64,000 bases of DNA from Cystobacter fuscus. Lineage in GTDB: Bacteria; Myxococcota; Myxococcia; Myxococcales; Myxococcaceae. Shown here piece after piece: positions 1 through 64,000 of the stretch (the first letter of the stretch is position 1; every line of letters starts with the position of its first letter). The stretch covers positions 11,780,001 to 11,844,000 of the forward strand of contig NZ_CP022098.1 in assembly GCF_002305875.1 (NCBI RefSeq), read 5' to 3'. The notes under the pieces are model-generated. The model had not been told where the DNA came from. It made no database searches and saw only the letters and a program-made list of their open reading frames with translations. The position numbers and the translations under genes are program-made.

Positions 1-110
1 TCCCCCCGGTTCGCCCGTTGACAGTCCCGAGCGGTGCCCGCTCACGCGCCGGGCGGGCGTGCGCGCCGGCTTTATTCTCCGCCTCCTCCACGGACCACAG
101 GAGCGGACAC

Positions 111-785
111 ATGGCGAAGCAAGCGAAGCTGACCACGGCGGATGGCGCGGAAGTCGCGGGCTACTTGAAGGCGGCCGAGGAAAGTACCAGCCGGGGAGCG
201 GTCATCCTCATCCATGAGTTCTGGGGCCTCACGGACCAGGTGCGCGGCATGGCGGATCGTCTGGCGCGCGAGGGCTTCACCGTGTTTGCGCAGGATCTCT
301 ACGGCGGCAAGGTGACGAAGGATCCCGCCGAGGCCACCAGGCTGATGAACGCCCTGGACATGAAGCGGGCCGCCCAGGAGATCTCCCACGCGGCGGAGGC
401 CCTGCGCCATCGTGCTCCCGGAACCAAGGTGGCGGTGCTCGGCTTCTGCATGGGCGGCGCCCTGACGCTCGCGGCCGCGGCGACGGATGGGCAGCTCGCC
501 GCCGCCATCCCCTTCTATGGGATTCCCCCCGAGTCGGTCGCCGACGTGAAGAAGATCCGCTGCCCGGTGCAGGGGCACTTCGCCAACCACGATGACTGGT
601 GCTCGCCAGACCGGGTGAACGCGCTGGAGAAGACGTTGAAGGGCGCGGGCATCCCCGCCGAGCTCCACCGCTACGACGCGAGCCACGCCTTCTGCAACGA
701 GCAGCGGCCCGAGGTCTACTCGCCCAAGAACGCCGAGCTGGCCTGGAAACGGTCCGTGGAATTCCTCCGCGCCCACCTGGGCTGA
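111..785 (+). CDS. Dienelactone hydrolase family protein
   Basis: A 224-residue alpha/beta hydrolase of the dienelactone hydrolase family, probably cytoplasmic, acting on lactone or ester bonds; the substrate cannot be read from the sequence. The nucleophile sits in G-F-C-M-G (Cys113), as is usual for this family, which uses Cys rather than Ser. Asp161 or Asp162 (in NHDDWCSPD) and His192 (in SHAFCNEQRP) complete the likely triad. The early HEFWG segment is also typical. I chose ATG at 111 because AGGAG lies 9 nt upstream; the frame is open further upstream but without family similarity. Length is normal for the family. Confidence 0.9.
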   Translation: MAKQAKLTTADGAEVAGYLKAAEESTSRGAVILIHEFWGLTDQVRGMADRLAREGFTVFAQDLYGGKVTKDPAEATRLMNALDMKRAAQEISHAAEALRHRAPGTKVAVLGFCMGGALTLAAAATDGQLAAAIPFYGIPPESVADVKKIRCPVQGHFANHDDWCSPDRVNALEKTLKGAGIPAELHRYDASHAFCNEQRPEVYSPKNAELAWKRSVEFLRAHLG

Positions 786-956
786 GCGGCTCATGGCCCA
801 CAGGCTCCAGCCAGGCGGACATGGGCCGGCTGGAGCGCACGCAGGGCCTCCAACACGGCTCCAGCCGCTGTGCCCTTCCCGGGATGCTGTCCCATCTTCA
901 ACTGGGCAGGTCGCACGTCGGGGGACTCCGCCCCCAACGGCCTCGGGAGGAAACGC

Positions 957-1472
957 ATGTCCGACATCATCGATCCCAAGGGCTCCGTCCCCGTGAATCC
1001 ACGCTCCGACGTCTTCGTGGACCAGACGCGCGGGCAAGAGTTGGAAGGAAGCCAGGTGCGTGCCGCCGCCTTCTCCCTCGACGATGGACCCGTGCTGGTG
1101 CGCTCCGGCGATCTCACGCTCAAGAACCGGGGCCTCATCATCGGCACGCTCACCATGGTGACCGTCAGCCTCATCACCTTCTGGATGCCCGGACTCGGCT
1201 CCCTCATGGCCGGCTTCTTCGGAGGCTTCTTCGCCAAGCGCTGGAAGCGCTCCTTCATCGCGGCCGCCCTCGCCTCGGTGGCGGTCCCCCTGATCCTCCG
1301 CTTCCTCGACCTCATGAGGCCCGTGCAGGGGCTCCACGACCTGTATGGCATTGGAATGGTGAACTGGACGATCCTGCACATCGTCAGCCTGTTCATCGGC
1401 ACGGCCATCGGCGTGTACTCGTGCCCCCTGGTGGAGCGCAGCGGCGGTCTGCGGCAGGAACTCCCCGAATAG
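957..1472 (+). CDS. Small multi-pass membrane protein
   Basis: A 171-residue protein of unknown function. Residues about 55-110 form two or three hydrophobic segments (starting GLIIGTLTMVTVSLITFW), with a Gly-rich GFFGGFF turn and a KRWKR positive patch between them, and a further segment near residue 140 (HIVSLFIGTAIGVYS). The first 50 residues are polar and probably cytoplasmic. ATG at 957 follows a GGGAGG ribosome-binding site with 7-8 nt spacing. It lies 171 nt after the hydrolase gene on the same strand, so co-transcription is possible but not shown. No family was recognised. Confidence 0.75.
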   Translation: MSDIIDPKGSVPVNPRSDVFVDQTRGQELEGSQVRAAAFSLDDGPVLVRSGDLTLKNRGLIIGTLTMVTVSLITFWMPGLGSLMAGFFGGFFAKRWKRSFIAAALASVAVPLILRFLDLMRPVQGLHDLYGIGMVNWTILHIVSLFIGTAIGVYSCPLVERSGGLRQELPE

Positions 1473-1583
1473 CCTCCATGCGGCACCCGCGCCCGGCCGT
1501 GGGTGCCGCTCCTCGGGTGGCGAATCACATCTGGCCCGGAATCGCCGCAGCACCCGCCCCCGCGCGGGTTCTAGGATGCGCCT

Positions 1584-2762
1584 GTGAGCACACCCCGCCT
1601 CGAGGCCGCCCTCGCCCTCGCCACTTCCGTCGCCCAGCAGGGCCCCCATTCGACGCCGCCCGACGGGAAACCCCGCCTCCACCACTTCGCCATCGGCGAT
1701 CCCCAGGCGGACATCACCCGCTTCCTCGCCGTGCTGGATCGGCATGGGTTGCTCGGCATGGACGGCCGCCTGCTCCCTGAAGTCCAGCTCATCTCGGTGG
1801 GAGATCACTTCGACTGGGGCAAGTCCACCGAGCGCGACGCCGTGGCCACGAGCGCCCTCCGGCTGATCGCGTGGATGGCCGCGCACCCGGCGGATCAAGC
1901 GGTGCTTCTGCTGGGCAACCACGACCTGGGCCGAGTGGGCGAGCTGGCCGGCTTCACCGACGCGCGCTTCGCCGCCGCCCAGGAGGAAGCGGACGGCATC
2001 TACCGGGGAGGTGACGTCGACGAGGCGCGGGAGCGCGACTTCCTCGCCCGCCACCCCGAGCTCCCCAACGTCGAGCTGGTGGCACGCGACTTCGGCACCT
2101 TCCGTGAGGAGCAACGCCGCTGGGTCGACTACCTGTTGCGCGCCCGGCGCTTCCGGGTGGCCCATGCCGCGGCGGAGCGGATGCTCGTCCTGCACGCGGG
2201 AGTGACTCGCGAGGATCTGCACGCGGTGGGGATGTCCGAATCCCTCCACTCGCACGCCCCCACCGTGGTGGAGACCCTCAACCAGGCGCTCGACTCCGCC
2301 GTGGCCGCCTGGACGCGGGGACCCTTGCACATCCCCGGGCTGTACCGGCCCGGCGACGCCACGTACGGCGAGGGCCGGGGCATCTTCTACCACCGTCCAA
2401 GTCTGAGCCCCGAGGACACCCTCCACCGCGACGCCACCCCGCGCCGACGCTTCGATCCCCGCCGACTGCCCCTCGGCCTCACCCAGGTCGTGGGCCACAC
2501 CCGGGACAAGCGCTGCCGGGAGTTGCTCGTGCTGCCTCACGACCCCTCCCATGACGGCGTGCTGCGCTACCTCGTCACCGATGGCACCACCATCGACTAC
2601 CGACCCGGCACACCGCGCGCCTCCCACCCGGGCGAGGCCGTGCTCCTCTTCACCGATGGGGGAATGCGTGAGTCGCCGTTGGAGTCCTTCCAGCTACTCG
2701 ACCTCGATACCCGGGGTCCAGCAACGCCCATGCAGGGCACCGCACGGGGAGAGGTGCAATGA
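1584..2762 (+). CDS. Calcineurin-like metallophosphoesterase
   Basis: A 392-residue metallophosphoesterase, probably acting on phosphomono- or diesters with a two-metal centre. The motifs are in order: GDPQAD (residues 38-43), GDHFDWG (73-79), GNHD (111-114), LHAGVT about residue 207, and GHTR near the C-terminus. These match the GDxHG / GDxxDRG / GNHE / H / GH pattern of the superfamily, with Gln-Ala replacing the usual His-Gly of the first motif. The start is GTG at 1584. The stop overlaps the next gene by an ATGA, so it is translationally coupled to the lipoprotein that follows. Confidence 0.85.
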   Translation: MSTPRLEAALALATSVAQQGPHSTPPDGKPRLHHFAIGDPQADITRFLAVLDRHGLLGMDGRLLPEVQLISVGDHFDWGKSTERDAVATSALRLIAWMAAHPADQAVLLLGNHDLGRVGELAGFTDARFAAAQEEADGIYRGGDVDEARERDFLARHPELPNVELVARDFGTFREEQRRWVDYLLRARRFRVAHAAAERMLVLHAGVTREDLHAVGMSESLHSHAPTVVETLNQALDSAVAAWTRGPLHIPGLYRPGDATYGEGRGIFYHRPSLSPEDTLHRDATPRRRFDPRRLPLGLTQVVGHTRDKRCRELLVLPHDPSHDGVLRYLVTDGTTIDYRPGTPRASHPGEAVLLFTDGGMRESPLESFQLLDLDTRGPATPMQGTARGEVQ

Positions 2763-4144
2763 CGAGGGTCTGGCGGAAATCGATGCTGGTGCTCCTGGGG
2801 CTGCTGGGTCTCGGCGGATGCGCGGGGCCCTCCCGGACACAGAAGTCCTCTGCTCTCGAGGACGCCCGGCGCGCCGAGGAACGTCTCGCGGAGCAGGTAG
2901 AACTCCAGGAGTCCTCCGCCGACGAGGACGAGCGGACGGAGCGGGAGTCCTTCGCCCAGAAGGCCATCGCGGCCCTGCGCGAGGCCGGCGAGACGCGGCC
3001 CATCCGCTACGACGCCGAGGGCTTCCTGTTGGAGCTCGGGGACAAGGACCCGAGCACGGTGTTCCTCGGCAACTTCTTCGACGAGTACCGCGCCACGCCA
3101 CCCGAGCAGCGCCACGAGGTGCTCGGCCGCCTCACCCACGTGCGCTCGCCGCCCACGATGCCAGAAGCCTTCGCCGACGTCAGACCCCACCTGATGCCCG
3201 TGGTGCGCGGCCGCGCCTTCTTCGAGCGGCTCCGGCTGGAGGTGAAGGGGCGGAAGGATCTCTCCACCCTCCTGTCCTGGAAGCCCCTGGGCGGATTTCT
3301 CGGCGTGGGCCTGGCCTTCGATGGTCCGGACACCTTGCGCTACCTCGGCCCGGACGAGCTGCGGCGCTGGGGCGTCTCCTTCGAGGAGGCACTGACGCTC
3401 GCGCTGGAGAATCTGCGCCAGCGCAGCCCCGAGTCCCTCGAACGACTCGCCCCCGGCACCTGCCAGGCGCCCTGGCAGGACACGTACGCGGCCTCGCGCC
3501 TGCTGCTCGAGGAGGTGGTGCGCCGCTGCCCGGTGCGCGGAGAGCCGGTGGTGCTCGTGCCACACCGCGACCTGCTGCTCATCACGGGCTCCGACGACGA
3601 GGATGGATTGAGCCGGGTGGCGCGCATGTCCCTGGACGCCCTGCTGGCCCCTCGCGCCCAGGATGGACGCGCCCTGCGCCTGACGTCCGGAACGTGGGTG
3701 CCCTTCATGCCCGAGCGGCTCAGCAATGCCTGGAAGGACTTCCGCCAGCTCGAGCTCTTCACCCAGGCCCGGGACTACGACGAGCAGACCCAGCAGCTCG
3801 ACAAGCACTACCAGGGCACGGGTGAGGACGTCTTCGTGGCCGCCTTCACGCCCTACCAGGACGAGCACGGGCGGAGCCTCAGCTACGCCGTCTGGCAGAA
3901 GGGCATGACCACCCTGCTGCCCCGCGCCGAGCTGATCTTCTTCGTGGACCCCGCCCAGGGAGAGCGGGCCGCACCCGTGGGAGTCGCGCGGTGGGAGGAC
4001 GTGGCGAAGGTGACCGGCGCACTGGGCACCCCGGTCGAGGGGCTCTATCCAGAGCGCTACCGCGTCCGCGACTTCCCCTCCGACGAGCAGCTCGCCCGGT
4101 GGCGTGGAGACCCGGGCGACCTCTTCGACGAGAACGAGCGCTGA
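2759..4144 (+). CDS. Hypothetical lipoprotein
   Basis: A 461-residue exported lipoprotein. The N-terminus has a basic region, a Leu-rich core and a lipobox ending LGGC, followed by a charged helical stretch rich in Glu and Arg (about residues 30-75). The central part, with a segment reading VVLVPHRDLLLITGSDDEDG, weakly recalls DUF1444 (YtpQ-like) proteins, but this is only an impression. It is coupled to the phosphoesterase by a 4-nt overlap (ATGA), so the pair is probably one operon. Function is unknown. Confidence 0.75.
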   Translation: MTRVWRKSMLVLLGLLGLGGCAGPSRTQKSSALEDARRAEERLAEQVELQESSADEDERTERESFAQKAIAALREAGETRPIRYDAEGFLLELGDKDPSTVFLGNFFDEYRATPPEQRHEVLGRLTHVRSPPTMPEAFADVRPHLMPVVRGRAFFERLRLEVKGRKDLSTLLSWKPLGGFLGVGLAFDGPDTLRYLGPDELRRWGVSFEEALTLALENLRQRSPESLERLAPGTCQAPWQDTYAASRLLLEEVVRRCPVRGEPVVLVPHRDLLLITGSDDEDGLSRVARMSLDALLAPRAQDGRALRLTSGTWVPFMPERLSNAWKDFRQLELFTQARDYDEQTQQLDKHYQGTGEDVFVAAFTPYQDEHGRSLSYAVWQKGMTTLLPRAELIFFVDPAQGERAAPVGVARWEDVAKVTGALGTPVEGLYPERYRVRDFPSDEQLARWRGDPGDLFDENER

Positions 4145-4161
4145 CGGCGCGAGGGCGGCAA

Positions 4162-5520
4162 CTACGGCGCGCGCTGCCCCTTCACCTCGGCCAGCTTCTT
4201 CTCCAGCGAGGCCACCGTGCGCGGCGAGGCCTGCACCGAGGAGAGTGACTTCGCATAGGCGAGCGCGTCCTCCAGCGTCCGGGCCGCCTCGTCGCGCTCT
4301 CCCCGGGCGAGGTGGATCTCCGCCCGCTCCGAGAGCACCCGCAGCCGCCGGCCTCCCTGCACCTTCGCCAGGGCCCGGGTGCTCGCGGCCAGCGCATCGT
4401 CCAGCCGGTTCAACCGCCGGTAGAGATTGGCCAGGCGCGCGGGCGGGTTGTAGTCATTGGGGAGATCCCGCTCACTCTGCTCGATGGTCGGCACCGCGCG
4501 CATCGGATCATCCAGCACCAACGCCGCCGACATGCGGTGCGAGTCGAACACGGAGCGCGCATCGGGCGTGGGCGCGCGGGCGGCCTCGCCCTCGAGGAAC
4601 GACAGCCACTGTCCGGCGAGCGCCTTCGCCCCGGCCTCATCCCCCACGTGCTTGCGCGCCTCGACGAGCAGCTCGTACACCCCCGAGCGGTCATCCGCCG
4701 GCATCGCGAGCTCCGGAGACAGTGCCTGACGCCCCTTCTCCTCCAGCGCGGCCGTCAGCTCCTTGGCTCCCGGAGTCTCCGGTGGCACCTGGAGGGCACA
4801 CGACAGGCCCAGGCCCGCGGCGTTCGCCCACGAGGCCGACGGGGGCACCTTGGGCAGTTCCGCCAGCGCCGTGCGCGCGCACGCCTCATGACGTTTCGCG
4901 CCGTACTGCGCGACGAGGAGCGACTCCAACGCGCGCCCACGACGGGACCAGTCCGCGGGGGCCTCGGCGAGCGCCTGGGCGAGCACGTCCGCCGCCTCGG
5001 CCGATTTGCCCTCGCCATAGAGCGCGTCGCCTCGGGCGAGCAGGGCCTCGGGCCCCTGGGCCGCGCCCCGGTACGCGCGCTCCCCATCCTCGAAGAGCTT
5101 CTCCAACTGCGCCACGGTGGCGCTGCCCGCGAAGCGCACGAGCGCCTTCTCCTCCTTGGGATCGAGGATGAAGAAGGTGGGCCAGAACTCCACGGGGTAC
5201 TTCTCCAGGAAGGCCGCGCTGGAGGGCAGATCCGTGTCCACCTCGAGCCAGACGAAGCGGCCCGCATGCCGCGCGAGCGCCGCGTCCGTGAAGACATAGG
5301 CTCGCATCGAGCGACAGGTGTGACACCACGGAGCCCAGGTATCGACGAACAGGGGCAGACCTCGCTCCCTGGCCTCCGCGAGGGCGCGTGGGTAATCATT
5401 CTCGATGAACGGCAAGGCACCTGAGGCGTGCGCGGCGGGTGGCTCGGACACGGACGCACTTCGCTCCGTGGCGCACCCCCACACCCCGACGGCGAGCAGA
5501 CAGAAGATGGGCAGTCGCAT
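4162..5520 (-). CDS. Thioredoxin-fold lipoprotein with TPR-like tail
   Basis: A 452-residue lipoprotein (lipobox VWGC, Cys16) with a thioredoxin-like domain at about residues 35-145. The redox motif is W-C-H-T-C (Cys66/Cys69), followed by the cis-Pro region WPTFF. The order resembles DsbD-gamma or thioredoxin-7 domains that handle disulfides in the periplasm. The C-terminal two thirds are Ala/Leu-rich helical hairpins (for example residues about 360-430) that look like TPR repeats, probably for protein contacts. It is convergent with the upstream lipoprotein gene (17-nt gap) and divergent from the response regulator. Confidence 0.85.
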   Translation of the reverse strand: MRLPIFCLLAVGVWGCATERSASVSEPPAAHASGALPFIENDYPRALAEARERGLPLFVDTWAPWCHTCRSMRAYVFTDAALARHAGRFVWLEVDTDLPSSAAFLEKYPVEFWPTFFILDPKEEKALVRFAGSATVAQLEKLFEDGERAYRGAAQGPEALLARGDALYGEGKSAEAADVLAQALAEAPADWSRRGRALESLLVAQYGAKRHEACARTALAELPKVPPSASWANAAGLGLSCALQVPPETPGAKELTAALEEKGRQALSPELAMPADDRSGVYELLVEARKHVGDEAGAKALAGQWLSFLEGEAARAPTPDARSVFDSHRMSAALVLDDPMRAVPTIEQSERDLPNDYNPPARLANLYRRLNRLDDALAASTRALAKVQGGRRLRVLSERAEIHLARGERDEAARTLEDALAYAKSLSSVQASPRTVASLEKKLAEVKGQRAP

Positions 5521-5717
5521 GGGCCCGGCACCCTAGCCTGGAGCCGAGCGAGGGAGGAAGCAGAGGGGCCGCGTCCCGTTCACCCGCCGCTCCCCGTGCC
5601 CACCTTGGAGGGCAGCGACCGTGGCCATCCCCCGTGAGCACGGTGGTAGGCTGGATGCGCGCAACCCACCCGGCGAGGGGACCCTCTTCACTCTCTTCCC
5701 GCCCCCATGAGGGACCT

Positions 5718-7085
<1,368 letters not shown>

Positions 7086-7145
7086 TCCCGCCGCGCCGCT
7101 TTCCATGGGCATCCCGCCCGGCGCGTGCTGTCCTCCGGGAACTGG

Positions 7146-8924
7146 ATGAACGACCTCGCTCCCCTGCGCACCGCGCTCGAGTCCGCCCTCTCCCTCCTTC
7201 CCTCCCCCGAGCACTTCGTCGAAGAGGGCGACGCGGACACCGCCCGCCGCCTCCATGAGCGGCTGAGGCGCGATCTGCTGCCCCGCCTGGGAGGCACGGA
7301 CGCGCCCCTCTTGCTCGTGGCCATCGCCGGACCGAACAACGTGGGCAAGTCCACGCTCTTCAACGCGCTGGTGGGCACGCCCCTGTCCCCGGCCCGGCCC
7401 GAGGGTGGCCTCACCAAGCAGTGTCTCGCCGCCGCGCACCCGGACACCTGGACGGGCGCGCTCCGGGACTTCCTCACGCGCCGCTACGACATCGTCCTCG
7501 TGGCGCCGGGCGAGACGGCTCCGGTGGATCAGCCAGGGCCGGCGGGGCGGCTCTACCTCGTCCTCGCCGATGCCGTGCCCCGCGGGCTCGTGGTGATGGA
7601 CACACCGGACTTCGACAGCGTCTACCGCGACAACCGCGAGCGCGCCGAGGCGCTGCTGGTCACCGTGGACGTGCTCGTCTTCGTCGTCAGCCGGCAGACG
7701 TACCAGAACGCCGCCCTGGTGGACTTCCTGCGCACGGCGGTGGGCCACGGGCACCCCTACCTCCTCGTCTACAACGAGGCCACCCGCGAGGAGACGGCCC
7801 GGGGCCACCTGGAGAAGCTGGCCGCGGACGTGGGCCACCCCGCCCTGGCGCGCTACCTCGCGCCCCACCAGCCCGAGGTGGAGGCCGGCGAGAAGCCACT
7901 CGCGACGCACCCGCTCGACGGGGGCCCCTCGCTGTCCGCGCTCCTGGGAAAGCCCGAGCACACCCGCGCCCTCAAGGCCCGTGCCCTGGAGGCCTCGCTC
8001 CGGGACGCACGCGCGGACATGGAACGGCTGGCCGAGGCCTCCACCCGGGCCGCGCGGGAGCCCGAACGGTTGCGGCGGCGGCTGCGCCACGAGCTGCTGG
8101 GGGTGGGCCGGGCCGCGGCGCTCAAGGCGGTGCCCGCGGATGTGCTGGTGGAGGCCTTCCGCGACGAGCTCGACGCGCGCAGCGCCTTCCACCGCTACGT
8201 ACGCCTGCCCTTCCGGGGCCTGGCCACGGCCCTCACGTTCCTCTCGCGCCAGGTGCGCCGCTCGTTCACCGGCCCCGAGCCCACCACCGCCCCGGTGGCG
8301 CAGGCGACCGAGGACACCCTGCGCGATGGCGTGCGCCGGCTGGTGGAGGGCCTCGCCCCGGAGGTGGCCGCCTGGAGGGGAGAGGCCGCCACGCGCGAGC
8401 TGCTCGCCCAGACCCTTGGCCCCGCGACCCTCGCGCGCCTGGACGAGCCGCTGGACGTCGAGGGACTCCAGTCCCGACCCGAGGAGCGCGAGGGCCTTTA
8501 CGGCTTCTGCCGTGGGCTGGTGGCCCAGGAACTCCACGGCGGCGCGCGTGAGGAGATGCTGCAGACGCTCGCCACGCTCGTCTACTCGGTGCCTTCGGGA
8601 GCCGCCGCCGCGGTGACGGTGGCCACGGGGGGCCTCGGCCACGATGCGGTCATCTGGGCCGGCACGCTCCTGTCAACCCCCCTTCTGGAGCGTTTCGTGG
8701 ATTTGCTGGGCGCGGACCTGCGCGAACGCGTCACCCAGCGCTGGGCCGACTCCCATGGCGCCCTCCTCGCCCAGGCCCTGGAACAACGCTTCTTCGCACC
8801 GCTCCTGGGCGCCCTGGACACCCAGGTGGCCGGGTGGGAACGCACCGCGACAACCCTGTCCGAGACAACCTCGCGAATCTCGTTCACAAGAGGAGTCGTG
8901 TCAGACCCCTCCCGCATGATGTAG
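7146..8924 (+). CDS. Dynamin-like GTPase
   Basis: A 592-residue GTPase. G1 is GPNNVGKS (residues 62-69), a Thr-containing switch region follows (GGLTKQC), G3 is DTPD (152-155), and G4 is a degenerate NEAT (210-213) in place of NKxD. After the G domain there is a long Arg/Ala/Glu-rich helical region and a hydrophobic hairpin near residues 475-520 that could insert into a membrane. This layout is that of bacterial dynamin-like proteins, which remodel membranes. I chose ATG 7146 because CGGGAA lies 5-6 nt upstream; GTG 7125 in the same frame is an alternative. A paralogue is encoded at 24184-25878. Confidence 0.85.
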   Translation: MNDLAPLRTALESALSLLPSPEHFVEEGDADTARRLHERLRRDLLPRLGGTDAPLLLVAIAGPNNVGKSTLFNALVGTPLSPARPEGGLTKQCLAAAHPDTWTGALRDFLTRRYDIVLVAPGETAPVDQPGPAGRLYLVLADAVPRGLVVMDTPDFDSVYRDNRERAEALLVTVDVLVFVVSRQTYQNAALVDFLRTAVGHGHPYLLVYNEATREETARGHLEKLAADVGHPALARYLAPHQPEVEAGEKPLATHPLDGGPSLSALLGKPEHTRALKARALEASLRDARADMERLAEASTRAAREPERLRRRLRHELLGVGRAAALKAVPADVLVEAFRDELDARSAFHRYVRLPFRGLATALTFLSRQVRRSFTGPEPTTAPVAQATEDTLRDGVRRLVEGLAPEVAAWRGEAATRELLAQTLGPATLARLDEPLDVEGLQSRPEEREGLYGFCRGLVAQELHGGAREEMLQTLATLVYSVPSGAAAAVTVATGGLGHDAVIWAGTLLSTPLLERFVDLLGADLRERVTQRWADSHGALLAQALEQRFFAPLLGALDTQVAGWERTATTLSETTSRISFTRGVVSDPSRMM

Positions 8925-9106
8925 TTCACCGCGACACGCGGAACACGAGGTGAGTGGGATTTCGTCGTACATGGGTTCAAATCTGGCTCGGTGCGGAGTA
9001 GGAATGCGGGTTGGGAACAGCGAAGTGGGGATGGGCGAGGGGGTTCGGGGTGACTTCGGAGATAGGGTCGAGGAAATGACCTTTGCAGTCCTGTTCCAAC
9101 AACCTG

Positions 9107-9117
9107 ATACGTCGTAT
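9107..9117. promoter_or_regulatory. Palindrome upstream of XRE gene
   Basis: ATACG-T-CGTAT is an 11-nt perfect palindrome with a single central base, 35 nt before the XRE start codon. It has the same 5-1-5 geometry as the CTACA-N-TGTAG site beside it but a different sequence. It could be a second operator or part of the promoter. Confidence 0.4.
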
Positions 9118-9126
9118 TCCGCCGTG

Positions 9127-9139
9127 CCTACACTGTAGG
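9127..9139. promoter_or_regulatory. Candidate XRE operator 1 (autoregulation)
   Basis: CCTACA-C-TGTAGG is a perfect 13-nt palindrome ending 13 nt before the ATG of the XRE-family gene. Its core CTACA-N-TGTAG recurs as the exact reverse complement upstream of traA (9570-9580). The halves contain a TACACT that resembles a -10 box, so binding could block RNA polymerase. That this is the operator of the XRE protein is inferred from the duplication and position. Confidence 0.6.
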
Positions 9140-9151
9140 GTGGGTTCAGGT

Positions 9152-9514
9152 ATGGATAAGAAATTGGCGAAGACGATTGGGGAGGCCGCGCGTTCGGCCC
9201 GTCTGCGTGCGCAACTCACCCAGGCGGATGTAGCGGAGATGGTGGACCTGGTGACGGAGGTGTACGGACGCATCGAGCGCGGCGGCATGGTGCCGAGCGT
9301 GCCGACCTTGTTGAGGCTGTGCCGGGCGCTGCGGATCTCCGCGGACGAGTTGCTGGGGCTATCGGGTCCCGACGGAGCGCTCAAGCTGAGCGAGCCGCCC
9401 AACGAGCAGGGCGAGAAGCCCGAGGTGCGGGCGGTGCTGAGGGTGTTGCGCCAGCTGGACTCCGGGCAGATCAAGCTGCTGGGACGGCTCGCGGTGGCAC
9501 TCAAGAAGGAGTAG
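9152..9514 (+). CDS. XRE-family transcriptional regulator
   Basis: A 120-residue DNA-binding protein with a Cro/cI-type helix-turn-helix at about residues 8-66 (segment LTQADVAEMVDLVTEVYGRI, then LLRLCRALRISADELLGL). The remaining 50 residues are a charged tail (PNEQGEKPEVRAVLRVLRQL) that may form a helix for dimerisation. ATG 9152 is the only start that leaves a complete XRE fold without extra residues. It lies directly upstream of traA-traB on the same strand and is flanked by two copies of one palindrome, which makes it the obvious candidate regulator of itself and of traAB. Confidence 0.9.
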   Translation: MDKKLAKTIGEAARSARLRAQLTQADVAEMVDLVTEVYGRIERGGMVPSVPTLLRLCRALRISADELLGLSGPDGALKLSEPPNEQGEKPEVRAVLRVLRQLDSGQIKLLGRLAVALKKE

Positions 9515-9569
9515 AGCGTCCACGAGTGAGAGGTGGGATCGTATGCCCGGTAGGCGTCCGTGCCCCCTT

Positions 9570-9580
9570 CTACAGTGTAG
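9570..9580. promoter_or_regulatory. Candidate XRE operator 2, upstream of traA
   Basis: CTACA-G-TGTAG is an 11-nt palindrome about 50 nt before the chosen traA start. It is the exact reverse complement of the core of the site before the XRE gene. TACAGT within it could act as a -10 box. If translation began at ATG 9543 this site would lie inside the coding region, which is one reason for choosing the later start. Confidence 0.6.
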
Positions 9581-9629
9581 CCCGGGGCATTGCTTGACCG
9601 GGGAGGTTGGCCGGGGAATTCTGCGCCCC

Positions 9630-11663
9630 GTGCCCGTGGACCTCATTCGAAGAATGGCCGCCCTGATGGTGGTGCTGCTGGTGGCGGTGGGCGTCGAGGC
9701 CCACGCCGAGCAGCTCCCCACGGTGGTCATCGACCCCTACCCTCTTGCCCCGCCACCGTCTCAGCCGGGAACGGGCTTGTGCACTGCGTCACGGGTGTCG
9801 ACGAATCCGGCCGCGGACTTCCCCACGAGTAATGCCGGCTTCAACTTCGGGGTGAACACCTTCCTGGACACCCCGCCGGACGCATCCAATCCGAACGCGC
9901 GTGTCAGCTCGGTCCTGCGGACGTTGTTCGATCTGTCGAACAACAACGACACCGGGTTGAAGCTGAGCTACGGCGACTTCGAGAACGCCGCCCCCGGGTG
10001 CCGCAGCGGTGGCTGTGACTTCATCGCCAACGACACCTCCACCGCGTTCGCGACCCGGCTTCGCGGCTACTTCCACGTCACCTCGGACATGGTGGGCCTG
10101 CCGGTTCACTTCGGTTTCTACGCCGACGACGCGGTCGCCTTCACCATCTACGACAAGAGATCCCGCGCCTATCCGGTCATCAATCGGCCCCCTGTGCTCG
10201 GAGCAGCTACCTGGCGCACTACCAACAGCGTGACCTTCCTGAAGGAAGGCCTCTACGCCGTGGAGATCCTCTACACGGAGGTCACGGAACACGCCGCGTT
10301 GGAGATGTCGGTGTTCGTGGGAACCTTCTCCGACTTCGAGCGAAAGGCGAATGAACCCCCCATCGTCAAACTGAAGGACGCGGGCTTTGCCCTGGTCTCG
10401 CCCGTCTCGCTCTATCAGACGGAGACCGGACGCCCGTCGTATCCGGACCTGGGTTACTGCCAGCAGTGCAATCGCCAGTTCGCGAACACCTCGGGCAACA
10501 ACGGCTGTGACCCCAGCTACTACTGCAACGGAGCGGCCCTCTGCGCCCCTTGTGACTCGGCCTTCTACTGTGGCCCGAGCTGCTCTCCGTGTGGCGGCAA
10601 CACGCCCAATTGCGTCAATCGCAACGGGACCTTCACCTGCGTCCAGTGCACGGAGGACTCGCAGTGCCCCGGGGGCCGCTGTGACCCGATCACCAACCAG
10701 TGCGGTGGCTGCAACACCGACGCGCAGTGCCCCGGTGGCCAGCACTGTGACACCGAGCAGCACGAGTGCCGCGAGTGCATCACCGACGAGCACTGCGGCC
10801 GCGGCCAGTCCTGCACCAACAACACCTGCCAGTCCTGCTCCACCAACGACAGCTGCGCGGGCACCTCCTGCAACTGCTGCCCGCAGGGCCTCCAGTGCGC
10901 CTCTCCCTCCCCGGGTGCGCCCCCCTCCTGCGTCGAGTGCACCAACGACACCCAGTGCTCCGATGGCAAGCGCTGCGACATCGCCAATGGCCGCTGCGTC
11001 GCGCAGGTCGCCGAGTGCAACACCTCGGAGCGCTGCGGCTCCCAGTGCGCCAAGTGCCCCACGGATCGCCCCTACTGCCTGGACGGACAGGTCTGCGTCA
11101 CCTGCCGCACCGACCTCGAGTGCGGTGACGGCAAGTTCTGCCTCAGCGGAGAGTGCGCTTCCTGCACCACCAACAACCGCTGTGGCTCGCGCTGCGAGGC
11201 CTGCCCCGCCGAAAGCCCCATCTGCCTCACCGACGGCACCCCCACCGGCAGCTCGTGCGTCGGCTGCACCGAGGACTCCCACTGCGGCCCCGGCGGCACC
11301 TGCGACCCCGTGTCGCGCACCTGCTCCACTCCCACGTGCTCGGTGACCTGCGCCGAGGGCGCCCTCTGCAACGGCGACTCCTGCGTCGAGTGCTTCGTCG
11401 ACGCCCACTGCCCCTGCGGCGGCACCTGCGACACCGCCACCAACCAGTGCACCAGCTCCTGCAAGACCAGCAACGACTGCCTCGGGGTCGAGTACTGCTC
11501 GGCCGTCACCCTCGAGTGTGAGCGCGGCCGGCGCAAGCCTGGCACCGAGACCCAGGGCGGCGCTCCCTGCTGCGGCGCCACCGGTGAAACGCCTCCCAGT
11601 GGCCTCGCCCTGCTGCTCCTCGCGGCCGCCTTCCTCCTGCGGCGCTCCCGGGGAGTCGCATGA
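9630..11663 (+). CDS. traA: TraA, outer membrane exchange receptor
   Basis: A 677-residue cell-surface protein. A signal peptide (Leu/Val core ending VEAHA) is followed by a PA14-like domain (about residues 45-250), then about 370 residues of Cys-rich repeats of the type CxxDxQCxxGxxC, and a C-terminal MYXO-CTERM sorting signal (CC motif, a Leu/Ala-rich helix and RRSR). In Myxococcus xanthus TraA has this same order and works with TraB to recognise kin and to fuse and exchange outer membranes; the PA14-like region decides partner specificity. The start is uncertain: GTG 9630 has GGGGAA 11 nt upstream, with GTG 9636, ATG 9654 and ATG 9543 as alternatives. It overlaps traB by ATGA. Confidence 0.88.
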   Translation: MPVDLIRRMAALMVVLLVAVGVEAHAEQLPTVVIDPYPLAPPPSQPGTGLCTASRVSTNPAADFPTSNAGFNFGVNTFLDTPPDASNPNARVSSVLRTLFDLSNNNDTGLKLSYGDFENAAPGCRSGGCDFIANDTSTAFATRLRGYFHVTSDMVGLPVHFGFYADDAVAFTIYDKRSRAYPVINRPPVLGAATWRTTNSVTFLKEGLYAVEILYTEVTEHAALEMSVFVGTFSDFERKANEPPIVKLKDAGFALVSPVSLYQTETGRPSYPDLGYCQQCNRQFANTSGNNGCDPSYYCNGAALCAPCDSAFYCGPSCSPCGGNTPNCVNRNGTFTCVQCTEDSQCPGGRCDPITNQCGGCNTDAQCPGGQHCDTEQHECRECITDEHCGRGQSCTNNTCQSCSTNDSCAGTSCNCCPQGLQCASPSPGAPPSCVECTNDTQCSDGKRCDIANGRCVAQVAECNTSERCGSQCAKCPTDRPYCLDGQVCVTCRTDLECGDGKFCLSGECASCTTNNRCGSRCEACPAESPICLTDGTPTGSSCVGCTEDSHCGPGGTCDPVSRTCSTPTCSVTCAEGALCNGDSCVECFVDAHCPCGGTCDTATNQCTSSCKTSNDCLGVEYCSAVTLECERGRRKPGTETQGGAPCCGATGETPPSGLALLLLAAAFLLRRSRGVA

Positions 11664-13276
11664 GCCGTCTGGCGCCCCTCCTGCTCGTCCTCCTGCTCAC
11701 CCGCGCCGCCTCGGCCCAGGACGTTCGCTTCGACGTCCAGGCCTTCCGCCCCTCGGGAGCACCCCAGGACCTGGTCGGCGTCGGCCAATCCCGGCCCCTG
11801 TCCCACCTCTCCGTCTCCGGCGGCGCCTACCTCAACTTCATGTTGGATCCGCTGGTGCTCGTCGCCGCGGGCACCAACGCCAGGTCCGTCAGCCTCGTGG
11901 GCAACCGCCTCCAACTGGATGTCATGGCCTCCGTGGGCCTGTACAACTGGGTCGAGGTCGGCGTGGACATGCCCCTCGTCCTCTTCCAGGGCTCGGACAA
12001 CCTGGAGGCCATCGGCACCGAGGGCTTCATCCAGTCCTTCACCCCCGCGGACCTGCGCCTCACCGCCAAGGCCGCCATCCCCGGTCTGCGCCGCTCCGCC
12101 GAGGGCAACGGCTTCGGCGGCGCCCTCACCCTCGGGATGAGCCTGCCCACCGGCCTGCAGGACGCGTTCGCCAGTGATGGCTCCGTCACCTGGTCTCCCG
12201 GGCTGGTGACGGACTACCGCTTCGAGTCGGGCGTCCTCCTGGCCTTCAACGCCGGGTTCTGGCTACGGCCCACCCGCCAGTTCATCAACACCCTCTGGGG
12301 CAACTCCCTCACCTTCGGACTCGGCGCCGAGGTGCCCATCCTGCGCGCCAATGGCATCACCGCCATGGGCATGCTCACCGGCAGCACCCCCCTGGAGAAG
12401 CTGCTCAACCAGCCGCAGGCCCTGCCCACCGAGTTCCTCGTCGGCCTGCGCTGGTACACGGGCCTCGGCCTCACCTTCACCGTCGGCGGAGGCGGCGGCT
12501 GCGGCTGCTCGCCCACCTCCCCCACCCTGCGCCTCTTCACCTCCATCATCTGGGTGCCCGCGAAGACCCGGGAGTGGGAGGCCATCCAGCGCTTCAAGGA
12601 GCCCCCGGAGCCGCCCCTTCCTCCGCCTCCTCCCGTGGATCCCGACGGCGACTCCGTCATCGGCGAGGGCGATCGCTGCCCCAACGCCCCCGGCCCCGTG
12701 GAGAACGGCGGCTGCCCCGACACCGACCGCGATGGCGACAGCGTGGTGGACCGGCTCGACCCCTGCCCCGTGCTCGCCGCGGGCCCGCGGGGCCGCAACG
12801 GCTGCCCGCTCGCTCGCATCGAGGGCAACAAGATCGTCATCCTCGACCAGGTCCACTTCGCCACCGACCAGGACGTCATCCTCCCCGAGTCCTTCCCCAT
12901 CCTCGAGGAGGTGGCCCAGGAGCTGCTCGCGCACGAGGAAATCCAGCGCGTGCTCGTCGAGGCCCACACCGACGCCCGCGCCAACGACGCCTACAACTTC
13001 GACCTGTCGCGCCGCCGCTCCGTGAGCGTGCAGAACTTCCTGCTCGACAGCGGCATCGCCGTGGAGCGGCTGTGCTCGGCGGGCTTCGGCCGCAGCCGCC
13101 CCCTCACCGCCAATGACTCCGAGGCCAACATGGCCCTCAACCGCCGGGTGGAATTCACCATCCTCCCACCCGCGGAGGGAGCCCTCCCGCCCTGTCCGCC
13201 GGATCCCGCCGCGGGCTGGCAGGTGCCCCCGACGAAGAAGGGCGGCAAGCGCTCCGCGCCCGCGGGCTCGCGTTGA
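11660..13276 (+). CDS. traB: TraB, OmpA-domain partner of TraA
   Basis: A 538-residue outer membrane protein. A signal peptide (ending RAASA) precedes a region of alternating strands (about residues 25-300) that looks like a beta-barrel. A Gly/Cys stretch, a Pro-rich linker (PPEPPLPPPPP) and thrombospondin-3-like calcium repeats (DPDGDSV, DTDRDGDSVVD) follow. The C-terminal OmpA peptidoglycan-binding domain (about 395-515) carries EAHTDA and the N-x-x-L-S-x-x-R-type pattern (NFDLSRRRS). TraB is required with TraA for outer membrane exchange in Myxococcus. It is translationally coupled to traA by a 4-nt overlap. Confidence 0.88.
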   Translation: MSRLAPLLLVLLLTRAASAQDVRFDVQAFRPSGAPQDLVGVGQSRPLSHLSVSGGAYLNFMLDPLVLVAAGTNARSVSLVGNRLQLDVMASVGLYNWVEVGVDMPLVLFQGSDNLEAIGTEGFIQSFTPADLRLTAKAAIPGLRRSAEGNGFGGALTLGMSLPTGLQDAFASDGSVTWSPGLVTDYRFESGVLLAFNAGFWLRPTRQFINTLWGNSLTFGLGAEVPILRANGITAMGMLTGSTPLEKLLNQPQALPTEFLVGLRWYTGLGLTFTVGGGGGCGCSPTSPTLRLFTSIIWVPAKTREWEAIQRFKEPPEPPLPPPPPVDPDGDSVIGEGDRCPNAPGPVENGGCPDTDRDGDSVVDRLDPCPVLAAGPRGRNGCPLARIEGNKIVILDQVHFATDQDVILPESFPILEEVAQELLAHEEIQRVLVEAHTDARANDAYNFDLSRRRSVSVQNFLLDSGIAVERLCSAGFGRSRPLTANDSEANMALNRRVEFTILPPAEGALPPCPPDPAAGWQVPPTKKGGKRSAPAGSR

Positions 13277-13291
13277 GGGGAGAGGGCGCAG

Positions 13292-13331
13292 GCCCCTCGG
13301 AGCCCGGGGCCCCCCGTCGGTGACGAGGGGC
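13292..13331. terminator. Candidate terminator after traAB
   Basis: GCCCCTCG (13292-13299) pairs with CGAGGGGC (13324-13331) across a 24-nt GC-rich loop, 15 nt after the traB stop and before the convergent lipoprotein gene. There is no T run, so it could serve rho-assisted ending or only as a stabilising hairpin. Confidence 0.4.
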
Positions 13332-13446
13332 TCCACGCACGGGCCACTGCGAGGAAGCGGGGAAGGAAAGCTCGAGGGAAGCTGAACTCCCCGGGCACTC
13401 CGCCCGGAACGATATGCCCCGGGGCGGGCACCTCACGGGGAGACGA

Positions 13447-14283
13447 CTAGCGGCTGGCCGTCTTGACCTCGAAGACGACCTCGGCCGCGGCCTTGCGCCG
13501 GCCGGCGGTGGCCGTCACCACCGTGCGCCCGGGCCCCACCGCCGTCACCTGCCCCGTGGGGGACACCGTCGCCACCGACCAGTCCGAGCTGTACCAGGTG
13601 ACGGGCACGTCGCTCAGGGCGATGCTCCGGTTGTTGAACGTCCGGGCGCGCAACTGCTGCGTCTGCCCGGGCTTGGCGAAGATGACGTGGGTGGGCTCCA
13701 CCTCCATGCGCGCGAAGTCCGAGCGCACCACCTGCACCGGCAGGCGGCGGCTGAGCGGCGGCACCGTCACGGTGATGGTGACCTGGCCCGGGGACACGCC
13801 GATGAGCCGCCCGTTCTCCACCCGCGCCACCGTCTCGTCACTCGACTCCCATTGGGGCGGCACGTCCACCAGGGGCTTGCCCAGCTCGTTCTTCACCACG
13901 GCGGAGATGGCGATGGAGTTGCCCGCCGTGAGGAAGTCCGCCCCCGCCACCCGGATGTCGAGCTGGCTGGGAATGGACACCTGCACCTCCACCGAGGCGC
14001 GCACCTTGCCGGCCGCCGCGGCGATGGTCGCCCGTCCGGACTTGCGCGCCACCACCACCCCATCCACCACCGAGGCCACATCCGGCGCCGAGCTCACCCA
14101 GCGCAGGTCCGCGTCCTCCACCGGATTGCCCGCCGCATCGAGCGCGATGGCCTCGAGCACGACGGACTCGCCCTGCTTGTGGAGCGGGCGGCTCTCCGGC
14201 ATGGCGAGGGACAGGGTCGCCGGAGCGGAGCGGCAGCCCCCCAACACGAGGGAAGACAGCAAGAGCAGGGAGCGAGCGGACAT
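13447..14283 (-). CDS. Lipoprotein with tandem Ig-like (BIG2) domains
   Basis: A 278-residue exported lipoprotein with lipobox VLGGC and three repeated Ig-like domains of the bacterial BIG2 kind. Each repeat shows the pattern W-x-S-S-x-x-x-V-A-x-V followed by G-x-V-T-x-x-x-x-G-x-x-x-I/V-T (for example at DLRWVSSAPDVASV, PPQWESSDETVARV and VTWYSSDWSVATV). Such domains are usually adhesive or structural on the cell surface. ATG 14283 puts the signal peptide first; an upstream in-frame ATG would add 13 residues. It is convergent with traB. Confidence 0.85.
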   Translation of the reverse strand: MSARSLLLLSSLVLGGCRSAPATLSLAMPESRPLHKQGESVVLEAIALDAAGNPVEDADLRWVSSAPDVASVVDGVVVARKSGRATIAAAAGKVRASVEVQVSIPSQLDIRVAGADFLTAGNSIAISAVVKNELGKPLVDVPPQWESSDETVARVENGRLIGVSPGQVTITVTVPPLSRRLPVQVVRSDFARMEVEPTHVIFAKPGQTQQLRARTFNNRSIALSDVPVTWYSSDWSVATVSPTGQVTAVGPGRTVVTATAGRRKAAAEVVFEVKTASR

Positions 14284-14454
14284 CGAGCGATTCACGGGGG
14301 CAGGGGGGCGGACGGGCGTCAAGACGACGTGTCGAACGGCGGCGAAAGGGATTGTATTTCGTTACGCCCATCACGCCATTCTTTGCAAGCCCTCCCCCCT
14401 CACTCCGCCCTCCCGTCCGAGCCTTCCTTCATGCGCAGAGGAAAGTTCCGCGGT

Positions 14455-16062
14455 TCACGCCTCCGCGGCCCACGCCAGGCGGTAGGTGGCCCCGGGTGGA
14501 GCCAGGCTCACCGGAGGCAGGTAGAGCCCCGTCCGCTCCCGCGTCCACCACGCGCCCGTGCGCCGCCGGGTCTCCCGGTCCGTCATCCGGTAATCGTAGA
14601 GCACCGCTCGAATGAAGCGCGGGCGCTGTCCCGGGAAGGGATTGCCCGCGAAGAGCCCCTCCACCTCGGGGGAACCCTCCAGAAGTCTCACTATCAGTGC
14701 GAGCAACCAGGCAGGCGGTGAACCCAGCGCCGCGAACCACATCTGCCAATCCAGGCGGGGCTGATGCGGCGCCACCCACCGGGGCGCCTCGTCCAGCGAG
14801 CCTACCTTGTAGCGGAAGGGGTACTCGCGCCACGTCCGCCCATCCTCGGAGCCCTCGAGGGAGATCTCCGGCCGCCGCACCGTCATCACCGCGAAGAGCC
14901 CATACCCATTCACCGCGCGCAGGGGACGCGCCCGCTGCTCCAGCCACGCGAGCCAGTCCGGCACCCGGCGCGGGCGGTCGAAGCGGCCCAGCAGTTCCAG
15001 CGCGCCCAGGGCGAGCGGCGGCGCCACGGACAGCGCGGCCACTGCCGTCCGCCAGAGGGCCCGCGGCCGGGCGGGCGGGGGCACGGGCAGCACCCGCCCC
15101 AGGGCCGCGTCGTCCAGCAGCCACAGGCCCAGGGCCAGCGACTGCGCGTTGAAGAAGCCGTAGTTGCCCGTCACCAGGATGACGCCCTGCAACCCCGACA
15201 GGAACCAGAAGGCCAGCAACCGCAGCGGCCTCGGGGCGAAGACGAGGAAGGGAAACACCGTCTCCAGCGCCAGCACGGACAGGGTGGAATAGCGCTGGAC
15301 CCGGCGGGGAAGCTGGTGCGCGGCCCACCCGGCCCGCGTGGGCAGCGGAGCCGTCTCGTAATAGACGTCGCACGCGGTGAGCTCCCGCCACGTCCGGTCG
15401 CCCGACTGCAACTTGGACAGCCCCGAGCCCAGGTAGAGGCGGAAGACGAGCATCCGCCACGCGAACACCTCCAGGGCGGAGGGCTCCCGGAGTCCCGCCC
15501 CCGGCCGCCACCCCGCCGGAGCGGTCAGCACCGCCAGCAGCCCCATCTCCAGGAGCAGCGCGTCCCACTGGAAGGAGAGGAACTCCCGCCCCACGGACAC
15601 GTAGGACAGGTAGAGCGCCCACAGCCCCGCCAGCGAGGCCTGGGGCGCCAGGCCCAGCATCACCGCCAGGGACAGGGCCTGCCCGGCGCGAATGCCCCGC
15701 ACCAGGGCCGCGTCGGACGCATCCCGCCAGAACACCGTGGGCAGCTTCAGGTAGCGCTCGCGGCCCAACGCGACCAGCCGGGGCGAGCCGAGCAGATCCT
15801 TCACGGGCAGGATGCCCCGCGAGCCATGCAGCCCCAACACCTGCCGGCCCAGGGAGGTGAAGGCAATGAAGTAGATGCCCCCCAGGGCCACCAGGAACGC
15901 CTGCCTCACGCGCCGGTGCTGGGGCGGCGCCACGGACCGCTCCACCCACCGCGCCAGCACCCCTCCCCCACGTGCCCGCGGGGGCCGCGGCCCCTCCCAG
16001 AAGGGCAGGGAGCCGAGCATCCGGAAGAACACCTGGGCACCTCGGGGACTGACAGCACGCAT
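14455..16062 (-). CDS. LMF1-like (lipase maturation factor family) membrane protein
   Basis: A 535-residue multi-pass membrane protein resembling the lipase maturation factor family. Seven or more hydrophobic segments fill residues about 35-330. Typical signatures are the R-x-L-x-F-R-L-Y-x-G-S-G-x-S-K stretch (WRMLVFRLYLGSGLSKLQSG), the conserved NYGFFN and, in the soluble part, YGLFAVMT and PRLDWQMWFAAL. In animals LMF1 helps lipases fold; what bacterial relatives do is not settled. ATG 16062 has a GGAGGAGG site upstream; an upstream in-frame ATG at 16167 lacks one. Confidence 0.8.
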   Translation of the reverse strand: MRAVSPRGAQVFFRMLGSLPFWEGPRPPRARGGGVLARWVERSVAPPQHRRVRQAFLVALGGIYFIAFTSLGRQVLGLHGSRGILPVKDLLGSPRLVALGRERYLKLPTVFWRDASDAALVRGIRAGQALSLAVMLGLAPQASLAGLWALYLSYVSVGREFLSFQWDALLLEMGLLAVLTAPAGWRPGAGLREPSALEVFAWRMLVFRLYLGSGLSKLQSGDRTWRELTACDVYYETAPLPTRAGWAAHQLPRRVQRYSTLSVLALETVFPFLVFAPRPLRLLAFWFLSGLQGVILVTGNYGFFNAQSLALGLWLLDDAALGRVLPVPPPARPRALWRTAVAALSVAPPLALGALELLGRFDRPRRVPDWLAWLEQRARPLRAVNGYGLFAVMTVRRPEISLEGSEDGRTWREYPFRYKVGSLDEAPRWVAPHQPRLDWQMWFAALGSPPAWLLALIVRLLEGSPEVEGLFAGNPFPGQRPRFIRAVLYDYRMTDRETRRRTGAWWTRERTGLYLPPVSLAPPGATYRLAWAAEA

Positions 16063-16195
16063 GGGGGCCTCCTCCGTCCTCCACCAAACCTGGGAGCGAC
16101 ACTCCTCCGTGCCACCCTCACGAGTCCCCCGCTCCCGAAGGGCCCAGGCGACCGAGCCGGGCTCCACTCCGCGCGCGGGTGCCTAGCTTTGCTCC

Positions 16196-16846
16196 ATGAG
16201 CCAGCCCAAGAAACGAGCCAGACGGACCGAGCAGGTGGTTCCCGGAATCCACCGCTGGAGTGTCGAGGATGATCGGATCGGCGGCGTGCACAGCGAGGCC
16301 TACGCCGTGGTGTCCGACGACGGCGCCGTCACCCTCATCGATCCCCTCCCCATCACCTCGGACGCCCTGAACGCCCTGGGCCGGGTGGAAGCCATCGTGC
16401 TCACCGCGGGCAACCACCAGCGCGCGGCGTGGTCCCTGCGCAAGACGTTTGGCGCTCCCGTCTGGGCCCCGCTGGACGCCCATGGCCTGGAGGACTCGCC
16501 CGATGCCACCTACACCAACGGGGACAACCTTCCCGGGGGCCTCGTGGCCTACCACACGCCCGGCCCCGCCGAGGTCATGTTCACCCTCTGGAAGGAGCGG
16601 CCCCGGAGCGTCGTCTTCCTCTCCGACCTGCTCACCCATGACGAGCAGGGCACGCCCCGCTTCGTCGACAGCCAGTACCAGGACGACCCCGCCCGCACGC
16701 GCGCGAGCGTGCGGCGCATCCTCGAGCACCTGCCGGTGGAAGTCGTCTGCTTCGCCCACGGCCGCCCCATCCTCCACGACGGAGCGGCCGCGCTGCGCCA
16801 GGCCCTGAGCGAGGACTCCGAGTTCCCCGCCCCCATGGGGCCGTGA
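16196..16846 (+). CDS. Metallo-beta-lactamase-fold protein with altered metal motif
   Basis: A 216-residue protein with the strand order of MBL-fold hydrolases: AYAVVSDDGAVTLIDPLP, then IVLTAGNHQRAAWSL, later VVFLSDLL and VVCFAHGRPIL. The usual HxHxDH metal site is replaced by AGNHQRA, leaving one His, so catalysis by the standard two-zinc centre is doubtful. The gene is alone between two minus-strand genes and ends 4 nt before a strong bidirectional hairpin. It may be a degenerate enzyme or a binding protein. Confidence 0.75.
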   Translation: MSQPKKRARRTEQVVPGIHRWSVEDDRIGGVHSEAYAVVSDDGAVTLIDPLPITSDALNALGRVEAIVLTAGNHQRAAWSLRKTFGAPVWAPLDAHGLEDSPDATYTNGDNLPGGLVAYHTPGPAEVMFTLWKERPRSVVFLSDLLTHDEQGTPRFVDSQYQDDPARTRASVRRILEHLPVEVVCFAHGRPILHDGAAALRQALSEDSEFPAPMGP

Positions 16847-16850
16847 GACG

Positions 16851-16888
16851 GAAGAAGGCCCGCGAGCAGCCCCGCGGGCCTCGTCTTC
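16851..16888. terminator. Bidirectional terminator hairpin
   Basis: An inverted repeat between convergent genes: AGGCCCGCG (16856-16864) pairs with CGCGGGCCT (16873-16881), and after a 2-nt bulge GAAGA (16851-16855) pairs with TCTTC (16884-16888). The loop is 8 nt. Confidence 0.75.
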
Positions 16889-16891
16889 CAC

Positions 16892-17566
16892 TCAGGGCGC
16901 CGACGTCAGGGCCGGCGGCAGACCATCCAACACACACAGGTTGGTGGTCTCCTCGCAGAAGATGGGGAACGCGGGATCCAACGTCGAGCCCTGCCGCACC
17001 GCCCGGCAGAGGTTCTCATCGCGAACGGGGGGCGTGCCGGCTTCGCACTTGATGGCGGGGAACACGCCCACCGCCTCGTACGTGGCGGTGCAGTCCCCTT
17101 CCGAGTAGGTCAGCTCCGCCACCCACTGCGTGCCAGGGATGGCCGCCCGGCCCTGAACGCGCACGTTGCTCCACCGGTAGACGCGCTCCACCCCGTCCAC
17201 CACCTGCCGCGCCTCGCTCATCGCCGGCACGGTGCAGACGTTGTCGTCGGACGGGTACTCGGAGGTGAACGGCCCCGAGGCCGACACCGCCACCGGCGCG
17301 CTGGGGGTGCCCGTCACCAGCGAGGCGGCGTTGAAGTAGACGGTGGGCGGGGTGCCGGAGTTGGGGATGCGGAAGGCCTGCGCCCCCACGATCTCCGCCT
17401 TCTTCTGGGCGCAGATGCCCGAGCCCGTCTTCAAGACATAGCGCACGGCGTGGTCGCCACGGCCCACGGTGCACTGGGGAGCGGGCTGTCCGACGTCACA
17501 GGCGCCCAACAGGGCCATGCATCCAACGGAGAACGTCCAGGTGGCGAGGAGTCGTTGTGTCTTCAT
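16892..17566 (-). CDS. Lipoprotein partner of the Oar-like receptor
   Basis: A 224-residue lipoprotein (lipobox LLGAC) of unknown fold with six or more Cys residues after the lipid anchor, likely forming disulfides. It starts 17 nt after the stop of the TonB-dependent receptor gene and has GGAG 12 nt before its ATG, so the two are probably one operon. In other systems such lipoproteins cap or assist the receptor, but nothing in the sequence proves that here. Confidence 0.8.
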   Translation of the reverse strand: MKTQRLLATWTFSVGCMALLGACDVGQPAPQCTVGRGDHAVRYVLKTGSGICAQKKAEIVGAQAFRIPNSGTPPTVYFNAASLVTGTPSAPVAVSASGPFTSEYPSDDNVCTVPAMSEARQVVDGVERVYRWSNVRVQGRAAIPGTQWVAELTYSEGDCTATYEAVGVFPAIKCEAGTPPVRDENLCRAVRQGSTLDPAFPIFCEETTNLCVLDGLPPALTSAP

Positions 17567-17583
17567 GGTGTGTGGCTCCGGAC

Positions 17584-20500
17584 TCAGAACGCCACGCGCG
17601 CGCCGATGCGGACGCTGCGCGGTGCCTGGTAGGAAATGGGCTTGCCGTAGTTGGGATTGAGGGTCGCCGGCTGGCCCGCGCGGTTCTTCAGCTCCGCCAG
17701 GGGCGTGCCATCCGTGATCGCCTCGACGTTGTCGAAGGTGTAGTTCTGATCCCGGCCGGTGACGGCCTGGAAGTTGAACAGGTTGAAGGCGTCCAGGGTG
17801 ATGGTGCCGGTGAGACCCCGGCCGAGCTTGTAGTTGAAGCCCACGTGCGCATCCACGTTGTGCACCCAGGGCAGCCGGCCACCACTGCCGCGCGGCAGGA
17901 TGTACGTGAAGCCCGCGCCGTAGATGTACTGCGAGCCCGTCACGTTGAGCGGCGTGCCCGACTGGGCGCGGTACGACAGGCCCACGTCCAGGCTCGTCAC
18001 GCTCGACAGGAGGAACTCGCGCGAGCCGAACAGCTTGAGGTTGTGGGTGCGGTCCGACGCGAGCGGGCCCACCTTGTTCTGCGTCATGGAGACCAGGTCG
18101 AACTCCGAGGTGACGTTGGGCGCGAGCTGGCCGTTGTCCGGGCGGTAGAGGCCCGGGTAGTTGCCACGCAGAGAGGACCAGGTGTAGCTGGCCTGCGCGA
18201 GCCACAGGTCCGCGAACGCCTTGGTGAGGTAGACGGACACCGCGTCGTAGTCGCGAATGGCCTTGGGGAACGCGGCGCCGATGCCCCGGCCCGGGTTGCC
18301 GATGAAGTAGTTGGTCGCCTCGTTGATGGACATGTCCTCGATGACGTCGTTCATCGTGCGCCGCACGTAGCTGACTCCCAGCGTGGCGCGCGGGAGCACC
18401 TCGTACTCACCGCCCAGGGTGATTTCGTCCGAGGACTGGGGCCGCAGCTCGGGGTCCACCGGGCTGTTGATGGCGAAGGTCTGCCCGTTGTAGCGCGTCA
18501 CCGCGGTGGACGGAGCACCCGACACCGTCGACAGGTTGCGCGAGTCACGGCACTCCGTGTACGGCGCGGCCTGGGTGAGCGGATCGCACCCGGGGCCTCC
18601 CGCCGCCGTGGCGGCACGGCTGCGCGTGGCGGTCAGGCGGGTGACGTTGGAGAACTGGGAGTTGATCATCGCCAGCACGCCGTTCTGGTAGTAGCGCGCG
18701 TAGGTGGCGAACAGCTTGGAGCGGCCCGTGCGGGTGAAGTCATAGATGAGACCCACGCGCGGGGAAACCTGGTTGGGCAGCGCGAAGGCCACGTTGCCCC
18801 CGTTGCCATAGATGGTCTGGGTGTCGTAGCGCAGGCCCGCGTTGAGGGTGACCCGGTCCAGGATGCTCCAGCTGTCCTGCAGGAAGAGGCCCAGGGCATC
18901 GGCGCGCGTGAAGGTGGGCACGCTCGCCTGGACGACCGGCTGATCCGGTCCCTTGAGGTAGCCGAAGGAGCGGAAGTCCGAGAAGCTCCTGCCGTCGGTC
19001 GACTCGTTGTAGAGCACGCCGCCCGAATAGGCGCGCTCGTCCTGGTTCGTCATCACCTCGACGTCGGCGCCCGCCTTGATGACGTGGTGGCCGAGCGCGG
19101 TGAGCAGCAGGGTGCCCACGGCGTTGGCCTGATAGCGCTCCACCGTGCGGTCCAGCAGGAAGCCGGGGCCGCCCAGGAAGTAGCGCGACACGGGGCAGCG
19201 CACGGCGTTGGTCGTGCCCGCGGGATCACACACGGAGGGGTCCGGCAGCGTCTCGAAGTCGTTGATGGAGTAGTAGCTCGGCGCGGCACTCGTGCCGGTG
19301 CGGCGCATGTCGAACTGGGGGATGCCCGACAGGCCCGTGGTCTGCCCAATGCCACTGCCATCCACCGGCAGCGAGGTGTCGCGCTGATGGTGCCAGCCCA
19401 CGTTGGCATCCAGGAGCACGCGCTTGTCCAGGAAGGACGAGGACAGCTTGAGCGCGATGTCGCGCGTGTCCTGCGTGTAGATGTGCGCGAGCGTGTCGTA
19501 GCTGCCGTTGATGATGTTGCCGGAGGTGGTCTCCGTCTCCACGAGCCCGCTGTCGAGGTTGTAGCCGAAGCGGCCGTTGCCTCCCGAGCCGCTCGGCGTT
19601 CCCGTCACCGACAGGGTGAGGCCGTGGTCGGGATGCACCTGCCAGGTGAGCTTGCCGATGTACTGCACCGAGCGCTGGTCGGCGAAGTAGCGCTGGAAGG
19701 TGCCGGGAATGGGCTCCGTCTGGGAGAAGCCCTCGGCGTTCTTCACCGGCTTGCCATCCTCGCCGAGCACGAAGACGTTGAGGTTGCGATTGAGCGCGCG
19801 GCGGGTGAAGGAAGGCGCCACGCCCGCGAAGAACCACAACTTGTCCTTGACGATGGGGCCACCCAGGGTGGCGCCAAAGTCTCCCAGGTTCCACAGCCGC
19901 TGCGTCGTGGTGATGACGCTGCCCTCGGCCGCCACGCGCGTGGGCGTGCCCTCGAAAACCCCCGGGGTGAGGTTGCCGAACACCGAGCCATGGAACTCAT
20001 TGGAGCCGGACTTGGTGACGGCCGTCATCACGCCACCCGTGGAGCGGCCGAACTCCGGCATGAAGCCACCGGTGATGACGTTCACCTCCTGGATGAACTC
20101 GACCGACAGGGGCGAGCCCAGCGTGCCGAGCGCGGGGTTGTTCGTGGACAGGCCATCCACCTGGAAGCCGTTCTCCGGCGAGCTGGTGCCATTGAGCGAC
20201 ACGCCATAGGAGTCCGTGCTGGAGCCGGGGGCGAACTCGGCGAGGCTCTCGAAGGAGCGCGACGCGGAGCCCTTGCTCCCGGGGCGCACCGTGGCCAGCC
20301 GGTTGATGAGCTCCGAGTCCACGTTCACGCCCGTGCGCGCCGAGCCCACGTCCACCGAGGGCGGCGTGCCCGACACCTCCACCGTCGTGGAGAAGGTATC
20401 CGGCAGCAGCTCCGCGTTGAGGCGGATGGTGCGGTTGAGGCGCAGGGTGATGTCCGTGCGCGAGTAGGGCTGGAAGCCCTCGCTGTCGAAGCGCAGGGTG

Positions 20501-20757
20501 TAGACACCCGGAGGCAGTTGCGGAATGAGGTAGAGCCCCGTCTTGTCGGTGACGACGGTCTGCTCTCCCTGGAGGCTGGGAGAGGTCGCGGTGACCACCA
20601 CGTCCGCAACGGGTTGCTTGTTGCTGGCATCCACCACCGTGCCGGTCAGCACGGATGTGTTTTGCTGTGCCTCGGCGCGCGGCATCCACAGGCACGCGCC
20701 CAGCAGCAGCGTCGCCACGAGGACACGCGCCTGTTTGGACTCGAGATGAAGGTTCAA
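17584..20757 (-). CDS. oar: Oar-like TonB-dependent outer membrane receptor
   Basis: A 1057-residue outer membrane transporter. After the signal peptide (ending PRAEA) comes a carboxypeptidase-regulatory-like domain (about residues 35-115), then a TonB plug (segments ENGFQVDGLSTNNPALGTLG and PEFGRSTGGVMTAVTKSGSN), then a long beta-barrel ending in Phe. In Myxococcus xanthus the related Oar protein is needed for development and for export of the protease PopC. The start is probably TTG 20757 because GGAGAGG lies 8 nt upstream; the frame is open further. It is coupled to a lipoprotein gene downstream. Orthology to Oar is inferred from domain layout and length. Confidence 0.85.
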   Translation of the reverse strand: MNLHLESKQARVLVATLLLGACLWMPRAEAQQNTSVLTGTVVDASNKQPVADVVVTATSPSLQGEQTVVTDKTGLYLIPQLPPGVYTLRFDSEGFQPYSRTDITLRLNRTIRLNAELLPDTFSTTVEVSGTPPSVDVGSARTGVNVDSELINRLATVRPGSKGSASRSFESLAEFAPGSSTDSYGVSLNGTSSPENGFQVDGLSTNNPALGTLGSPLSVEFIQEVNVITGGFMPEFGRSTGGVMTAVTKSGSNEFHGSVFGNLTPGVFEGTPTRVAAEGSVITTTQRLWNLGDFGATLGGPIVKDKLWFFAGVAPSFTRRALNRNLNVFVLGEDGKPVKNAEGFSQTEPIPGTFQRYFADQRSVQYIGKLTWQVHPDHGLTLSVTGTPSGSGGNGRFGYNLDSGLVETETTSGNIINGSYDTLAHIYTQDTRDIALKLSSSFLDKRVLLDANVGWHHQRDTSLPVDGSGIGQTTGLSGIPQFDMRRTGTSAAPSYYSINDFETLPDPSVCDPAGTTNAVRCPVSRYFLGGPGFLLDRTVERYQANAVGTLLLTALGHHVIKAGADVEVMTNQDERAYSGGVLYNESTDGRSFSDFRSFGYLKGPDQPVVQASVPTFTRADALGLFLQDSWSILDRVTLNAGLRYDTQTIYGNGGNVAFALPNQVSPRVGLIYDFTRTGRSKLFATYARYYQNGVLAMINSQFSNVTRLTATRSRAATAAGGPGCDPLTQAAPYTECRDSRNLSTVSGAPSTAVTRYNGQTFAINSPVDPELRPQSSDEITLGGEYEVLPRATLGVSYVRRTMNDVIEDMSINEATNYFIGNPGRGIGAAFPKAIRDYDAVSVYLTKAFADLWLAQASYTWSSLRGNYPGLYRPDNGQLAPNVTSEFDLVSMTQNKVGPLASDRTHNLKLFGSREFLLSSVTSLDVGLSYRAQSGTPLNVTGSQYIYGAGFTYILPRGSGGRLPWVHNVDAHVGFNYKLGRGLTGTITLDAFNLFNFQAVTGRDQNYTFDNVEAITDGTPLAELKNRAGQPATLNPNYGKPISYQAPRSVRIGARVAF

Positions 20758-20911
20758 AGAACTGGCCTCTCCGTGCGGCGCCAGCGCGCCCCATGCCCAC
20801 TGGTGCCGCGGTGCGTCGTCACCTAACGGGAAATCCAGACAAAAACAAGAGAGGGCCGGCAGATCCCACCCCATTGCCCGGCTTCCCGGCCACGTGACAT
20901 GAAGCGAGGCA

Positions 20912-22696
20912 ATGTCCTTCCTGCATCAGGCCTTGATCTTCCTGACCGCCGCGGTCGTGTCCGTCCCTCTCTTCAAGCGGCTCGGATTGGGCTCGGTGCT
21001 GGGCTACCTGGCGGCGGGACTCGTCATCGGCCCCTGGGGCATCAAGCTCGTCTCCGACGTGGAGAGCATTCTCCATTTCTCGGAGCTGGGCGTGGTGCTG
21101 TTGCTCTTTCTCATCGGATTGGAATTGCGGCCCGCGCGCCTGTGGGAGTTGCGCCGCTCGGTGTTTGGCCTGGGCGGAGCGCAGGTGGTGGGCACGGGCG
21201 CGCTGCTCGCGGCGGTGGGCTGGGGGCTCGGGCTGCCCGTGCCCACCGCGCTCATCGCCGGGCTCGGGCTGAGCCTGTCCTCCACCGCCTTCGCCCTGCA
21301 ATTGCTGGCGGAGAAGAACGAGCTGACCACGGACCACGGTCAGGCCGCCTTCGGCATCCTGCTGTTCCAGGACCTGGCCGTCATCCCCCTGCTGGCGCTC
21401 TTGCCCTTCCTCGGCGAGTCTCCTCAACCCCAGCCCCAGGGCGCCTCCGGGTGGCTGCAGGCCGTGAAGGTGGTGGGCGTGCTGGCCGCGGTCATCATCG
21501 GGGGCCGCTACGTGCTGCGGCCCGTGCTGCGCCGCGTGGCCGCCACCCACACCCAGGAGCTCTTCACCGCCACGGCGCTGCTCGTGGTGGTGGGCACCGC
21601 GCTCCTGGTGAAACAGGTGGGACTGTCCATGGCGCTCGGCGCCTTCCTCGCGGGTGTGCTGCTCGCCGACTCGGAGTTCCGCCACGAGCTGGAAGCGGAC
21701 ATCGAGCCCTTCAAGGGCCTGCTGCTCGGGCTCTTCTTCATCGCCGTGGGCATGTCGGTGAACCTGGGGCTGCTGGTGCGCTCGCCCCTGCTCGTGGTGG
21801 GGCTGGTGCTCGGACTGGTGCTGCTCAAGGCCCTGGTGCTCTTCGTGCTGGGCCGGCGCGTCTTCCACGCCACCGCGCCCGCGCTGAGCCTGGCCATCTG
21901 CATCTCCCAGGGCGGCGAGTTCGCCTTCGTGCTGTTCAGCCTCGCGGTGGGCTTCCAGGTGATGGAGCGCGAGCTGGCGGAGCTGCTCGTGGTGGTGGTG
22001 AGTCTGTCCATGGCCGTCACCCCCGTGCTGCTCATGCTCTACGACAAGGGCCTGCGCCCCCGTCTGCGCCGCGCGAACACGCGTGCCTTCGACGTGTCAC
22101 CCGAGGAGGACCAGCCCGTCATCATCGCGGGGCTCGGACGCGTGGGGCAGGTGGTGGCGCGCGTGCTGCGTGCCCGGCGCATCGGCTTCACCGCCCTGGA
22201 CATCGACGCCGAGCACATCGACTTCCTCAAGAAGTTCGGCAACACCTATGTCCACTATGGAGACGCCTCGCGGTTGGATCTGCTCCGGGCCGCGCGCGCA
22301 CACAAGGCACGCGTCTTCGTGCTGGCCATCGATGACGTGGAGGCCTCGGTGCGCACGGCGGAGACGGTGCGCCAGCACTTCCCCCACCTCACCCTCTTCG
22401 CGCGCGCCCGCAACCGCCAGCATGCCTACCGGCTGCTCGGCGCGGGCGTCACCCACATCATGCGCGAGACCTTCGCGGGCAGTCTCGAGCTGACGGAGGA
22501 CGTGCTCCAGGCGCTCGGGCTGTCCTTCTCCCAGAGCAAGGACACCGTGGAGCGCTTCCGCGCGCACGACGAGGAGCTGTTGCGCTCGACGTACGAGCAC
22601 CAGGGCGACGACAAGAAGGTCGCCGCCATGGCGGCCCAGGCGCGCAAGGAGCTGGAGCAGCTCTTCGCCAAGGACGAGCAGGAAAAGCCCGTCTGA
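20912..22696 (+). CDS. CPA2-type monovalent cation/proton antiporter with RCK domain
   Basis: A 594-residue KefB/KefC-like protein. About twelve membrane segments (residues 1-390) carry the family stretches LGYLAAGLVIGPWG and FGILLFQDLAVIPLL. A TrkA-N (RCK) nucleotide-binding domain with GLGRVGQVV follows at about 404-520, and the last 70 residues are a charged tail. It probably exchanges K+ or Na+ for H+ and is gated by NAD(H) or a similar ligand. It is divergent from the Oar-like gene and convergent with dctA with only 7 nt between stops. Confidence 0.9.
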   Translation: MSFLHQALIFLTAAVVSVPLFKRLGLGSVLGYLAAGLVIGPWGIKLVSDVESILHFSELGVVLLLFLIGLELRPARLWELRRSVFGLGGAQVVGTGALLAAVGWGLGLPVPTALIAGLGLSLSSTAFALQLLAEKNELTTDHGQAAFGILLFQDLAVIPLLALLPFLGESPQPQPQGASGWLQAVKVVGVLAAVIIGGRYVLRPVLRRVAATHTQELFTATALLVVVGTALLVKQVGLSMALGAFLAGVLLADSEFRHELEADIEPFKGLLLGLFFIAVGMSVNLGLLVRSPLLVVGLVLGLVLLKALVLFVLGRRVFHATAPALSLAICISQGGEFAFVLFSLAVGFQVMERELAELLVVVVSLSMAVTPVLLMLYDKGLRPRLRRANTRAFDVSPEEDQPVIIAGLGRVGQVVARVLRARRIGFTALDIDAEHIDFLKKFGNTYVHYGDASRLDLLRAARAHKARVFVLAIDDVEASVRTAETVRQHFPHLTLFARARNRQHAYRLLGAGVTHIMRETFAGSLELTEDVLQALGLSFSQSKDTVERFRAHDEELLRSTYEHQGDDKKVAAMAAQARKELEQLFAKDEQEKPV

Positions 22697-22703
22697 AGCG
22701 GGC

Positions 22704-23996
22704 TCAGTCCTTGGGTGGGGTGTTCATCGCCGCCTGGAAGGCCTCGCGGTCGAGCGCCCCCTCCCAGCGCGACACCACCACCGTCGCCACGGCGTTGCCG
22801 ATGAAGTTCGTCAGGGAGCGGCACTCGGACATGAAGCGGTCCACGCCGAGGATGAGCGTCATGCCCGCCACGGGGACGTCGGGCACCACGGACAGCGTCG
22901 CCGCGAGCGTGATGAAGCCCGCGCCGGTGACGCCCGCCGCGCCCTTGGAGCTGAGCATCGCCACCAGCAGGAGCAGCACCTGCTGCCCCAGGGTCAGGTG
23001 CGTGTTGGTCGCCTGGGCGATGAACAGCGCCGCCAGCGTCATGTAGATGTTCGTCCCGTCGAGGTTGAAGGAGTAGCCCGTGGGCACCACCAGACCCACG
23101 ACGGGCTTGGCGCACCCCGCGCGCTCCATCTTGTCGATGAGGTTGGGCAGGGCGGACTCGGACGAGCTGGTGCCGAGCACCAGGAGCAGCTCCGCCTTGA
23201 GGTAGCGGATGAGCTTCAGGATGGAGAAGCCATTGAGGAACGCCACCAGCCCCAGCACCCCGAGCACGAAGACGAGCGAGGTGATGTAGAAGGTGAGCAC
23301 CAGCTTCGCCAGGTTGTAGATGGAGGCAATCCCATACTTGCCGATGGTGAAGGCGAACGCGCCGAAGGCCCCCACGGGCGCCGCCTTCATGAGGATGCTC
23401 ACCAGCCGGAAGAACACGCTGCTCAGCGATTGGAGCAACTCCAGCACCAGCCGACCCCGCTCCCCCACCATCGCCAGGGACACACCGAACAGGATGGCGA
23501 CGAACAACACCTGGAGGATCTCCCCCTCGGCGAAGGCGCTCACCACCGTCTTGGGGATGATGTTGAGCAGGAAGGCGGTGACACTCTGCTCATGGGCCTT
23601 GGCGGTGTAGGTGGATACCTGGCCCACGTTGAGCGAGGCCGGATCGATGTTCATCCCCGCGCCCGGCTGCACCACGTGGGCGATGACCATGCCCACCACC
23701 AGCGCGAGCGTGGAGAAGACGAGGAAGTACGCGAACGCCTTGAGGGCGATGCGGCCCACCTTGCTCAAGTCCTTCGTGCCCGCGATGCCCGTGGTCACCG
23801 TGAGGAAGATGATGGGGGAGATGACCATCTTCACGAGGTTGATGAAGCCATCCCCCAGCGGCTTCAGGGACGCGCCGAGCGCCGGGTAGAAGTGGCCGAG
23901 CAGCGCCCCAACGGTGATGGCCACCAGGACCTGGACATACAAGTGCTGGTGGAGCTTCCGGGGAGCGGCGTCCTTCTTGATGTCCTGAACATCCAT
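22704..23996 (-). CDS. dctA: C4-dicarboxylate:H+ (DAACS) symporter DctA
   Basis: A 430-residue inner membrane transporter for succinate, fumarate and malate. Family landmarks are [18 protein letters not shown] (hairpin 1), the [12 protein letters not shown] helix, [12 protein letters not shown] (hairpin 2) and [20 protein letters not shown] near the end. Length matches DctA. An ATG at 23996 starts the gene. No DctB/DctD pair is next to it, so its control is not visible here. Confidence 0.93.
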
Positions 23997-24183
23997 GGTG
24001 CGTGAACCCCCTTGGGGGGACCGAGACGAAGGCGCGCAGCCTAGGGTCCGTGTTCCGCGCCCGCCACCAGACAGACGGGTTTCGGAGTTGCTTGGAGCAC
24101 GGAGTGCATGACGCGCAACGTCAGCACGCCCCCCGCCTCAATCCGGGCTGGGCAGGGACGCGCGCCTTGGCGAGGCTGGGCGC

Positions 24184-25878
24184 GTGGACACCTCCCTGCC
24201 CGACCCCGAGCACCTCGAGCGCCTGCTCTCCGCCGCGAGCACCCTGCCCGCCCTCGCTCCCCATGCCGCCCGCCTGGAGCGGCTGCGCCAGGACTACGCG
24301 CGCGGCCTCGAGCGGCGCGACGCCCCCCTCACCGTGGCCCTGGTGGGCGCCACCGGCGCGGGCAAGTCCACCCTGCTCAACGCCCTGGCCGGACAGGCCC
24401 TCGCCCGCGAGGGAGAGGACCGGCCCACGAGCACCGCCGCCACCGTGTTCGCCCCCGAGTCGCGCGCCCTGGAGGAGCTCGCCGGGGTGGGCGCGCGGGT
24501 GGTGCGCTACACCCCGGGCCCGCGCGGGTTGTGGAGCGGCCAGGTGTTCATCGACACGCCGGACCTCAACAGCGTGGCCACCGTGCACCGCGAGGTGGCG
24601 CGCGCCGCCCTGGAGCGCGCGGACGTGGCGCTGGTGGTGATGCACCGGGGCAGCGTGGCCGAGGCCACCCAGGCCGAGTTCCTCGCGGAGTTCGCCCGGC
24701 GCCGCGCGCTCGTGTTCCTCGTCAACTTCGCGGACGAGCTGTCGGCCGAGTCGCGCGAGGCCCTCAAGTCCCAGGCGCGCCGGCTCGCCGTGGAGCGCTA
24801 CGGCATGGAGGCCGAGGCCGTGCCCGTCTTCGCCATCAGCGGCCGTGCCGCGCAGCGGGGGGAGGATCCATCCGGCGAGTTCGGCGCCCTGCTCTTCCAC
24901 CTCCAGTCGCTCGCCACGCGGGCGGTGGCCGAGCGGGTGCGGCGCACCAACGCCGAGGGCGCCCTGGCGGAGCTCACCTCACGGGTGGAGGGCGCGCTGA
25001 AGGAAACGGAGGACACGCTCGCGAAGGCACGCGCGGCGTTGCAGGAGGGGCTCGGCCGGGCCGCCACGGGGTTGAAGGAGGACTTCGGCGCGCGGCTGCT
25101 GCTCGCGCAAGGGCACCTCGCCACGGAGGTGCGCGGGCAGGCGGCGGGACGATTCTGGGGCCCGGCGGCCTGGGGCATGCGGCTGTCGTCCGTGGGCGTG
25201 GGGGGCCTCGGCGCGGCGACGCTGGTGGCGCGGCGCAACCTGCCCGTGGGCCTGGCGGTGGCGGCCACCTCCACCGTGCTGGACGCGGTCCGGGAGCGCA
25301 CGCGCGCGCGCGCGGCGGAGACGGCGGTGGTGGAGCCCTTCGAGGACGACTTCGCCGTGGAGGCCGCCGCCCGCGCCGCGCTGACCCAGGCCCGTGCCCT
25401 CGCGCACGCGGGCGGCCTGCCTCCCGAGTCCCTGGGCCTGCCCGACGTGGAGACGCTGCTCGCGGAGCTGAAGTCCGCGCGCGCGAGCGCCTGGCGCTAC
25501 ACCGTCACCACCGCGGTGGCCGAGGCGGTGGCCGGCTGGTGGCGCACCGCGCGCTGGTTGGTGTTGCCGCTCATCAACCTGCCCCTGCTCGCGCTGCTCG
25601 GCCATGTGGGCTACCGCGTGGTGCGCGCTTATGTCGAGGGCCCCCTGCTGGGCGTGGACTACTTCCTCAACGCGGGGGCCCTGCTCGCGCTGCTGGCGGG
25701 AGCCGGCGCGCTCTTGTCCTCGGCGAGCCTGGCGGGCACCACCCGCGCCGTGCGCCGCGCGGGCCTGGAGCGCTTCAGCGTGCTGCTGGAGGCGCTGGGC
25801 GTCCGGCTCGGCGAGGCCGTCCAGGACAGCCTGCGCCCCGGACGCGAGGCCGCCCGGGCCCTGCTCCAGAGACGCTGA
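24184..25878 (+). CDS. Dynamin-like GTPase (paralogue)
   Basis: A 564-residue GTPase with G1 GATGAGKS (residues 55-62), Thr-rich switch (RPTSTAATV), G3 DTPD (124-127) and degenerate G4 NFAD (181-184). Long Ala/Glu/Arg-rich helices follow, with hydrophobic segments at about 335-360 and a pair at about 455-525 (PLINLPLLALLGHVGY; LLALLAGAGALL). This is the same plan as the GTPase at 7146-8924, including the degenerate G4, so both probably belong to one family acting at membranes. The start is GTG 24184. It may share a transcript with the STAND gene 70 nt later. Confidence 0.83.
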   Translation: MDTSLPDPEHLERLLSAASTLPALAPHAARLERLRQDYARGLERRDAPLTVALVGATGAGKSTLLNALAGQALAREGEDRPTSTAATVFAPESRALEELAGVGARVVRYTPGPRGLWSGQVFIDTPDLNSVATVHREVARAALERADVALVVMHRGSVAEATQAEFLAEFARRRALVFLVNFADELSAESREALKSQARRLAVERYGMEAEAVPVFAISGRAAQRGEDPSGEFGALLFHLQSLATRAVAERVRRTNAEGALAELTSRVEGALKETEDTLAKARAALQEGLGRAATGLKEDFGARLLLAQGHLATEVRGQAAGRFWGPAAWGMRLSSVGVGGLGAATLVARRNLPVGLAVAATSTVLDAVRERTRARAAETAVVEPFEDDFAVEAAARAALTQARALAHAGGLPPESLGLPDVETLLAELKSARASAWRYTVTTAVAEAVAGWWRTARWLVLPLINLPLLALLGHVGYRVVRAYVEGPLLGVDYFLNAGALLALLAGAGALLSSASLAGTTRAVRRAGLERFSVLLEALGVRLGEAVQDSLRPGREAARALLQRR

Positions 25879-25948
25879 CTGCTCGACACCCACCCTGCAC
25901 CCCGGTCCCCGTGGGCAGGGCGCTCGCCCGTGAGCACCCTGGTGGCCG

Positions 25949-28729
<2,781 letters not shown>

Positions 28730-28744
28730 GGAGGGGGACGCGGA

Positions 28745-29506
28745 CTAGCGCGAGCCGCCCGAGCCGTCGTCGGACGCCTGGGCCTGGGGAGGAATGCGCG
28801 AGGAGTCGAAGGCCGACTTGGACACGCGGTCCATGATGGCCTTGGCCCCCGTGGGGATACCGCCCGCGGCCTGCTCGCCGTCACGCGCGGGGGTCTCGGG
28901 CGCCAGCGGCTGCTGGGCGCGCGTCGCGTCGTTGGCGGCCATCACCGACAGATCCGACGGCTTGCCACACCCGGGAGCGGCGATGAGGGTGTCGCGCACC
29001 GGATCTCCGTAGCCGGCGATGCGCGCGGGCACGGAGGGGTTGTTCCACCCGGGGCTCACGGTGTTGGCCACCTTGAAGTGCAGGTGGGGGCCGCAGGACC
29101 AGCCGGTGTTGCCCGAGTAGCCGATGAGCTGCCCCTTGCGCACCGTATCGCCGGGCTTCACCACCACGGCGCTGAAGTGCAGGTACTGGGTCTCCAGGCC
29201 ACCGGAGTGATCGATAACGACGTAGTTGGCGTACGGCGCCATCTTGGGATCACACGCGCCCTGGGTGCTGTCTCCGCGCGCCATGCGCACCTTGCCATCC
29301 TGGGCCGCCACGATGGGCGTGCCGATGGGCATGCGGAAGTCCCAGGCGTAGGTGTCGTTCTGCAGGTGGCTCCCCGTGTCGTGCCCCTGACTCACCGGGA
29401 ACACGCGACCACAAGCGAAGGGGACACCCACCTCCGGAACCACCGTGTTGCGGGTGGGGGTAACTGCCGGGGCGGAAGCGAGCAGGAAGAGTGTGGAGAT
29501 GAGCAT
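28745..29506 (-). CDS. M23-family metallopeptidase (exported)
   Basis: A 253-residue exported protein with a short signal peptide. The LytM/M23 fold shows zinc ligands H47 and D56 (in HLQNDTYAWDF) and the conserved HLHF (141-144), with IGTPIVAA and GQLIGYSGNTG between. Such enzymes cut peptidoglycan cross-bridges or other Gly-rich peptides. The last 90 residues are a polar, probably disordered tail. No good ribosome-binding site was seen before ATG 29506, so the start is less certain. Confidence 0.88.
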   Translation of the reverse strand: MLISTLFLLASAPAVTPTRNTVVPEVGVPFACGRVFPVSQGHDTGSHLQNDTYAWDFRMPIGTPIVAAQDGKVRMARGDSTQGACDPKMAPYANYVVIDHSGGLETQYLHFSAVVVKPGDTVRKGQLIGYSGNTGWSCGPHLHFKVANTVSPGWNNPSVPARIAGYGDPVRDTLIAAPGCGKPSDLSVMAANDATRAQQPLAPETPARDGEQAAGGIPTGAKAIMDRVSKSAFDSSRIPPQAQASDDGSGGSR

Positions 29507-29642
29507 GGGGGAGCCGCGCGAGAACGGCCTGCTCCCTTTTTACTATTCCGCAACCCCCCTCGTCTCCCTCCCCCCCCGAGCCAGGCAAGGGGGTAGGCAG
29601 CCAGGCTTCGTGGCATATGAAGGAGCGGACGGAGGCAGGCCC

Positions 29643-30053
29643 ATGACACGCCAGAACAGTTATGTGGAGTACACGCTGGAGTTGCTCGAACCGCTCGGGC
29701 CCGTGCAGGCCCGGGCCATGTTCGGCGGCTGGGGCCTGTACCTGGGTGGGAGGATGTTCGGGCTCATCATCCAGGAACGGCTGTACCTCAAGACGGATGA
29801 ACTCACGCGCGCCCGCTTCGAGGAGGCCGGGGGCGAGCCCTTCGTCTACGACGCGGGCAAGGGACGCAAGCCCGTGACCATGTCCTACTGGACGCCGCCG
29901 CCGGACGCGGCGGACGACGCCCTGGCGCTCCTGCCCTGGGCCCGCCGGGCCGTGGAGGCCTCCCAGCGGGCCCCACCCGTCAAGCGGCGCGCGTCGCGCC
30001 CTTCTTCTCCGCCTCGACGTAGAGCTTCTCCACCTCCTCGCCGTACTTCTTGA
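29643..30053 (+). CDS. TfoX/Sxy N-terminal domain protein
   Basis: A 136-residue protein with the TfoX-N fold: VEYTLELLEPLG, then ARAMFGGWGLYLGGRMFGLI, ERLYLKTDE and the MSYWTPP strand. The single-domain form lacks the TfoX C-terminal half. The last 30 residues are an Arg/Pro/Ser-rich basic tail. GGAGG precedes ATG 29643. The 3' end overlaps the convergent acyl-CoA ligase gene by 74 nt, and the overlapping codons encode the basic tail. Its role is unknown; full TfoX proteins regulate competence. Confidence 0.8.
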   Translation: MTRQNSYVEYTLELLEPLGPVQARAMFGGWGLYLGGRMFGLIIQERLYLKTDELTRARFEEAGGEPFVYDAGKGRKPVTMSYWTPPPDAADDALALLPWARRAVEASQRAPPVKRRASRPSSPPRRRASPPPRRTS

Positions 30054-31818
30054 GCACGCTGCGCCGCTTGAGCTTGAGCGAGGGCGTGAGCATGTCGTTG
30101 GCGGTGGTGAAGTCCTCGGCGACGAGCAGGAAGTGCTGGGGCTTCTCGTAGTTCTTGATGCCGGGGGTGAACTCGATGATCTGCTCGCGGTAGAGCTGCT
30201 GCACCTCGGGCAGCTTGAGCAGCGCGGGCATCGAGGTGTCCAGGCCCTTGTCCTTGGCCCACTGGGTGAGCGCGGCCATGTCCGGGACGATGATGGCGGT
30301 GTTGAAGGGCTTGTTCTGCCCGTGGAGCATGACGTTGGTGATGAGGGGCGAGAGCTGCAGCGCCTGCTCGATGGGCGCGGGCGACACGTACTTGCCGTTC
30401 TCCAGCTTGTACTGCTCCTTGATGCGGCCGGTGATCCACAGGAAGCCGTCGTCGTCCAGCAAGCCCATGTCGCCGGTGCGGAAGCCGCGCTCGGTGGAGG
30501 GCACCAGGGGCTCCTTGCCGGTGAAGACCTTCTCGTTCTCCTCGGGCAGGTTGTAGTAGCCGAGCATCACGTTGTGGCCGAAGACGACGATCTCCCCCTG
30601 CTTGGGGTCACCCGTCTCGGTGCGATCGATCTCCACGCGGATGCCGGGCAGGGCCGTGCCCACCGAGCCGATCTTCCGGCGGTTGGGGAAGTTGGCGGTG
30701 GCGATGGGGGACGTCTCGGTGAGGCCGTAGCCCTCGTAGACGGTGATGCCGAGGTTGTCGATGAACTCCGCCACCTCGCGCGAGATGGCCGCGCCGCCGC
30801 TGAAGGCGTACTTCATCCGGCCGCCGAAGCGCGCGCGCACCTTGGAGAAGACGACCTTGTCGAAGAAGGCGTGCTGCAGGTTCAACAGCGCGCTGGAGCG
30901 CTGCTGCTCGGCGAGATGCTTGCGCTGGCGCGCGACCTCCAGGCCGCGCATGAAGAGCGCGCGCTTGAGGGGCGACTCGGTGGCCATGCGCTTCTGCAGC
31001 GAGTCATAGATGCGGTTGAAGATGCGCGGCACGGAGAAGATGAGCGTGGGCTGCACCTCGCTCAGGTTCTCGATGATCTTCTCGGTCGACTCGGCGAGGC
31101 CCATGCAGGCACCCATGGAGAACAGGGCGTGCAGTTCCACCGTCTGGCCGAAGACGTGCGCCCAGGGCAGGAAGCACAGCGAGCGATCCGCCTGCGACAT
31201 GGGGAAGATCTGGTGGATGGCGGTCACGTTGTTCGCGATGTTGCCGTGGCTGAGCATCACGCCCTTGGGGTTGCCCGTGGTGCCCGAGGTGTAGATGAGG
31301 CCGGAGAGATCCTCGGGCCTGGGGGAGGCCGCGGCGGAGGGCGCCTCGGCGCCGCGGCGCAACAGGGACGCGAAGGTGTCGGGCTCCTGCTCGGTGCCCG
31401 AGAAGCGGATGATGTGCTGGAGCGCGGGCAGCTCCGCCTTGACGGCCGCGAGCTTCTTGGCGATGGCGTCCGTGGCGGCGAACACCAGGGTGGCGCCACA
31501 GTCCTTGAGGATGTACTGCCACTCCTTCTCCTGCTGCTGCTCGTACATGGGCACGTAGGCGGCCCCGAGCGTGTAGGCCGCGTAGGCGCCCACCGCCCAC
31601 TCGTGACGGTTGTTGGAGATGACCGCCACGCGATCCCCCGGCTTCACGCCGAGCTGCACGAGCCCACCGCGCAGGTCGTCCACCTTCTGACCGAACTGGA
31701 TGTACGTCATCTCCACCCACTGGCCGCTCTTCTTCTCGAGGAAGAGCGGGCGCGGACCGAAGGTGGCGATGCTCTTGAGGTAGATGTCGACCAGCGTCTC
31801 GAACCGAGGACTCGTCAT
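29980..31818 (-). CDS. Long-chain fatty acid--CoA ligase (AMP-binding)
   Basis: A 612-residue adenylate-forming enzyme that activates fatty acids with ATP and CoA. It has the P-loop-like LIYTSGTTGNPKGV, the YEGYGLTETSP motif and the GFLWITGRIKE(Q)YKLENGKYV region with the ATP-binding Asp/Arg. This is the FadD15-like group. ATG 31818 follows AGGAG; an upstream in-frame ATG at 31881 would add 21 residues without similarity. Myxobacteria use many such ligases for lipid breakdown in development, but no co-regulated partner is visible. Confidence 0.92.
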   Translation of the reverse strand: MTSPRFETLVDIYLKSIATFGPRPLFLEKKSGQWVEMTYIQFGQKVDDLRGGLVQLGVKPGDRVAVISNNRHEWAVGAYAAYTLGAAYVPMYEQQQEKEWQYILKDCGATLVFAATDAIAKKLAAVKAELPALQHIIRFSGTEQEPDTFASLLRRGAEAPSAAASPRPEDLSGLIYTSGTTGNPKGVMLSHGNIANNVTAIHQIFPMSQADRSLCFLPWAHVFGQTVELHALFSMGACMGLAESTEKIIENLSEVQPTLIFSVPRIFNRIYDSLQKRMATESPLKRALFMRGLEVARQRKHLAEQQRSSALLNLQHAFFDKVVFSKVRARFGGRMKYAFSGGAAISREVAEFIDNLGITVYEGYGLTETSPIATANFPNRRKIGSVGTALPGIRVEIDRTETGDPKQGEIVVFGHNVMLGYYNLPEENEKVFTGKEPLVPSTERGFRTGDMGLLDDDGFLWITGRIKEQYKLENGKYVSPAPIEQALQLSPLITNVMLHGQNKPFNTAIIVPDMAALTQWAKDKGLDTSMPALLKLPEVQQLYREQIIEFTPGIKNYEKPQHFLLVAEDFTTANDMLTPSLKLKRRSVLKKYGEEVEKLYVEAEKKGATRAA

Positions 31819-31950
31819 GAGGTGTGGGCTCCTGGAATGGGCGGTGTCACGAGACGCCCCCCCTTGAATCTCAGTGGCCACAAACTATCGCAAAACCCGG
31901 CCCTACTGGATGGGTCTCGAAAGGTGACGCGGGGCGTCAGAACGAAACTG

Positions 31951-31985
31951 AAAAGCGGCGCCCCCCCTGGATGAGGAGCGCCGCT
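31951..31985 (-). terminator. Rho-independent terminator of the envelope-protein pair
   Basis: On the minus strand AGCGGCGC (31985-31978) pairs with GCGCCGCT (31961-31954) and is followed by a short T run (TTTT), a classical intrinsic terminator about 20 nt after the stop of the gene ending at 32004. Confidence 0.8.
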
Positions 31986-32003
31986 CGACGATGTGACGGC
32001 CGC

Positions 32004-32531
32004 TCAGGCGCGGGCTTCTTGCTGCATGAGGTGCAGGCCCATGCGCTTGTTGCCCTGCCTGGTGGACGGCGTCTCGGACGAGGGCACCAGCGTCGCCACG
32101 GCGTTCTTCGCCAGCGCCGAGGCGAGCGCGGAGCCGAAGATGAACACGAGCTTGCGGCCCAGCTCGAGCGCGAGGGGCTGCTGCCTGGCGGAGGAGGCCA
32201 CCTGATCCGGATGCGCCCAGGCACGCCGCAGGGCCCGGCCGCGCCGTTCCCACACGATGCGCGCCTGACGGCGCTCGTTCCACCAGGAGAAGCCCGCGCC
32301 CACGACGACCACCGCCAACGCGACGCCACCCACCGCGAGGAGCGTCTCGCGGTTGCTCTCGAGCACCTGGCGCACCTGGTACTTGATGTCGAGAGCCCGC
32401 TCGCGGCGCCGATCCAGCTCCTCGAGGGTGAGCAGCAGCTCGTCGCGCAGCCGGTCCGCGGTGCGCTCCACCTGCTCGCGCTCGCTCAGGTTCGCGGTGA
32501 TGGACCCTTGGGCCTTGTTCTCGTCACTCAT
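32004..32531 (-). CDS. Membrane protein, DUF3618-like N-terminus
   Basis: A 175-residue protein. The first 65 residues are an acidic helix (REQVERTADRLRDELLLTLE), resembling DUF3618/YqjD-type envelope proteins. One membrane segment sits near residues 65-82 (LLAVGGVALAVVVVGAG) followed by basic residues. A second hydrophobic part lies near 130-145. It overlaps the upstream gene by ATGA and is closed by an intrinsic terminator, so the two form an operon. A role at the inner membrane is likely; the function is unknown. Confidence 0.75.
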   Translation of the reverse strand: MSDENKAQGSITANLSEREQVERTADRLRDELLLTLEELDRRRERALDIKYQVRQVLESNRETLLAVGGVALAVVVVGAGFSWWNERRQARIVWERRGRALRRAWAHPDQVASSARQQPLALELGRKLVFIFGSALASALAKNAVATLVPSSETPSTRQGNKRMGLHLMQQEARA

Positions 32532-32932
32532 TGCAGTGTCTCCCGGGTGCGCACGACATCCGTCTTCAACCGCTCCTGGGTGTGAGGCAGGGGCTGGGTC
32601 GGCAGGCGCTTCTTGCCGGCGAGTGCGAGCCCTCCGGCCACGAGCAGCAGGAAGACGCCCACCAGCAACACGCCCAACCATTGAGCCAGGGGAAGCGCGA
32701 GCCCCACGGCCACCAGCAACGCCGCCAGCCCCACGAGACCCAGGACCGCGCCCGCGCCCAGGAGGATGCCCGCCGAGCGGGCCGCCTTCACTTCCTCCTG
32801 GAGCTCCTTCTTCGCGTGCAGGATCTCGGCCCGTGCGAGCAGCCGTGCCTCGTCGATGGCATGGCGGATGAGTTCCGCCGTGGACAACGACTCCAGCTGC
32901 CTGCGCTCCAGCTGTTCCGATTCGATTTCCAC
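32528..32932 (-). CDS. Phage holin-like (DUF1469) membrane protein
   Basis: A 134-residue protein with an amphipathic N-terminal helix (residues 5-50) and two membrane segments (about 55-77 and 85-107: ILLGAGAVLGLVGLAALLVA, LGVLLVGVFLLLVAGGL) of the type called phage holin 3_6 / DUF1469. Despite the name, such proteins are common chromosomal envelope proteins and need not be phage-related. It is the first gene of a two-gene operon with the DUF3618-like gene (ATGA overlap). Confidence 0.75.
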   Translation of the reverse strand: MEIESEQLERRQLESLSTAELIRHAIDEARLLARAEILHAKKELQEEVKAARSAGILLGAGAVLGLVGLAALLVAVGLALPLAQWLGVLLVGVFLLLVAGGLALAGKKRLPTQPLPHTQERLKTDVVRTRETLQ

Positions 32933-33072
32933 GCCACTGCCTCCCGAAGCATTCAGGACCGCACCGGTGGTGCCAGGTGTGTCCCGCTCCCTCCCGGGAA
33001 GCTGGAAGCGGGGAAGCGTGGGGGGAAGTCAGACGGGGCGAGGGGGGGCTTGCCCGCATGCTCGCCGAGCCT

Positions 33073-34110
33073 TCAGCGGCGGCGGCGCTGCTGTGCCAGG
33101 GCGGTGGCGAGCGTCTCGCGCACCTGGCGGGCCTGGAAGAGGCGATCCGCGGCGTCCACGAGGGTCTCCGCGTACAGCACGTTCTTGCGCAGCCGGGCGG
33201 GGATGGCGGCGGTGCCCAGGTGGCAGCCGAGCAGGGCGCCGGTGCAGGCGGCGGCCGCGTCGGCCTCGCCGCCGCAGCGCAGGGTGAGCTCCACGGCCTG
33301 GCGGAAGTCGTTGGGGGCCTTGAGGGTGGCGTAGAGCGACATGAGCAGCACGGGAACCACGTGCGGGGGCAGGCCGTCCACGCCCTTGAGCTGGCTGGGT
33401 GGCACGCTCACCTTGCGCAGCTGGGCCATGGCGCGCGCGGGATCCCACGTGAGCAGGCGGGGCAGGTGGCGCAGCTCCTCGGCCAGCTCCTGATCATGCG
33501 CGGCGGCCGCCAGGGCCAGCTCCTCGCAGAACGCGGCGGGCGTGGGCGGCTCCTTGGTGGTGAGCCCCAGGGCCACCGCCTGCGCGAAGGCGGCCGCGGC
33601 CGCGGCGCACGTGGGATCCTTGTGCGTGAGGACGGACAGCACGCCCGCGTCGTGGCGGATGCGCACGCGGCTCTTGCTCTCGAAGAGGCCCACCACGAGC
33701 GCGCGGCTGAGCACCGAGTGGCACTTGACGCCCAGGGGAGCACCCGCGCTCATCCACGGCGTGCCCTGCGCGAGCTTCTGCAGGGCCTCGGCGAGCGCCT
33801 TGGGGGGCTGGAGGATGATGCCCTCCTGCCACAGCCACGCCAGATGCGCCGCGGCGCTGCGCCCATCCACCTTGCCCTCGCGGATGACGCTCTCGGCGGT
33901 GGCGAGCATGAGCTGCGTGTCGTCGGAGAACTGGCCCTTGGCGTACTTGCCCCCGCGAGGACGGGGCGCGAAGTCATCCGCGAGTCCAGACACGCGCATG
34001 AGATTGGACGGCGGGACGCCACGCAGGGGAAAACCCAGGGCATCTCCGATGGCGAGTCCCAGGAACGCCGCTTGAAACCTGTCCTGGCGCTCGGCGGGAG
34101 TCATCGACAT
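33073..34110 (-). CDS. ADP-ribosylglycohydrolase family protein
   Basis: A 345-residue enzyme of the DraG/ARH fold that removes ADP-ribose from proteins or related substrates using two Mg ions. It has GLAIGDALGFP near the N-terminus, metal motif GQFSDDTQLML, and the C-terminal metal region GGEADAAAACTGALLG, where the usual G-G-D-x-D-T is altered to G-G-E-A-D-A. Binding of the second metal may therefore differ. The start is uncertain: ATG 34110 (chosen), ATG 34104 or ATG 34143, none with a clear ribosome-binding site. Confidence 0.8.
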   Translation of the reverse strand: MSMTPAERQDRFQAAFLGLAIGDALGFPLRGVPPSNLMRVSGLADDFAPRPRGGKYAKGQFSDDTQLMLATAESVIREGKVDGRSAAAHLAWLWQEGIILQPPKALAEALQKLAQGTPWMSAGAPLGVKCHSVLSRALVVGLFESKSRVRIRHDAGVLSVLTHKDPTCAAAAAAFAQAVALGLTTKEPPTPAAFCEELALAAAAHDQELAEELRHLPRLLTWDPARAMAQLRKVSVPPSQLKGVDGLPPHVVPVLLMSLYATLKAPNDFRQAVELTLRCGGEADAAAACTGALLGCHLGTAAIPARLRKNVLYAETLVDAADRLFQARQVRETLATALAQQRRRR

Positions 34111-34223
34111 GGGGAGGGGCAAGATAACCAAAACGCGAGGCATGACCAGCCCCGACTTTCATCTCTCGCGACTTCGTCACGACTCCCGTAGGGATTGGGT
34201 GAAGGGGGCGCTCCCACCACAAG

Positions 34224-34484
34224 TCACCAGCCGTCACGCCCCAGGTTGACAACGGCCTGCAGGCGGGCCACGACCGCTTCGGCGCCCTGGTGCAGGTGCA
34301 CACCGTCCCAGAGCGCGGGCGTGAGTTGTCCACCCAGTTCCCGCCACGCGCGCTCCGCCTCGGCGAAGGCGACGTTGCGAAAGCGCACGCGATCCTCCAG
34401 CGCGTAGTCCACCACGTAGCGGCGAGCCACCGCCGAGGGAGGATCCGCGATGCGGTGGAAGAGCACCAACACGGGTGATGTCAC
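34224..34484 (-). CDS. Small hypothetical protein
   Basis: An 86-residue protein with codon use like its neighbours and no signal peptide or membrane segment. It reads as a small alpha/beta protein (VLVLFHRIADP, RFRNVAFAEAERAWRELG, LWDGVHLHQGAEAVVARLQA). I chose GTG 34484 because GGAG lies 6 nt upstream; TTG 34496 is also in frame. No family was recognised. Confidence 0.6.
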   Translation of the reverse strand: MTSPVLVLFHRIADPPSAVARRYVVDYALEDRVRFRNVAFAEAERAWRELGGQLTPALWDGVHLHQGAEAVVARLQAVVNLGRDGW

Positions 34485-34601
34485 GGGAGGCTCCAACGAG
34501 CACCGCCCCCGGCCCCATCAACCAGACAGGGAACGAGGGCGGAGGCAGACGTGAATCCCAAAGACAGACTCCGGCTCCGGGGAGGAGCGCGGGAGGAACG
34601 C

Positions 34602-35006
34602 TCAGCGGGCGGAGGCCGCGATGCGGGCCGTCTCGCGGCGCACGGCGGCCTGCTCGACGGCGAAGCGCGCGTCATCCGAGGACAGGCCCCGCAGGCGCTC
34701 CATCGACTCGCCCAGGCGCCGGCGCGCGCCCTCCACGTCGATGCCCGAGACGGGCTCGGCCACGTCCGCGAGCACGAGCACCTTGTCGTTGGTGACCTCG
34801 ACGAAGCCACCGGCCACGAAGTAGGTGTCGGTGTGGCCGCCCTCGCCCTTGAGCGTGAGCGTGCCCGCGTCCATGAGGGACAGGAAGGGGGTGTGGCCCG
34901 GCCTCACGCCGAACAGGCCCTTGGCGCCCGGGACGATCGCCTCGTCCGCCTGCACCGACAGGATGCGCTTCTCGGGGGTCACGATCTCGACCGTCAGCTT
35001 GGCCAT
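34602..35006 (-). CDS. atpC: F1 ATP synthase subunit epsilon
   Basis: A 134-residue subunit of the F1 central stalk. It carries the typical beta-sandwich start MAKLTVEIVTPEKRILS, the GLFGVRPGHTPFLSLMDAG segment and a two-helix C-terminus ending AASAR. ATG 35006 is chosen over ATG 35018 by alignment to the usual start. It is the last gene of the atpG-atpD-x-atpC group, separated from atpD by one unrelated gene. Confidence 0.93.
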   Translation of the reverse strand: MAKLTVEIVTPEKRILSVQADEAIVPGAKGLFGVRPGHTPFLSLMDAGTLTLKGEGGHTDTYFVAGGFVEVTNDKVLVLADVAEPVSGIDVEGARRRLGESMERLRGLSSDDARFAVEQAAVRRETARIAASAR

Positions 35007-35037
35007 GGGGCTCGCCACTCCGTGGGGACTGCTTGTG

Positions 35038-35583
35038 TCAGAAGGTCAGTCGGTGGGTCTTGTCGCCGCCCACCACCTCGAACTCGATGTTCCCGGCATC
35101 CGTCAGGCGCGGGCTCTTGCCCGGCACGCCGACCATGCCTTCCAACCACTTGAGGTGCTGCGACATCTGCCGCACCTCGGGCAGGGAGCGCGCCGGCACG
35201 AACTCCAGCAGGCGCCGCTCCTGCAACCGCGTGCCCTGGCGGTCCACCTCCACCGCCACCTGGGTGTTGGCCCACGCGGGCACCTTCTTGTACTTCTTGC
35301 CCGCGAGCTTCTTCTGGCCCTTGGGCGCCAGCGGGTACAGCACCCAGACCCGCTGGCCGTCGTTGGAGACGAAGTAGAGGTCGTCCGCCCCGCCCACGCA
35401 CTGCTCGAGCGTCCACACCGGGCCACTCTCCTGGGAGACCTCCAGGGAGCACCGGCCCGGGCCCCGCTCCACCAGGCGCACGGAGAAGTCTCCGTTGGCG
35501 CTCACCCGGGGCCGGCCGGCGCGCTCGTCGGCCAGACCAGGAAGTGCCCACAACATCATTCCCAAGCAGATGGAACGCAGCAC
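35038..35583 (-). CDS. Exported hypothetical protein inside the atp cluster
   Basis: A 181-residue exported protein with a short signal peptide (LWALPGLA). GTG 35583 is preceded by AGGAGG with 7-nt spacing, a strong signal. It lies between atpD and atpC in the same direction, with 39 and 31 nt gaps, so it is co-transcribed with ATP synthase genes. The mature part has basic patches (KGQKKLAGKKYKK) and no recognised domain. Confidence 0.75.
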   Translation of the reverse strand: MLRSICLGMMLWALPGLADERAGRPRVSANGDFSVRLVERGPGRCSLEVSQESGPVWTLEQCVGGADDLYFVSNDGQRVWVLYPLAPKGQKKLAGKKYKKVPAWANTQVAVEVDRQGTRLQERRLLEFVPARSLPEVRQMSQHLKWLEGMVGVPGKSPRLTDAGNIEFEVVGGDKTHRLTF

Positions 35584-35622
35584 GTGGAGACCTCCTGGGC
35601 CGGGCGCGGAAGAGGGAGGGGC

Positions 35623-38077
<2,455 letters not shown>

Positions 38078-38135
38078 GGGGCCAGCAGCTCCTCTTTAAA
38101 CTCGGGTATGACAGCGGAACCCGGACGCGGCCCCC

Positions 38136-38163
38136 TATATAGGCTGGCATGGTGGCCGGTCAA
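38136..38163 (-). promoter_or_regulatory. Sigma-70-type promoter of atpG
   Basis: On the minus strand TTGACC (38163-38158) and TATATA (38141-38136) are separated by 16 nt. The expected start is near 38128, giving a leader of about 50 nt before atpG. This is a close match for such GC-rich DNA. Confidence 0.7.
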
Positions 38164-38289
38164 CCTTGGCCTTCCACACTCAGCGGATCACTTCGAAGCG
38201 AGCAAGCCGCTTCCCCACGCCCTCGCGAGGGACGAGAATGGCTCCCCCGGCGGTTGAGCCGGAATCGCATGCGAAGGGGCCGTCAAACG

Positions 38290-38928
38290 ATGCGCCGGGC
38301 ACGCCGGTGGCTGAGGGCGTTGCTCGTGCTGGGGCTGAGTGCCGCCCTGGGCGTGGCGGCCGCCTCGCTGTACGTGGAACACCGGTACGTGGACCGCATC
38401 GTCCCCCAGGCGCAGGCCCCCCATGCCCCGGTGGCGCTCGTCTACGGGGCGGGGCTCGCGCCCGGCGGCGTCCCCTCCCCCGTGCTCGCCCAGCGGCTGG
38501 ACGCCGCCCTGGCCCTCTACCATGGGGGCAAGGTGGGAGCGCTGCTGCTCAGTGGGGACAACTCGGACCGCTTCCATGACGAGACGCACGCCATGGCCCG
38601 GTACGTGCGCGACCGGGGCGTGCCGGCCTCCGCCGTCCAGGAGGACACCGCGGGCCTGTCCACCTACGACAGCTCCGTGCGGGCCCGGAGCATCTTCGGC
38701 GTGCGGCGGGCGCTGCTCGTCACCCAACGCTTCCACCTGACCCGGGCGCTCTACATCGCCAACTCGGTGGGCATCGACGCCTGGGGCGTGGCGGCGGACG
38801 AGAGCAGCCCCCGGACGCGCCGCTATGCCCTGCGCGAGACGCTCTCGCGGGTACTGGCGCTCGGCATGGTGTGGGCGGAAGCGTCCCCCCGCTACCCCTC
38901 CGGACAGGCGCCGACGCCCTCGCGCTGA
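38290..38928 (+). CDS. SanA/YdcF-like (DUF218) envelope protein
   Basis: A 212-residue membrane-anchored protein. One N-terminal membrane helix (LLVLGLSAALGVAAASLY) precedes a DUF218 domain with YGAGL, SPVLAQRLDAALALY, LLLSGDN and the DSSVRARSIFG / TQRFHLTRALYIAN motifs. E. coli SanA of this family affects envelope barrier function. ATG 38290 (AAGGGG about 9 nt upstream) is preferred; ATG 38269 would add seven residues. Confidence 0.85.
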   Translation: MRRARRWLRALLVLGLSAALGVAAASLYVEHRYVDRIVPQAQAPHAPVALVYGAGLAPGGVPSPVLAQRLDAALALYHGGKVGALLLSGDNSDRFHDETHAMARYVRDRGVPASAVQEDTAGLSTYDSSVRARSIFGVRRALLVTQRFHLTRALYIANSVGIDAWGVAADESSPRTRRYALRETLSRVLALGMVWAEASPRYPSGQAPTPSR

Positions 38929-39033
38929 GCGACCCGGCGGGCGGGCAGGCACGGCCTCGTTGCGAGGAGTCCTCCGGGTCCGCACCGTTGGGCCAGAGCA
39001 GCCATCCCGGCGTGCTTGCTTGGAGAGAGCGTC

Positions 39034-39303
39034 ATGCGATTCAAGAAGCTCGGAGCCGAAGACGTAGGTGAGTCCGAGTCCCTGCGCCACCGGGACCCGA
39101 TCACCGGGCACGAGGAAATCAACTTCACCGATGCGGAGCTCAGCGCGACCCCGCCCCTGGAGGACGAGCCCGACTTCCGGGACATCCTTCCGGACCAGAT
39201 CCAGGCATTCGGGGAAATCGACGAGGATGCCGAGGATACGATCACCGCGCGGCCAAGCCAGCCGGTACGTCCGTATGCGCCGGATGAGCTTCCCGAAGGC
39301 TAG
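39034..39303 (+). CDS. Small acidic hypothetical protein
   Basis: An 89-residue, strongly acidic protein (many Glu and Asp after residue 35) with no Cys and no membrane segment, so probably cytoplasmic and partly disordered. ATG 39034 has GGAGAGAG 6 nt upstream. It lies 15 nt before the PerM-type transporter gene and may be in its operon. No family was recognised. Confidence 0.6.
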   Translation: MRFKKLGAEDVGESESLRHRDPITGHEEINFTDAELSATPPLEDEPDFRDILPDQIQAFGEIDEDAEDTITARPSQPVRPYAPDELPEG

Positions 39304-39318
39304 CCGACAGGCCCGCTC

Positions 39319-40461
39319 ATGACCTGGCGCCCCCGTTCCCACTCGCAGGTGACACCTCGCACGGTGTGGACGGTGGGCCTGCACTCCCTGGCGATGCTCG
39401 CCGCGTTGTGGCTGCTGGTCAGGAGCTGGACCGTGCTGTCCTGGGCCCTGGTGGCGATCTTCCTCGCGCTGGCGGCCCACCCGCTGGTGAGCGCGCTGGA
39501 GAAGAGAGGGTTGAGCCGGGGCCTGGCGGTGATGGGGGTGGGCCTGCTCGGGCTCGGCCTGCTGTCGGCGCTGGTGATGACGCTGGTGCCCATGCTCATC
39601 GAACAGGGACGGGCCCTGGCGCAAGCGGCACCGGACTTCATCGCCCGGCTGCGCCACCACCCCTGGGTCGAGCGGATGGATGAGCGCTACGATCTCATCT
39701 CCCAGGCGGCCCAGGAGCTTCGCGGCCATATCTCGATGGCCCCGGGGCCGCTGCTCGGCGTGGTGACGGACGTGCTGCGCCACGTGCTCGCCGGGGTGAC
39801 GATCTTCGTCCTGACCATCTTCTTCCTGCTGTTCGGCTCCGACCTGTTCAACACCGCGCTCCAGTGGGTGGAGCCCTCCCGGCGTGAGCACTACTGGCGC
39901 CTGGGACGGCGGATGAACCAGGCGGTGGGCGGCTATGTGGCCGGCTCGTTCCTCGTGGCCCTCATCGGAGGCGTCTTCACGTCGGTGATGACCCTGCTGC
40001 TCGGTGTGCCCTACTTCCTGCCCCTGGGCCTGGCCATGGCGGTGCTGGGACTCGTCCCGTTCGTGGGCTCCTTCCTGGGAGGACTGTTGGTGGCCGGGAC
40101 CACGGCCGCCTCGGTGGGAGGGCGCCAGGGACTCATCGCCCTGGGCCTCTTCCTCGTCTACCAGCAGGTGGAGGGCAACCTGCTCCAGCCGCTCGTCCAG
40201 CGCCAGACGCTCAAGATGAACCCCCTCATCATCACCCTGGTGATGTTGGTGGGCACGGGCCTGGCGGGACTCATCGGAGCCCTGTTGAGTCTGCCCATCG
40301 CGGGCGCGATCCAGGTGTGGTTGCAGGACCGGCTGGCGCGGCTCAACGAGCAGTGGCGCCACCAGCGGGAGGAGGACGGCAAGAGCCGCCTCATCCTCCC
40401 CACCTCTCCGCCAGAGCCCCGTGAAGCCCCCCGTCCAGAGCCGGCCCCCATGAACCACTAG
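39319..40461 (+). CDS. AI-2E (PerM) family transporter
   Basis: A 380-residue inner membrane protein with the PerM/YdgG layout. Paired helices lie at about residues 15-95, a soluble segment at 95-150, and a further five helices to residue 340. The signature region LPLGLAMAVLGLVPFVGSFLGG and the QVEGNLLQPLVQRQTLKMNP motif are present. Proteins of this family export AI-2-like or other small molecules, or act in ion homeostasis. The last 40 residues are a Pro/Glu-rich cytoplasmic tail. Confidence 0.88.
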   Translation: MTWRPRSHSQVTPRTVWTVGLHSLAMLAALWLLVRSWTVLSWALVAIFLALAAHPLVSALEKRGLSRGLAVMGVGLLGLGLLSALVMTLVPMLIEQGRALAQAAPDFIARLRHHPWVERMDERYDLISQAAQELRGHISMAPGPLLGVVTDVLRHVLAGVTIFVLTIFFLLFGSDLFNTALQWVEPSRREHYWRLGRRMNQAVGGYVAGSFLVALIGGVFTSVMTLLLGVPYFLPLGLAMAVLGLVPFVGSFLGGLLVAGTTAASVGGRQGLIALGLFLVYQQVEGNLLQPLVQRQTLKMNPLIITLVMLVGTGLAGLIGALLSLPIAGAIQVWLQDRLARLNEQWRHQREEDGKSRLILPTSPPEPREAPRPEPAPMNH

Positions 40462-40485
40462 GGAGCCGGAGCACGAGACGGTGGT

Positions 40486-41754
40486 TCAGCGCCGGCCGCG
40501 TCTGGCCGGGGACTTCTTCGCCGGGGCCTTCTTCGCGGCGGCCTTCTTCGCCGGGGCCTTCTTCCCAGCCGTCTTCTTCGCCGGAGCCTTCTTCGCCGGA
40601 GCCTTCTTCGCGGCGGTCTTCGTCCCAGCCGACTTCTTCGCGGCGGTCTTCTTCGCCGGAGCCTTCTTCGCGGCGGCCTTCTTCGCCGAAGCCTTGCTCG
40701 CCGGGGCCTTCTTCGCGGCGGCCTTCTTCGCCGGAGCCTTGCTCGCCGGGGCCTTCTTCGCGGCGGCCTTCTTCGCCGGGGCCTTCTTCCCAGCCGTCTT
40801 CTTCGCCGGAGCCTTGCTCACCGGAGCCTTGGTCTCGGCTGCCTTCTTCGCGGCCGACGTCCGGGCCGGAGCCGCGGTGTCCGCCTTCGCGGGACGCGTC
40901 GCTTCGCGCCTGGCGCTCGGCCTGGACGGCGCCTTCGGCTCCACCTCGCGCAGAGGCGTCACGGGCGCGGAGCGTTCCTGGGGACCCTCCTTCCGGATCT
41001 TCCCCATGCGACGCCTGGCGGCGGCCACCACGGGCTGCTGCAACTCCTCGTCGGACTCGTCCGCGCCAATGGGCTCGGCCTCCTCCTCGACGGCCTCCTC
41101 CTCCTCGCCTTCCTCGGCCGCGGCTTCTTCCTCCTCCTCCTCGGCCTCCTCCTGCTCGCCCGCTTCCTCCTCGGCCTGGGCCTTGGGTGACTCGCCCTCC
41201 TCGTACTCCACCGAGAGGCCACTCAAGGCGCCCTGCACCGCGGAGAGCGCACGGGCGTAGGTCCGGTCGCCGAACTCCTCCACCTCCTTCTCCTCCGGAG
41301 GAACGAGCACCTCGAGCATGGCCTGGAGCGAGCGGTACAGCCGCAGCTCGCGCGCCTCCGTGTCCCAGGTGCCGTAGACCCAGTCGTCACCCGACAGCGG
41401 CTCCACCCAGCCCGGCAGGGGGCTCTCGGCCTGCTCCTGCAGCGCCGACTTACGTGCGGTGAACAGATGACGGTGAGCGCCCTTGAGGCCGATGCGCCAG
41501 AGCCCCGCGGCCGGCAGCCCCTCCACCATCAGCCGCGTCTTCTCCAGCACGCTCGGCGAGCCCTCGGGACCATGCAGCGCGAAGAGGGTGACTTCCCCCT
41601 GGAACTCTCCTCCGTTGAACGCGCGGAACAGCGTGGCGAGTTCCTCGGGGAAGGGAACCCCGTACTCGGTCTCGGCCCGCTGGACGTCCTCCTGCCCCAC
41701 TCCCGCCGACGTCCGTACCGCCGACTTCTGAAGTCCCTCCAGCCACTCGTGCAT
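40486..41754 (-). CDS. SUKH-domain protein with histone H1-like tail
   Basis: A 422-residue three-part protein. Residues 1-150 are SMI1/KNR4 (SUKH)-like ([36 protein letters not shown]). Residues about 185-245 are almost pure Glu/Ala. From about residue 305 to the end it is made of K-A-P-A-K-K / K-K-A-A-A-K-K repeats, as in bacterial and eukaryotic H1-like proteins that bind DNA. The combination of a SUKH module, an acidic linker and a basic DNA-binding tail is unusual. GGAGGG lies 3 nt before ATG 41754; the longer upstream frame is not needed. Confidence 0.83.
40510..40860 (-). repeat. Tandem codon repeats encoding the KAPAKK tail
   Basis: The DNA encoding the basic tail is a run of imperfect 12-, 15- and 30-bp repeats. 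On the plus strand it is built from blocks such as GCCTTCTTCGCCGG and GCCTTCTTCGCGGCGG. Boundaries are approximate. It could expand or contract by slippage. Confidence 0.7.
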
Positions 41755-41926
41755 GTGCCCTCCACGTCGATGGACCCAACTTATGGCGTCCAGACTCGCG
41801 ATGCAGTACGCCTCGTCCCCTATTGTGCACGGCCCCGCTTCCCAACGGACAGCCTTTCCGCTTGGGGCCCCCCGGCCTCCCCCGCGCGGTTGAATCACCG
41901 GCCCGGTGCCGTTAGACGGAGTCGGC

Positions 41927-42271
41927 ATGGCACATCCCGTGAGCTACGACGCGACGCCGCAAACCTTCGATGCCCTGGTGCTGGAGCCCCGGGACGAGCT
42001 GGTCGTGGTGGACTTCTGGGGGCCCGGCTGCCCCAACTGCGACATCTACGCCGCCGCCGAGCCCTCGCTGCTGTCCGAGCTGGAGGGCGCGCGCATGCGC
42101 GTGGTCAAGGTGAACGCGTACGAGCACGAGGAGCTCGCGCGGCGCTTCGGCCTGTATGGCATCCCCACCTTCCTCCTGTTCCGCAACGGCGAGCGGATCG
42201 GAAAGATGAGCCAATACTACGGGCGCGAGTACTGGCTCGGCGTCATCCGCGATCACCTGCCCCCGGCCTGA
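41927..42271 (+). CDS. Thioredoxin-like protein
   Basis: A 114-residue cytoplasmic thioredoxin-fold protein. The redox motif is C-P-N-C (in [10 protein letters not shown]), followed by the cis-Pro segment [17 protein letters not shown]. This is a single domain with no signal peptide. GGAG lies 6 nt before ATG 41927. It is convergent with the terpene synthase (12 nt) and divergent from the SUKH-H1 gene. Confidence 0.9.
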
Positions 42272-42283
42272 GCCGCCCCCCGC

Positions 42284-43345
42284 TCACGGGGACGCCTGGC
42301 GGCGCAGCTCCGGAAACGGCGAGGTGGGCGAGCTGTAGCGCCCCGTCACCAGCGACCAGTGCACGTTGCCGCGGATCCACGCCTTCAGGCCCTCCACGTA
42401 CCCGAGCAGCCGGGGGTCCGCCAAACGGGACGCCTGAAGCAGCTCCTCGCACGCGATGAACGCGTCCGTGTCCGCGTTGATGATGTCGATCGCCGTGGAG
42501 ATGGCCTCGCGCAGCTCCAGCCCCCGGCTCACCCGCAGGACGTGGACGAAGTTGTTCGGGTTGCGGTGCCAGAGGACCTCCTTCTCGAAGGAGAAGAGAT
42601 CATTGGTCAACGCCACCACCCGGGTGCACAGCAGCCGCAGCCGCTGCACCAGCGGCAGGCGGAACAGCTCCTCGGGCAGTTCCTGTCCCGGCTCGGCGAA
42701 CTCCACCAGGTCCTCCGCCGTGTACACCGCCGAGTCCAGGGCACGCTGCTCGATATAGGACTCGAGGTCCGGCACCGTGCCCTCCGTCCAGTGGCGCGCC
42801 GCCGGGAGCGCGCCCCGGTGCAGGTAGTCCTCCACGTCGCGCACGAAGCGCTCCATCCACAGCTCGCTCGCCAGGCGGCTCATGCGCTGGCGCAACTCCC
42901 ACGAGAAGCGCTCGAGCGGCGTGGCCTGGGCCCTCAACGCGCCACCGCGCCACACCTCGAGACACGCGTCCACGTACGCCTTCAGGTACGCCGGCCGCTG
43001 CCCCACCTCCGCCAGCTCGTCGACCTCGTCGTCGAAGAGGAACAACCACACGTGCCAGTCATTGCACAGCTCCAGCCGCTCCCACGTGCCCCGTGGATAG
43101 ACGTGCGCCGTGAGCAGGCCGAACTGGCTCGCGTCGAAGCGCCGCACCTGCGCCGGCTCGTGCCGCAGCAGCTCCAGCGCCAACACCCGCCCCCGTGTGC
43201 CACGCTCCATCGCCGCCGCGTGCAGGCTCGGCTCGCACGGCAACGCCGCGGGAATACGCAGCAGCGACAAACTCGGCCCCTCCACACGCGGAGGCTCCTC
43301 GAGGAGCGCCGCGCCAGGAGCGGACTTGCGGGTGCGTTGTTGCAT
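42284..43345 (-). CDS. Class I terpene synthase
   Basis: A 353-residue cyclase of the bacterial terpene synthase family that turns a prenyl diphosphate into a volatile terpene. It has the Asp-rich metal motif D-D-E-V-D-E (residues 105-110), an Arg sensor region (YIEQRALDSA), the NSE triad N-D-L-F-S-F-E-K-E (248-256) and the terminal R-Y pair (TGRYSS). No prenyltransferase or P450 is nearby, so it is an orphan synthase; the product cannot be told. GAGGTG precedes ATG 43345; an ATG 15 nt upstream is an alternative. Confidence 0.9.
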   Translation of the reverse strand: MQQRTRKSAPGAALLEEPPRVEGPSLSLLRIPAALPCEPSLHAAAMERGTRGRVLALELLRHEPAQVRRFDASQFGLLTAHVYPRGTWERLELCNDWHVWLFLFDDEVDELAEVGQRPAYLKAYVDACLEVWRGGALRAQATPLERFSWELRQRMSRLASELWMERFVRDVEDYLHRGALPAARHWTEGTVPDLESYIEQRALDSAVYTAEDLVEFAEPGQELPEELFRLPLVQRLRLLCTRVVALTNDLFSFEKEVLWHRNPNNFVHVLRVSRGLELREAISTAIDIINADTDAFIACEELLQASRLADPRLLGYVEGLKAWIRGNVHWSLVTGRYSSPTSPFPELRRQASP

Positions 43346-43631
43346 CGAGGCACCTCGCATGGCGCCCCTTCATGAGGAGCCCATGCTTTCCCTTGAAGAC
43401 CCTGGAGAGAATTCTTCAACGGCAGCGCACGAACAACCCACACAGAGGCTGGAGTGGTCGTCCCCCCCATGGGCCAGCCGTTCAAGCCCCTCCCCGTTGC
43501 TCAACGTCAGCAACCTGTACTCTAGAACGAACGGTGTTCACCGGGAACCACGGAAAACGTAAGAAAAACGACGGTCCCCGGACGACCCTGGAGAGGCCAC
43601 GCTCGCGGGGTGCGCGCTAGAGTCCGGCGCC

Positions 43632-45692
<2,061 letters not shown>

Positions 45693-45740
45693 CGGTCGGA
45701 CACTCCACGGGAGCAGGCCGTTTCCGAGCCGACACGCCTC

Positions 45741-45757
45741 CCGGGCTGTTCGCCCGG
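45741..45757. terminator. Hairpin after the M3 peptidase gene
   Basis: CCGGGC (45741-45746) pairs with GCCCGG (45752-45757) around a TGTTC loop, 48 nt after the stop. No T run follows, so its terminating effect is uncertain. Confidence 0.4.
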
Positions 45758-45824
45758 ACAGTAGACCGAACCCCTCGAGTAGGTCCATCCTCCCTGACGA
45801 TTCACGACACACAGGGGGGGTACC

Positions 45825-45986
45825 ATGAGCAATGGACAGAAGAGGTGGCTGCGTTGGTTGAGCCGCGCGGGAACCACGGCTTTACTTCTGGGCGAAGTGA
45901 CATCCGCGCAACCCAGATGCATCCGGGTCTTCGCATGTGGATGTGACGCGGACGGCAGCTATATCTATTGCTCCGAATACTGCTGA
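45825..45986 (+). CDS. Small Cys-rich exported peptide
   Basis: A 53-residue open frame with ATG 45825 and a G-rich stretch (AGGGGGGG) 5 nt upstream. Residues 1-28 look like a signal peptide: basic start (KRWLRWLSR), hydrophobic core TTALLLGEV, cleavage after TSA. The predicted mature part is 25 residues with five Cys (positions 32, 38, 40, 49, 53), including C-G-C and a C-terminal C-x-x-x-C. It lies 24 nt before a Cys-rich anchored protein. No homologue was recognised; it could be a secreted toxin, signal or binding peptide. Confidence 0.6.
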   Translation: MSNGQKRWLRWLSRAGTTALLLGEVTSAQPRCIRVFACGCDADGSYIYCSEYC

Positions 45987-46010
45987 TCCCAACGCCGGGA
46001 GAACGTGCGC

Positions 46011-47144
46011 ATGCGGCGTGACCATTCCCACGTGGGTTGGAGGGTATCGGCGGTAATGATACTCGGGCTGGGGCTCCTGCTCTGGCTCTCTCCCTCCATC
46101 CCGGATGCAGTCGGTGAGTTCCTCGATGAGCCCTGCGAGTCGGCCGTCACGGGCATGCCTTCCGCCCGACACGTCCTCCCGCCCGAGCCACCGCTTCCCC
46201 AGGACACCCCACGGGAAGCGGTGGCACCACGGTCCACGGCTCCCCCTTCCGCCTCCTGGTCCACCGCGCCACCACCCCCCGCCAATCCCCTGCTCACCCG
46301 TGCCTCCCCGAGTGCCTCGGTGGACGCCTCGCTCCTGCCCCCCTCCGCCAAGGACATCGCGTCCGATGGGCTGCCCGCCGCCGCCACGCGCTGCCATTGG
46401 GAAGGTGACGTGCTGAAATGTGGAAGCTGCCAGAGCAGCGCGGACTGCCCCCAGGATCAAGGCTGTCTCATCAACCGCGAGACACGCCGCCTGGAATGCA
46501 TGGCGTCCGAGTGCGAGGAAGACGCGCACTGTTTTCCCGGCACCACCTGCCGTGAGCTCAAGACGGGCACCAGCAACGCCGCCGTCCGCCGGTGCATGCC
46601 CGTGGGCGAGCGCGACGTGGGCGAGAGCTGCGATCCCGACTACATCTCCCGCTCCGGGGCCTGCCGCGAGGGCCTGCGTTGTCTCAACCAGGTCTGTACC
46701 CAGCCCTGTCAGCTCGGAGATCCCACGAGCTGTCCCCGAGGCCACACCTGCACGAACGACGCGGATGGTCCGGGCTGCGTCCCCGATTGCGAACAGCTCG
46801 GCTGTGCCTCCGGTGAGCAATGCAAACGCCTGCCGAATGGCGGCAACCGGTGTCTGGCCCGGGTGACGGGCACCTGTCCGGAGACGCCCTGCGCGCAAGG
46901 CGAGCGCTGTCTCATGGACGGGGGACGCGGCCGGGGCTCGTTCTGGTGTGCCCGCGAATGTGAGCCCTTCCGTCCCGGAAGCTGCGGCCCGGGACACGTC
47001 TGCGGTTGGGCGGGAGGCACCACCAGCGCCTGCTTCCGTCAGTGCGACCCCAAGCAGCTCGACTCGTGCGGCGAGGGCTGGATGTGCGCCACCGTCTCCG
47101 AGGACTTGACCCAGTGGGGCTGCCGTCCGTCGGCGTTCGACTGA
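46011..47144 (+). CDS. Cys-rich membrane-anchored secreted protein
   Basis: A 377-residue protein. One N-terminal membrane helix or uncleaved signal (SAVMILGLGLLLWLS), a Pro/Ser/Ala-rich linker (about residues 40-120), then about 250 residues with more than 30 Cys in repeats such as C-x-S-S-A-D-C-P-x-x-x-x-C and C-x-x-x-x-x-C-x-P-G-x-x-C. These recall the Cys-rich modules of TraA and other myxobacterial surface proteins, probably disulfide-bonded. ATG 46011 is preferred (GGGAG 9 nt upstream) over GTG 46005. It forms a likely operon with the small Cys-rich peptide. Confidence 0.75.
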   Translation: MRRDHSHVGWRVSAVMILGLGLLLWLSPSIPDAVGEFLDEPCESAVTGMPSARHVLPPEPPLPQDTPREAVAPRSTAPPSASWSTAPPPPANPLLTRASPSASVDASLLPPSAKDIASDGLPAAATRCHWEGDVLKCGSCQSSADCPQDQGCLINRETRRLECMASECEEDAHCFPGTTCRELKTGTSNAAVRRCMPVGERDVGESCDPDYISRSGACREGLRCLNQVCTQPCQLGDPTSCPRGHTCTNDADGPGCVPDCEQLGCASGEQCKRLPNGGNRCLARVTGTCPETPCAQGERCLMDGGRGRGSFWCARECEPFRPGSCGPGHVCGWAGGTTSACFRQCDPKQLDSCGEGWMCATVSEDLTQWGCRPSAFD

Positions 47145-47157
47145 GGCCCGCTCCTGC

Positions 47158-47186
47158 CCGGGTACCGCGTGACCCGCGGTACCCGG
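47158..47186. terminator. Bidirectional terminator
   Basis: A perfect 12-bp stem: CCGGGTACCGCG (47158-47169) with CGCGGTACCCGG (47175-47186), loop TGACC, between the convergent Cys-rich gene and the histidine kinase gene. Confidence 0.75.
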
Positions 47187-47189
47187 CGA

Positions 47190-48581
47190 CTACGCGCGGG
47201 GACTCCGCAGCGGGAGCCGGACCCGGAAGGTCGAGCCGGCGCCCACCTGACTCTCCACCTCGATGTCTCCGCCGTGGGCCCGCACGATGCGGCGGGAGAC
47301 GGAGAGCCCCAGTCCGACGCCGGGAATCTCCGCGCTCGAGCCGCTGCTCCGTCTGAAGGGCTCGAAGATGCGCTCGTATTCGCCGGGAGGGACACCCACG
47401 CCCTCGTCGGAGACGGAGAGCATCACCTCCTCCTGGGACTGGGCGAGCAGCACCCGCACACAGCCTCCCCGAGGCGAGTACTTGATGGCATTGTTCAAGA
47501 GATTGGTGAGCACCTGGGTGAGCCGCGTCGGATCCCCCCGCACCACGACGGGCATGTCGGGCACGGTGAGTTCGATCCGATGCTGCTGGCTCGAGGGCCG
47601 ATGGAGTTCGACCACATCCGTCACGAACTCGCGCAGATCGCCCTCCTCCAGACGGAGTTCGAGGTTGCCGGCCTCGATCCGGGTCTGCTCCAGGAGATCT
47701 CCCACCATGCGATCGAGCCGATCAAGCTGTGTGGAGATCCGCACCAGTGCGCCCCGGAGCTTCTCGGGCGAGGGCGGCTCCGGTGCCCGGAGGAGCACCT
47801 GGGCCGACAGCTTGAGGGTATTGAGCGGGGTGCGCAGATCGTGGGCCACTCCCGCCAGGAACTGGACATGCCGCGCGTCCTGGCTGACCAGGGTCTCGGC
47901 CATGTCGTTGAACTCGGTGGCCAGTTCGCGGAGTTCGAGGACACCCACCTGCGCCAATCGCGACACCCGCCGTCCGGACTTGAAGGCGGCCAGCGCCTGG
48001 CGAATCGACAGGAGCGGCAGATAGAGGCGCGTGCGGGTGGCGACGAGGACGAGCGTGACCACCATCACGCACCCCATCGCGAACAGTCCTCCGATGAACC
48101 TCGTCGCATCACTCACCCGTGCCGCCTCATCGCGGACGGCGAGGGCCCGCTCGATGCTCGACGAGGACACGGCCTCGGCCGCGTCGACGGCACCGATCAA
48201 CCTGGACAGCCGTGTCTGGGCTGGAGCGTGAAGGTAGGCCTCGACCTGGCTGCGGGCATTCGCGATCAACGCCTTTTCCTGGACGGTGTCCGTGTACTGC
48301 TCGACCTGTTCCAACTGCTCCGACACCCGGCGGCGCGCCTCGTCCACGCTGACGTGCGGCCCCTTGTCCGAGGCCTTGATGCTCGCGAACTCCTGGACCA
48401 CCTGGAGCATGGAGAGGGTGTGTGCCAGCCGTTCGGCGGAGTGCACCCTTTCAATGGATTCGCTCAGGCTCGTGGTCTGCGACTGGAGTTGGAGGCTCAT
48501 CCAGAACAGGCCAGCCGCGGAACCAAGACTCATGAGCGCCAGGAGCACCGCGCCGATGAGGAAGAGGCTCCGCAGCCGCAT
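47190..48581 (-). CDS. Sensor histidine kinase
   Basis: A 463-residue transmembrane kinase. TM1 is at about residues 7-28, a helical periplasmic sensor at 30-160, TM2 at 163-182, HAMP at about 185-235, and the H-box FLAGVAHDLRTPLN with phospho-acceptor His247. The ATPase shows NLLNNAIKYSP (N-box), DEGVGVP (G1), FRRSS and GVGLGLS (G2). It is a complete hybrid-free kinase. The response regulator is not adjacent. It follows the CDP-alcohol phosphotransferase by 9 nt, so they are one operon. Confidence 0.92.
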   Translation of the reverse strand: MRLRSLFLIGAVLLALMSLGSAAGLFWMSLQLQSQTTSLSESIERVHSAERLAHTLSMLQVVQEFASIKASDKGPHVSVDEARRRVSEQLEQVEQYTDTVQEKALIANARSQVEAYLHAPAQTRLSRLIGAVDAAEAVSSSSIERALAVRDEAARVSDATRFIGGLFAMGCVMVVTLVLVATRTRLYLPLLSIRQALAAFKSGRRVSRLAQVGVLELRELATEFNDMAETLVSQDARHVQFLAGVAHDLRTPLNTLKLSAQVLLRAPEPPSPEKLRGALVRISTQLDRLDRMVGDLLEQTRIEAGNLELRLEEGDLREFVTDVVELHRPSSQQHRIELTVPDMPVVVRGDPTRLTQVLTNLLNNAIKYSPRGGCVRVLLAQSQEEVMLSVSDEGVGVPPGEYERIFEPFRRSSGSSAEIPGVGLGLSVSRRIVRAHGGDIEVESQVGAGSTFRVRLPLRSPRA

Positions 48582-48590
48582 GACGACGAA

Positions 48591-49166
48591 TCAGGCCACG
48601 CGCTGGCGCGAGGACTCGGGCAGGTGCTCGACCCCGGCGGCATGACGTGCCGCCGACCGCCACATGGCCGCCGTGTAGTCCACCACCGAGGCGCTCGCCG
48701 TCAGGCCCACCGCCACCACCAGCAGCGGGACGAGCACCGGAACCACCAGCACGGCGAGCAGCACACCGAGCTGGAGCGTCGTCACCACCTTGCCCAGCAT
48801 CCGCGCCTGGAACTTCACCGGCCTGAGCCTGGGCACCACCCGGGCCACGAGGAAGCCCAGCCCCGTCGCCACGTCGCGCACCACGAGCACGAAGAACGCC
48901 ACCAACGACAGCCGACCCTCCAGCACGTACGTCAGCAGCGCCACCATCACGAAGCCGCGATCCGCGAGCGGATCGATGAGTGCGCCCCAATATGACTCCA
49001 GGTGCTTGCGCCGGGCGATCCACCCGTCCAGGAAGTCCGACAGGGCCGCGGCCACCACCAGCCCCACGCGCACGAGCGACGCCTCCCACAGCACGAAAGC
49101 GGCCGCCAGCGGCAGGCGACACAGCGAGAAGGTGTTGAGGAGCACGAGGCTCGTCCGGCGACGCAT
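48591..49166 (-). CDS. CDP-alcohol phosphatidyltransferase
   Basis: A 191-residue membrane enzyme with the full CDP-alcohol motif D-x2-D-G-x2-A-R-x8-G-x3-D-x3-D (Asp44 to Asp69, starting SDFLDGWIARR) and about six membrane helices. It transfers a phosphatidyl group to an alcohol such as glycerol-3-phosphate or inositol in phospholipid synthesis (PgsA-like). ATG 49166 is preceded by GGGG; longer upstream frames lack similarity. It is the first gene of an operon with the histidine kinase. Confidence 0.85.
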   Translation of the reverse strand: MRRRTSLVLLNTFSLCRLPLAAAFVLWEASLVRVGLVVAAALSDFLDGWIARRKHLESYWGALIDPLADRGFVMVALLTYVLEGRLSLVAFFVLVVRDVATGLGFLVARVVPRLRPVKFQARMLGKVVTTLQLGVLLAVLVVPVLVPLLVVAVGLTASASVVDYTAAMWRSAARHAAGVEHLPESSRQRVA

Positions 49167-49238
49167 ACCCCAAATTAGGAACGCCGCCCGTTCATCGCAT
49201 GAGGGCTCGCCAAGGCACCCCACGAGGGCAAGGCACGT

Positions 49239-49279
49239 CCGGCCGCCCTCCAACGAGGCGTCTCGAGCGGCCGGTTTTT
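49239..49279 (+). terminator. Orphan rho-independent terminator (+ strand)
   Basis: CCGGCCGC (49239-49246) pairs with GCGGCCGG (49267-49274) around a 20-nt loop and is followed by TTTTT (49275-49279). No plus-strand gene lies before it, so it may end a small RNA from 49.17-49.24 kb or an antisense transcript. Confidence 0.6.
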
Positions 49280-49574
49280 CGCTAGTCCACACATCACGGC
49301 TCCACGCGCCGCGCTTCTTATCGACTACCCGATAGAGCCACTCATTCCCGGGGGAAACCCGCGCCCGCCCACATGACCGGACGGAGATTGCACGCCCGCT
49401 GTGCTCAACCCAGGAGCGAGACCCCAGCGCCGAGGCCCTGCTCCAGGGCAAGCCCGCCACGCCGGAGAACTCCCTTCTGGCCGCTCGATGGCACGCTCAC
49501 CGTCAGCAGCGCCACCGCGGCTCCTCCGGCATGAGAAAGGCGAAACCCCGACGCGGGGGGTCCAACCTGGGGGC

Positions 49575-49603
49575 TTGACGACCAATAAGCGTTGGCTTAT
49601 TTG
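49575..49603 (+). promoter_or_regulatory. arsR promoter with overlapping operator
   Basis: TTGACG (49575-49580) and a weak -10 TATTTG (49598-49603) are 17 nt apart. Between and over them is the palindrome AATAAGC-GTTG-GCTTATT (49584-49601), a form typical of ArsR-family operators. The expected start, 7 nt after the -10, falls at the ATG itself, so the mRNA is probably leaderless. Inferred from sequence only. Confidence 0.6.
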
Positions 49604-49609
49604 TTGGGC

Positions 49610-49939
49610 ATGCAGAGCGCGGCCGAGCTGGAGAACAAGATCTTCCATGCGTTGGCGGACCCCAGCCGTCGGGCGATCTTCGAGTCGCTCACGCGTGGCG
49701 AGGCAACGGTGAAGGACCTCACGGCGCGTTTCGACATCTCGCAGCCGGCGGTCTCGCAGCACCTCGCCACTTTGAAAGACGCCGGTCTGGTGAACGGCCG
49801 GCGCGAGGGGCGCTGCGTCTACTACCGGGTGGAGCCACACGGGATGAAGCCACTCATCGACTGGATCTCACACTACCGCGCCTTCTGGACGGAGCGCGTG
49901 GACCGCCTCGAACAACTGCTCGAGAAAATGGACCAATGA
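49610..49939 (+). CDS. ArsR-family transcriptional repressor
   Basis: A 109-residue winged-helix regulator (ALADPSRRAIFESLTRGEATVKDL, then the recognition helix SQPAVSQHLATLKDAGLV and the wing RREGRCVYYR). It lacks the Cys-rich metal site of the classical arsenic sensors and belongs to the AHSA1-associated group. ATG 49610 is preferred (leaderless); TTG 49592 is in frame, but its codon sits within the operator palindrome. It heads a coupled three-gene operon (ATGA overlaps). Confidence 0.88.
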   Translation: MQSAAELENKIFHALADPSRRAIFESLTRGEATVKDLTARFDISQPAVSQHLATLKDAGLVNGRREGRCVYYRVEPHGMKPLIDWISHYRAFWTERVDRLEQLLEKMDQ

Positions 49940-50379
49940 ACCCCACCGACAAGACCGCCCCATCACAAACCGCGTCCATCTCATTCGAGTTCGATTTGCA
50001 TCATCCGCCGGAGAAGGTGTGGCGAGCGCTGACCATCCCCGAGCTGCTCAACGAGTGGCTTCTACCCATCGTCGAGCTCAAGCTCGAACCGGGGACCGCA
50101 TTCGCCTTCAAGGCGCAGCCGCAACCCGGCTGGGACGGGACCGTGAACTGCCGGTTCCTCGAGATCGAAAAGCACAAGAAACTCAGCTACGCGTGGGTCG
50201 TCGGCGACTTCCTCGACACCGTCGTGACCTTCACCCTGACGCCCACGGCGTCGGGCACCCGGTTGTTCCTGGAGCAGTCGGGCTTCAGGCCTGACCAGAA
50301 GCAGAACTTCGGCGGTGCGCGCTACGGCTGGAAGATGATGGGCGGGAAGCTCGTCGACCTGCTCGCGAGGCTCTCATGA
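49936..50379 (+). CDS. SRPBCC / AHSA1-domain protein
   Basis: A 147-residue single-domain protein of the START-like SRPBCC superfamily (start FDLHHPPEKVWRALTIPELL, later GTRLFLEQSGF, and YGWKMMGGKLVDLLARLS). These bind hydrophobic ligands or chaperone partners and usually sit beside ArsR-type regulators, as here. It overlaps arsR by ATGA and the next gene by ATGA. The ligand is unknown. Confidence 0.88.
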   Translation: MNPTDKTAPSQTASISFEFDLHHPPEKVWRALTIPELLNEWLLPIVELKLEPGTAFAFKAQPQPGWDGTVNCRFLEIEKHKKLSYAWVVGDFLDTVVTFTLTPTASGTRLFLEQSGFRPDQKQNFGGARYGWKMMGGKLVDLLARLS

Positions 50380-50636
50380 ACTGGAACAAATTGATTCGAG
50401 AAACCCATCGTTGGCTGTCCATTGCCTTCACGGTGGCCGTCATTGCCAACATCGTCGCCATGCTCACCCAGAAGCCCGGCTCGGAGGCGGCGGGACAATC
50501 TCAGTCCGCCATGCTGGTGGGCATGCTGGCGCTGCTCCCACTCATCGTGCTCCTGTTCACCGGTCTGTATTTGTTCGCGCTGCCGTATGTGACCAGGTGG
50601 CGCAGGGTCGACGCACCGGCGATCAGGAACGATTAG
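50376..50636 (+). CDS. Small membrane protein of the arsR operon
   Basis: An 86-residue protein with two membrane helices (about residues 15-30 and 47-68), WNKLIRETHRWLSIAF before the first and RWRRV after the second. ATGA overlap couples it to the SRPBCC gene. No function is known. Confidence 0.7.
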   Translation: MNWNKLIRETHRWLSIAFTVAVIANIVAMLTQKPGSEAAGQSQSAMLVGMLALLPLIVLLFTGLYLFALPYVTRWRRVDAPAIRND

Positions 50637-50665
50637 CACCCACGAGCGCACCTGGAGTGAAGGCG

Positions 50666-51205
50666 ATGTCCGGCAAGACGACGAAGAAAACCGCGGCGAG
50701 GAAGACGACCGCGAACGAGAAGACCGCGACGGTCGCGAAGAAGCCCGCCGCCAGGCGTGTCGCCAAGAAGGCGGCAAAGCCGAGCAAGGCTGCCGCCAGG
50801 TCATCAGACCCGATGAGCGCATCCGAGCGGATCGACCAGAAGATCGCGAGCCTGGGCGATTGGCGAGGGGAGCGGTTGGCCGAGATCCGCAAGCTCATCC
50901 ACGAGGTCGACCCCGAGGTGGTCGAAGACTGGAAGTGGATGGGGACTCCCGTGTGGTCGCACGACGGGATGTACGTTCTCGCCAACCCTTTCAAGGGCAA
51001 GGTGAAGATGACGTTCTTCCACGGAGCCCAGCTCCCTGACCCCAAGAAGCTCTTCAACGCGGATCTCAAGGGAGGCAAGTGGCGGGCGATCGACCTCCGC
51101 GAGGGAGACAAGCTCGACACGACAGCACTCAAGGCGTTGCTGCGCGCAGCGGTGGATTACAACACCACGCACTCGGTGCCGAAGAGCAAGGGGTCGAGAG
51201 CGTAG
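50666..51205 (+). CDS. DUF1801 protein with H1-like basic tail
   Basis: A 179-residue protein. The first 55 residues are a Lys/Ala/Thr-rich basic tail (KTTKKTAARKTT, AKKPAARRVAKKAAKPSK), comparable to the tail of the SUKH protein at 40486-41754. Residues 60-175 are a DUF1801 domain (YdhG-like) of unknown function (LIHEVDPEVVEDWKWMGTPV, MYVLANPFKGKVKMTFFHGA). AAGGCG precedes ATG 50666. It lies 29 nt after the arsR operon. Confidence 0.8.
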   Translation: MSGKTTKKTAARKTTANEKTATVAKKPAARRVAKKAAKPSKAAARSSDPMSASERIDQKIASLGDWRGERLAEIRKLIHEVDPEVVEDWKWMGTPVWSHDGMYVLANPFKGKVKMTFFHGAQLPDPKKLFNADLKGGKWRAIDLREGDKLDTTALKALLRAAVDYNTTHSVPKSKGSRA

Positions 51206-51207
51206 AA

Positions 51208-51248
51208 CGCGCACGAAGATTCCGCTTTCGGGCAATGGGCCGTGCGCG
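51208..51248. terminator. Hairpin between convergent genes
   Basis: CGCGCACG (51208-51215) pairs with CGTGCGCG (51241-51248) with a 25-nt loop, between the DUF1801 gene and the VOC lipoprotein gene; a plausible shared terminator without a T run. Confidence 0.45.
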
Positions 51249-51253
51249 CGTCC

Positions 51254-51745
51254 TCAGCGCTTCGGCTTCGGGACGTGTTGATCAATCAGGATGGGGTTGC
51301 CATCGGGGTCGATGAGCATGAGGCTCGCGGGGCCAGTGGAGGACTCGTCGGCGGCGGAGACGAGGGTGATGCCGCGGGCCTGGAGGGTCTGCTGGAGCTC
51401 GCGGACGTCATCGAAGTCGGCGAGCGGATTGGCGTTGCGGTCCCAGCCGGGGTTGAAAGTCAGGATGTTCTTGTCGAACATGCCTTGGAAAAGGCCGATG
51501 GTGCTGGTCTCGTTCTGCATGATGAGCCAGTTCTGGGCCTGGTCACCGCCGATGGCACGGAAGCCGAGCTTCTCGTAGAACGCGCGGGAGACGGCGATGT
51601 CCTTGACGGCGAGGCTGACTGAAAAGTTGCCGAGGTGCATGGATGCGGCTCCCGTGGGCGGGGTGGTGGCGGGTTGGCGAAGAGGCGCTGCCGCACAGCC
51701 GCTCAGGGTGAGGACAACCAGTACGCTGCTGAGGATGCGAGGCAT
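51254..51745 (-). CDS. VOC-family lipoprotein (glyoxalase fold)
   Basis: A 163-residue lipoprotein (lipobox LSGC) with a VOC/glyoxalase-type fold: [28 protein letters not shown], and at the end [18 protein letters not shown]. The residues usual for metal binding are partly present (the last His and a Glu). GGAG lies 6 nt before ATG. Its envelope location is unusual for a glyoxalase-type enzyme. Substrate unknown. Confidence 0.82.
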
Positions 51746-51846
51746 GGGGTGCTCCAGGGCTGCCGAGTGCGGCCTCCGCTCGGCAGGGTAACTGATTTCA
51801 GCTCAACGCCGGAGCTTGGGCTCCGCCTTGGAGCACCTGGAACGAT

Positions 51847-52761
51847 TCACGGCCCCTTGGCCTTGACCGCCTTGGCCGCCGCGTCCTGCTGCTCCTTCAG
51901 GCCCACCTCGAAGGCGGCCTTCAGCCTGGCGATGAAGCCCTGGTAACCCGCCGGGTCGATGAACGGGTTGGGACGTGCGCCCGCCGCCAGCTTCACGCGC
52001 TTGCCGGACAGGTCGAAGAACTCCGGATGGGGGGCGAGGAAGACATCGACCTTCAGCCGGGCGGCCTTCTCGAAGGTGGAGCGGTAATCGCCGACGATGC
52101 CCTCGTACTGCGGCCGCTCCACCAGCCGGTTGGCCGCGATGGTGGCCGAGCAGAAGACGAGCCCCGGATGGGTCTTTCCCCCGTCCTTCACCTCGAAACC
52201 CCACGAGGTGCAGCCGCGCGAGTGCCCGGGCGTCAGGTGGGCCGTGAAGGTGCGACCGCCAAGCTTCAACTGGTAGCCATCCTGGATGGCGCGGTCGACC
52301 TTCACCTTGGGCACGGTCGCGCCCTCGTCCTCGTTGCCCAGGTAGAAGCCGCCCTCGAGCGCCGACTGGTCGCGCTCGCTCGCGATCAGCGTGGCGCCAG
52401 TGTCCTTCTTCAACTGAGCGAGGCCCCCCGAGTGGTCGAAGTGCGCGTGGCTGTTGAGCAGGTACTTGATGTCCGAGAGCTTGAAGCCGAGCTTCTGGAT
52501 GTTGGCCTCGATGAGCGGGGCGGACTCCGGCAGCGCGCCGTCGAGCAGGATGTGACCCTCCGGTGTCACGAAGAGGTAGGAGCCGAGGCCCTCGGTGCCG
52601 ACGTAATAGATGTTGTCGATGATCCGGAACGGCTCGGTGGGCGTGTTCCAGTTCGACGGCCAGTCGCGCGCGGCCGGCGGGGTGGGGGCCGCCGACTGGG
52701 CGGACGAAGGCAGGGCGAGGACGAGGGCGAGGCTCGCGGCGGCGAGGTGGAGCGGTTTCAT
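51847..52761 (-). CDS. Subclass B3-type metallo-beta-lactamase
   Basis: A 304-residue exported MBL-fold protein. Zinc motif HAHFDH (residues 105-110), then PGHSRGCTSW with the His of the third ligand, and HPEF further on, match subclass B3 enzymes that hydrolyse beta-lactams. The signal peptide ends near SSAQSA. ATG 52761 follows GGGAGAACG. It lies just left of a repeated element. Hydrolysis of antibiotics is expected from the family but not shown. Confidence 0.88.
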   Translation of the reverse strand: MKPLHLAAASLALVLALPSSAQSAAPTPPAARDWPSNWNTPTEPFRIIDNIYYVGTEGLGSYLFVTPEGHILLDGALPESAPLIEANIQKLGFKLSDIKYLLNSHAHFDHSGGLAQLKKDTGATLIASERDQSALEGGFYLGNEDEGATVPKVKVDRAIQDGYQLKLGGRTFTAHLTPGHSRGCTSWGFEVKDGGKTHPGLVFCSATIAANRLVERPQYEGIVGDYRSTFEKAARLKVDVFLAPHPEFFDLSGKRVKLAAGARPNPFIDPAGYQGFIARLKAAFEVGLKEQQDAAAKAVKAKGP

Positions 52762-52825
52762 CGGACGTTCTCCCAAGGGATCTGGTCGCGCGAGCCTAGC
52801 CGGGCCCCGGGGAGAAGGGGCGAGC

Positions 52826-52928
52826 CAGAGAAGGTGTCCAGAGAAGGTGTCAAAGAACTCGTTCCGCCCCCCATCTGGTAACACCCACGTACAGGGGAAG
52901 ACCGCCTACGAGTCGTCTGACACCTTTT
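52826..52928. repeat. MITE-like element, copy 1
   Basis: About 103 bp nearly identical to 58142-58243 (copy 1 has one extra C). Its ends carry AAGGTGTC (left) and GACACCTT (right), i.e. short terminal inverted repeats. No transposase is encoded, so it is a MITE- or REP-type element. It lies between the B3 MBL gene and the six-gene operon. Confidence 0.8.
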
Positions 52929-52944
52929 TCGCTGCAATCCTCGG

Positions 52945-53967
52945 CTACTTGAGACCTCGCCACCACGGCGTAGGGCCATCGAGCTGCGACGGCTCGACGA
53001 CCTGGCCAAGCCCCGGTGTGACGATCCGCAGGCTCTGTTCGGCCGCGAGACGCATGAGCGTCTCCGCGGGCTCGTCCCATGTGTGGAGCGCAAGATCGAA
53101 GGTGCCCCAGTGCACCGGCAGCAAGGTCCCGCCGCCCAGCATCTCAAACACCTTGAGCGCATTCTCGGGGCCCAAGTGGATGGCCTCAAAGCCCGGGTGG
53201 AACGCGCCGATCTCGAGCATGACGAGGTCGAACGGCCCGTACTTCGCTCCCGTCTCACGGAACTGCTCGCTGAGCCCCGTGTCCCCCGAGAAGAAGATCT
53301 TGTGTCGCTCCGACTGAATAACCCACGACGACCAGAGGGTCGTGTTCCGGTCGCCCAGGCTGCGACCGGAGAAGTGCTGGCATGGGGTCGCGGTGAAGCG
53401 CAGCCCTCGGACGTCGCACGCCTCGCCCCAGTCGAGCTCGTGAATGCGTTCGGGAGCAATGCCCAGCCGTTCGAGGTGTGATCCGACGCCGAGCGACGTG
53501 ACGATCGGGATCGTTGGCATGCTCGCGAGCGCGGCGATCGTGCTCGCGCACAGGTGATCGTAGTGGTCGTGGGAGAGCAACACCACGTCCAACGTCGGCA
53601 GCTCCGCGAGTCCTGCCGGCACCGGGTGGAATCGCTTCGGACCCGCGAAGGAGAACGGCGACGCTCGATCGCCAAAGACCGGGTCGGTCAGGATCCGATG
53701 TCCGTCGATCTCGAGAAGAACGGTGCTATGGCCGAGCCACGTCGTGCGGAGCCCCGAGTTGATTGGACGACCCCATGTCTCGTGGGGGCGCATGGTCGGC
53801 AAGGGAGCCTTTGGTCGACGCTTCGCTCCCCCGAAGAGAAACTCAGGAAGCATGGGGAGCACGCTGCCCGCAGGCGCGCTCCACGCACCTGCGGGATTGC
53901 GAAAGACCTCTCCGTCGAACTGCCTCGACGCACGAACTCGTTCCAATCGAAGACCGTGAAACTTCAC
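52945..53967 (-). CDS. MBL-fold hydrolase (NAPE-PLD / UlaG-like)
   Basis: A 340-residue MBL-fold enzyme with the H-D-H-Y-D-H zinc motif, SFAGPKRFHPVPAGLAELPTL upstream in two parts, FSGDTGL and LPVHWGTFDLALH. This matches the NAPE-hydrolysing phospholipase D-like/UlaG group. GTG 53967 follows GGGAGG with 6-nt spacing. It overlaps the SDR gene by GTGA, so it is the last gene of a six-gene operon. The substrate may be a lipid or phosphodiester. Confidence 0.88.
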   Translation of the reverse strand: MKFHGLRLERVRASRQFDGEVFRNPAGAWSAPAGSVLPMLPEFLFGGAKRRPKAPLPTMRPHETWGRPINSGLRTTWLGHSTVLLEIDGHRILTDPVFGDRASPFSFAGPKRFHPVPAGLAELPTLDVVLLSHDHYDHLCASTIAALASMPTIPIVTSLGVGSHLERLGIAPERIHELDWGEACDVRGLRFTATPCQHFSGRSLGDRNTTLWSSWVIQSERHKIFFSGDTGLSEQFRETGAKYGPFDLVMLEIGAFHPGFEAIHLGPENALKVFEMLGGGTLLPVHWGTFDLALHTWDEPAETLMRLAAEQSLRIVTPGLGQVVEPSQLDGPTPWWRGLK

Positions 53968-54851
53968 GCAGTGCCTCCCGCCACGCGCCCCGCGGCTTCG
54001 GCGCAGAGCCTCTCGCTCAGCGTCCACAGGTCGGCGGCGAGCTTCGCGTCCAGCGCCTGCTTCTGCGGGCGTGCAGGGCGCCGCTTCGAGACGTACTCGC
54101 CCTTGAGCGGCGTCGCCTCGGGCGAGGTCGCGAGCCAGATGAGGGAGTCCGCGCCTTGCTCCGGCGTGCTCGAGAACGGCTTCGCGAGAGTGTAGACAAG
54201 GTTCAACAGGAACCCTTGGTCGGACCCGAAGCCACCGAACTGCGTCCGTACCGTGCCCGGCTCGAAGCAGTTGGCGGCCGCCGTCGTCCCCTCCAGCCGC
54301 CGCTGGAGTTCCTTCGTGAAGAGCACGTTCGCGAGCTTCGAAGTCGCGTACGCACTCGGACCCGATCCCTCCAACGAGGTCGGCGTCTTTGCGAGGTCGA
54401 GCTTTCCGCGCGCCTGCATCCCACTTGACGTCGACACGACGCGCGCGCCGGGCGTCTTCTTGAGGAGGTCGAGCAGCGCAGTCGTGAGCTGGAAGTACGC
54501 GAGGTGGTTCAAGGCGAACGTCAGCTCGAACCCGTCAGGGCCCATCGTGGGCGTCTTGAAGGTGGCGCCTGCGTTGTTCACGAGGACATCGAGCCGGTCG
54601 TGCCTGGCCCTGAACTCCTCGGCGGCGCGCTTCACGTCCGCCATCCGCGATAGGTCGCAGAGGAGGAGGTCGATGTTCTGGTTCCCGCTGGCCGCCTTCA
54701 GCTCCGCGAGCACTTGCTCGGCCTTCTGCTTGCTGCGACCGACGATGGTCAACGTCGCGCCGCGCTTTGCGAACTCGGTGGCGGCGGCCTTGCCGATGCC
54801 GTCCGTCGCTCCCGTAATCAGGACCACTTTGCCTACGAGGTCTTGAGTCAT
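53964..54851 (-). CDS. Short-chain dehydrogenase/reductase
   Basis: A 295-residue NAD(P)-dependent oxidoreductase. Cofactor motif T-G-A-T-D-G-I-G, NNAG, catalytic Ser in VSTSSGMQ and Y-x3-K (SAYATSKLANV). It is of the retinol-dehydrogenase-like group. ATG 54851 has GGAG 6 nt upstream (inside an earlier in-frame ATG at 54863). It is coupled to the MBL gene downstream by GTGA and lies 35 nt from the TVP38 gene. Confidence 0.9.
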   Translation of the reverse strand: MTQDLVGKVVLITGATDGIGKAAATEFAKRGATLTIVGRSKQKAEQVLAELKAASGNQNIDLLLCDLSRMADVKRAAEEFRARHDRLDVLVNNAGATFKTPTMGPDGFELTFALNHLAYFQLTTALLDLLKKTPGARVVSTSSGMQARGKLDLAKTPTSLEGSGPSAYATSKLANVLFTKELQRRLEGTTAAANCFEPGTVRTQFGGFGSDQGFLLNLVYTLAKPFSSTPEQGADSLIWLATSPEATPLKGEYVSKRRPARPQKQALDAKLAADLWTLSERLCAEAAGRVAGGTA

Positions 54852-54886
54852 GACTTGCTCCATTGGTGTTGCGGTGAAGGAAGCGT

Positions 54887-55594
54887 CTAGCCGCGCTGGG
54901 CAACGCGAAGCTCCCTGGAGGACGAGGAGAGACGGCGGCGCTCGTAGGCCCGGGCGAGCGCAGCGATAACGAGCGACGCGACCAGGAGTCCGGCCATGAT
55001 CGGCCACGCGGCTGGTTGCATCTTCCCCGACGCGTCGAACATCTCGGCCCCGAGGTAGCTCACGAGGAGCAGCGGCGGCACGTAGCCGACGAGCGACCCC
55101 CAGAAGTGAGTCCAGAAGCGCACCTTCGACACGCCGAAGAAGGAGTGGAGCACCTGCGGCATCCAGAGGATCAGCCGCAGGAGCACAACGGTCTGGAAGG
55201 CGCTCCGCTCGAGCGCCTCGTCGTATTTTCGCAGCCGCGCGGGGATGCGCGCCGATACCCAGTCCCTCGCGACGAAGCGCGCGAACGAGAAGCCGACGAC
55301 ACTCGCCGACATCGTCCCGACCATCGAGAGCGCGAACGCGGTTTGCCACGGCCAGATGAGCGGCGCGGCGACGATGAAGATGCTCCCGGGGACGCCGAAC
55401 GGCTGCAGCACCGTGTACGCGACGATGAACGCGAGATAGCCCCACGCGCCCATCTCGACGAGCGCCTGCGCCAGGGCCCTCGGCTCACCGACGCGCGCGA
55501 AGACGCCGAAAGACCAGGCGGCGGCGAGCATGATGAGCACCAGCCCGACGACACCGAGCTTCACGTTCCGTAGTGAGCGAGTCGTTGTACTCAC
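54887..55594 (-). CDS. TVP38/TMEM64 (VTT-domain) membrane protein
   Basis: A 235-residue inner membrane protein with the VTT/DedA-like core: LQPFGVPGSIFIVAAPLIW, SMVGTMSASVVGFSFARFVA and WGSLVGYVPPLLLVSYLGAE. Related proteins act as lipid scramblases or in membrane organisation. GTG 55594 overlaps the stop of the preceding gene (GTGA), so it is translationally coupled. Confidence 0.88.
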   Translation of the reverse strand: MSTTTRSLRNVKLGVVGLVLIMLAAAWSFGVFARVGEPRALAQALVEMGAWGYLAFIVAYTVLQPFGVPGSIFIVAAPLIWPWQTAFALSMVGTMSASVVGFSFARFVARDWVSARIPARLRKYDEALERSAFQTVVLLRLILWMPQVLHSFFGVSKVRFWTHFWGSLVGYVPPLLLVSYLGAEMFDASGKMQPAAWPIMAGLLVASLVIAALARAYERRRLSSSSRELRVAQRG

Positions 55595-56253
55595 GCGCCC
55601 ACCCGGTTGATGTCGGCTGACTCGAGGATGAACCGGTCGGCGCGACCCTGAACGACACGCAGCATCGCTCGTCCGAGAATCTCAGAGGTGGTGAAGAGGA
55701 AAGGCATGAAGCGAACGAGCAACGGCGTGAGCAGGAAGAGCGGCTTCAGCAGCACGACGCCGAGTTGGTAGGCGCGTGTCTTGCTTCGGATGCCAGGGCC
55801 GGGGCGAATGAAGCCGGGGCGAACGGCGCCCGAGTGCGTGAACGGCATCGACTTCAGGGTGTCTTCGACGCGACGCCTGACGCGAGCCCACATGCCCGGA
55901 CCACCAGCGCCACCCGCGGAGCAGTAGCAGAACGACAACTTCGGATTGAGCCGCAGCAGCGTGCGCGCCCAACTCAATGTGAGCTCCTCCGTGATTCGCG
56001 CGTAGGCGTCCTCATCGAGCCCGCTGGAGCTGATGCCGATGGCCCAGATGCACGCGTCGTAACCGACAAGCTGGTCCTCGACGGAGGCCACTTCGAAGAG
56101 GTCGGCCATCACCAACTCGCGGAGCTTCGGGTGCATTACGCCGGTCGGCGCACGAACGACGCTGAGTACTGCTTCGACGTCAGGAGCGGCGAGCGCTTCG
56201 CGGAGCGCACCTGCGCCGACCATACCGCTCGCGCCGAGGAACACGATCTTCAT
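55591..56253 (-). CDS. NAD(P)-binding protein (epimerase-like)
   Basis: A 220-residue Rossmann-fold protein with G-A-S-G-M-V-G at residues 8-14 and a YCSAGGAGGPGMW segment in place of the usual Ser-Tyr-Lys set, so it is an atypical member. It ends in a hydrophobic region (LLKPLFLLTPLLVRFM). It may reduce or bind NAD(P) and associate with the membrane. It overlaps both neighbours by 4 nt. Confidence 0.8.
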   Translation of the reverse strand: MKIVFLGASGMVGAGALREALAAPDVEAVLSVVRAPTGVMHPKLRELVMADLFEVASVEDQLVGYDACIWAIGISSSGLDEDAYARITEELTLSWARTLLRLNPKLSFCYCSAGGAGGPGMWARVRRRVEDTLKSMPFTHSGAVRPGFIRPGPGIRSKTRAYQLGVVLLKPLFLLTPLLVRFMPFLFTTSEILGRAMLRVVQGRADRFILESADINRVGA

Positions 56254-57170
56254 CGCGTCGCTCCCTCGAAGTTGATGGTCATGCCCGAGATGTGCTCGAG
56301 TTCGGCGAAGAGCGCTCGGCCCGCGGCCGGGTCCTCGGCAAACGGTGCTGGTTTCACCTCTGCGGGGTCGCCTCGCAGCTCCATGAAGCCCGTGGGCCCG
56401 AAGTAGCCGCCCGGCATCGGTGCCTCGAGCGTCGCTGCCATCAACGTCGGCTCAGCGCCTCGCGCAGCCGACTGAATCAGCGGGTAGATCGCGAAGCTCG
56501 CGAGCTTCATCGGAAGGGACGTCACGCCAGCGAGGTTGGTGTTCGCAGCGCCGGGATGGCAGCAGAGCGACAGCAACCGCTGACCAGCTCGTCGCTGCAG
56601 TTCCTTCGCGAAGAGAATGTTTGCGAGCTTGGTTTTCGCGTACGCCCGAATGGGCCGGTAGTCGTTGACCGAGTCGAGGTCCGTCAGCGGGACCGGGCTT
56701 GCCTTGTGTGTTCCCGACGCCACTGTGACGACGCGCGGAGCCTTCGAGCGGAGCAGCGCCGGTAGAAGTAGAGCTGTGAGCCGATACGGTCCGAGAACGT
56801 TGGTGGCGAACTGCAGCTCATGGCCATCGATGCTCACTTCACGCTTCGGCAAAGCCATGACGCCAGCGTTGTGAACGAGCACGTCGATCGGCTTGGCAAG
56901 AGCGAGCTGCGCGTCGGCGAACGCGCGAATCGACGTAGGGTCAGACAGGTCGAGTCGGGCAGTGCTCGCGTCGGCGTTGGGCACGATCGCGCGCAGCCGC
57001 TCGACGGACTCCTTGGCCTTGCCATCATTGCGCGCAGCGATGACGACCTCGGCGCCCGCCCTAGCGAGCACTACGGCAGCTTCCCAACCGATGCCGCTGT
57101 TGCCGCCGGTAATGATGGTCCGCCGACCTTTCTGCGAGGGAATCTGTGCGGGGTTCCACTTCGTGGTCAT
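56250..57170 (-). CDS. Short-chain dehydrogenase/reductase (retinol dehydrogenase-like)
   Basis: A 306-residue oxidoreductase with T-G-G-N-S-G-I-G, LDLSD, HNAG (in place of NNAG), VASG and Y-x3-K (RAYAKTKLAN). It may act on a hydrophobic alcohol or ketone. It is the first enzyme gene of the tetR operon (ATGA overlap with tetR) and similar in plan to the SDR at 53964-54851. Confidence 0.9.
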   Translation of the reverse strand: MTTKWNPAQIPSQKGRRTIITGGNSGIGWEAAVVLARAGAEVVIAARNDGKAKESVERLRAIVPNADASTARLDLSDPTSIRAFADAQLALAKPIDVLVHNAGVMALPKREVSIDGHELQFATNVLGPYRLTALLLPALLRSKAPRVVTVASGTHKASPVPLTDLDSVNDYRPIRAYAKTKLANILFAKELQRRAGQRLLSLCCHPGAANTNLAGVTSLPMKLASFAIYPLIQSAARGAEPTLMAATLEAPMPGGYFGPTGFMELRGDPAEVKPAPFAEDPAAGRALFAELEHISGMTINFEGATR

Positions 57171-57733
57171 GAGCGCACCGCCTTCTTCCGTGTCTGTGGA
57201 GCGAAGCGCGCGGCGAGCACCTTCGTGCGCTGCTCGAGCACCTCGTTCGATGGTTCATCTGCGAGCAGTCCGTCGAGCGCGAGGAGGAAGACCTTGGCGC
57301 TCGCCTCGTCGCCGACGATGGCGGCCACGCACTCCAACGCGACCCTACGGTGGAGCGCCTCGCTCTCAGGATCGATTCGCTGGCACGCCTCGAGGAACTC
57401 AGCCCCCATCGGGGCACCGACCATCTCGGCCCAGGGCTCGAGGACCATCAGACGGCAGACGCTGAGCAACCGCTCGTAGGCCGTGCCTGCGCCGCTCGCC
57501 GCCTCCTTCGCGGCGGGGTGCCGAGAGACCAACCACTCCACGAAGACGGCCCGGTAGATGTCTTCCTTGTCCTTGAAGAGCCGGTAGAGCAGCGTGCGAG
57601 AGAGACCGGCACGCTTGGCAATGTCCTCGAAGGCCGTCTTCGCGAAACCGAAGTTGAGGAAGCACCATCGCGCGGCGGTCAGGACCCTCGCGCGCCGAGC
57701 GGCTGCCTCGTCGTCTGTCATCGTCGCTGGCAT
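57167..57733 (-). CDS. TetR-family transcriptional regulator
   Basis: A 188-residue repressor. The helix-turn-helix lies at about residues 15-60 (FGFAKTAFEDIAKRAGLSRT, then LLYRLFKDKEDIYRAVF) and an all-helical ligand domain follows. It heads a six-gene operon with 4-nt overlaps, so it probably senses the substrate or product of those enzymes. ATG 57733 is at the predicted transcript start (leaderless). An ATG at 57721 is an alternative. Confidence 0.92.
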   Translation of the reverse strand: MPATMTDDEAAARRARVLTAARWCFLNFGFAKTAFEDIAKRAGLSRTLLYRLFKDKEDIYRAVFVEWLVSRHPAAKEAASGAGTAYERLLSVCRLMVLEPWAEMVGAPMGAEFLEACQRIDPESEALHRRVALECVAAIVGDEASAKVFLLALDGLLADEPSNEVLEQRTKVLAARFAPQTRKKAVRS

Positions 57734-57739
57734 GGAGTC

Positions 57740-57768
57740 ATTGTGACACCAGGAGCACTAACTGTCAA
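57740..57768 (-). promoter_or_regulatory. tetR promoter and operator
   Basis: On the minus strand TTGACA (57768-57763), 17 nt, CACAAT (57745-57740). The transcript would start at about 57733, the ATG of tetR. TGACA-N14-TGTCA spans 57744-57767 across the promoter, a likely TetR operator half-site pair. Confidence 0.7.
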
Positions 57769-57986
57769 AATGCTCCGTATGCTCGAGGGCGTTCGGACGC
57801 TCGAGAGGCCACAGGCCATCGCCTTGAACGCCTTGCCCTCCTGGGGAAACCTCCTCCCGAGGCGAGGCGCGCGTTCCAGATGCTCGGGCCAGGAAGACTG
57901 CTTCCTCGCAGGCTGACCCTCACCTCCGCTGTCCTCGCGGAGTCCAACATGCGGCGCGCGTCACGGCTTCTTCCCGTCGTGATTCG

Positions 57987-58130
57987 TCAGCCCTGCCCAC
58001 GCTGCCCGCTGTGCTCTGCCCACGTGCCCGCGTGCGTCACGGCGCGCAGCGTTCGCTCGGCCATCGGATCGGCGCCGTCGACGGCTTCGAGCGCCAGCAC
58101 CGCCTCCTGGACGTCGGGCGCCAACATGAG
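57987..58130 (-). pseudogene. Remnant of a gene, cut by the repeat
   Basis: A minus-strand frame reading LAPDVQEAVLALEAVDGADP and then MAERTLRAVTHAGTWAEHSG, ending in a stop at 57987. It looks like the C-terminus of a DNA-binding, recombinase-associated protein. It runs straight into the MITE-like copy, with no proper start. Identity is from memory of similar sequences and is tentative. Confidence 0.45.
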
Positions 58131-58141
58131 CCCAGAGAAGG

Positions 58142-58243
58142 CAGAGAAGGTGTCAGAGAAGGTGTCAAAGAACTCGTTCCGCCCCCCATCTGGTAACACC
58201 CACGTACAGGGGAAGACCGCCTACGAGTCGTCTGACACCTTTT
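58142..58243. repeat. MITE-like element, copy 2
   Basis: A direct repeat of 52826-52928, 5.3 kb away, same orientation, with an identical core of about 90 bp. AAGGTGTC at the left and GACACCTT at the right form terminal inverted repeats. It adjoins a truncated gene remnant. The pair brackets the whole tetR operon. Confidence 0.8.
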
Positions 58244-58390
58244 CTGGGACAGCTCGGGCGGCCCCTGTCGGCTTTGACTCCAGCCCTTGATGCGTATAGC
58301 TTTGTGGCCATGACCGAGCGAGCCCACCTGACCAGCTCCTATTATCCGCTGTCCTCATAGGGCGGCGCGTTCGGTTGTGACCAGATGAAC

Positions 58391-58413
58391 ATGCCGCCGC
58401 TTTCCGGCGGCAT
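58391..58413 (+). other. tyrS leader hairpin 1
   Basis: ATGCCGCCG (58391-58399) pairs with CGGCGGCAT (58405-58413) around a 5-nt loop, 51 nt before tyrS. Confidence 0.6.
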
Positions 58414-58428
58414 GGTTCGACAGCAGAG

Positions 58429-58456
58429 CTCCGGAAGGCGGCTTTCCCCTTCGGAG
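58429..58456 (+). other. tyrS leader hairpin 2, holding the ribosome-binding site
   Basis: CTCCG-AAGG (58429-58438, one G bulged) pairs with CCTTCGGAG (58448-58456). The GGAG Shine-Dalgarno (58453-58456), 8 nt before ATG 58465, is the 3' arm of the stem, so translation may need the hairpin to open. Confidence 0.6.
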
Positions 58457-58464
58457 TTCTGAAA

Positions 58465-59739
58465 ATGACGACCCCCTCGATCGCATCCGTCCAGCCCCGG
58501 TCCGCCTTCTTGCGGACGCTGACCGAGCGCGGTTTCCTGAACCAGTGCAGCGACCAGACCGCCCTCGACGCCGCCCTGCAACAGGGCGCGGTCCCCGCCT
58601 ACATCGGCTTCGACGCGACGGCCGACAGCCTGCACGTTGGTCATCTGATGTCGATCATGACGCTGCGCTGGCTCCAGCGCACCGGGCACAAGCCCATCGT
58701 CCTGATTGGCGGTGGCACCACCCGGATCGGTGACCCGAGCTTCCGTGACAGCAGCCGCCCGATGCTCGACGACGCGCAGATCGCCGCCAACATGGAGGGC
58801 ATCCGGCGGGTCTTCGCCAAATACCTGACCTTCGGCGACGGCCCGACCGACGCCGTGATGGTGAACAACGCCGACTGGCTGGACGAGCTGCGCTACATCC
58901 CCCTGCTGCGCGACGTCGGGCAGCATTTCACCGTCAACCGCATGTTGAGCTTCGATTCCGTCAAGCTGCGCCTCGACCGCGAGCAGCCGATGACCTTCCT
59001 GGAGTTCAATTACATGATCCTCCAGGCCTTCGACTTCGTGGAGCTGTCGCGGCGGCACGGCTGCCGGCTCCAGATGGGCGGGTCGGACCAGTGGGGCAAT
59101 ATCGTCAACGGCATCGAGCTGGGCCGCCGGATGGAGGGCCTCGACCTGTTCGGGCTGACCACCTCGCTGCTGACCACCGCGTCGGGCATCAAGATGGGCA
59201 AGACCGCGTCCGGCGCCGTCTGGCTCAACGCCGACCGGCTGAGCCCCTGGGACTTCTGGCAGTTCTGGCGCAACACCGAGGACGCGGACGTCGGCCGTTT
59301 CCTACGCCTCTTCACCGAACTGCCCCTGGAGGAGATCGCCCGCCTCGAAGCCCTGGAAGGCGCCGAGCTCAACGAAGCGAAGAAGGTCCTGGCGAACGAG
59401 GCGACCCGCCTATGTCATGGCGCGGAGGCTGCCACCGAGGCCGCGGAGACCGCCCGCCGCACTTTCGAGGAGGGCGCCTTCGGCGAGGGTCTGCACAGCG
59501 TGGCGGTCACGCGAGCGGACCTCGACGCTGGCCTGCGCCTCGTCGAACTGCTCGTGGAGGCGGGCCTCGCCGAGTCCAAGGGGGCCGCGAGGCGCCTGAT
59601 CCGCGACTCCGGGGCGCGCGTGAACGGAACCGTGGTCGCGGACGAGGCGGCCCTGGTCACCGCCGCTGACCTGGACGGCGAAGGCCGCATCCGGCTCTCC
59701 GCCGGGCGAAAACGCCACGCCCTTGTCCGGTGCCGTTGA
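58465..59739 (+). CDS. tyrS: Tyrosyl-tRNA synthetase
   Basis: A 424-residue class I synthetase that charges tRNA-Tyr. HIGH-type motif H-V-G-H (residues 57-60), KMSKS-type motif K-M-G-K-T (243-247), and a C-terminal S4 RNA-binding domain ([20 protein letters not shown]). The KMGKT form is one I associate with alphaproteobacterial enzymes, not the usual KMSKS, so it may be transferred or a second copy. Its Shine-Dalgarno lies in a hairpin. The remaining length is normal for the family. Confidence 0.92.
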
Positions 59740-59822
59740 CGGAAGCATAAGCGCCCGGCGGTCATCCCCCATCCGGACTCATTCGTGGTGGGGGCCTGAA
59801 GGGAAACGAGGAAGAAGAGGGA

Positions 59823-59881
59823 GGCCGACAAGGAGTGAACGAGACGGACAGTTTGGAATGTAGTCCCGTTCGCATTCGGCC
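59823..59881 (-). ncRNA. Candidate structured RNA element A
   Basis: A 59-nt hairpin. In plus-strand coordinates GGCCGA (59823-59828) pairs with TCGGCC (59876-59881), GAACG (59837-59841) with CGTTC (59867-59871), and GGAC (59846-59849) with GTCC (59863-59866), with a 13-nt loop and a 4-nt bulge (59842-59845). Copy B has the same loop, bulge and helix order with compensated base-pair changes. It lies downstream of the Ro60-like gene. The strand shown is the gene strand; it is not proven. Confidence 0.55.
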
Positions 59882-59896
59882 TCCCTCCTCCGCCGT

Positions 59897-59955
59897 GGCC
59901 GGCAAGGGGTGAGTGAGACGGACAGTTTGGAATGTAGTCCCACTCGCATCCGGCC
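59897..59955 (-). ncRNA. Candidate structured RNA element B
   Basis: A 59-nt copy of element A, 74 bp further on. GGCCGG (59897-59902) pairs with CCGGCC (59950-59955), GAGTG (59911-59915) with CACTC (59941-59945), GGAC (59920-59923) with GTCC (59937-59940). Compared with A, three base pairs change together (one in the outer stem, two in the middle stem) while the 13-nt loop and bulge are identical. It ends 11 nt from the stop of the Ro60-like gene. Confidence 0.55.
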
Positions 59956-59966
59956 CTCGGCGTTCC

Positions 59967-61523
59967 TCAAAGCCCGGTGCTCTCGATGGACTCCACCCAC
60001 CGACGGGCGTCCAACCCGCCTCGGGCGAAGTCCGACATCAGCTCGAACACCACATCCGAAAAACCTCCCACGTTGAGGATGTCCTCACGCTCCGGAGCCT
60101 GGGTCGTCCGGTAGGGCTGGAGATCGATGCACATCAGCCGTGCGTTCGGGTTGCGGCGCCGGAAGAGCTCCCACTGTCGCAGCGTCTCCGTCCCCGCCCC
60201 CGCTCGCGCGTCCACCCACGACTCGTTGTCCGACACGAAGATCACCAGCTCTCCCTTCGCCTGGCGCGCGTTCAGCCACGCCAGTGGCGCACTGCAGCTC
60301 GTCCCGCCACCACCCACCGCCGCCAGCCGCTGGGCGTTGGTCATGATGCTGTCGCGCGCGTGGAGCGTCAGCGGCACCACGTCATGGTCGAAGGGCACCA
60401 CCTGCGTGCCCGGATTGCGGCGCAGCATGGCCGCCGCCAGCAGCGCGGCCACGTCCACGCAGCGCACCGCCGTCGTCGCTCCCTCGCGATGACCCGTCAC
60501 CGGCGACTGCATGGAGCCCGAGACGTCCACGCAGACATAGGCCCGGCCGTCCACGCGCGGCACGTTCTCGATGGCCACCTCCATGGCTTCCTCCACCGCA
60601 TCGCGCACCCGCGCGGGCACCTGGCGCCCCACCGCGCGCCACGTCGCCAGGAGCTGGTACGGGAACACCCGTGCCCGCCGCACCTCCGCTGGATCCGCCA
60701 GCCGCCGGGCGATCATCTTCTCCATGCCCGACTCGCCAAAGACGCCGTGCCGGGCGAAGGTGTTGAGGTTCATCCGCGTCATCTGCCAGGAGGCCCCCTG
60801 GGCGATGCGTACCCACGCCGCCGTCTTCAGGGGCAGGGAGGTGAGCAGTTGGAAGGGCACCTCCGGCACCTCGCGCGAGGAGGGGCGGACCTTGAAGTCC
60901 TCGTAGTGGGCCACCAGCTCCGGCAACGCCTCGCGCGCGTGGGGCCGGCCCAGCAGGTAGCCATAGAAGGCCTCGCGCCGGGCCGTCTTCGGCTTGGGGT
61001 GCACCATGCGGATGATGTCCGCCAACGAGGGGGACTGGCCCACCGAGTCACGAAAGAGCGTGTCCTCGTCGCGCGCGTCCAGCCACTCGCGCACCAGGCG
61101 CTTGGGGAGGCTACCCAGCGAGCGGCGAGCCACGAGCCCCGAGCGCATGATCTGCACGAAGGTGCGCAGCATGCGGCCGTTGTCGATGACACGCGGGAAG
61201 ACGCGGGGCAACAGCTCGGGCCCGAGCACCGAGAGCACCGCGCACAGCAGCGCCGGGGTGTCCTTCATGTAGCCACGGTGGCGGCAGTAGAGGGCCGTGC
61301 GCGCCACGAACTCCGGTTCCACCTGGCCGCTCAGCGCGAGCAACTGGTCGAGCTGCACCTCGGCCGCGGCGTAGAAGGTGCCGTTGAGGCAACCGGTGGC
61401 CGCGTACTGGGCCAGCGCGTGCCGGGGCGTGAAGCTGAAGGCGGGAGCGCCCTCCTCGTTGAGGGCATCGGGCCGGGGCATCGCCGGGCCGCGAGTGGTC
61501 TGGAAGAGGGACAGGTTCGCCAT
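59967..61523 (-). CDS. rsr: Ro60-like TROVE/vWA protein
   Basis: A 518-residue ring-forming RNA-binding protein. The TROVE domain (about residues 25-325) starts FSFTPRHALAQYAATGCLNG; the vWA domain (325-515) has the metal (MIDAS) motif D-V-S-G-S-M (333-338) and a later D-x-E. In animals and bacteria Ro60/Rsr binds misfolded RNA and Y RNAs and acts in RNA quality control or repair. ATG 61523 fits the family start. A near-consensus -24/-12 promoter is just upstream. No rtcB or rtcA ligase gene is nearby. Confidence 0.9.
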   Translation of the reverse strand: MANLSLFQTTRGPAMPRPDALNEEGAPAFSFTPRHALAQYAATGCLNGTFYAAAEVQLDQLLALSGQVEPEFVARTALYCRHRGYMKDTPALLCAVLSVLGPELLPRVFPRVIDNGRMLRTFVQIMRSGLVARRSLGSLPKRLVREWLDARDEDTLFRDSVGQSPSLADIIRMVHPKPKTARREAFYGYLLGRPHAREALPELVAHYEDFKVRPSSREVPEVPFQLLTSLPLKTAAWVRIAQGASWQMTRMNLNTFARHGVFGESGMEKMIARRLADPAEVRRARVFPYQLLATWRAVGRQVPARVRDAVEEAMEVAIENVPRVDGRAYVCVDVSGSMQSPVTGHREGATTAVRCVDVAALLAAAMLRRNPGTQVVPFDHDVVPLTLHARDSIMTNAQRLAAVGGGGTSCSAPLAWLNARQAKGELVIFVSDNESWVDARAGAGTETLRQWELFRRRNPNARLMCIDLQPYRTTQAPEREDILNVGGFSDVVFELMSDFARGGLDARRWVESIESTGL

Positions 61524-61535
61524 GCCCCTGCCTTG

Positions 61536-61551
61536 AGCATCAGGCGTGCCA
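61536..61551 (-). promoter_or_regulatory. Candidate sigma-54 promoter of rsr
   Basis: On the minus strand TGGCACG-CCTG-ATGCT (61551-61536) matches TGGCACG-N4-TTGCT with one mismatch and the required GG-N10-GC spacing. The transcript would start near 61526, only a few nt before the ATG, so the leader would be very short. Known bacterial rsr-rtc operons are sigma-54 dependent, which supports it. Confidence 0.55.
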
Positions 61552-61609
61552 TGTCATCCGCCAGGGGGCTCCTCCACGTAAACCCGCGTTTCGTCGGGGG
61601 CCTGCCTGA

Positions 61610-61864
61610 CTGGGGTCGGGAGCCGCCCCGAACAGGCCTATCCCATGGGATAAAAACCTAGCCCGTCGAATAGAAAGGCTCCGGGCACAGGTCTCGGCTC
61701 ACATCGAAGCAGGAAAGACGCCCGAGAGGACCCGCAGCCTCTCGCGTATGGCCATTGACTGCTCGGCGTACAAGGCGTTCTTCGGGTTCAGGCCCGAGAG
61801 GACCTTTGGCGCGCACGTCGAGGTCGCCGAGGCTGAGGGGAGTGGCGACCCCTCAGCCCGATGA
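61610..61864 (+). pseudogene. Possible gene remnant
   Basis: An open frame of 84 codons with a coding look (RIERLRAQVSAHIEAGKTPE, later AYKAFFGFRPERTFGAHVEV) but no ATG, GTG or TTG with a ribosome-binding site until an internal ATG. It may be a decayed gene tail. No family was recognised. Confidence 0.25.
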
Positions 61865-61927
61865 TGGATTGGGGCCTGCGGGTGCTGGAGAAGCGATACG
61901 GCCGGGGACCGTCAGGCAGCGGACGCG

Positions 61928-63547
61928 CTACGGGGCCGGCACCAGGAGGCCCACGCCTTGCTCCGCCCACTCGGTACCGGTCGCCGTGCGCAGGTCATCC
62001 ACCGGCAGGGGCAGGTGCTCCCAGATCGTCGGATTCTCCGAGGGGACCTTGTTGGTATTGGCGGAGCGCGCCCGGTACAGCTCCGCGTCGTGCATCACCA
62101 GCGCGCCCGCCGGATACGCGACCTCGGGTGAGCCCGTGGCCAGGGTGGCGCGGTCCGTCCACATCTCGAGCCGCCGGGTGGGCGTCCCCTCGGGCAGGCC
62201 GGTGGCGATGAAGCGCAGGGCGGCCACGGGGCCATTCACATTGCCCGTTGCCGTCACGTTGCCCACGCTCCCGCTTCCCCCGGTGATTCCCGAGACGAGC
62301 TTGCGACTGCCCTCCCACCTGTTGTCCTTCAGCGCCGTGGGCGACGTGACGGCCGAGGCCAGGCGGAAGACCACGCCCGGGTCCGTCGAGGAGGGATAGA
62401 CGGCCGTGTAGCCGAAATCGAGCCCGCGGAACGCATTGCGCTCCCAGAGATAGCTCGAGCCGGCGCCCGACGTTCCCCCCATGTAGATACCCAGGTTCAG
62501 TGTGTCCGCGAAGTAATTGTCCGTGAAGCGCACGTCCAGCGGCGCGTCCCCCGTCTCCGCGCCCGCGAAGAAGTTCAACAGCGCGGCGGCCCCACCGAGG
62601 AAGACATTGTGGTGGAAGTGGATGTGGCCACCCCGCACCTGTGCCTGGGAGTTGTTGTCCTGGTAGGCCTGGAAGGCGGCGCGCCAGTCCAGCGCGCCGA
62701 AGGCGAAGACGTTGTGGTGCACCTCCGTGCCATCCCCGAGGTTCTGCGATTGCAAGGCTTCCGTTCCGGTTCGCACGAACCGGTTGTTGTAGAGCTTCAG
62801 ACCCGACACCAGGGGCGTGGGTGCGCCCTGGGTCGAGCCAAGATAGAGGGCCTCGCTCGCGGTGTCGTGGATGTAGAGATCATGCAGCCGGAGGCCATCC
62901 AGCGGTGGCACGGTGTCGCCGCTCTTCGCCTGGTTGATACGCAGCCCCGCGAAGCCGGCACGGGTGATCTCCACGAACTCCACCTCGAACTGGTGTGCCC
63001 CCCCGATGCCCAGGCCCATGTGCCCATCGCTCAGGAACATGTCGTCGCTCAGGAAGCCGTAGCGGGCCCGGGACGTGGCGTAGGCGCCGCACCGGTGACC
63101 CGGAAAATCCGCGTGGCCCGTCCCCGAGACCGGGTCATACCGGCCCGTGAGCACCCAGTTCGCGCCGCCGCTCAGGCTCCAGATGTAGCCTTGCGTGCTG
63201 CCCGCGGGAGGACGGATGACGACCTGTCCCCCCGTGTTGGTGATGACCAGCGGCCGGTCCGCGCTACGCTGTGGCAGGTTGCCCAGGTTGATGAGCTTGT
63301 ACGTGCCCGCGGGGACGTAGAGCCGGTCCAGCGTGCTCCAGTCCACCTCCTTGAAGCGCGTCTGCACGTCTGGAACGTAGAGTTCTCCGCTCGTGCCCGG
63401 TCCGGGCAGGGTGAAGGTCTTCGTCGGAGGGCCGAACCGGCCGAAAGCCTCACAAGCACTGGCGTTCGTTCCCCCATCCGACGGGGCATCCTGGCAGCCC
63501 GCGGTGGCCAGGGTGAAGACGGCGACGGCGAAGAGACTCCGGGTCAT
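61928..63547 (-). CDS. Parallel beta-helix lipoprotein
   Basis: A 539-residue lipoprotein (lipobox ATAGC). Residues about 60-430 are a right-handed parallel beta-helix of the pectate-lyase kind, with repeated N-x-F, H-H-N-V-F and F-x-D-N-Y-F turns (VHHNVFAFG, FHHNVFLGG, FTDNYFADT). The last 70 residues (YPAGALVMHDAELYRARSAN, then a W and a D) look like a CBM5/12-like carbohydrate-binding repeat. It may bind or cut a polysaccharide outside the cell, but catalytic residues are not evident. Confidence 0.8.
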   Translation of the reverse strand: MTRSLFAVAVFTLATAGCQDAPSDGGTNASACEAFGRFGPPTKTFTLPGPGTSGELYVPDVQTRFKEVDWSTLDRLYVPAGTYKLINLGNLPQRSADRPLVITNTGGQVVIRPPAGSTQGYIWSLSGGANWVLTGRYDPVSGTGHADFPGHRCGAYATSRARYGFLSDDMFLSDGHMGLGIGGAHQFEVEFVEITRAGFAGLRINQAKSGDTVPPLDGLRLHDLYIHDTASEALYLGSTQGAPTPLVSGLKLYNNRFVRTGTEALQSQNLGDGTEVHHNVFAFGALDWRAAFQAYQDNNSQAQVRGGHIHFHHNVFLGGAAALLNFFAGAETGDAPLDVRFTDNYFADTLNLGIYMGGTSGAGSSYLWERNAFRGLDFGYTAVYPSSTDPGVVFRLASAVTSPTALKDNRWEGSRKLVSGITGGSGSVGNVTATGNVNGPVAALRFIATGLPEGTPTRRLEMWTDRATLATGSPEVAYPAGALVMHDAELYRARSANTNKVPSENPTIWEHLPLPVDDLRTATGTEWAEQGVGLLVPAP

Positions 63548-63717
63548 ACGTGGCGGCTCCTGGCGACAAGAGAAAGCCCTGAGCCTACCCTGTGCCGCGC
63601 CACCGTTGCACGGACGCCCGAGGAACGGCTTCAGCGAGTCGCTGGAGGAGTGGGTCTACTACAGCCCCGCTGGGGCCATCCGCGTGGGCAATCCCAACTG
63701 CTCCACCCTGGCAAGAT

Positions 63718-64000
63718 TCAGGGAGAGACGGAAAAAGGCAGCGAGCGGAAGTCCTCCGCGAGCCACGTGGGGTCTTCGTTCGACAGGACGTCGCGCGGGA
63801 ACGTGGTGCTCAATGCCAGACACCGGGCGCCCGCGGCCCGGCCCGCTCGCAGCCCGAGCACCGAGTCCTCGATCACCACGCAGGCGGAGGGCGCCACGCC
63901 CAGGGCCGCCGCCGCCTTCAGGTACACCTCGGGATCGGGCTTGCCCCGGGTGACCTCCGCCGCCGTCACCCGGACCGGGAACAGCTCGCTCAACCCCAGC
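63718..64000 (-). CDS. HAD-family phosphatase, 5' part beyond window
   Basis: The C-terminal 94 codons of a HAD-IA (beta-phosphoglucomutase-like) hydrolase. The frame runs off the right end of the window. It has K-P-D-P-E-V-Y (motif III Lys and the loop), [20 protein letters not shown] (motif IV Asp pair) and LSTTFP. Motifs I and II with the nucleophilic Asp lie outside. Confidence 0.8.

Follow-up and report, generated by a model that had tools for sequence, protein, structure and literature searches.

A predicted tandem pair of YrlB-like Y RNAs downstream of the Ro60-like gene rsr in Cystobacter fuscus

What are the two short, closely similar elements that follow the Ro60-like gene rsr in Cystobacter fuscus? 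They lie in a 64,000-nucleotide stretch of contig NZ_CP022098.1 (the window), in which rsr (59967–61523, minus strand) codes for a ring protein of 518 amino acids with Pfam matches to vWA_Ro60 (E 6.7e-20) and TROVE (E 1.5e-5) and a profile match to the solved Deinococcus radiodurans Rsr structure 2nvo (E 8e-31). Judging from sequence, we put at roughly 90% the probability that they are a tandem of Y RNAs with a plain, YrlB-like hairpin, which would form the 3' part of the rsr transcript and bind Rsr.

Two covarying hairpins on the rsr strand

The elements are 59-nt copies at 59823–59881 and 59897–59955, with a spacing of 74 and 88% identity, and a search of the window for their core, GGACAGTTTGGAATGTAGTCC, gave just these two sites even when three mismatches were tolerated, against an expectation of zero. 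Seven positions differ between the copies: one is in an internal loop, and the other six form three compensated pairs (A-U/G-C twice and C-G/U-A once). The probability of at least three compensated pairs arising from seven random substitutions is about 5e-6, and the paired elements are real, not a product of chance. The original prediction is borne out in its placement and sizing of the elements after the rsr stop, in its claim that all three changed base pairs are compensated, and in its view that random drift is an unlikely source.

Folds of the single copies give z-scores of -3 to -4.4, and z-scores down to -8.2 are obtained when flanking sequence is included. The hairpin distal to rsr (Y RNA 1, minus strand) spans 59819–59885, or about 59814–59890 with its outer stem (fold -45.3 kcal/mol, z -8.2), and the proximal one (Y RNA 2, minus strand) spans 59893–59959, or about 59891–59962 with its outer stem (-37.0 kcal/mol, z -4.3). 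Extended outwards in this way the copies abut each other and start about 4 nt past the rsr stop codon.

On the evidence of pairing and consensus, the active strand is minus, in the same sense as rsr. Here copy 1 reads GGCCGA-AUGC-GAACGGGAC-UACAUUCCAAACUGUCC-GUCUCGUUC-ACUCCUUG-UCGGCC, with a continuous middle helix of 9 bp, GAACGGGAC/GUCUCGUUC, that contains one G·U pair in each copy and is capped by the unpaired 17-nt tip UACAUUCCAAACUGUCC. Each copy fits the bacterial Y RNA consensus CGAAUGC–helix–ACUACAU–helix–CUUGUCG. The structure proposed originally was folded on the plus strand, which pairs less well and lacks the match to the consensus; its 4-nt bulge and 4-bp inner stem give way to the uninterrupted 9-bp helix, the apparent bulge having arisen because the minus-strand G·U becomes C·A on the plus strand.

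A single locus tied to Rsr

Copies scattered through the genome with no link to rsr would mark a repeat, and the search gave the opposite outcome. A covariance model, R1, was built from 35 plain hairpins beside rsr genes of other bacteria, leaving out the window and G033, a second species of the genus. It detects copy 1 at 65.0 bits (genome-wide E 3.7e-16) and copy 2 at 49.7 bits (E 3.2e-11), and the next match in the 12.35-Mb genome scores 16 bits (E 2). Rsr itself was found in three of 96 family genomes, and R1 matches occur in exactly those three genomes and no others. Pfam TROVE, run over the family, detects G033 alone and not the gene in the window, so divergent Ro proteins elsewhere could escape it. 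The chance of this agreement between Rsr and R1 if the two were unlinked is 1 in 142,880 (96 genomes taken three at a time), the true figure being less extreme, as two of the three genomes share ancestry. Weak DNA matches in other family genomes (E 0.001–10) are short and were treated as chance, and a profile search of those genomes gave no Y RNA there. Across the phylum (195 genomes), R1 matches are present in five genomes and Rsr in seven; when the other two were searched more closely, one (L143) yielded Y RNAs, and at the second (L145 in G106), which encodes a distant Ro-like protein (E 1e-33), neither R1 nor the closer search gave a Y RNA.

The hairpins are strong and occupy the gap between two converging genes, a setting in which REP-type or terminator-like repeats with no connection to Rsr might be expected. 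The original prediction had kept a simple REP-type repeat in play; the genome-wide search, with its one locus, and the confinement to genomes with Rsr both speak against it, as does the conservation of the unpaired sequence of the elements across phyla, and no T-run terminator was found at the hairpins. We reject this explanation, to which we give a close to negligible probability.

Together with rsr, the hairpins apparently make up a single unit under a sigma54 promoter. A conserved island with this promoter, rsr and both Y RNAs (59800–61653, minus strand) is 93% identical to G033 over 1857 bp, and comparison of the flanks gave no match; G033 carries the same unit; one middle pair of its copy 2 is broken. 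The two Rsr proteins are 95% identical at 93% DNA identity. The neighboring tyrosyl-tRNA synthetase gene was considered as a member of the unit and rejected, having no match at the G033 locus.

The promoter-like site, TGGCACGCCTGATGCT, matches the sigma54 (-24/-12) pattern with one mismatch just upstream of rsr (61536–61551, minus strand), and the same site precedes rsr in G033. Such sites, with up to two mismatches, are present upstream of 38 of 78 rsr genes, compared with five of 312 control stretches. Transcription from the site would start about 2 nt before the rsr ATG; with site and ATG this close (61523–61551), the message would have almost no leader. In Salmonella, RtcR activates the sigma54 promoter of the rsr operon in response to tRNA fragments that end in cyclic phosphates (PMC7790460, PMC9879122). 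In C. fuscus, rtcR and rtcB are adjacent and divergent, 3.3 Mb from rsr in the same genome, so that any control of rsr by RtcR would operate in trans, from a locus not linked to the rsr promoter. The rtcR-rtcB pair lies at G000:C1:8545109-8547051, and the genome has five RtcB-like loci in total.

The start of the hairpins about 4 nt past the rsr stop, together with the finding of no separate sigma70-type promoter at this place, would also suit a cis-acting 3' UTR element that is never released, and through which Rsr binds, regulates or protects its own mRNA. Against this, the homologous elements at the same position in Salmonella are the Y RNAs YrlB and YrlA, many rsr loci hold up to seven elements, including ones with tRNA-like tips, which is more than a UTR switch needs, and some elements lie upstream of rsr. 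We consider such a 3' UTR element very unlikely, and favor Y RNAs released from the rsr transcript by processing.

A widespread class of plain hairpins

A scan with relatives of Rsr yielded 80 rsr loci from many phyla. A sequence pattern, which in addition asked for five of the six inner pairs of the outer stem, gave 270 elements on the strand of rsr and none on the opposite one, with a single one in two reversed-sequence controls; 242 of the 270 are downstream of rsr, and some are upstream. With R1, 215 matches (E up to 0.05) were obtained at the 80 loci, all 215 on the rsr strand. An alignment of 150 elements, fitted to the R1 model, gives a covariation score of 0.69, compared with 0.19 when shuffled and at most 0.12 in slid controls, and 91% of cells pair; the pair requirement of the pattern, by which the training elements of R1 were picked, makes that part of the outer-stem pairing partly built in, but the middle helix was unselected, and it pairs in 95% of cells of an unfitted alignment. 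About 10% of the paired cells (263 of 2691) are G-U, which can pair solely on the rsr-sense strand, so that the opposite strand would pair in about 81% of cells.

Copy 1, at 65 bits, is the tenth best of 166. Counting against the Y RNA reading, copy 2 carries G-C where 143 of the 150 elements carry A-U. Another explanation is that the hairpins are decayed Y RNAs, no longer functional, left behind after loss of a tRNA-mimic copy. The related genome G050 retains tRNA-mimic copies, and the broken pair in copy 2 of G033 would be in keeping with decay; the rank of copy 1, the retention of pairing by all changes between the two window copies, and the closer identity of Rsr in protein than in DNA argue the other way, and we judge decay to be highly improbable. 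Functional Y RNAs are the reading we retain.

Among rsr loci with at least 1.5 kb of downstream sequence, 67 of 71 have pattern matches, and in 46 of the 67 the first element was classed as plain, meaning that no T arm was recognised in it. By pattern, eight loci have plain elements only, and at least one of these, L038, holds an element of tRNA type that escaped the pattern; given these few cases and the miscount of L038, a locus with only plain hairpins is uncommon. The survey shows that the plain-hairpin Y RNA is a class of wide occurrence and strong consensus, one not captured by the Rfam YrlB model.

The surveyed loci also vary in ways that we record separately. Within 1.6 kb downstream of rsr in L035–L114 there are one to seven Y RNAs, plain and tRNA-mimic types mixed and all on the rsr strand. 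At L036 (3816-3932), L035, L037 and L059 (3037-3155) the tRNA-like module seems to be opened in the D loop and not on the anticodon side; its first bases are GGTAGAGC and its last TAGCTCA, and these ends pair as a D stem in L036 and L059. Acidobacterial Y RNAs at L051 (6901-7011), L110 (4819-4938), L113 (about 4850) and L059 (about 4806) have a common insert, CCTCGCGG..GATAAC..CCGG, which is not obviously a T arm.

A conserved orphan RNA, outside the window at G000:C1:12021824-12021984 (L128 1470-1630, L155 3825-3985), scores 38 bits with the YrlA model and is a long hairpin whose tip resembles a circularly permuted tRNA, with a T arm, a closed acceptor stem and a D arm. It lacks the Rsr-binding consensus. 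Matches are present in 34 of 96 family genomes, just two of which have Rsr, some of the weakest being partial matches. In an alignment of fourteen copies 39 pairs are supported, 15 of them with changes on both sides, and the neighboring genes vary between groups of genomes. Two other YrlA matches in the same genome were checked and fall in or beside tRNA genes.

Predicted role and comparison with known Y RNAs

The lower stem of Y RNAs is the part to which Rsr binds; the Deinococcus Y RNA gates Rsr and also tethers it to PNPase (PMC4726728, PMC8058203). We propose that RtcR probably activates the sigma54 promoter of rsr when cut tRNAs accumulate, and that the Y RNAs would then be transcribed along with rsr, as the 3' portion of its message. 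Each hairpin would bind Rsr through its outer and middle helices and the conserved AAUGC, ACUACAU and CUUG single strands, and the bound RNA would gate the RNA-binding surface of the Rsr ring and may stabilise the protein. Lacking a tRNA-mimic module, it would be unable to tether a partner in the manner of YrlA. With the stem present and the tRNA-like domain absent, gating of Rsr is the most likely role, and tethering through the 17-nt tip a less likely one. A tentative extension, to which we give somewhat less than even odds, is that the Ro RNP of this lineage uses only duplicated plain-hairpin Y RNAs that lack a tether, Rsr being gated with no tRNA-mimic arm in the operon; if so, the gate role of Y RNAs is separated from the tether role in a natural system. 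The literature examined does not assign YrlB-type RNAs a function, and a locus with only the plain type offers a natural Rsr system lacking the tether module, in which the function of YrlB-type RNAs becomes testable.

In their encoding beside rsr, and in an outer and a middle helix with AAUGC, ACUACAU and CUUGUCG strands, both elements fit the broad bacterial Y RNA (Yrl) class, whose Rsr binding they would be expected to share. The Rfam scan of the window gave no match at gathering level, and miRNA names that came up in the Rfam search are chance matches to a long hairpin.

One of the closest known systems is YrlB (RF02565) of the Salmonella operon rsr-yrlB-yrlA-rtcB-rtcA, described in the literature together with its sigma54 promoter and the binding of Yrl RNAs to Rsr (PMC7790460, PMC9879122, PMC4726728). 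Like YrlB, the first RNA after rsr is a plain hairpin directly following the gene, and both carry CGAAUGC, GGA(U/C)UACAU and UUGUCG. Unlike YrlB, the window elements are far under the Rfam cut-off (copy 1 reaches 22.2 bits where the gathering score is 97, with E 0.03 over the 261 bases searched), are present as two tandem copies, and are not followed by YrlA or rtcBA. YrlA (RF02553) carries an added tRNA-like domain (PMC8394870); the elements share with it the Rsr-binding stem consensus and the neighborhood, but not the tRNA-like module of T arm, acceptor and D arm at the tip. The original prediction had noted no such module, and this holds, with the 17-nt tip only and no YrlA match in the window. 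The more distant family relative G050 (L034) joins both types, with three elements at the same place: two that match Rfam YrlA (65.9 and 33.9 bits) and a plain hairpin like those in the window. The RYPER of Deinococcus radiodurans (Y RNA, Rsr and PNPase) likewise pairs a Y RNA with a Ro60 ring protein; its Y RNA sequence was compared through Rfam only, and the window RNA is set beside RYPER by the match of Rsr to 2nvo. The view that these are Y-like RNAs beside a Ro60 gene therefore stands, but not that they are new as a kind, since Salmonella YrlB is known; the window RNAs add a new branch to a known RNA class.
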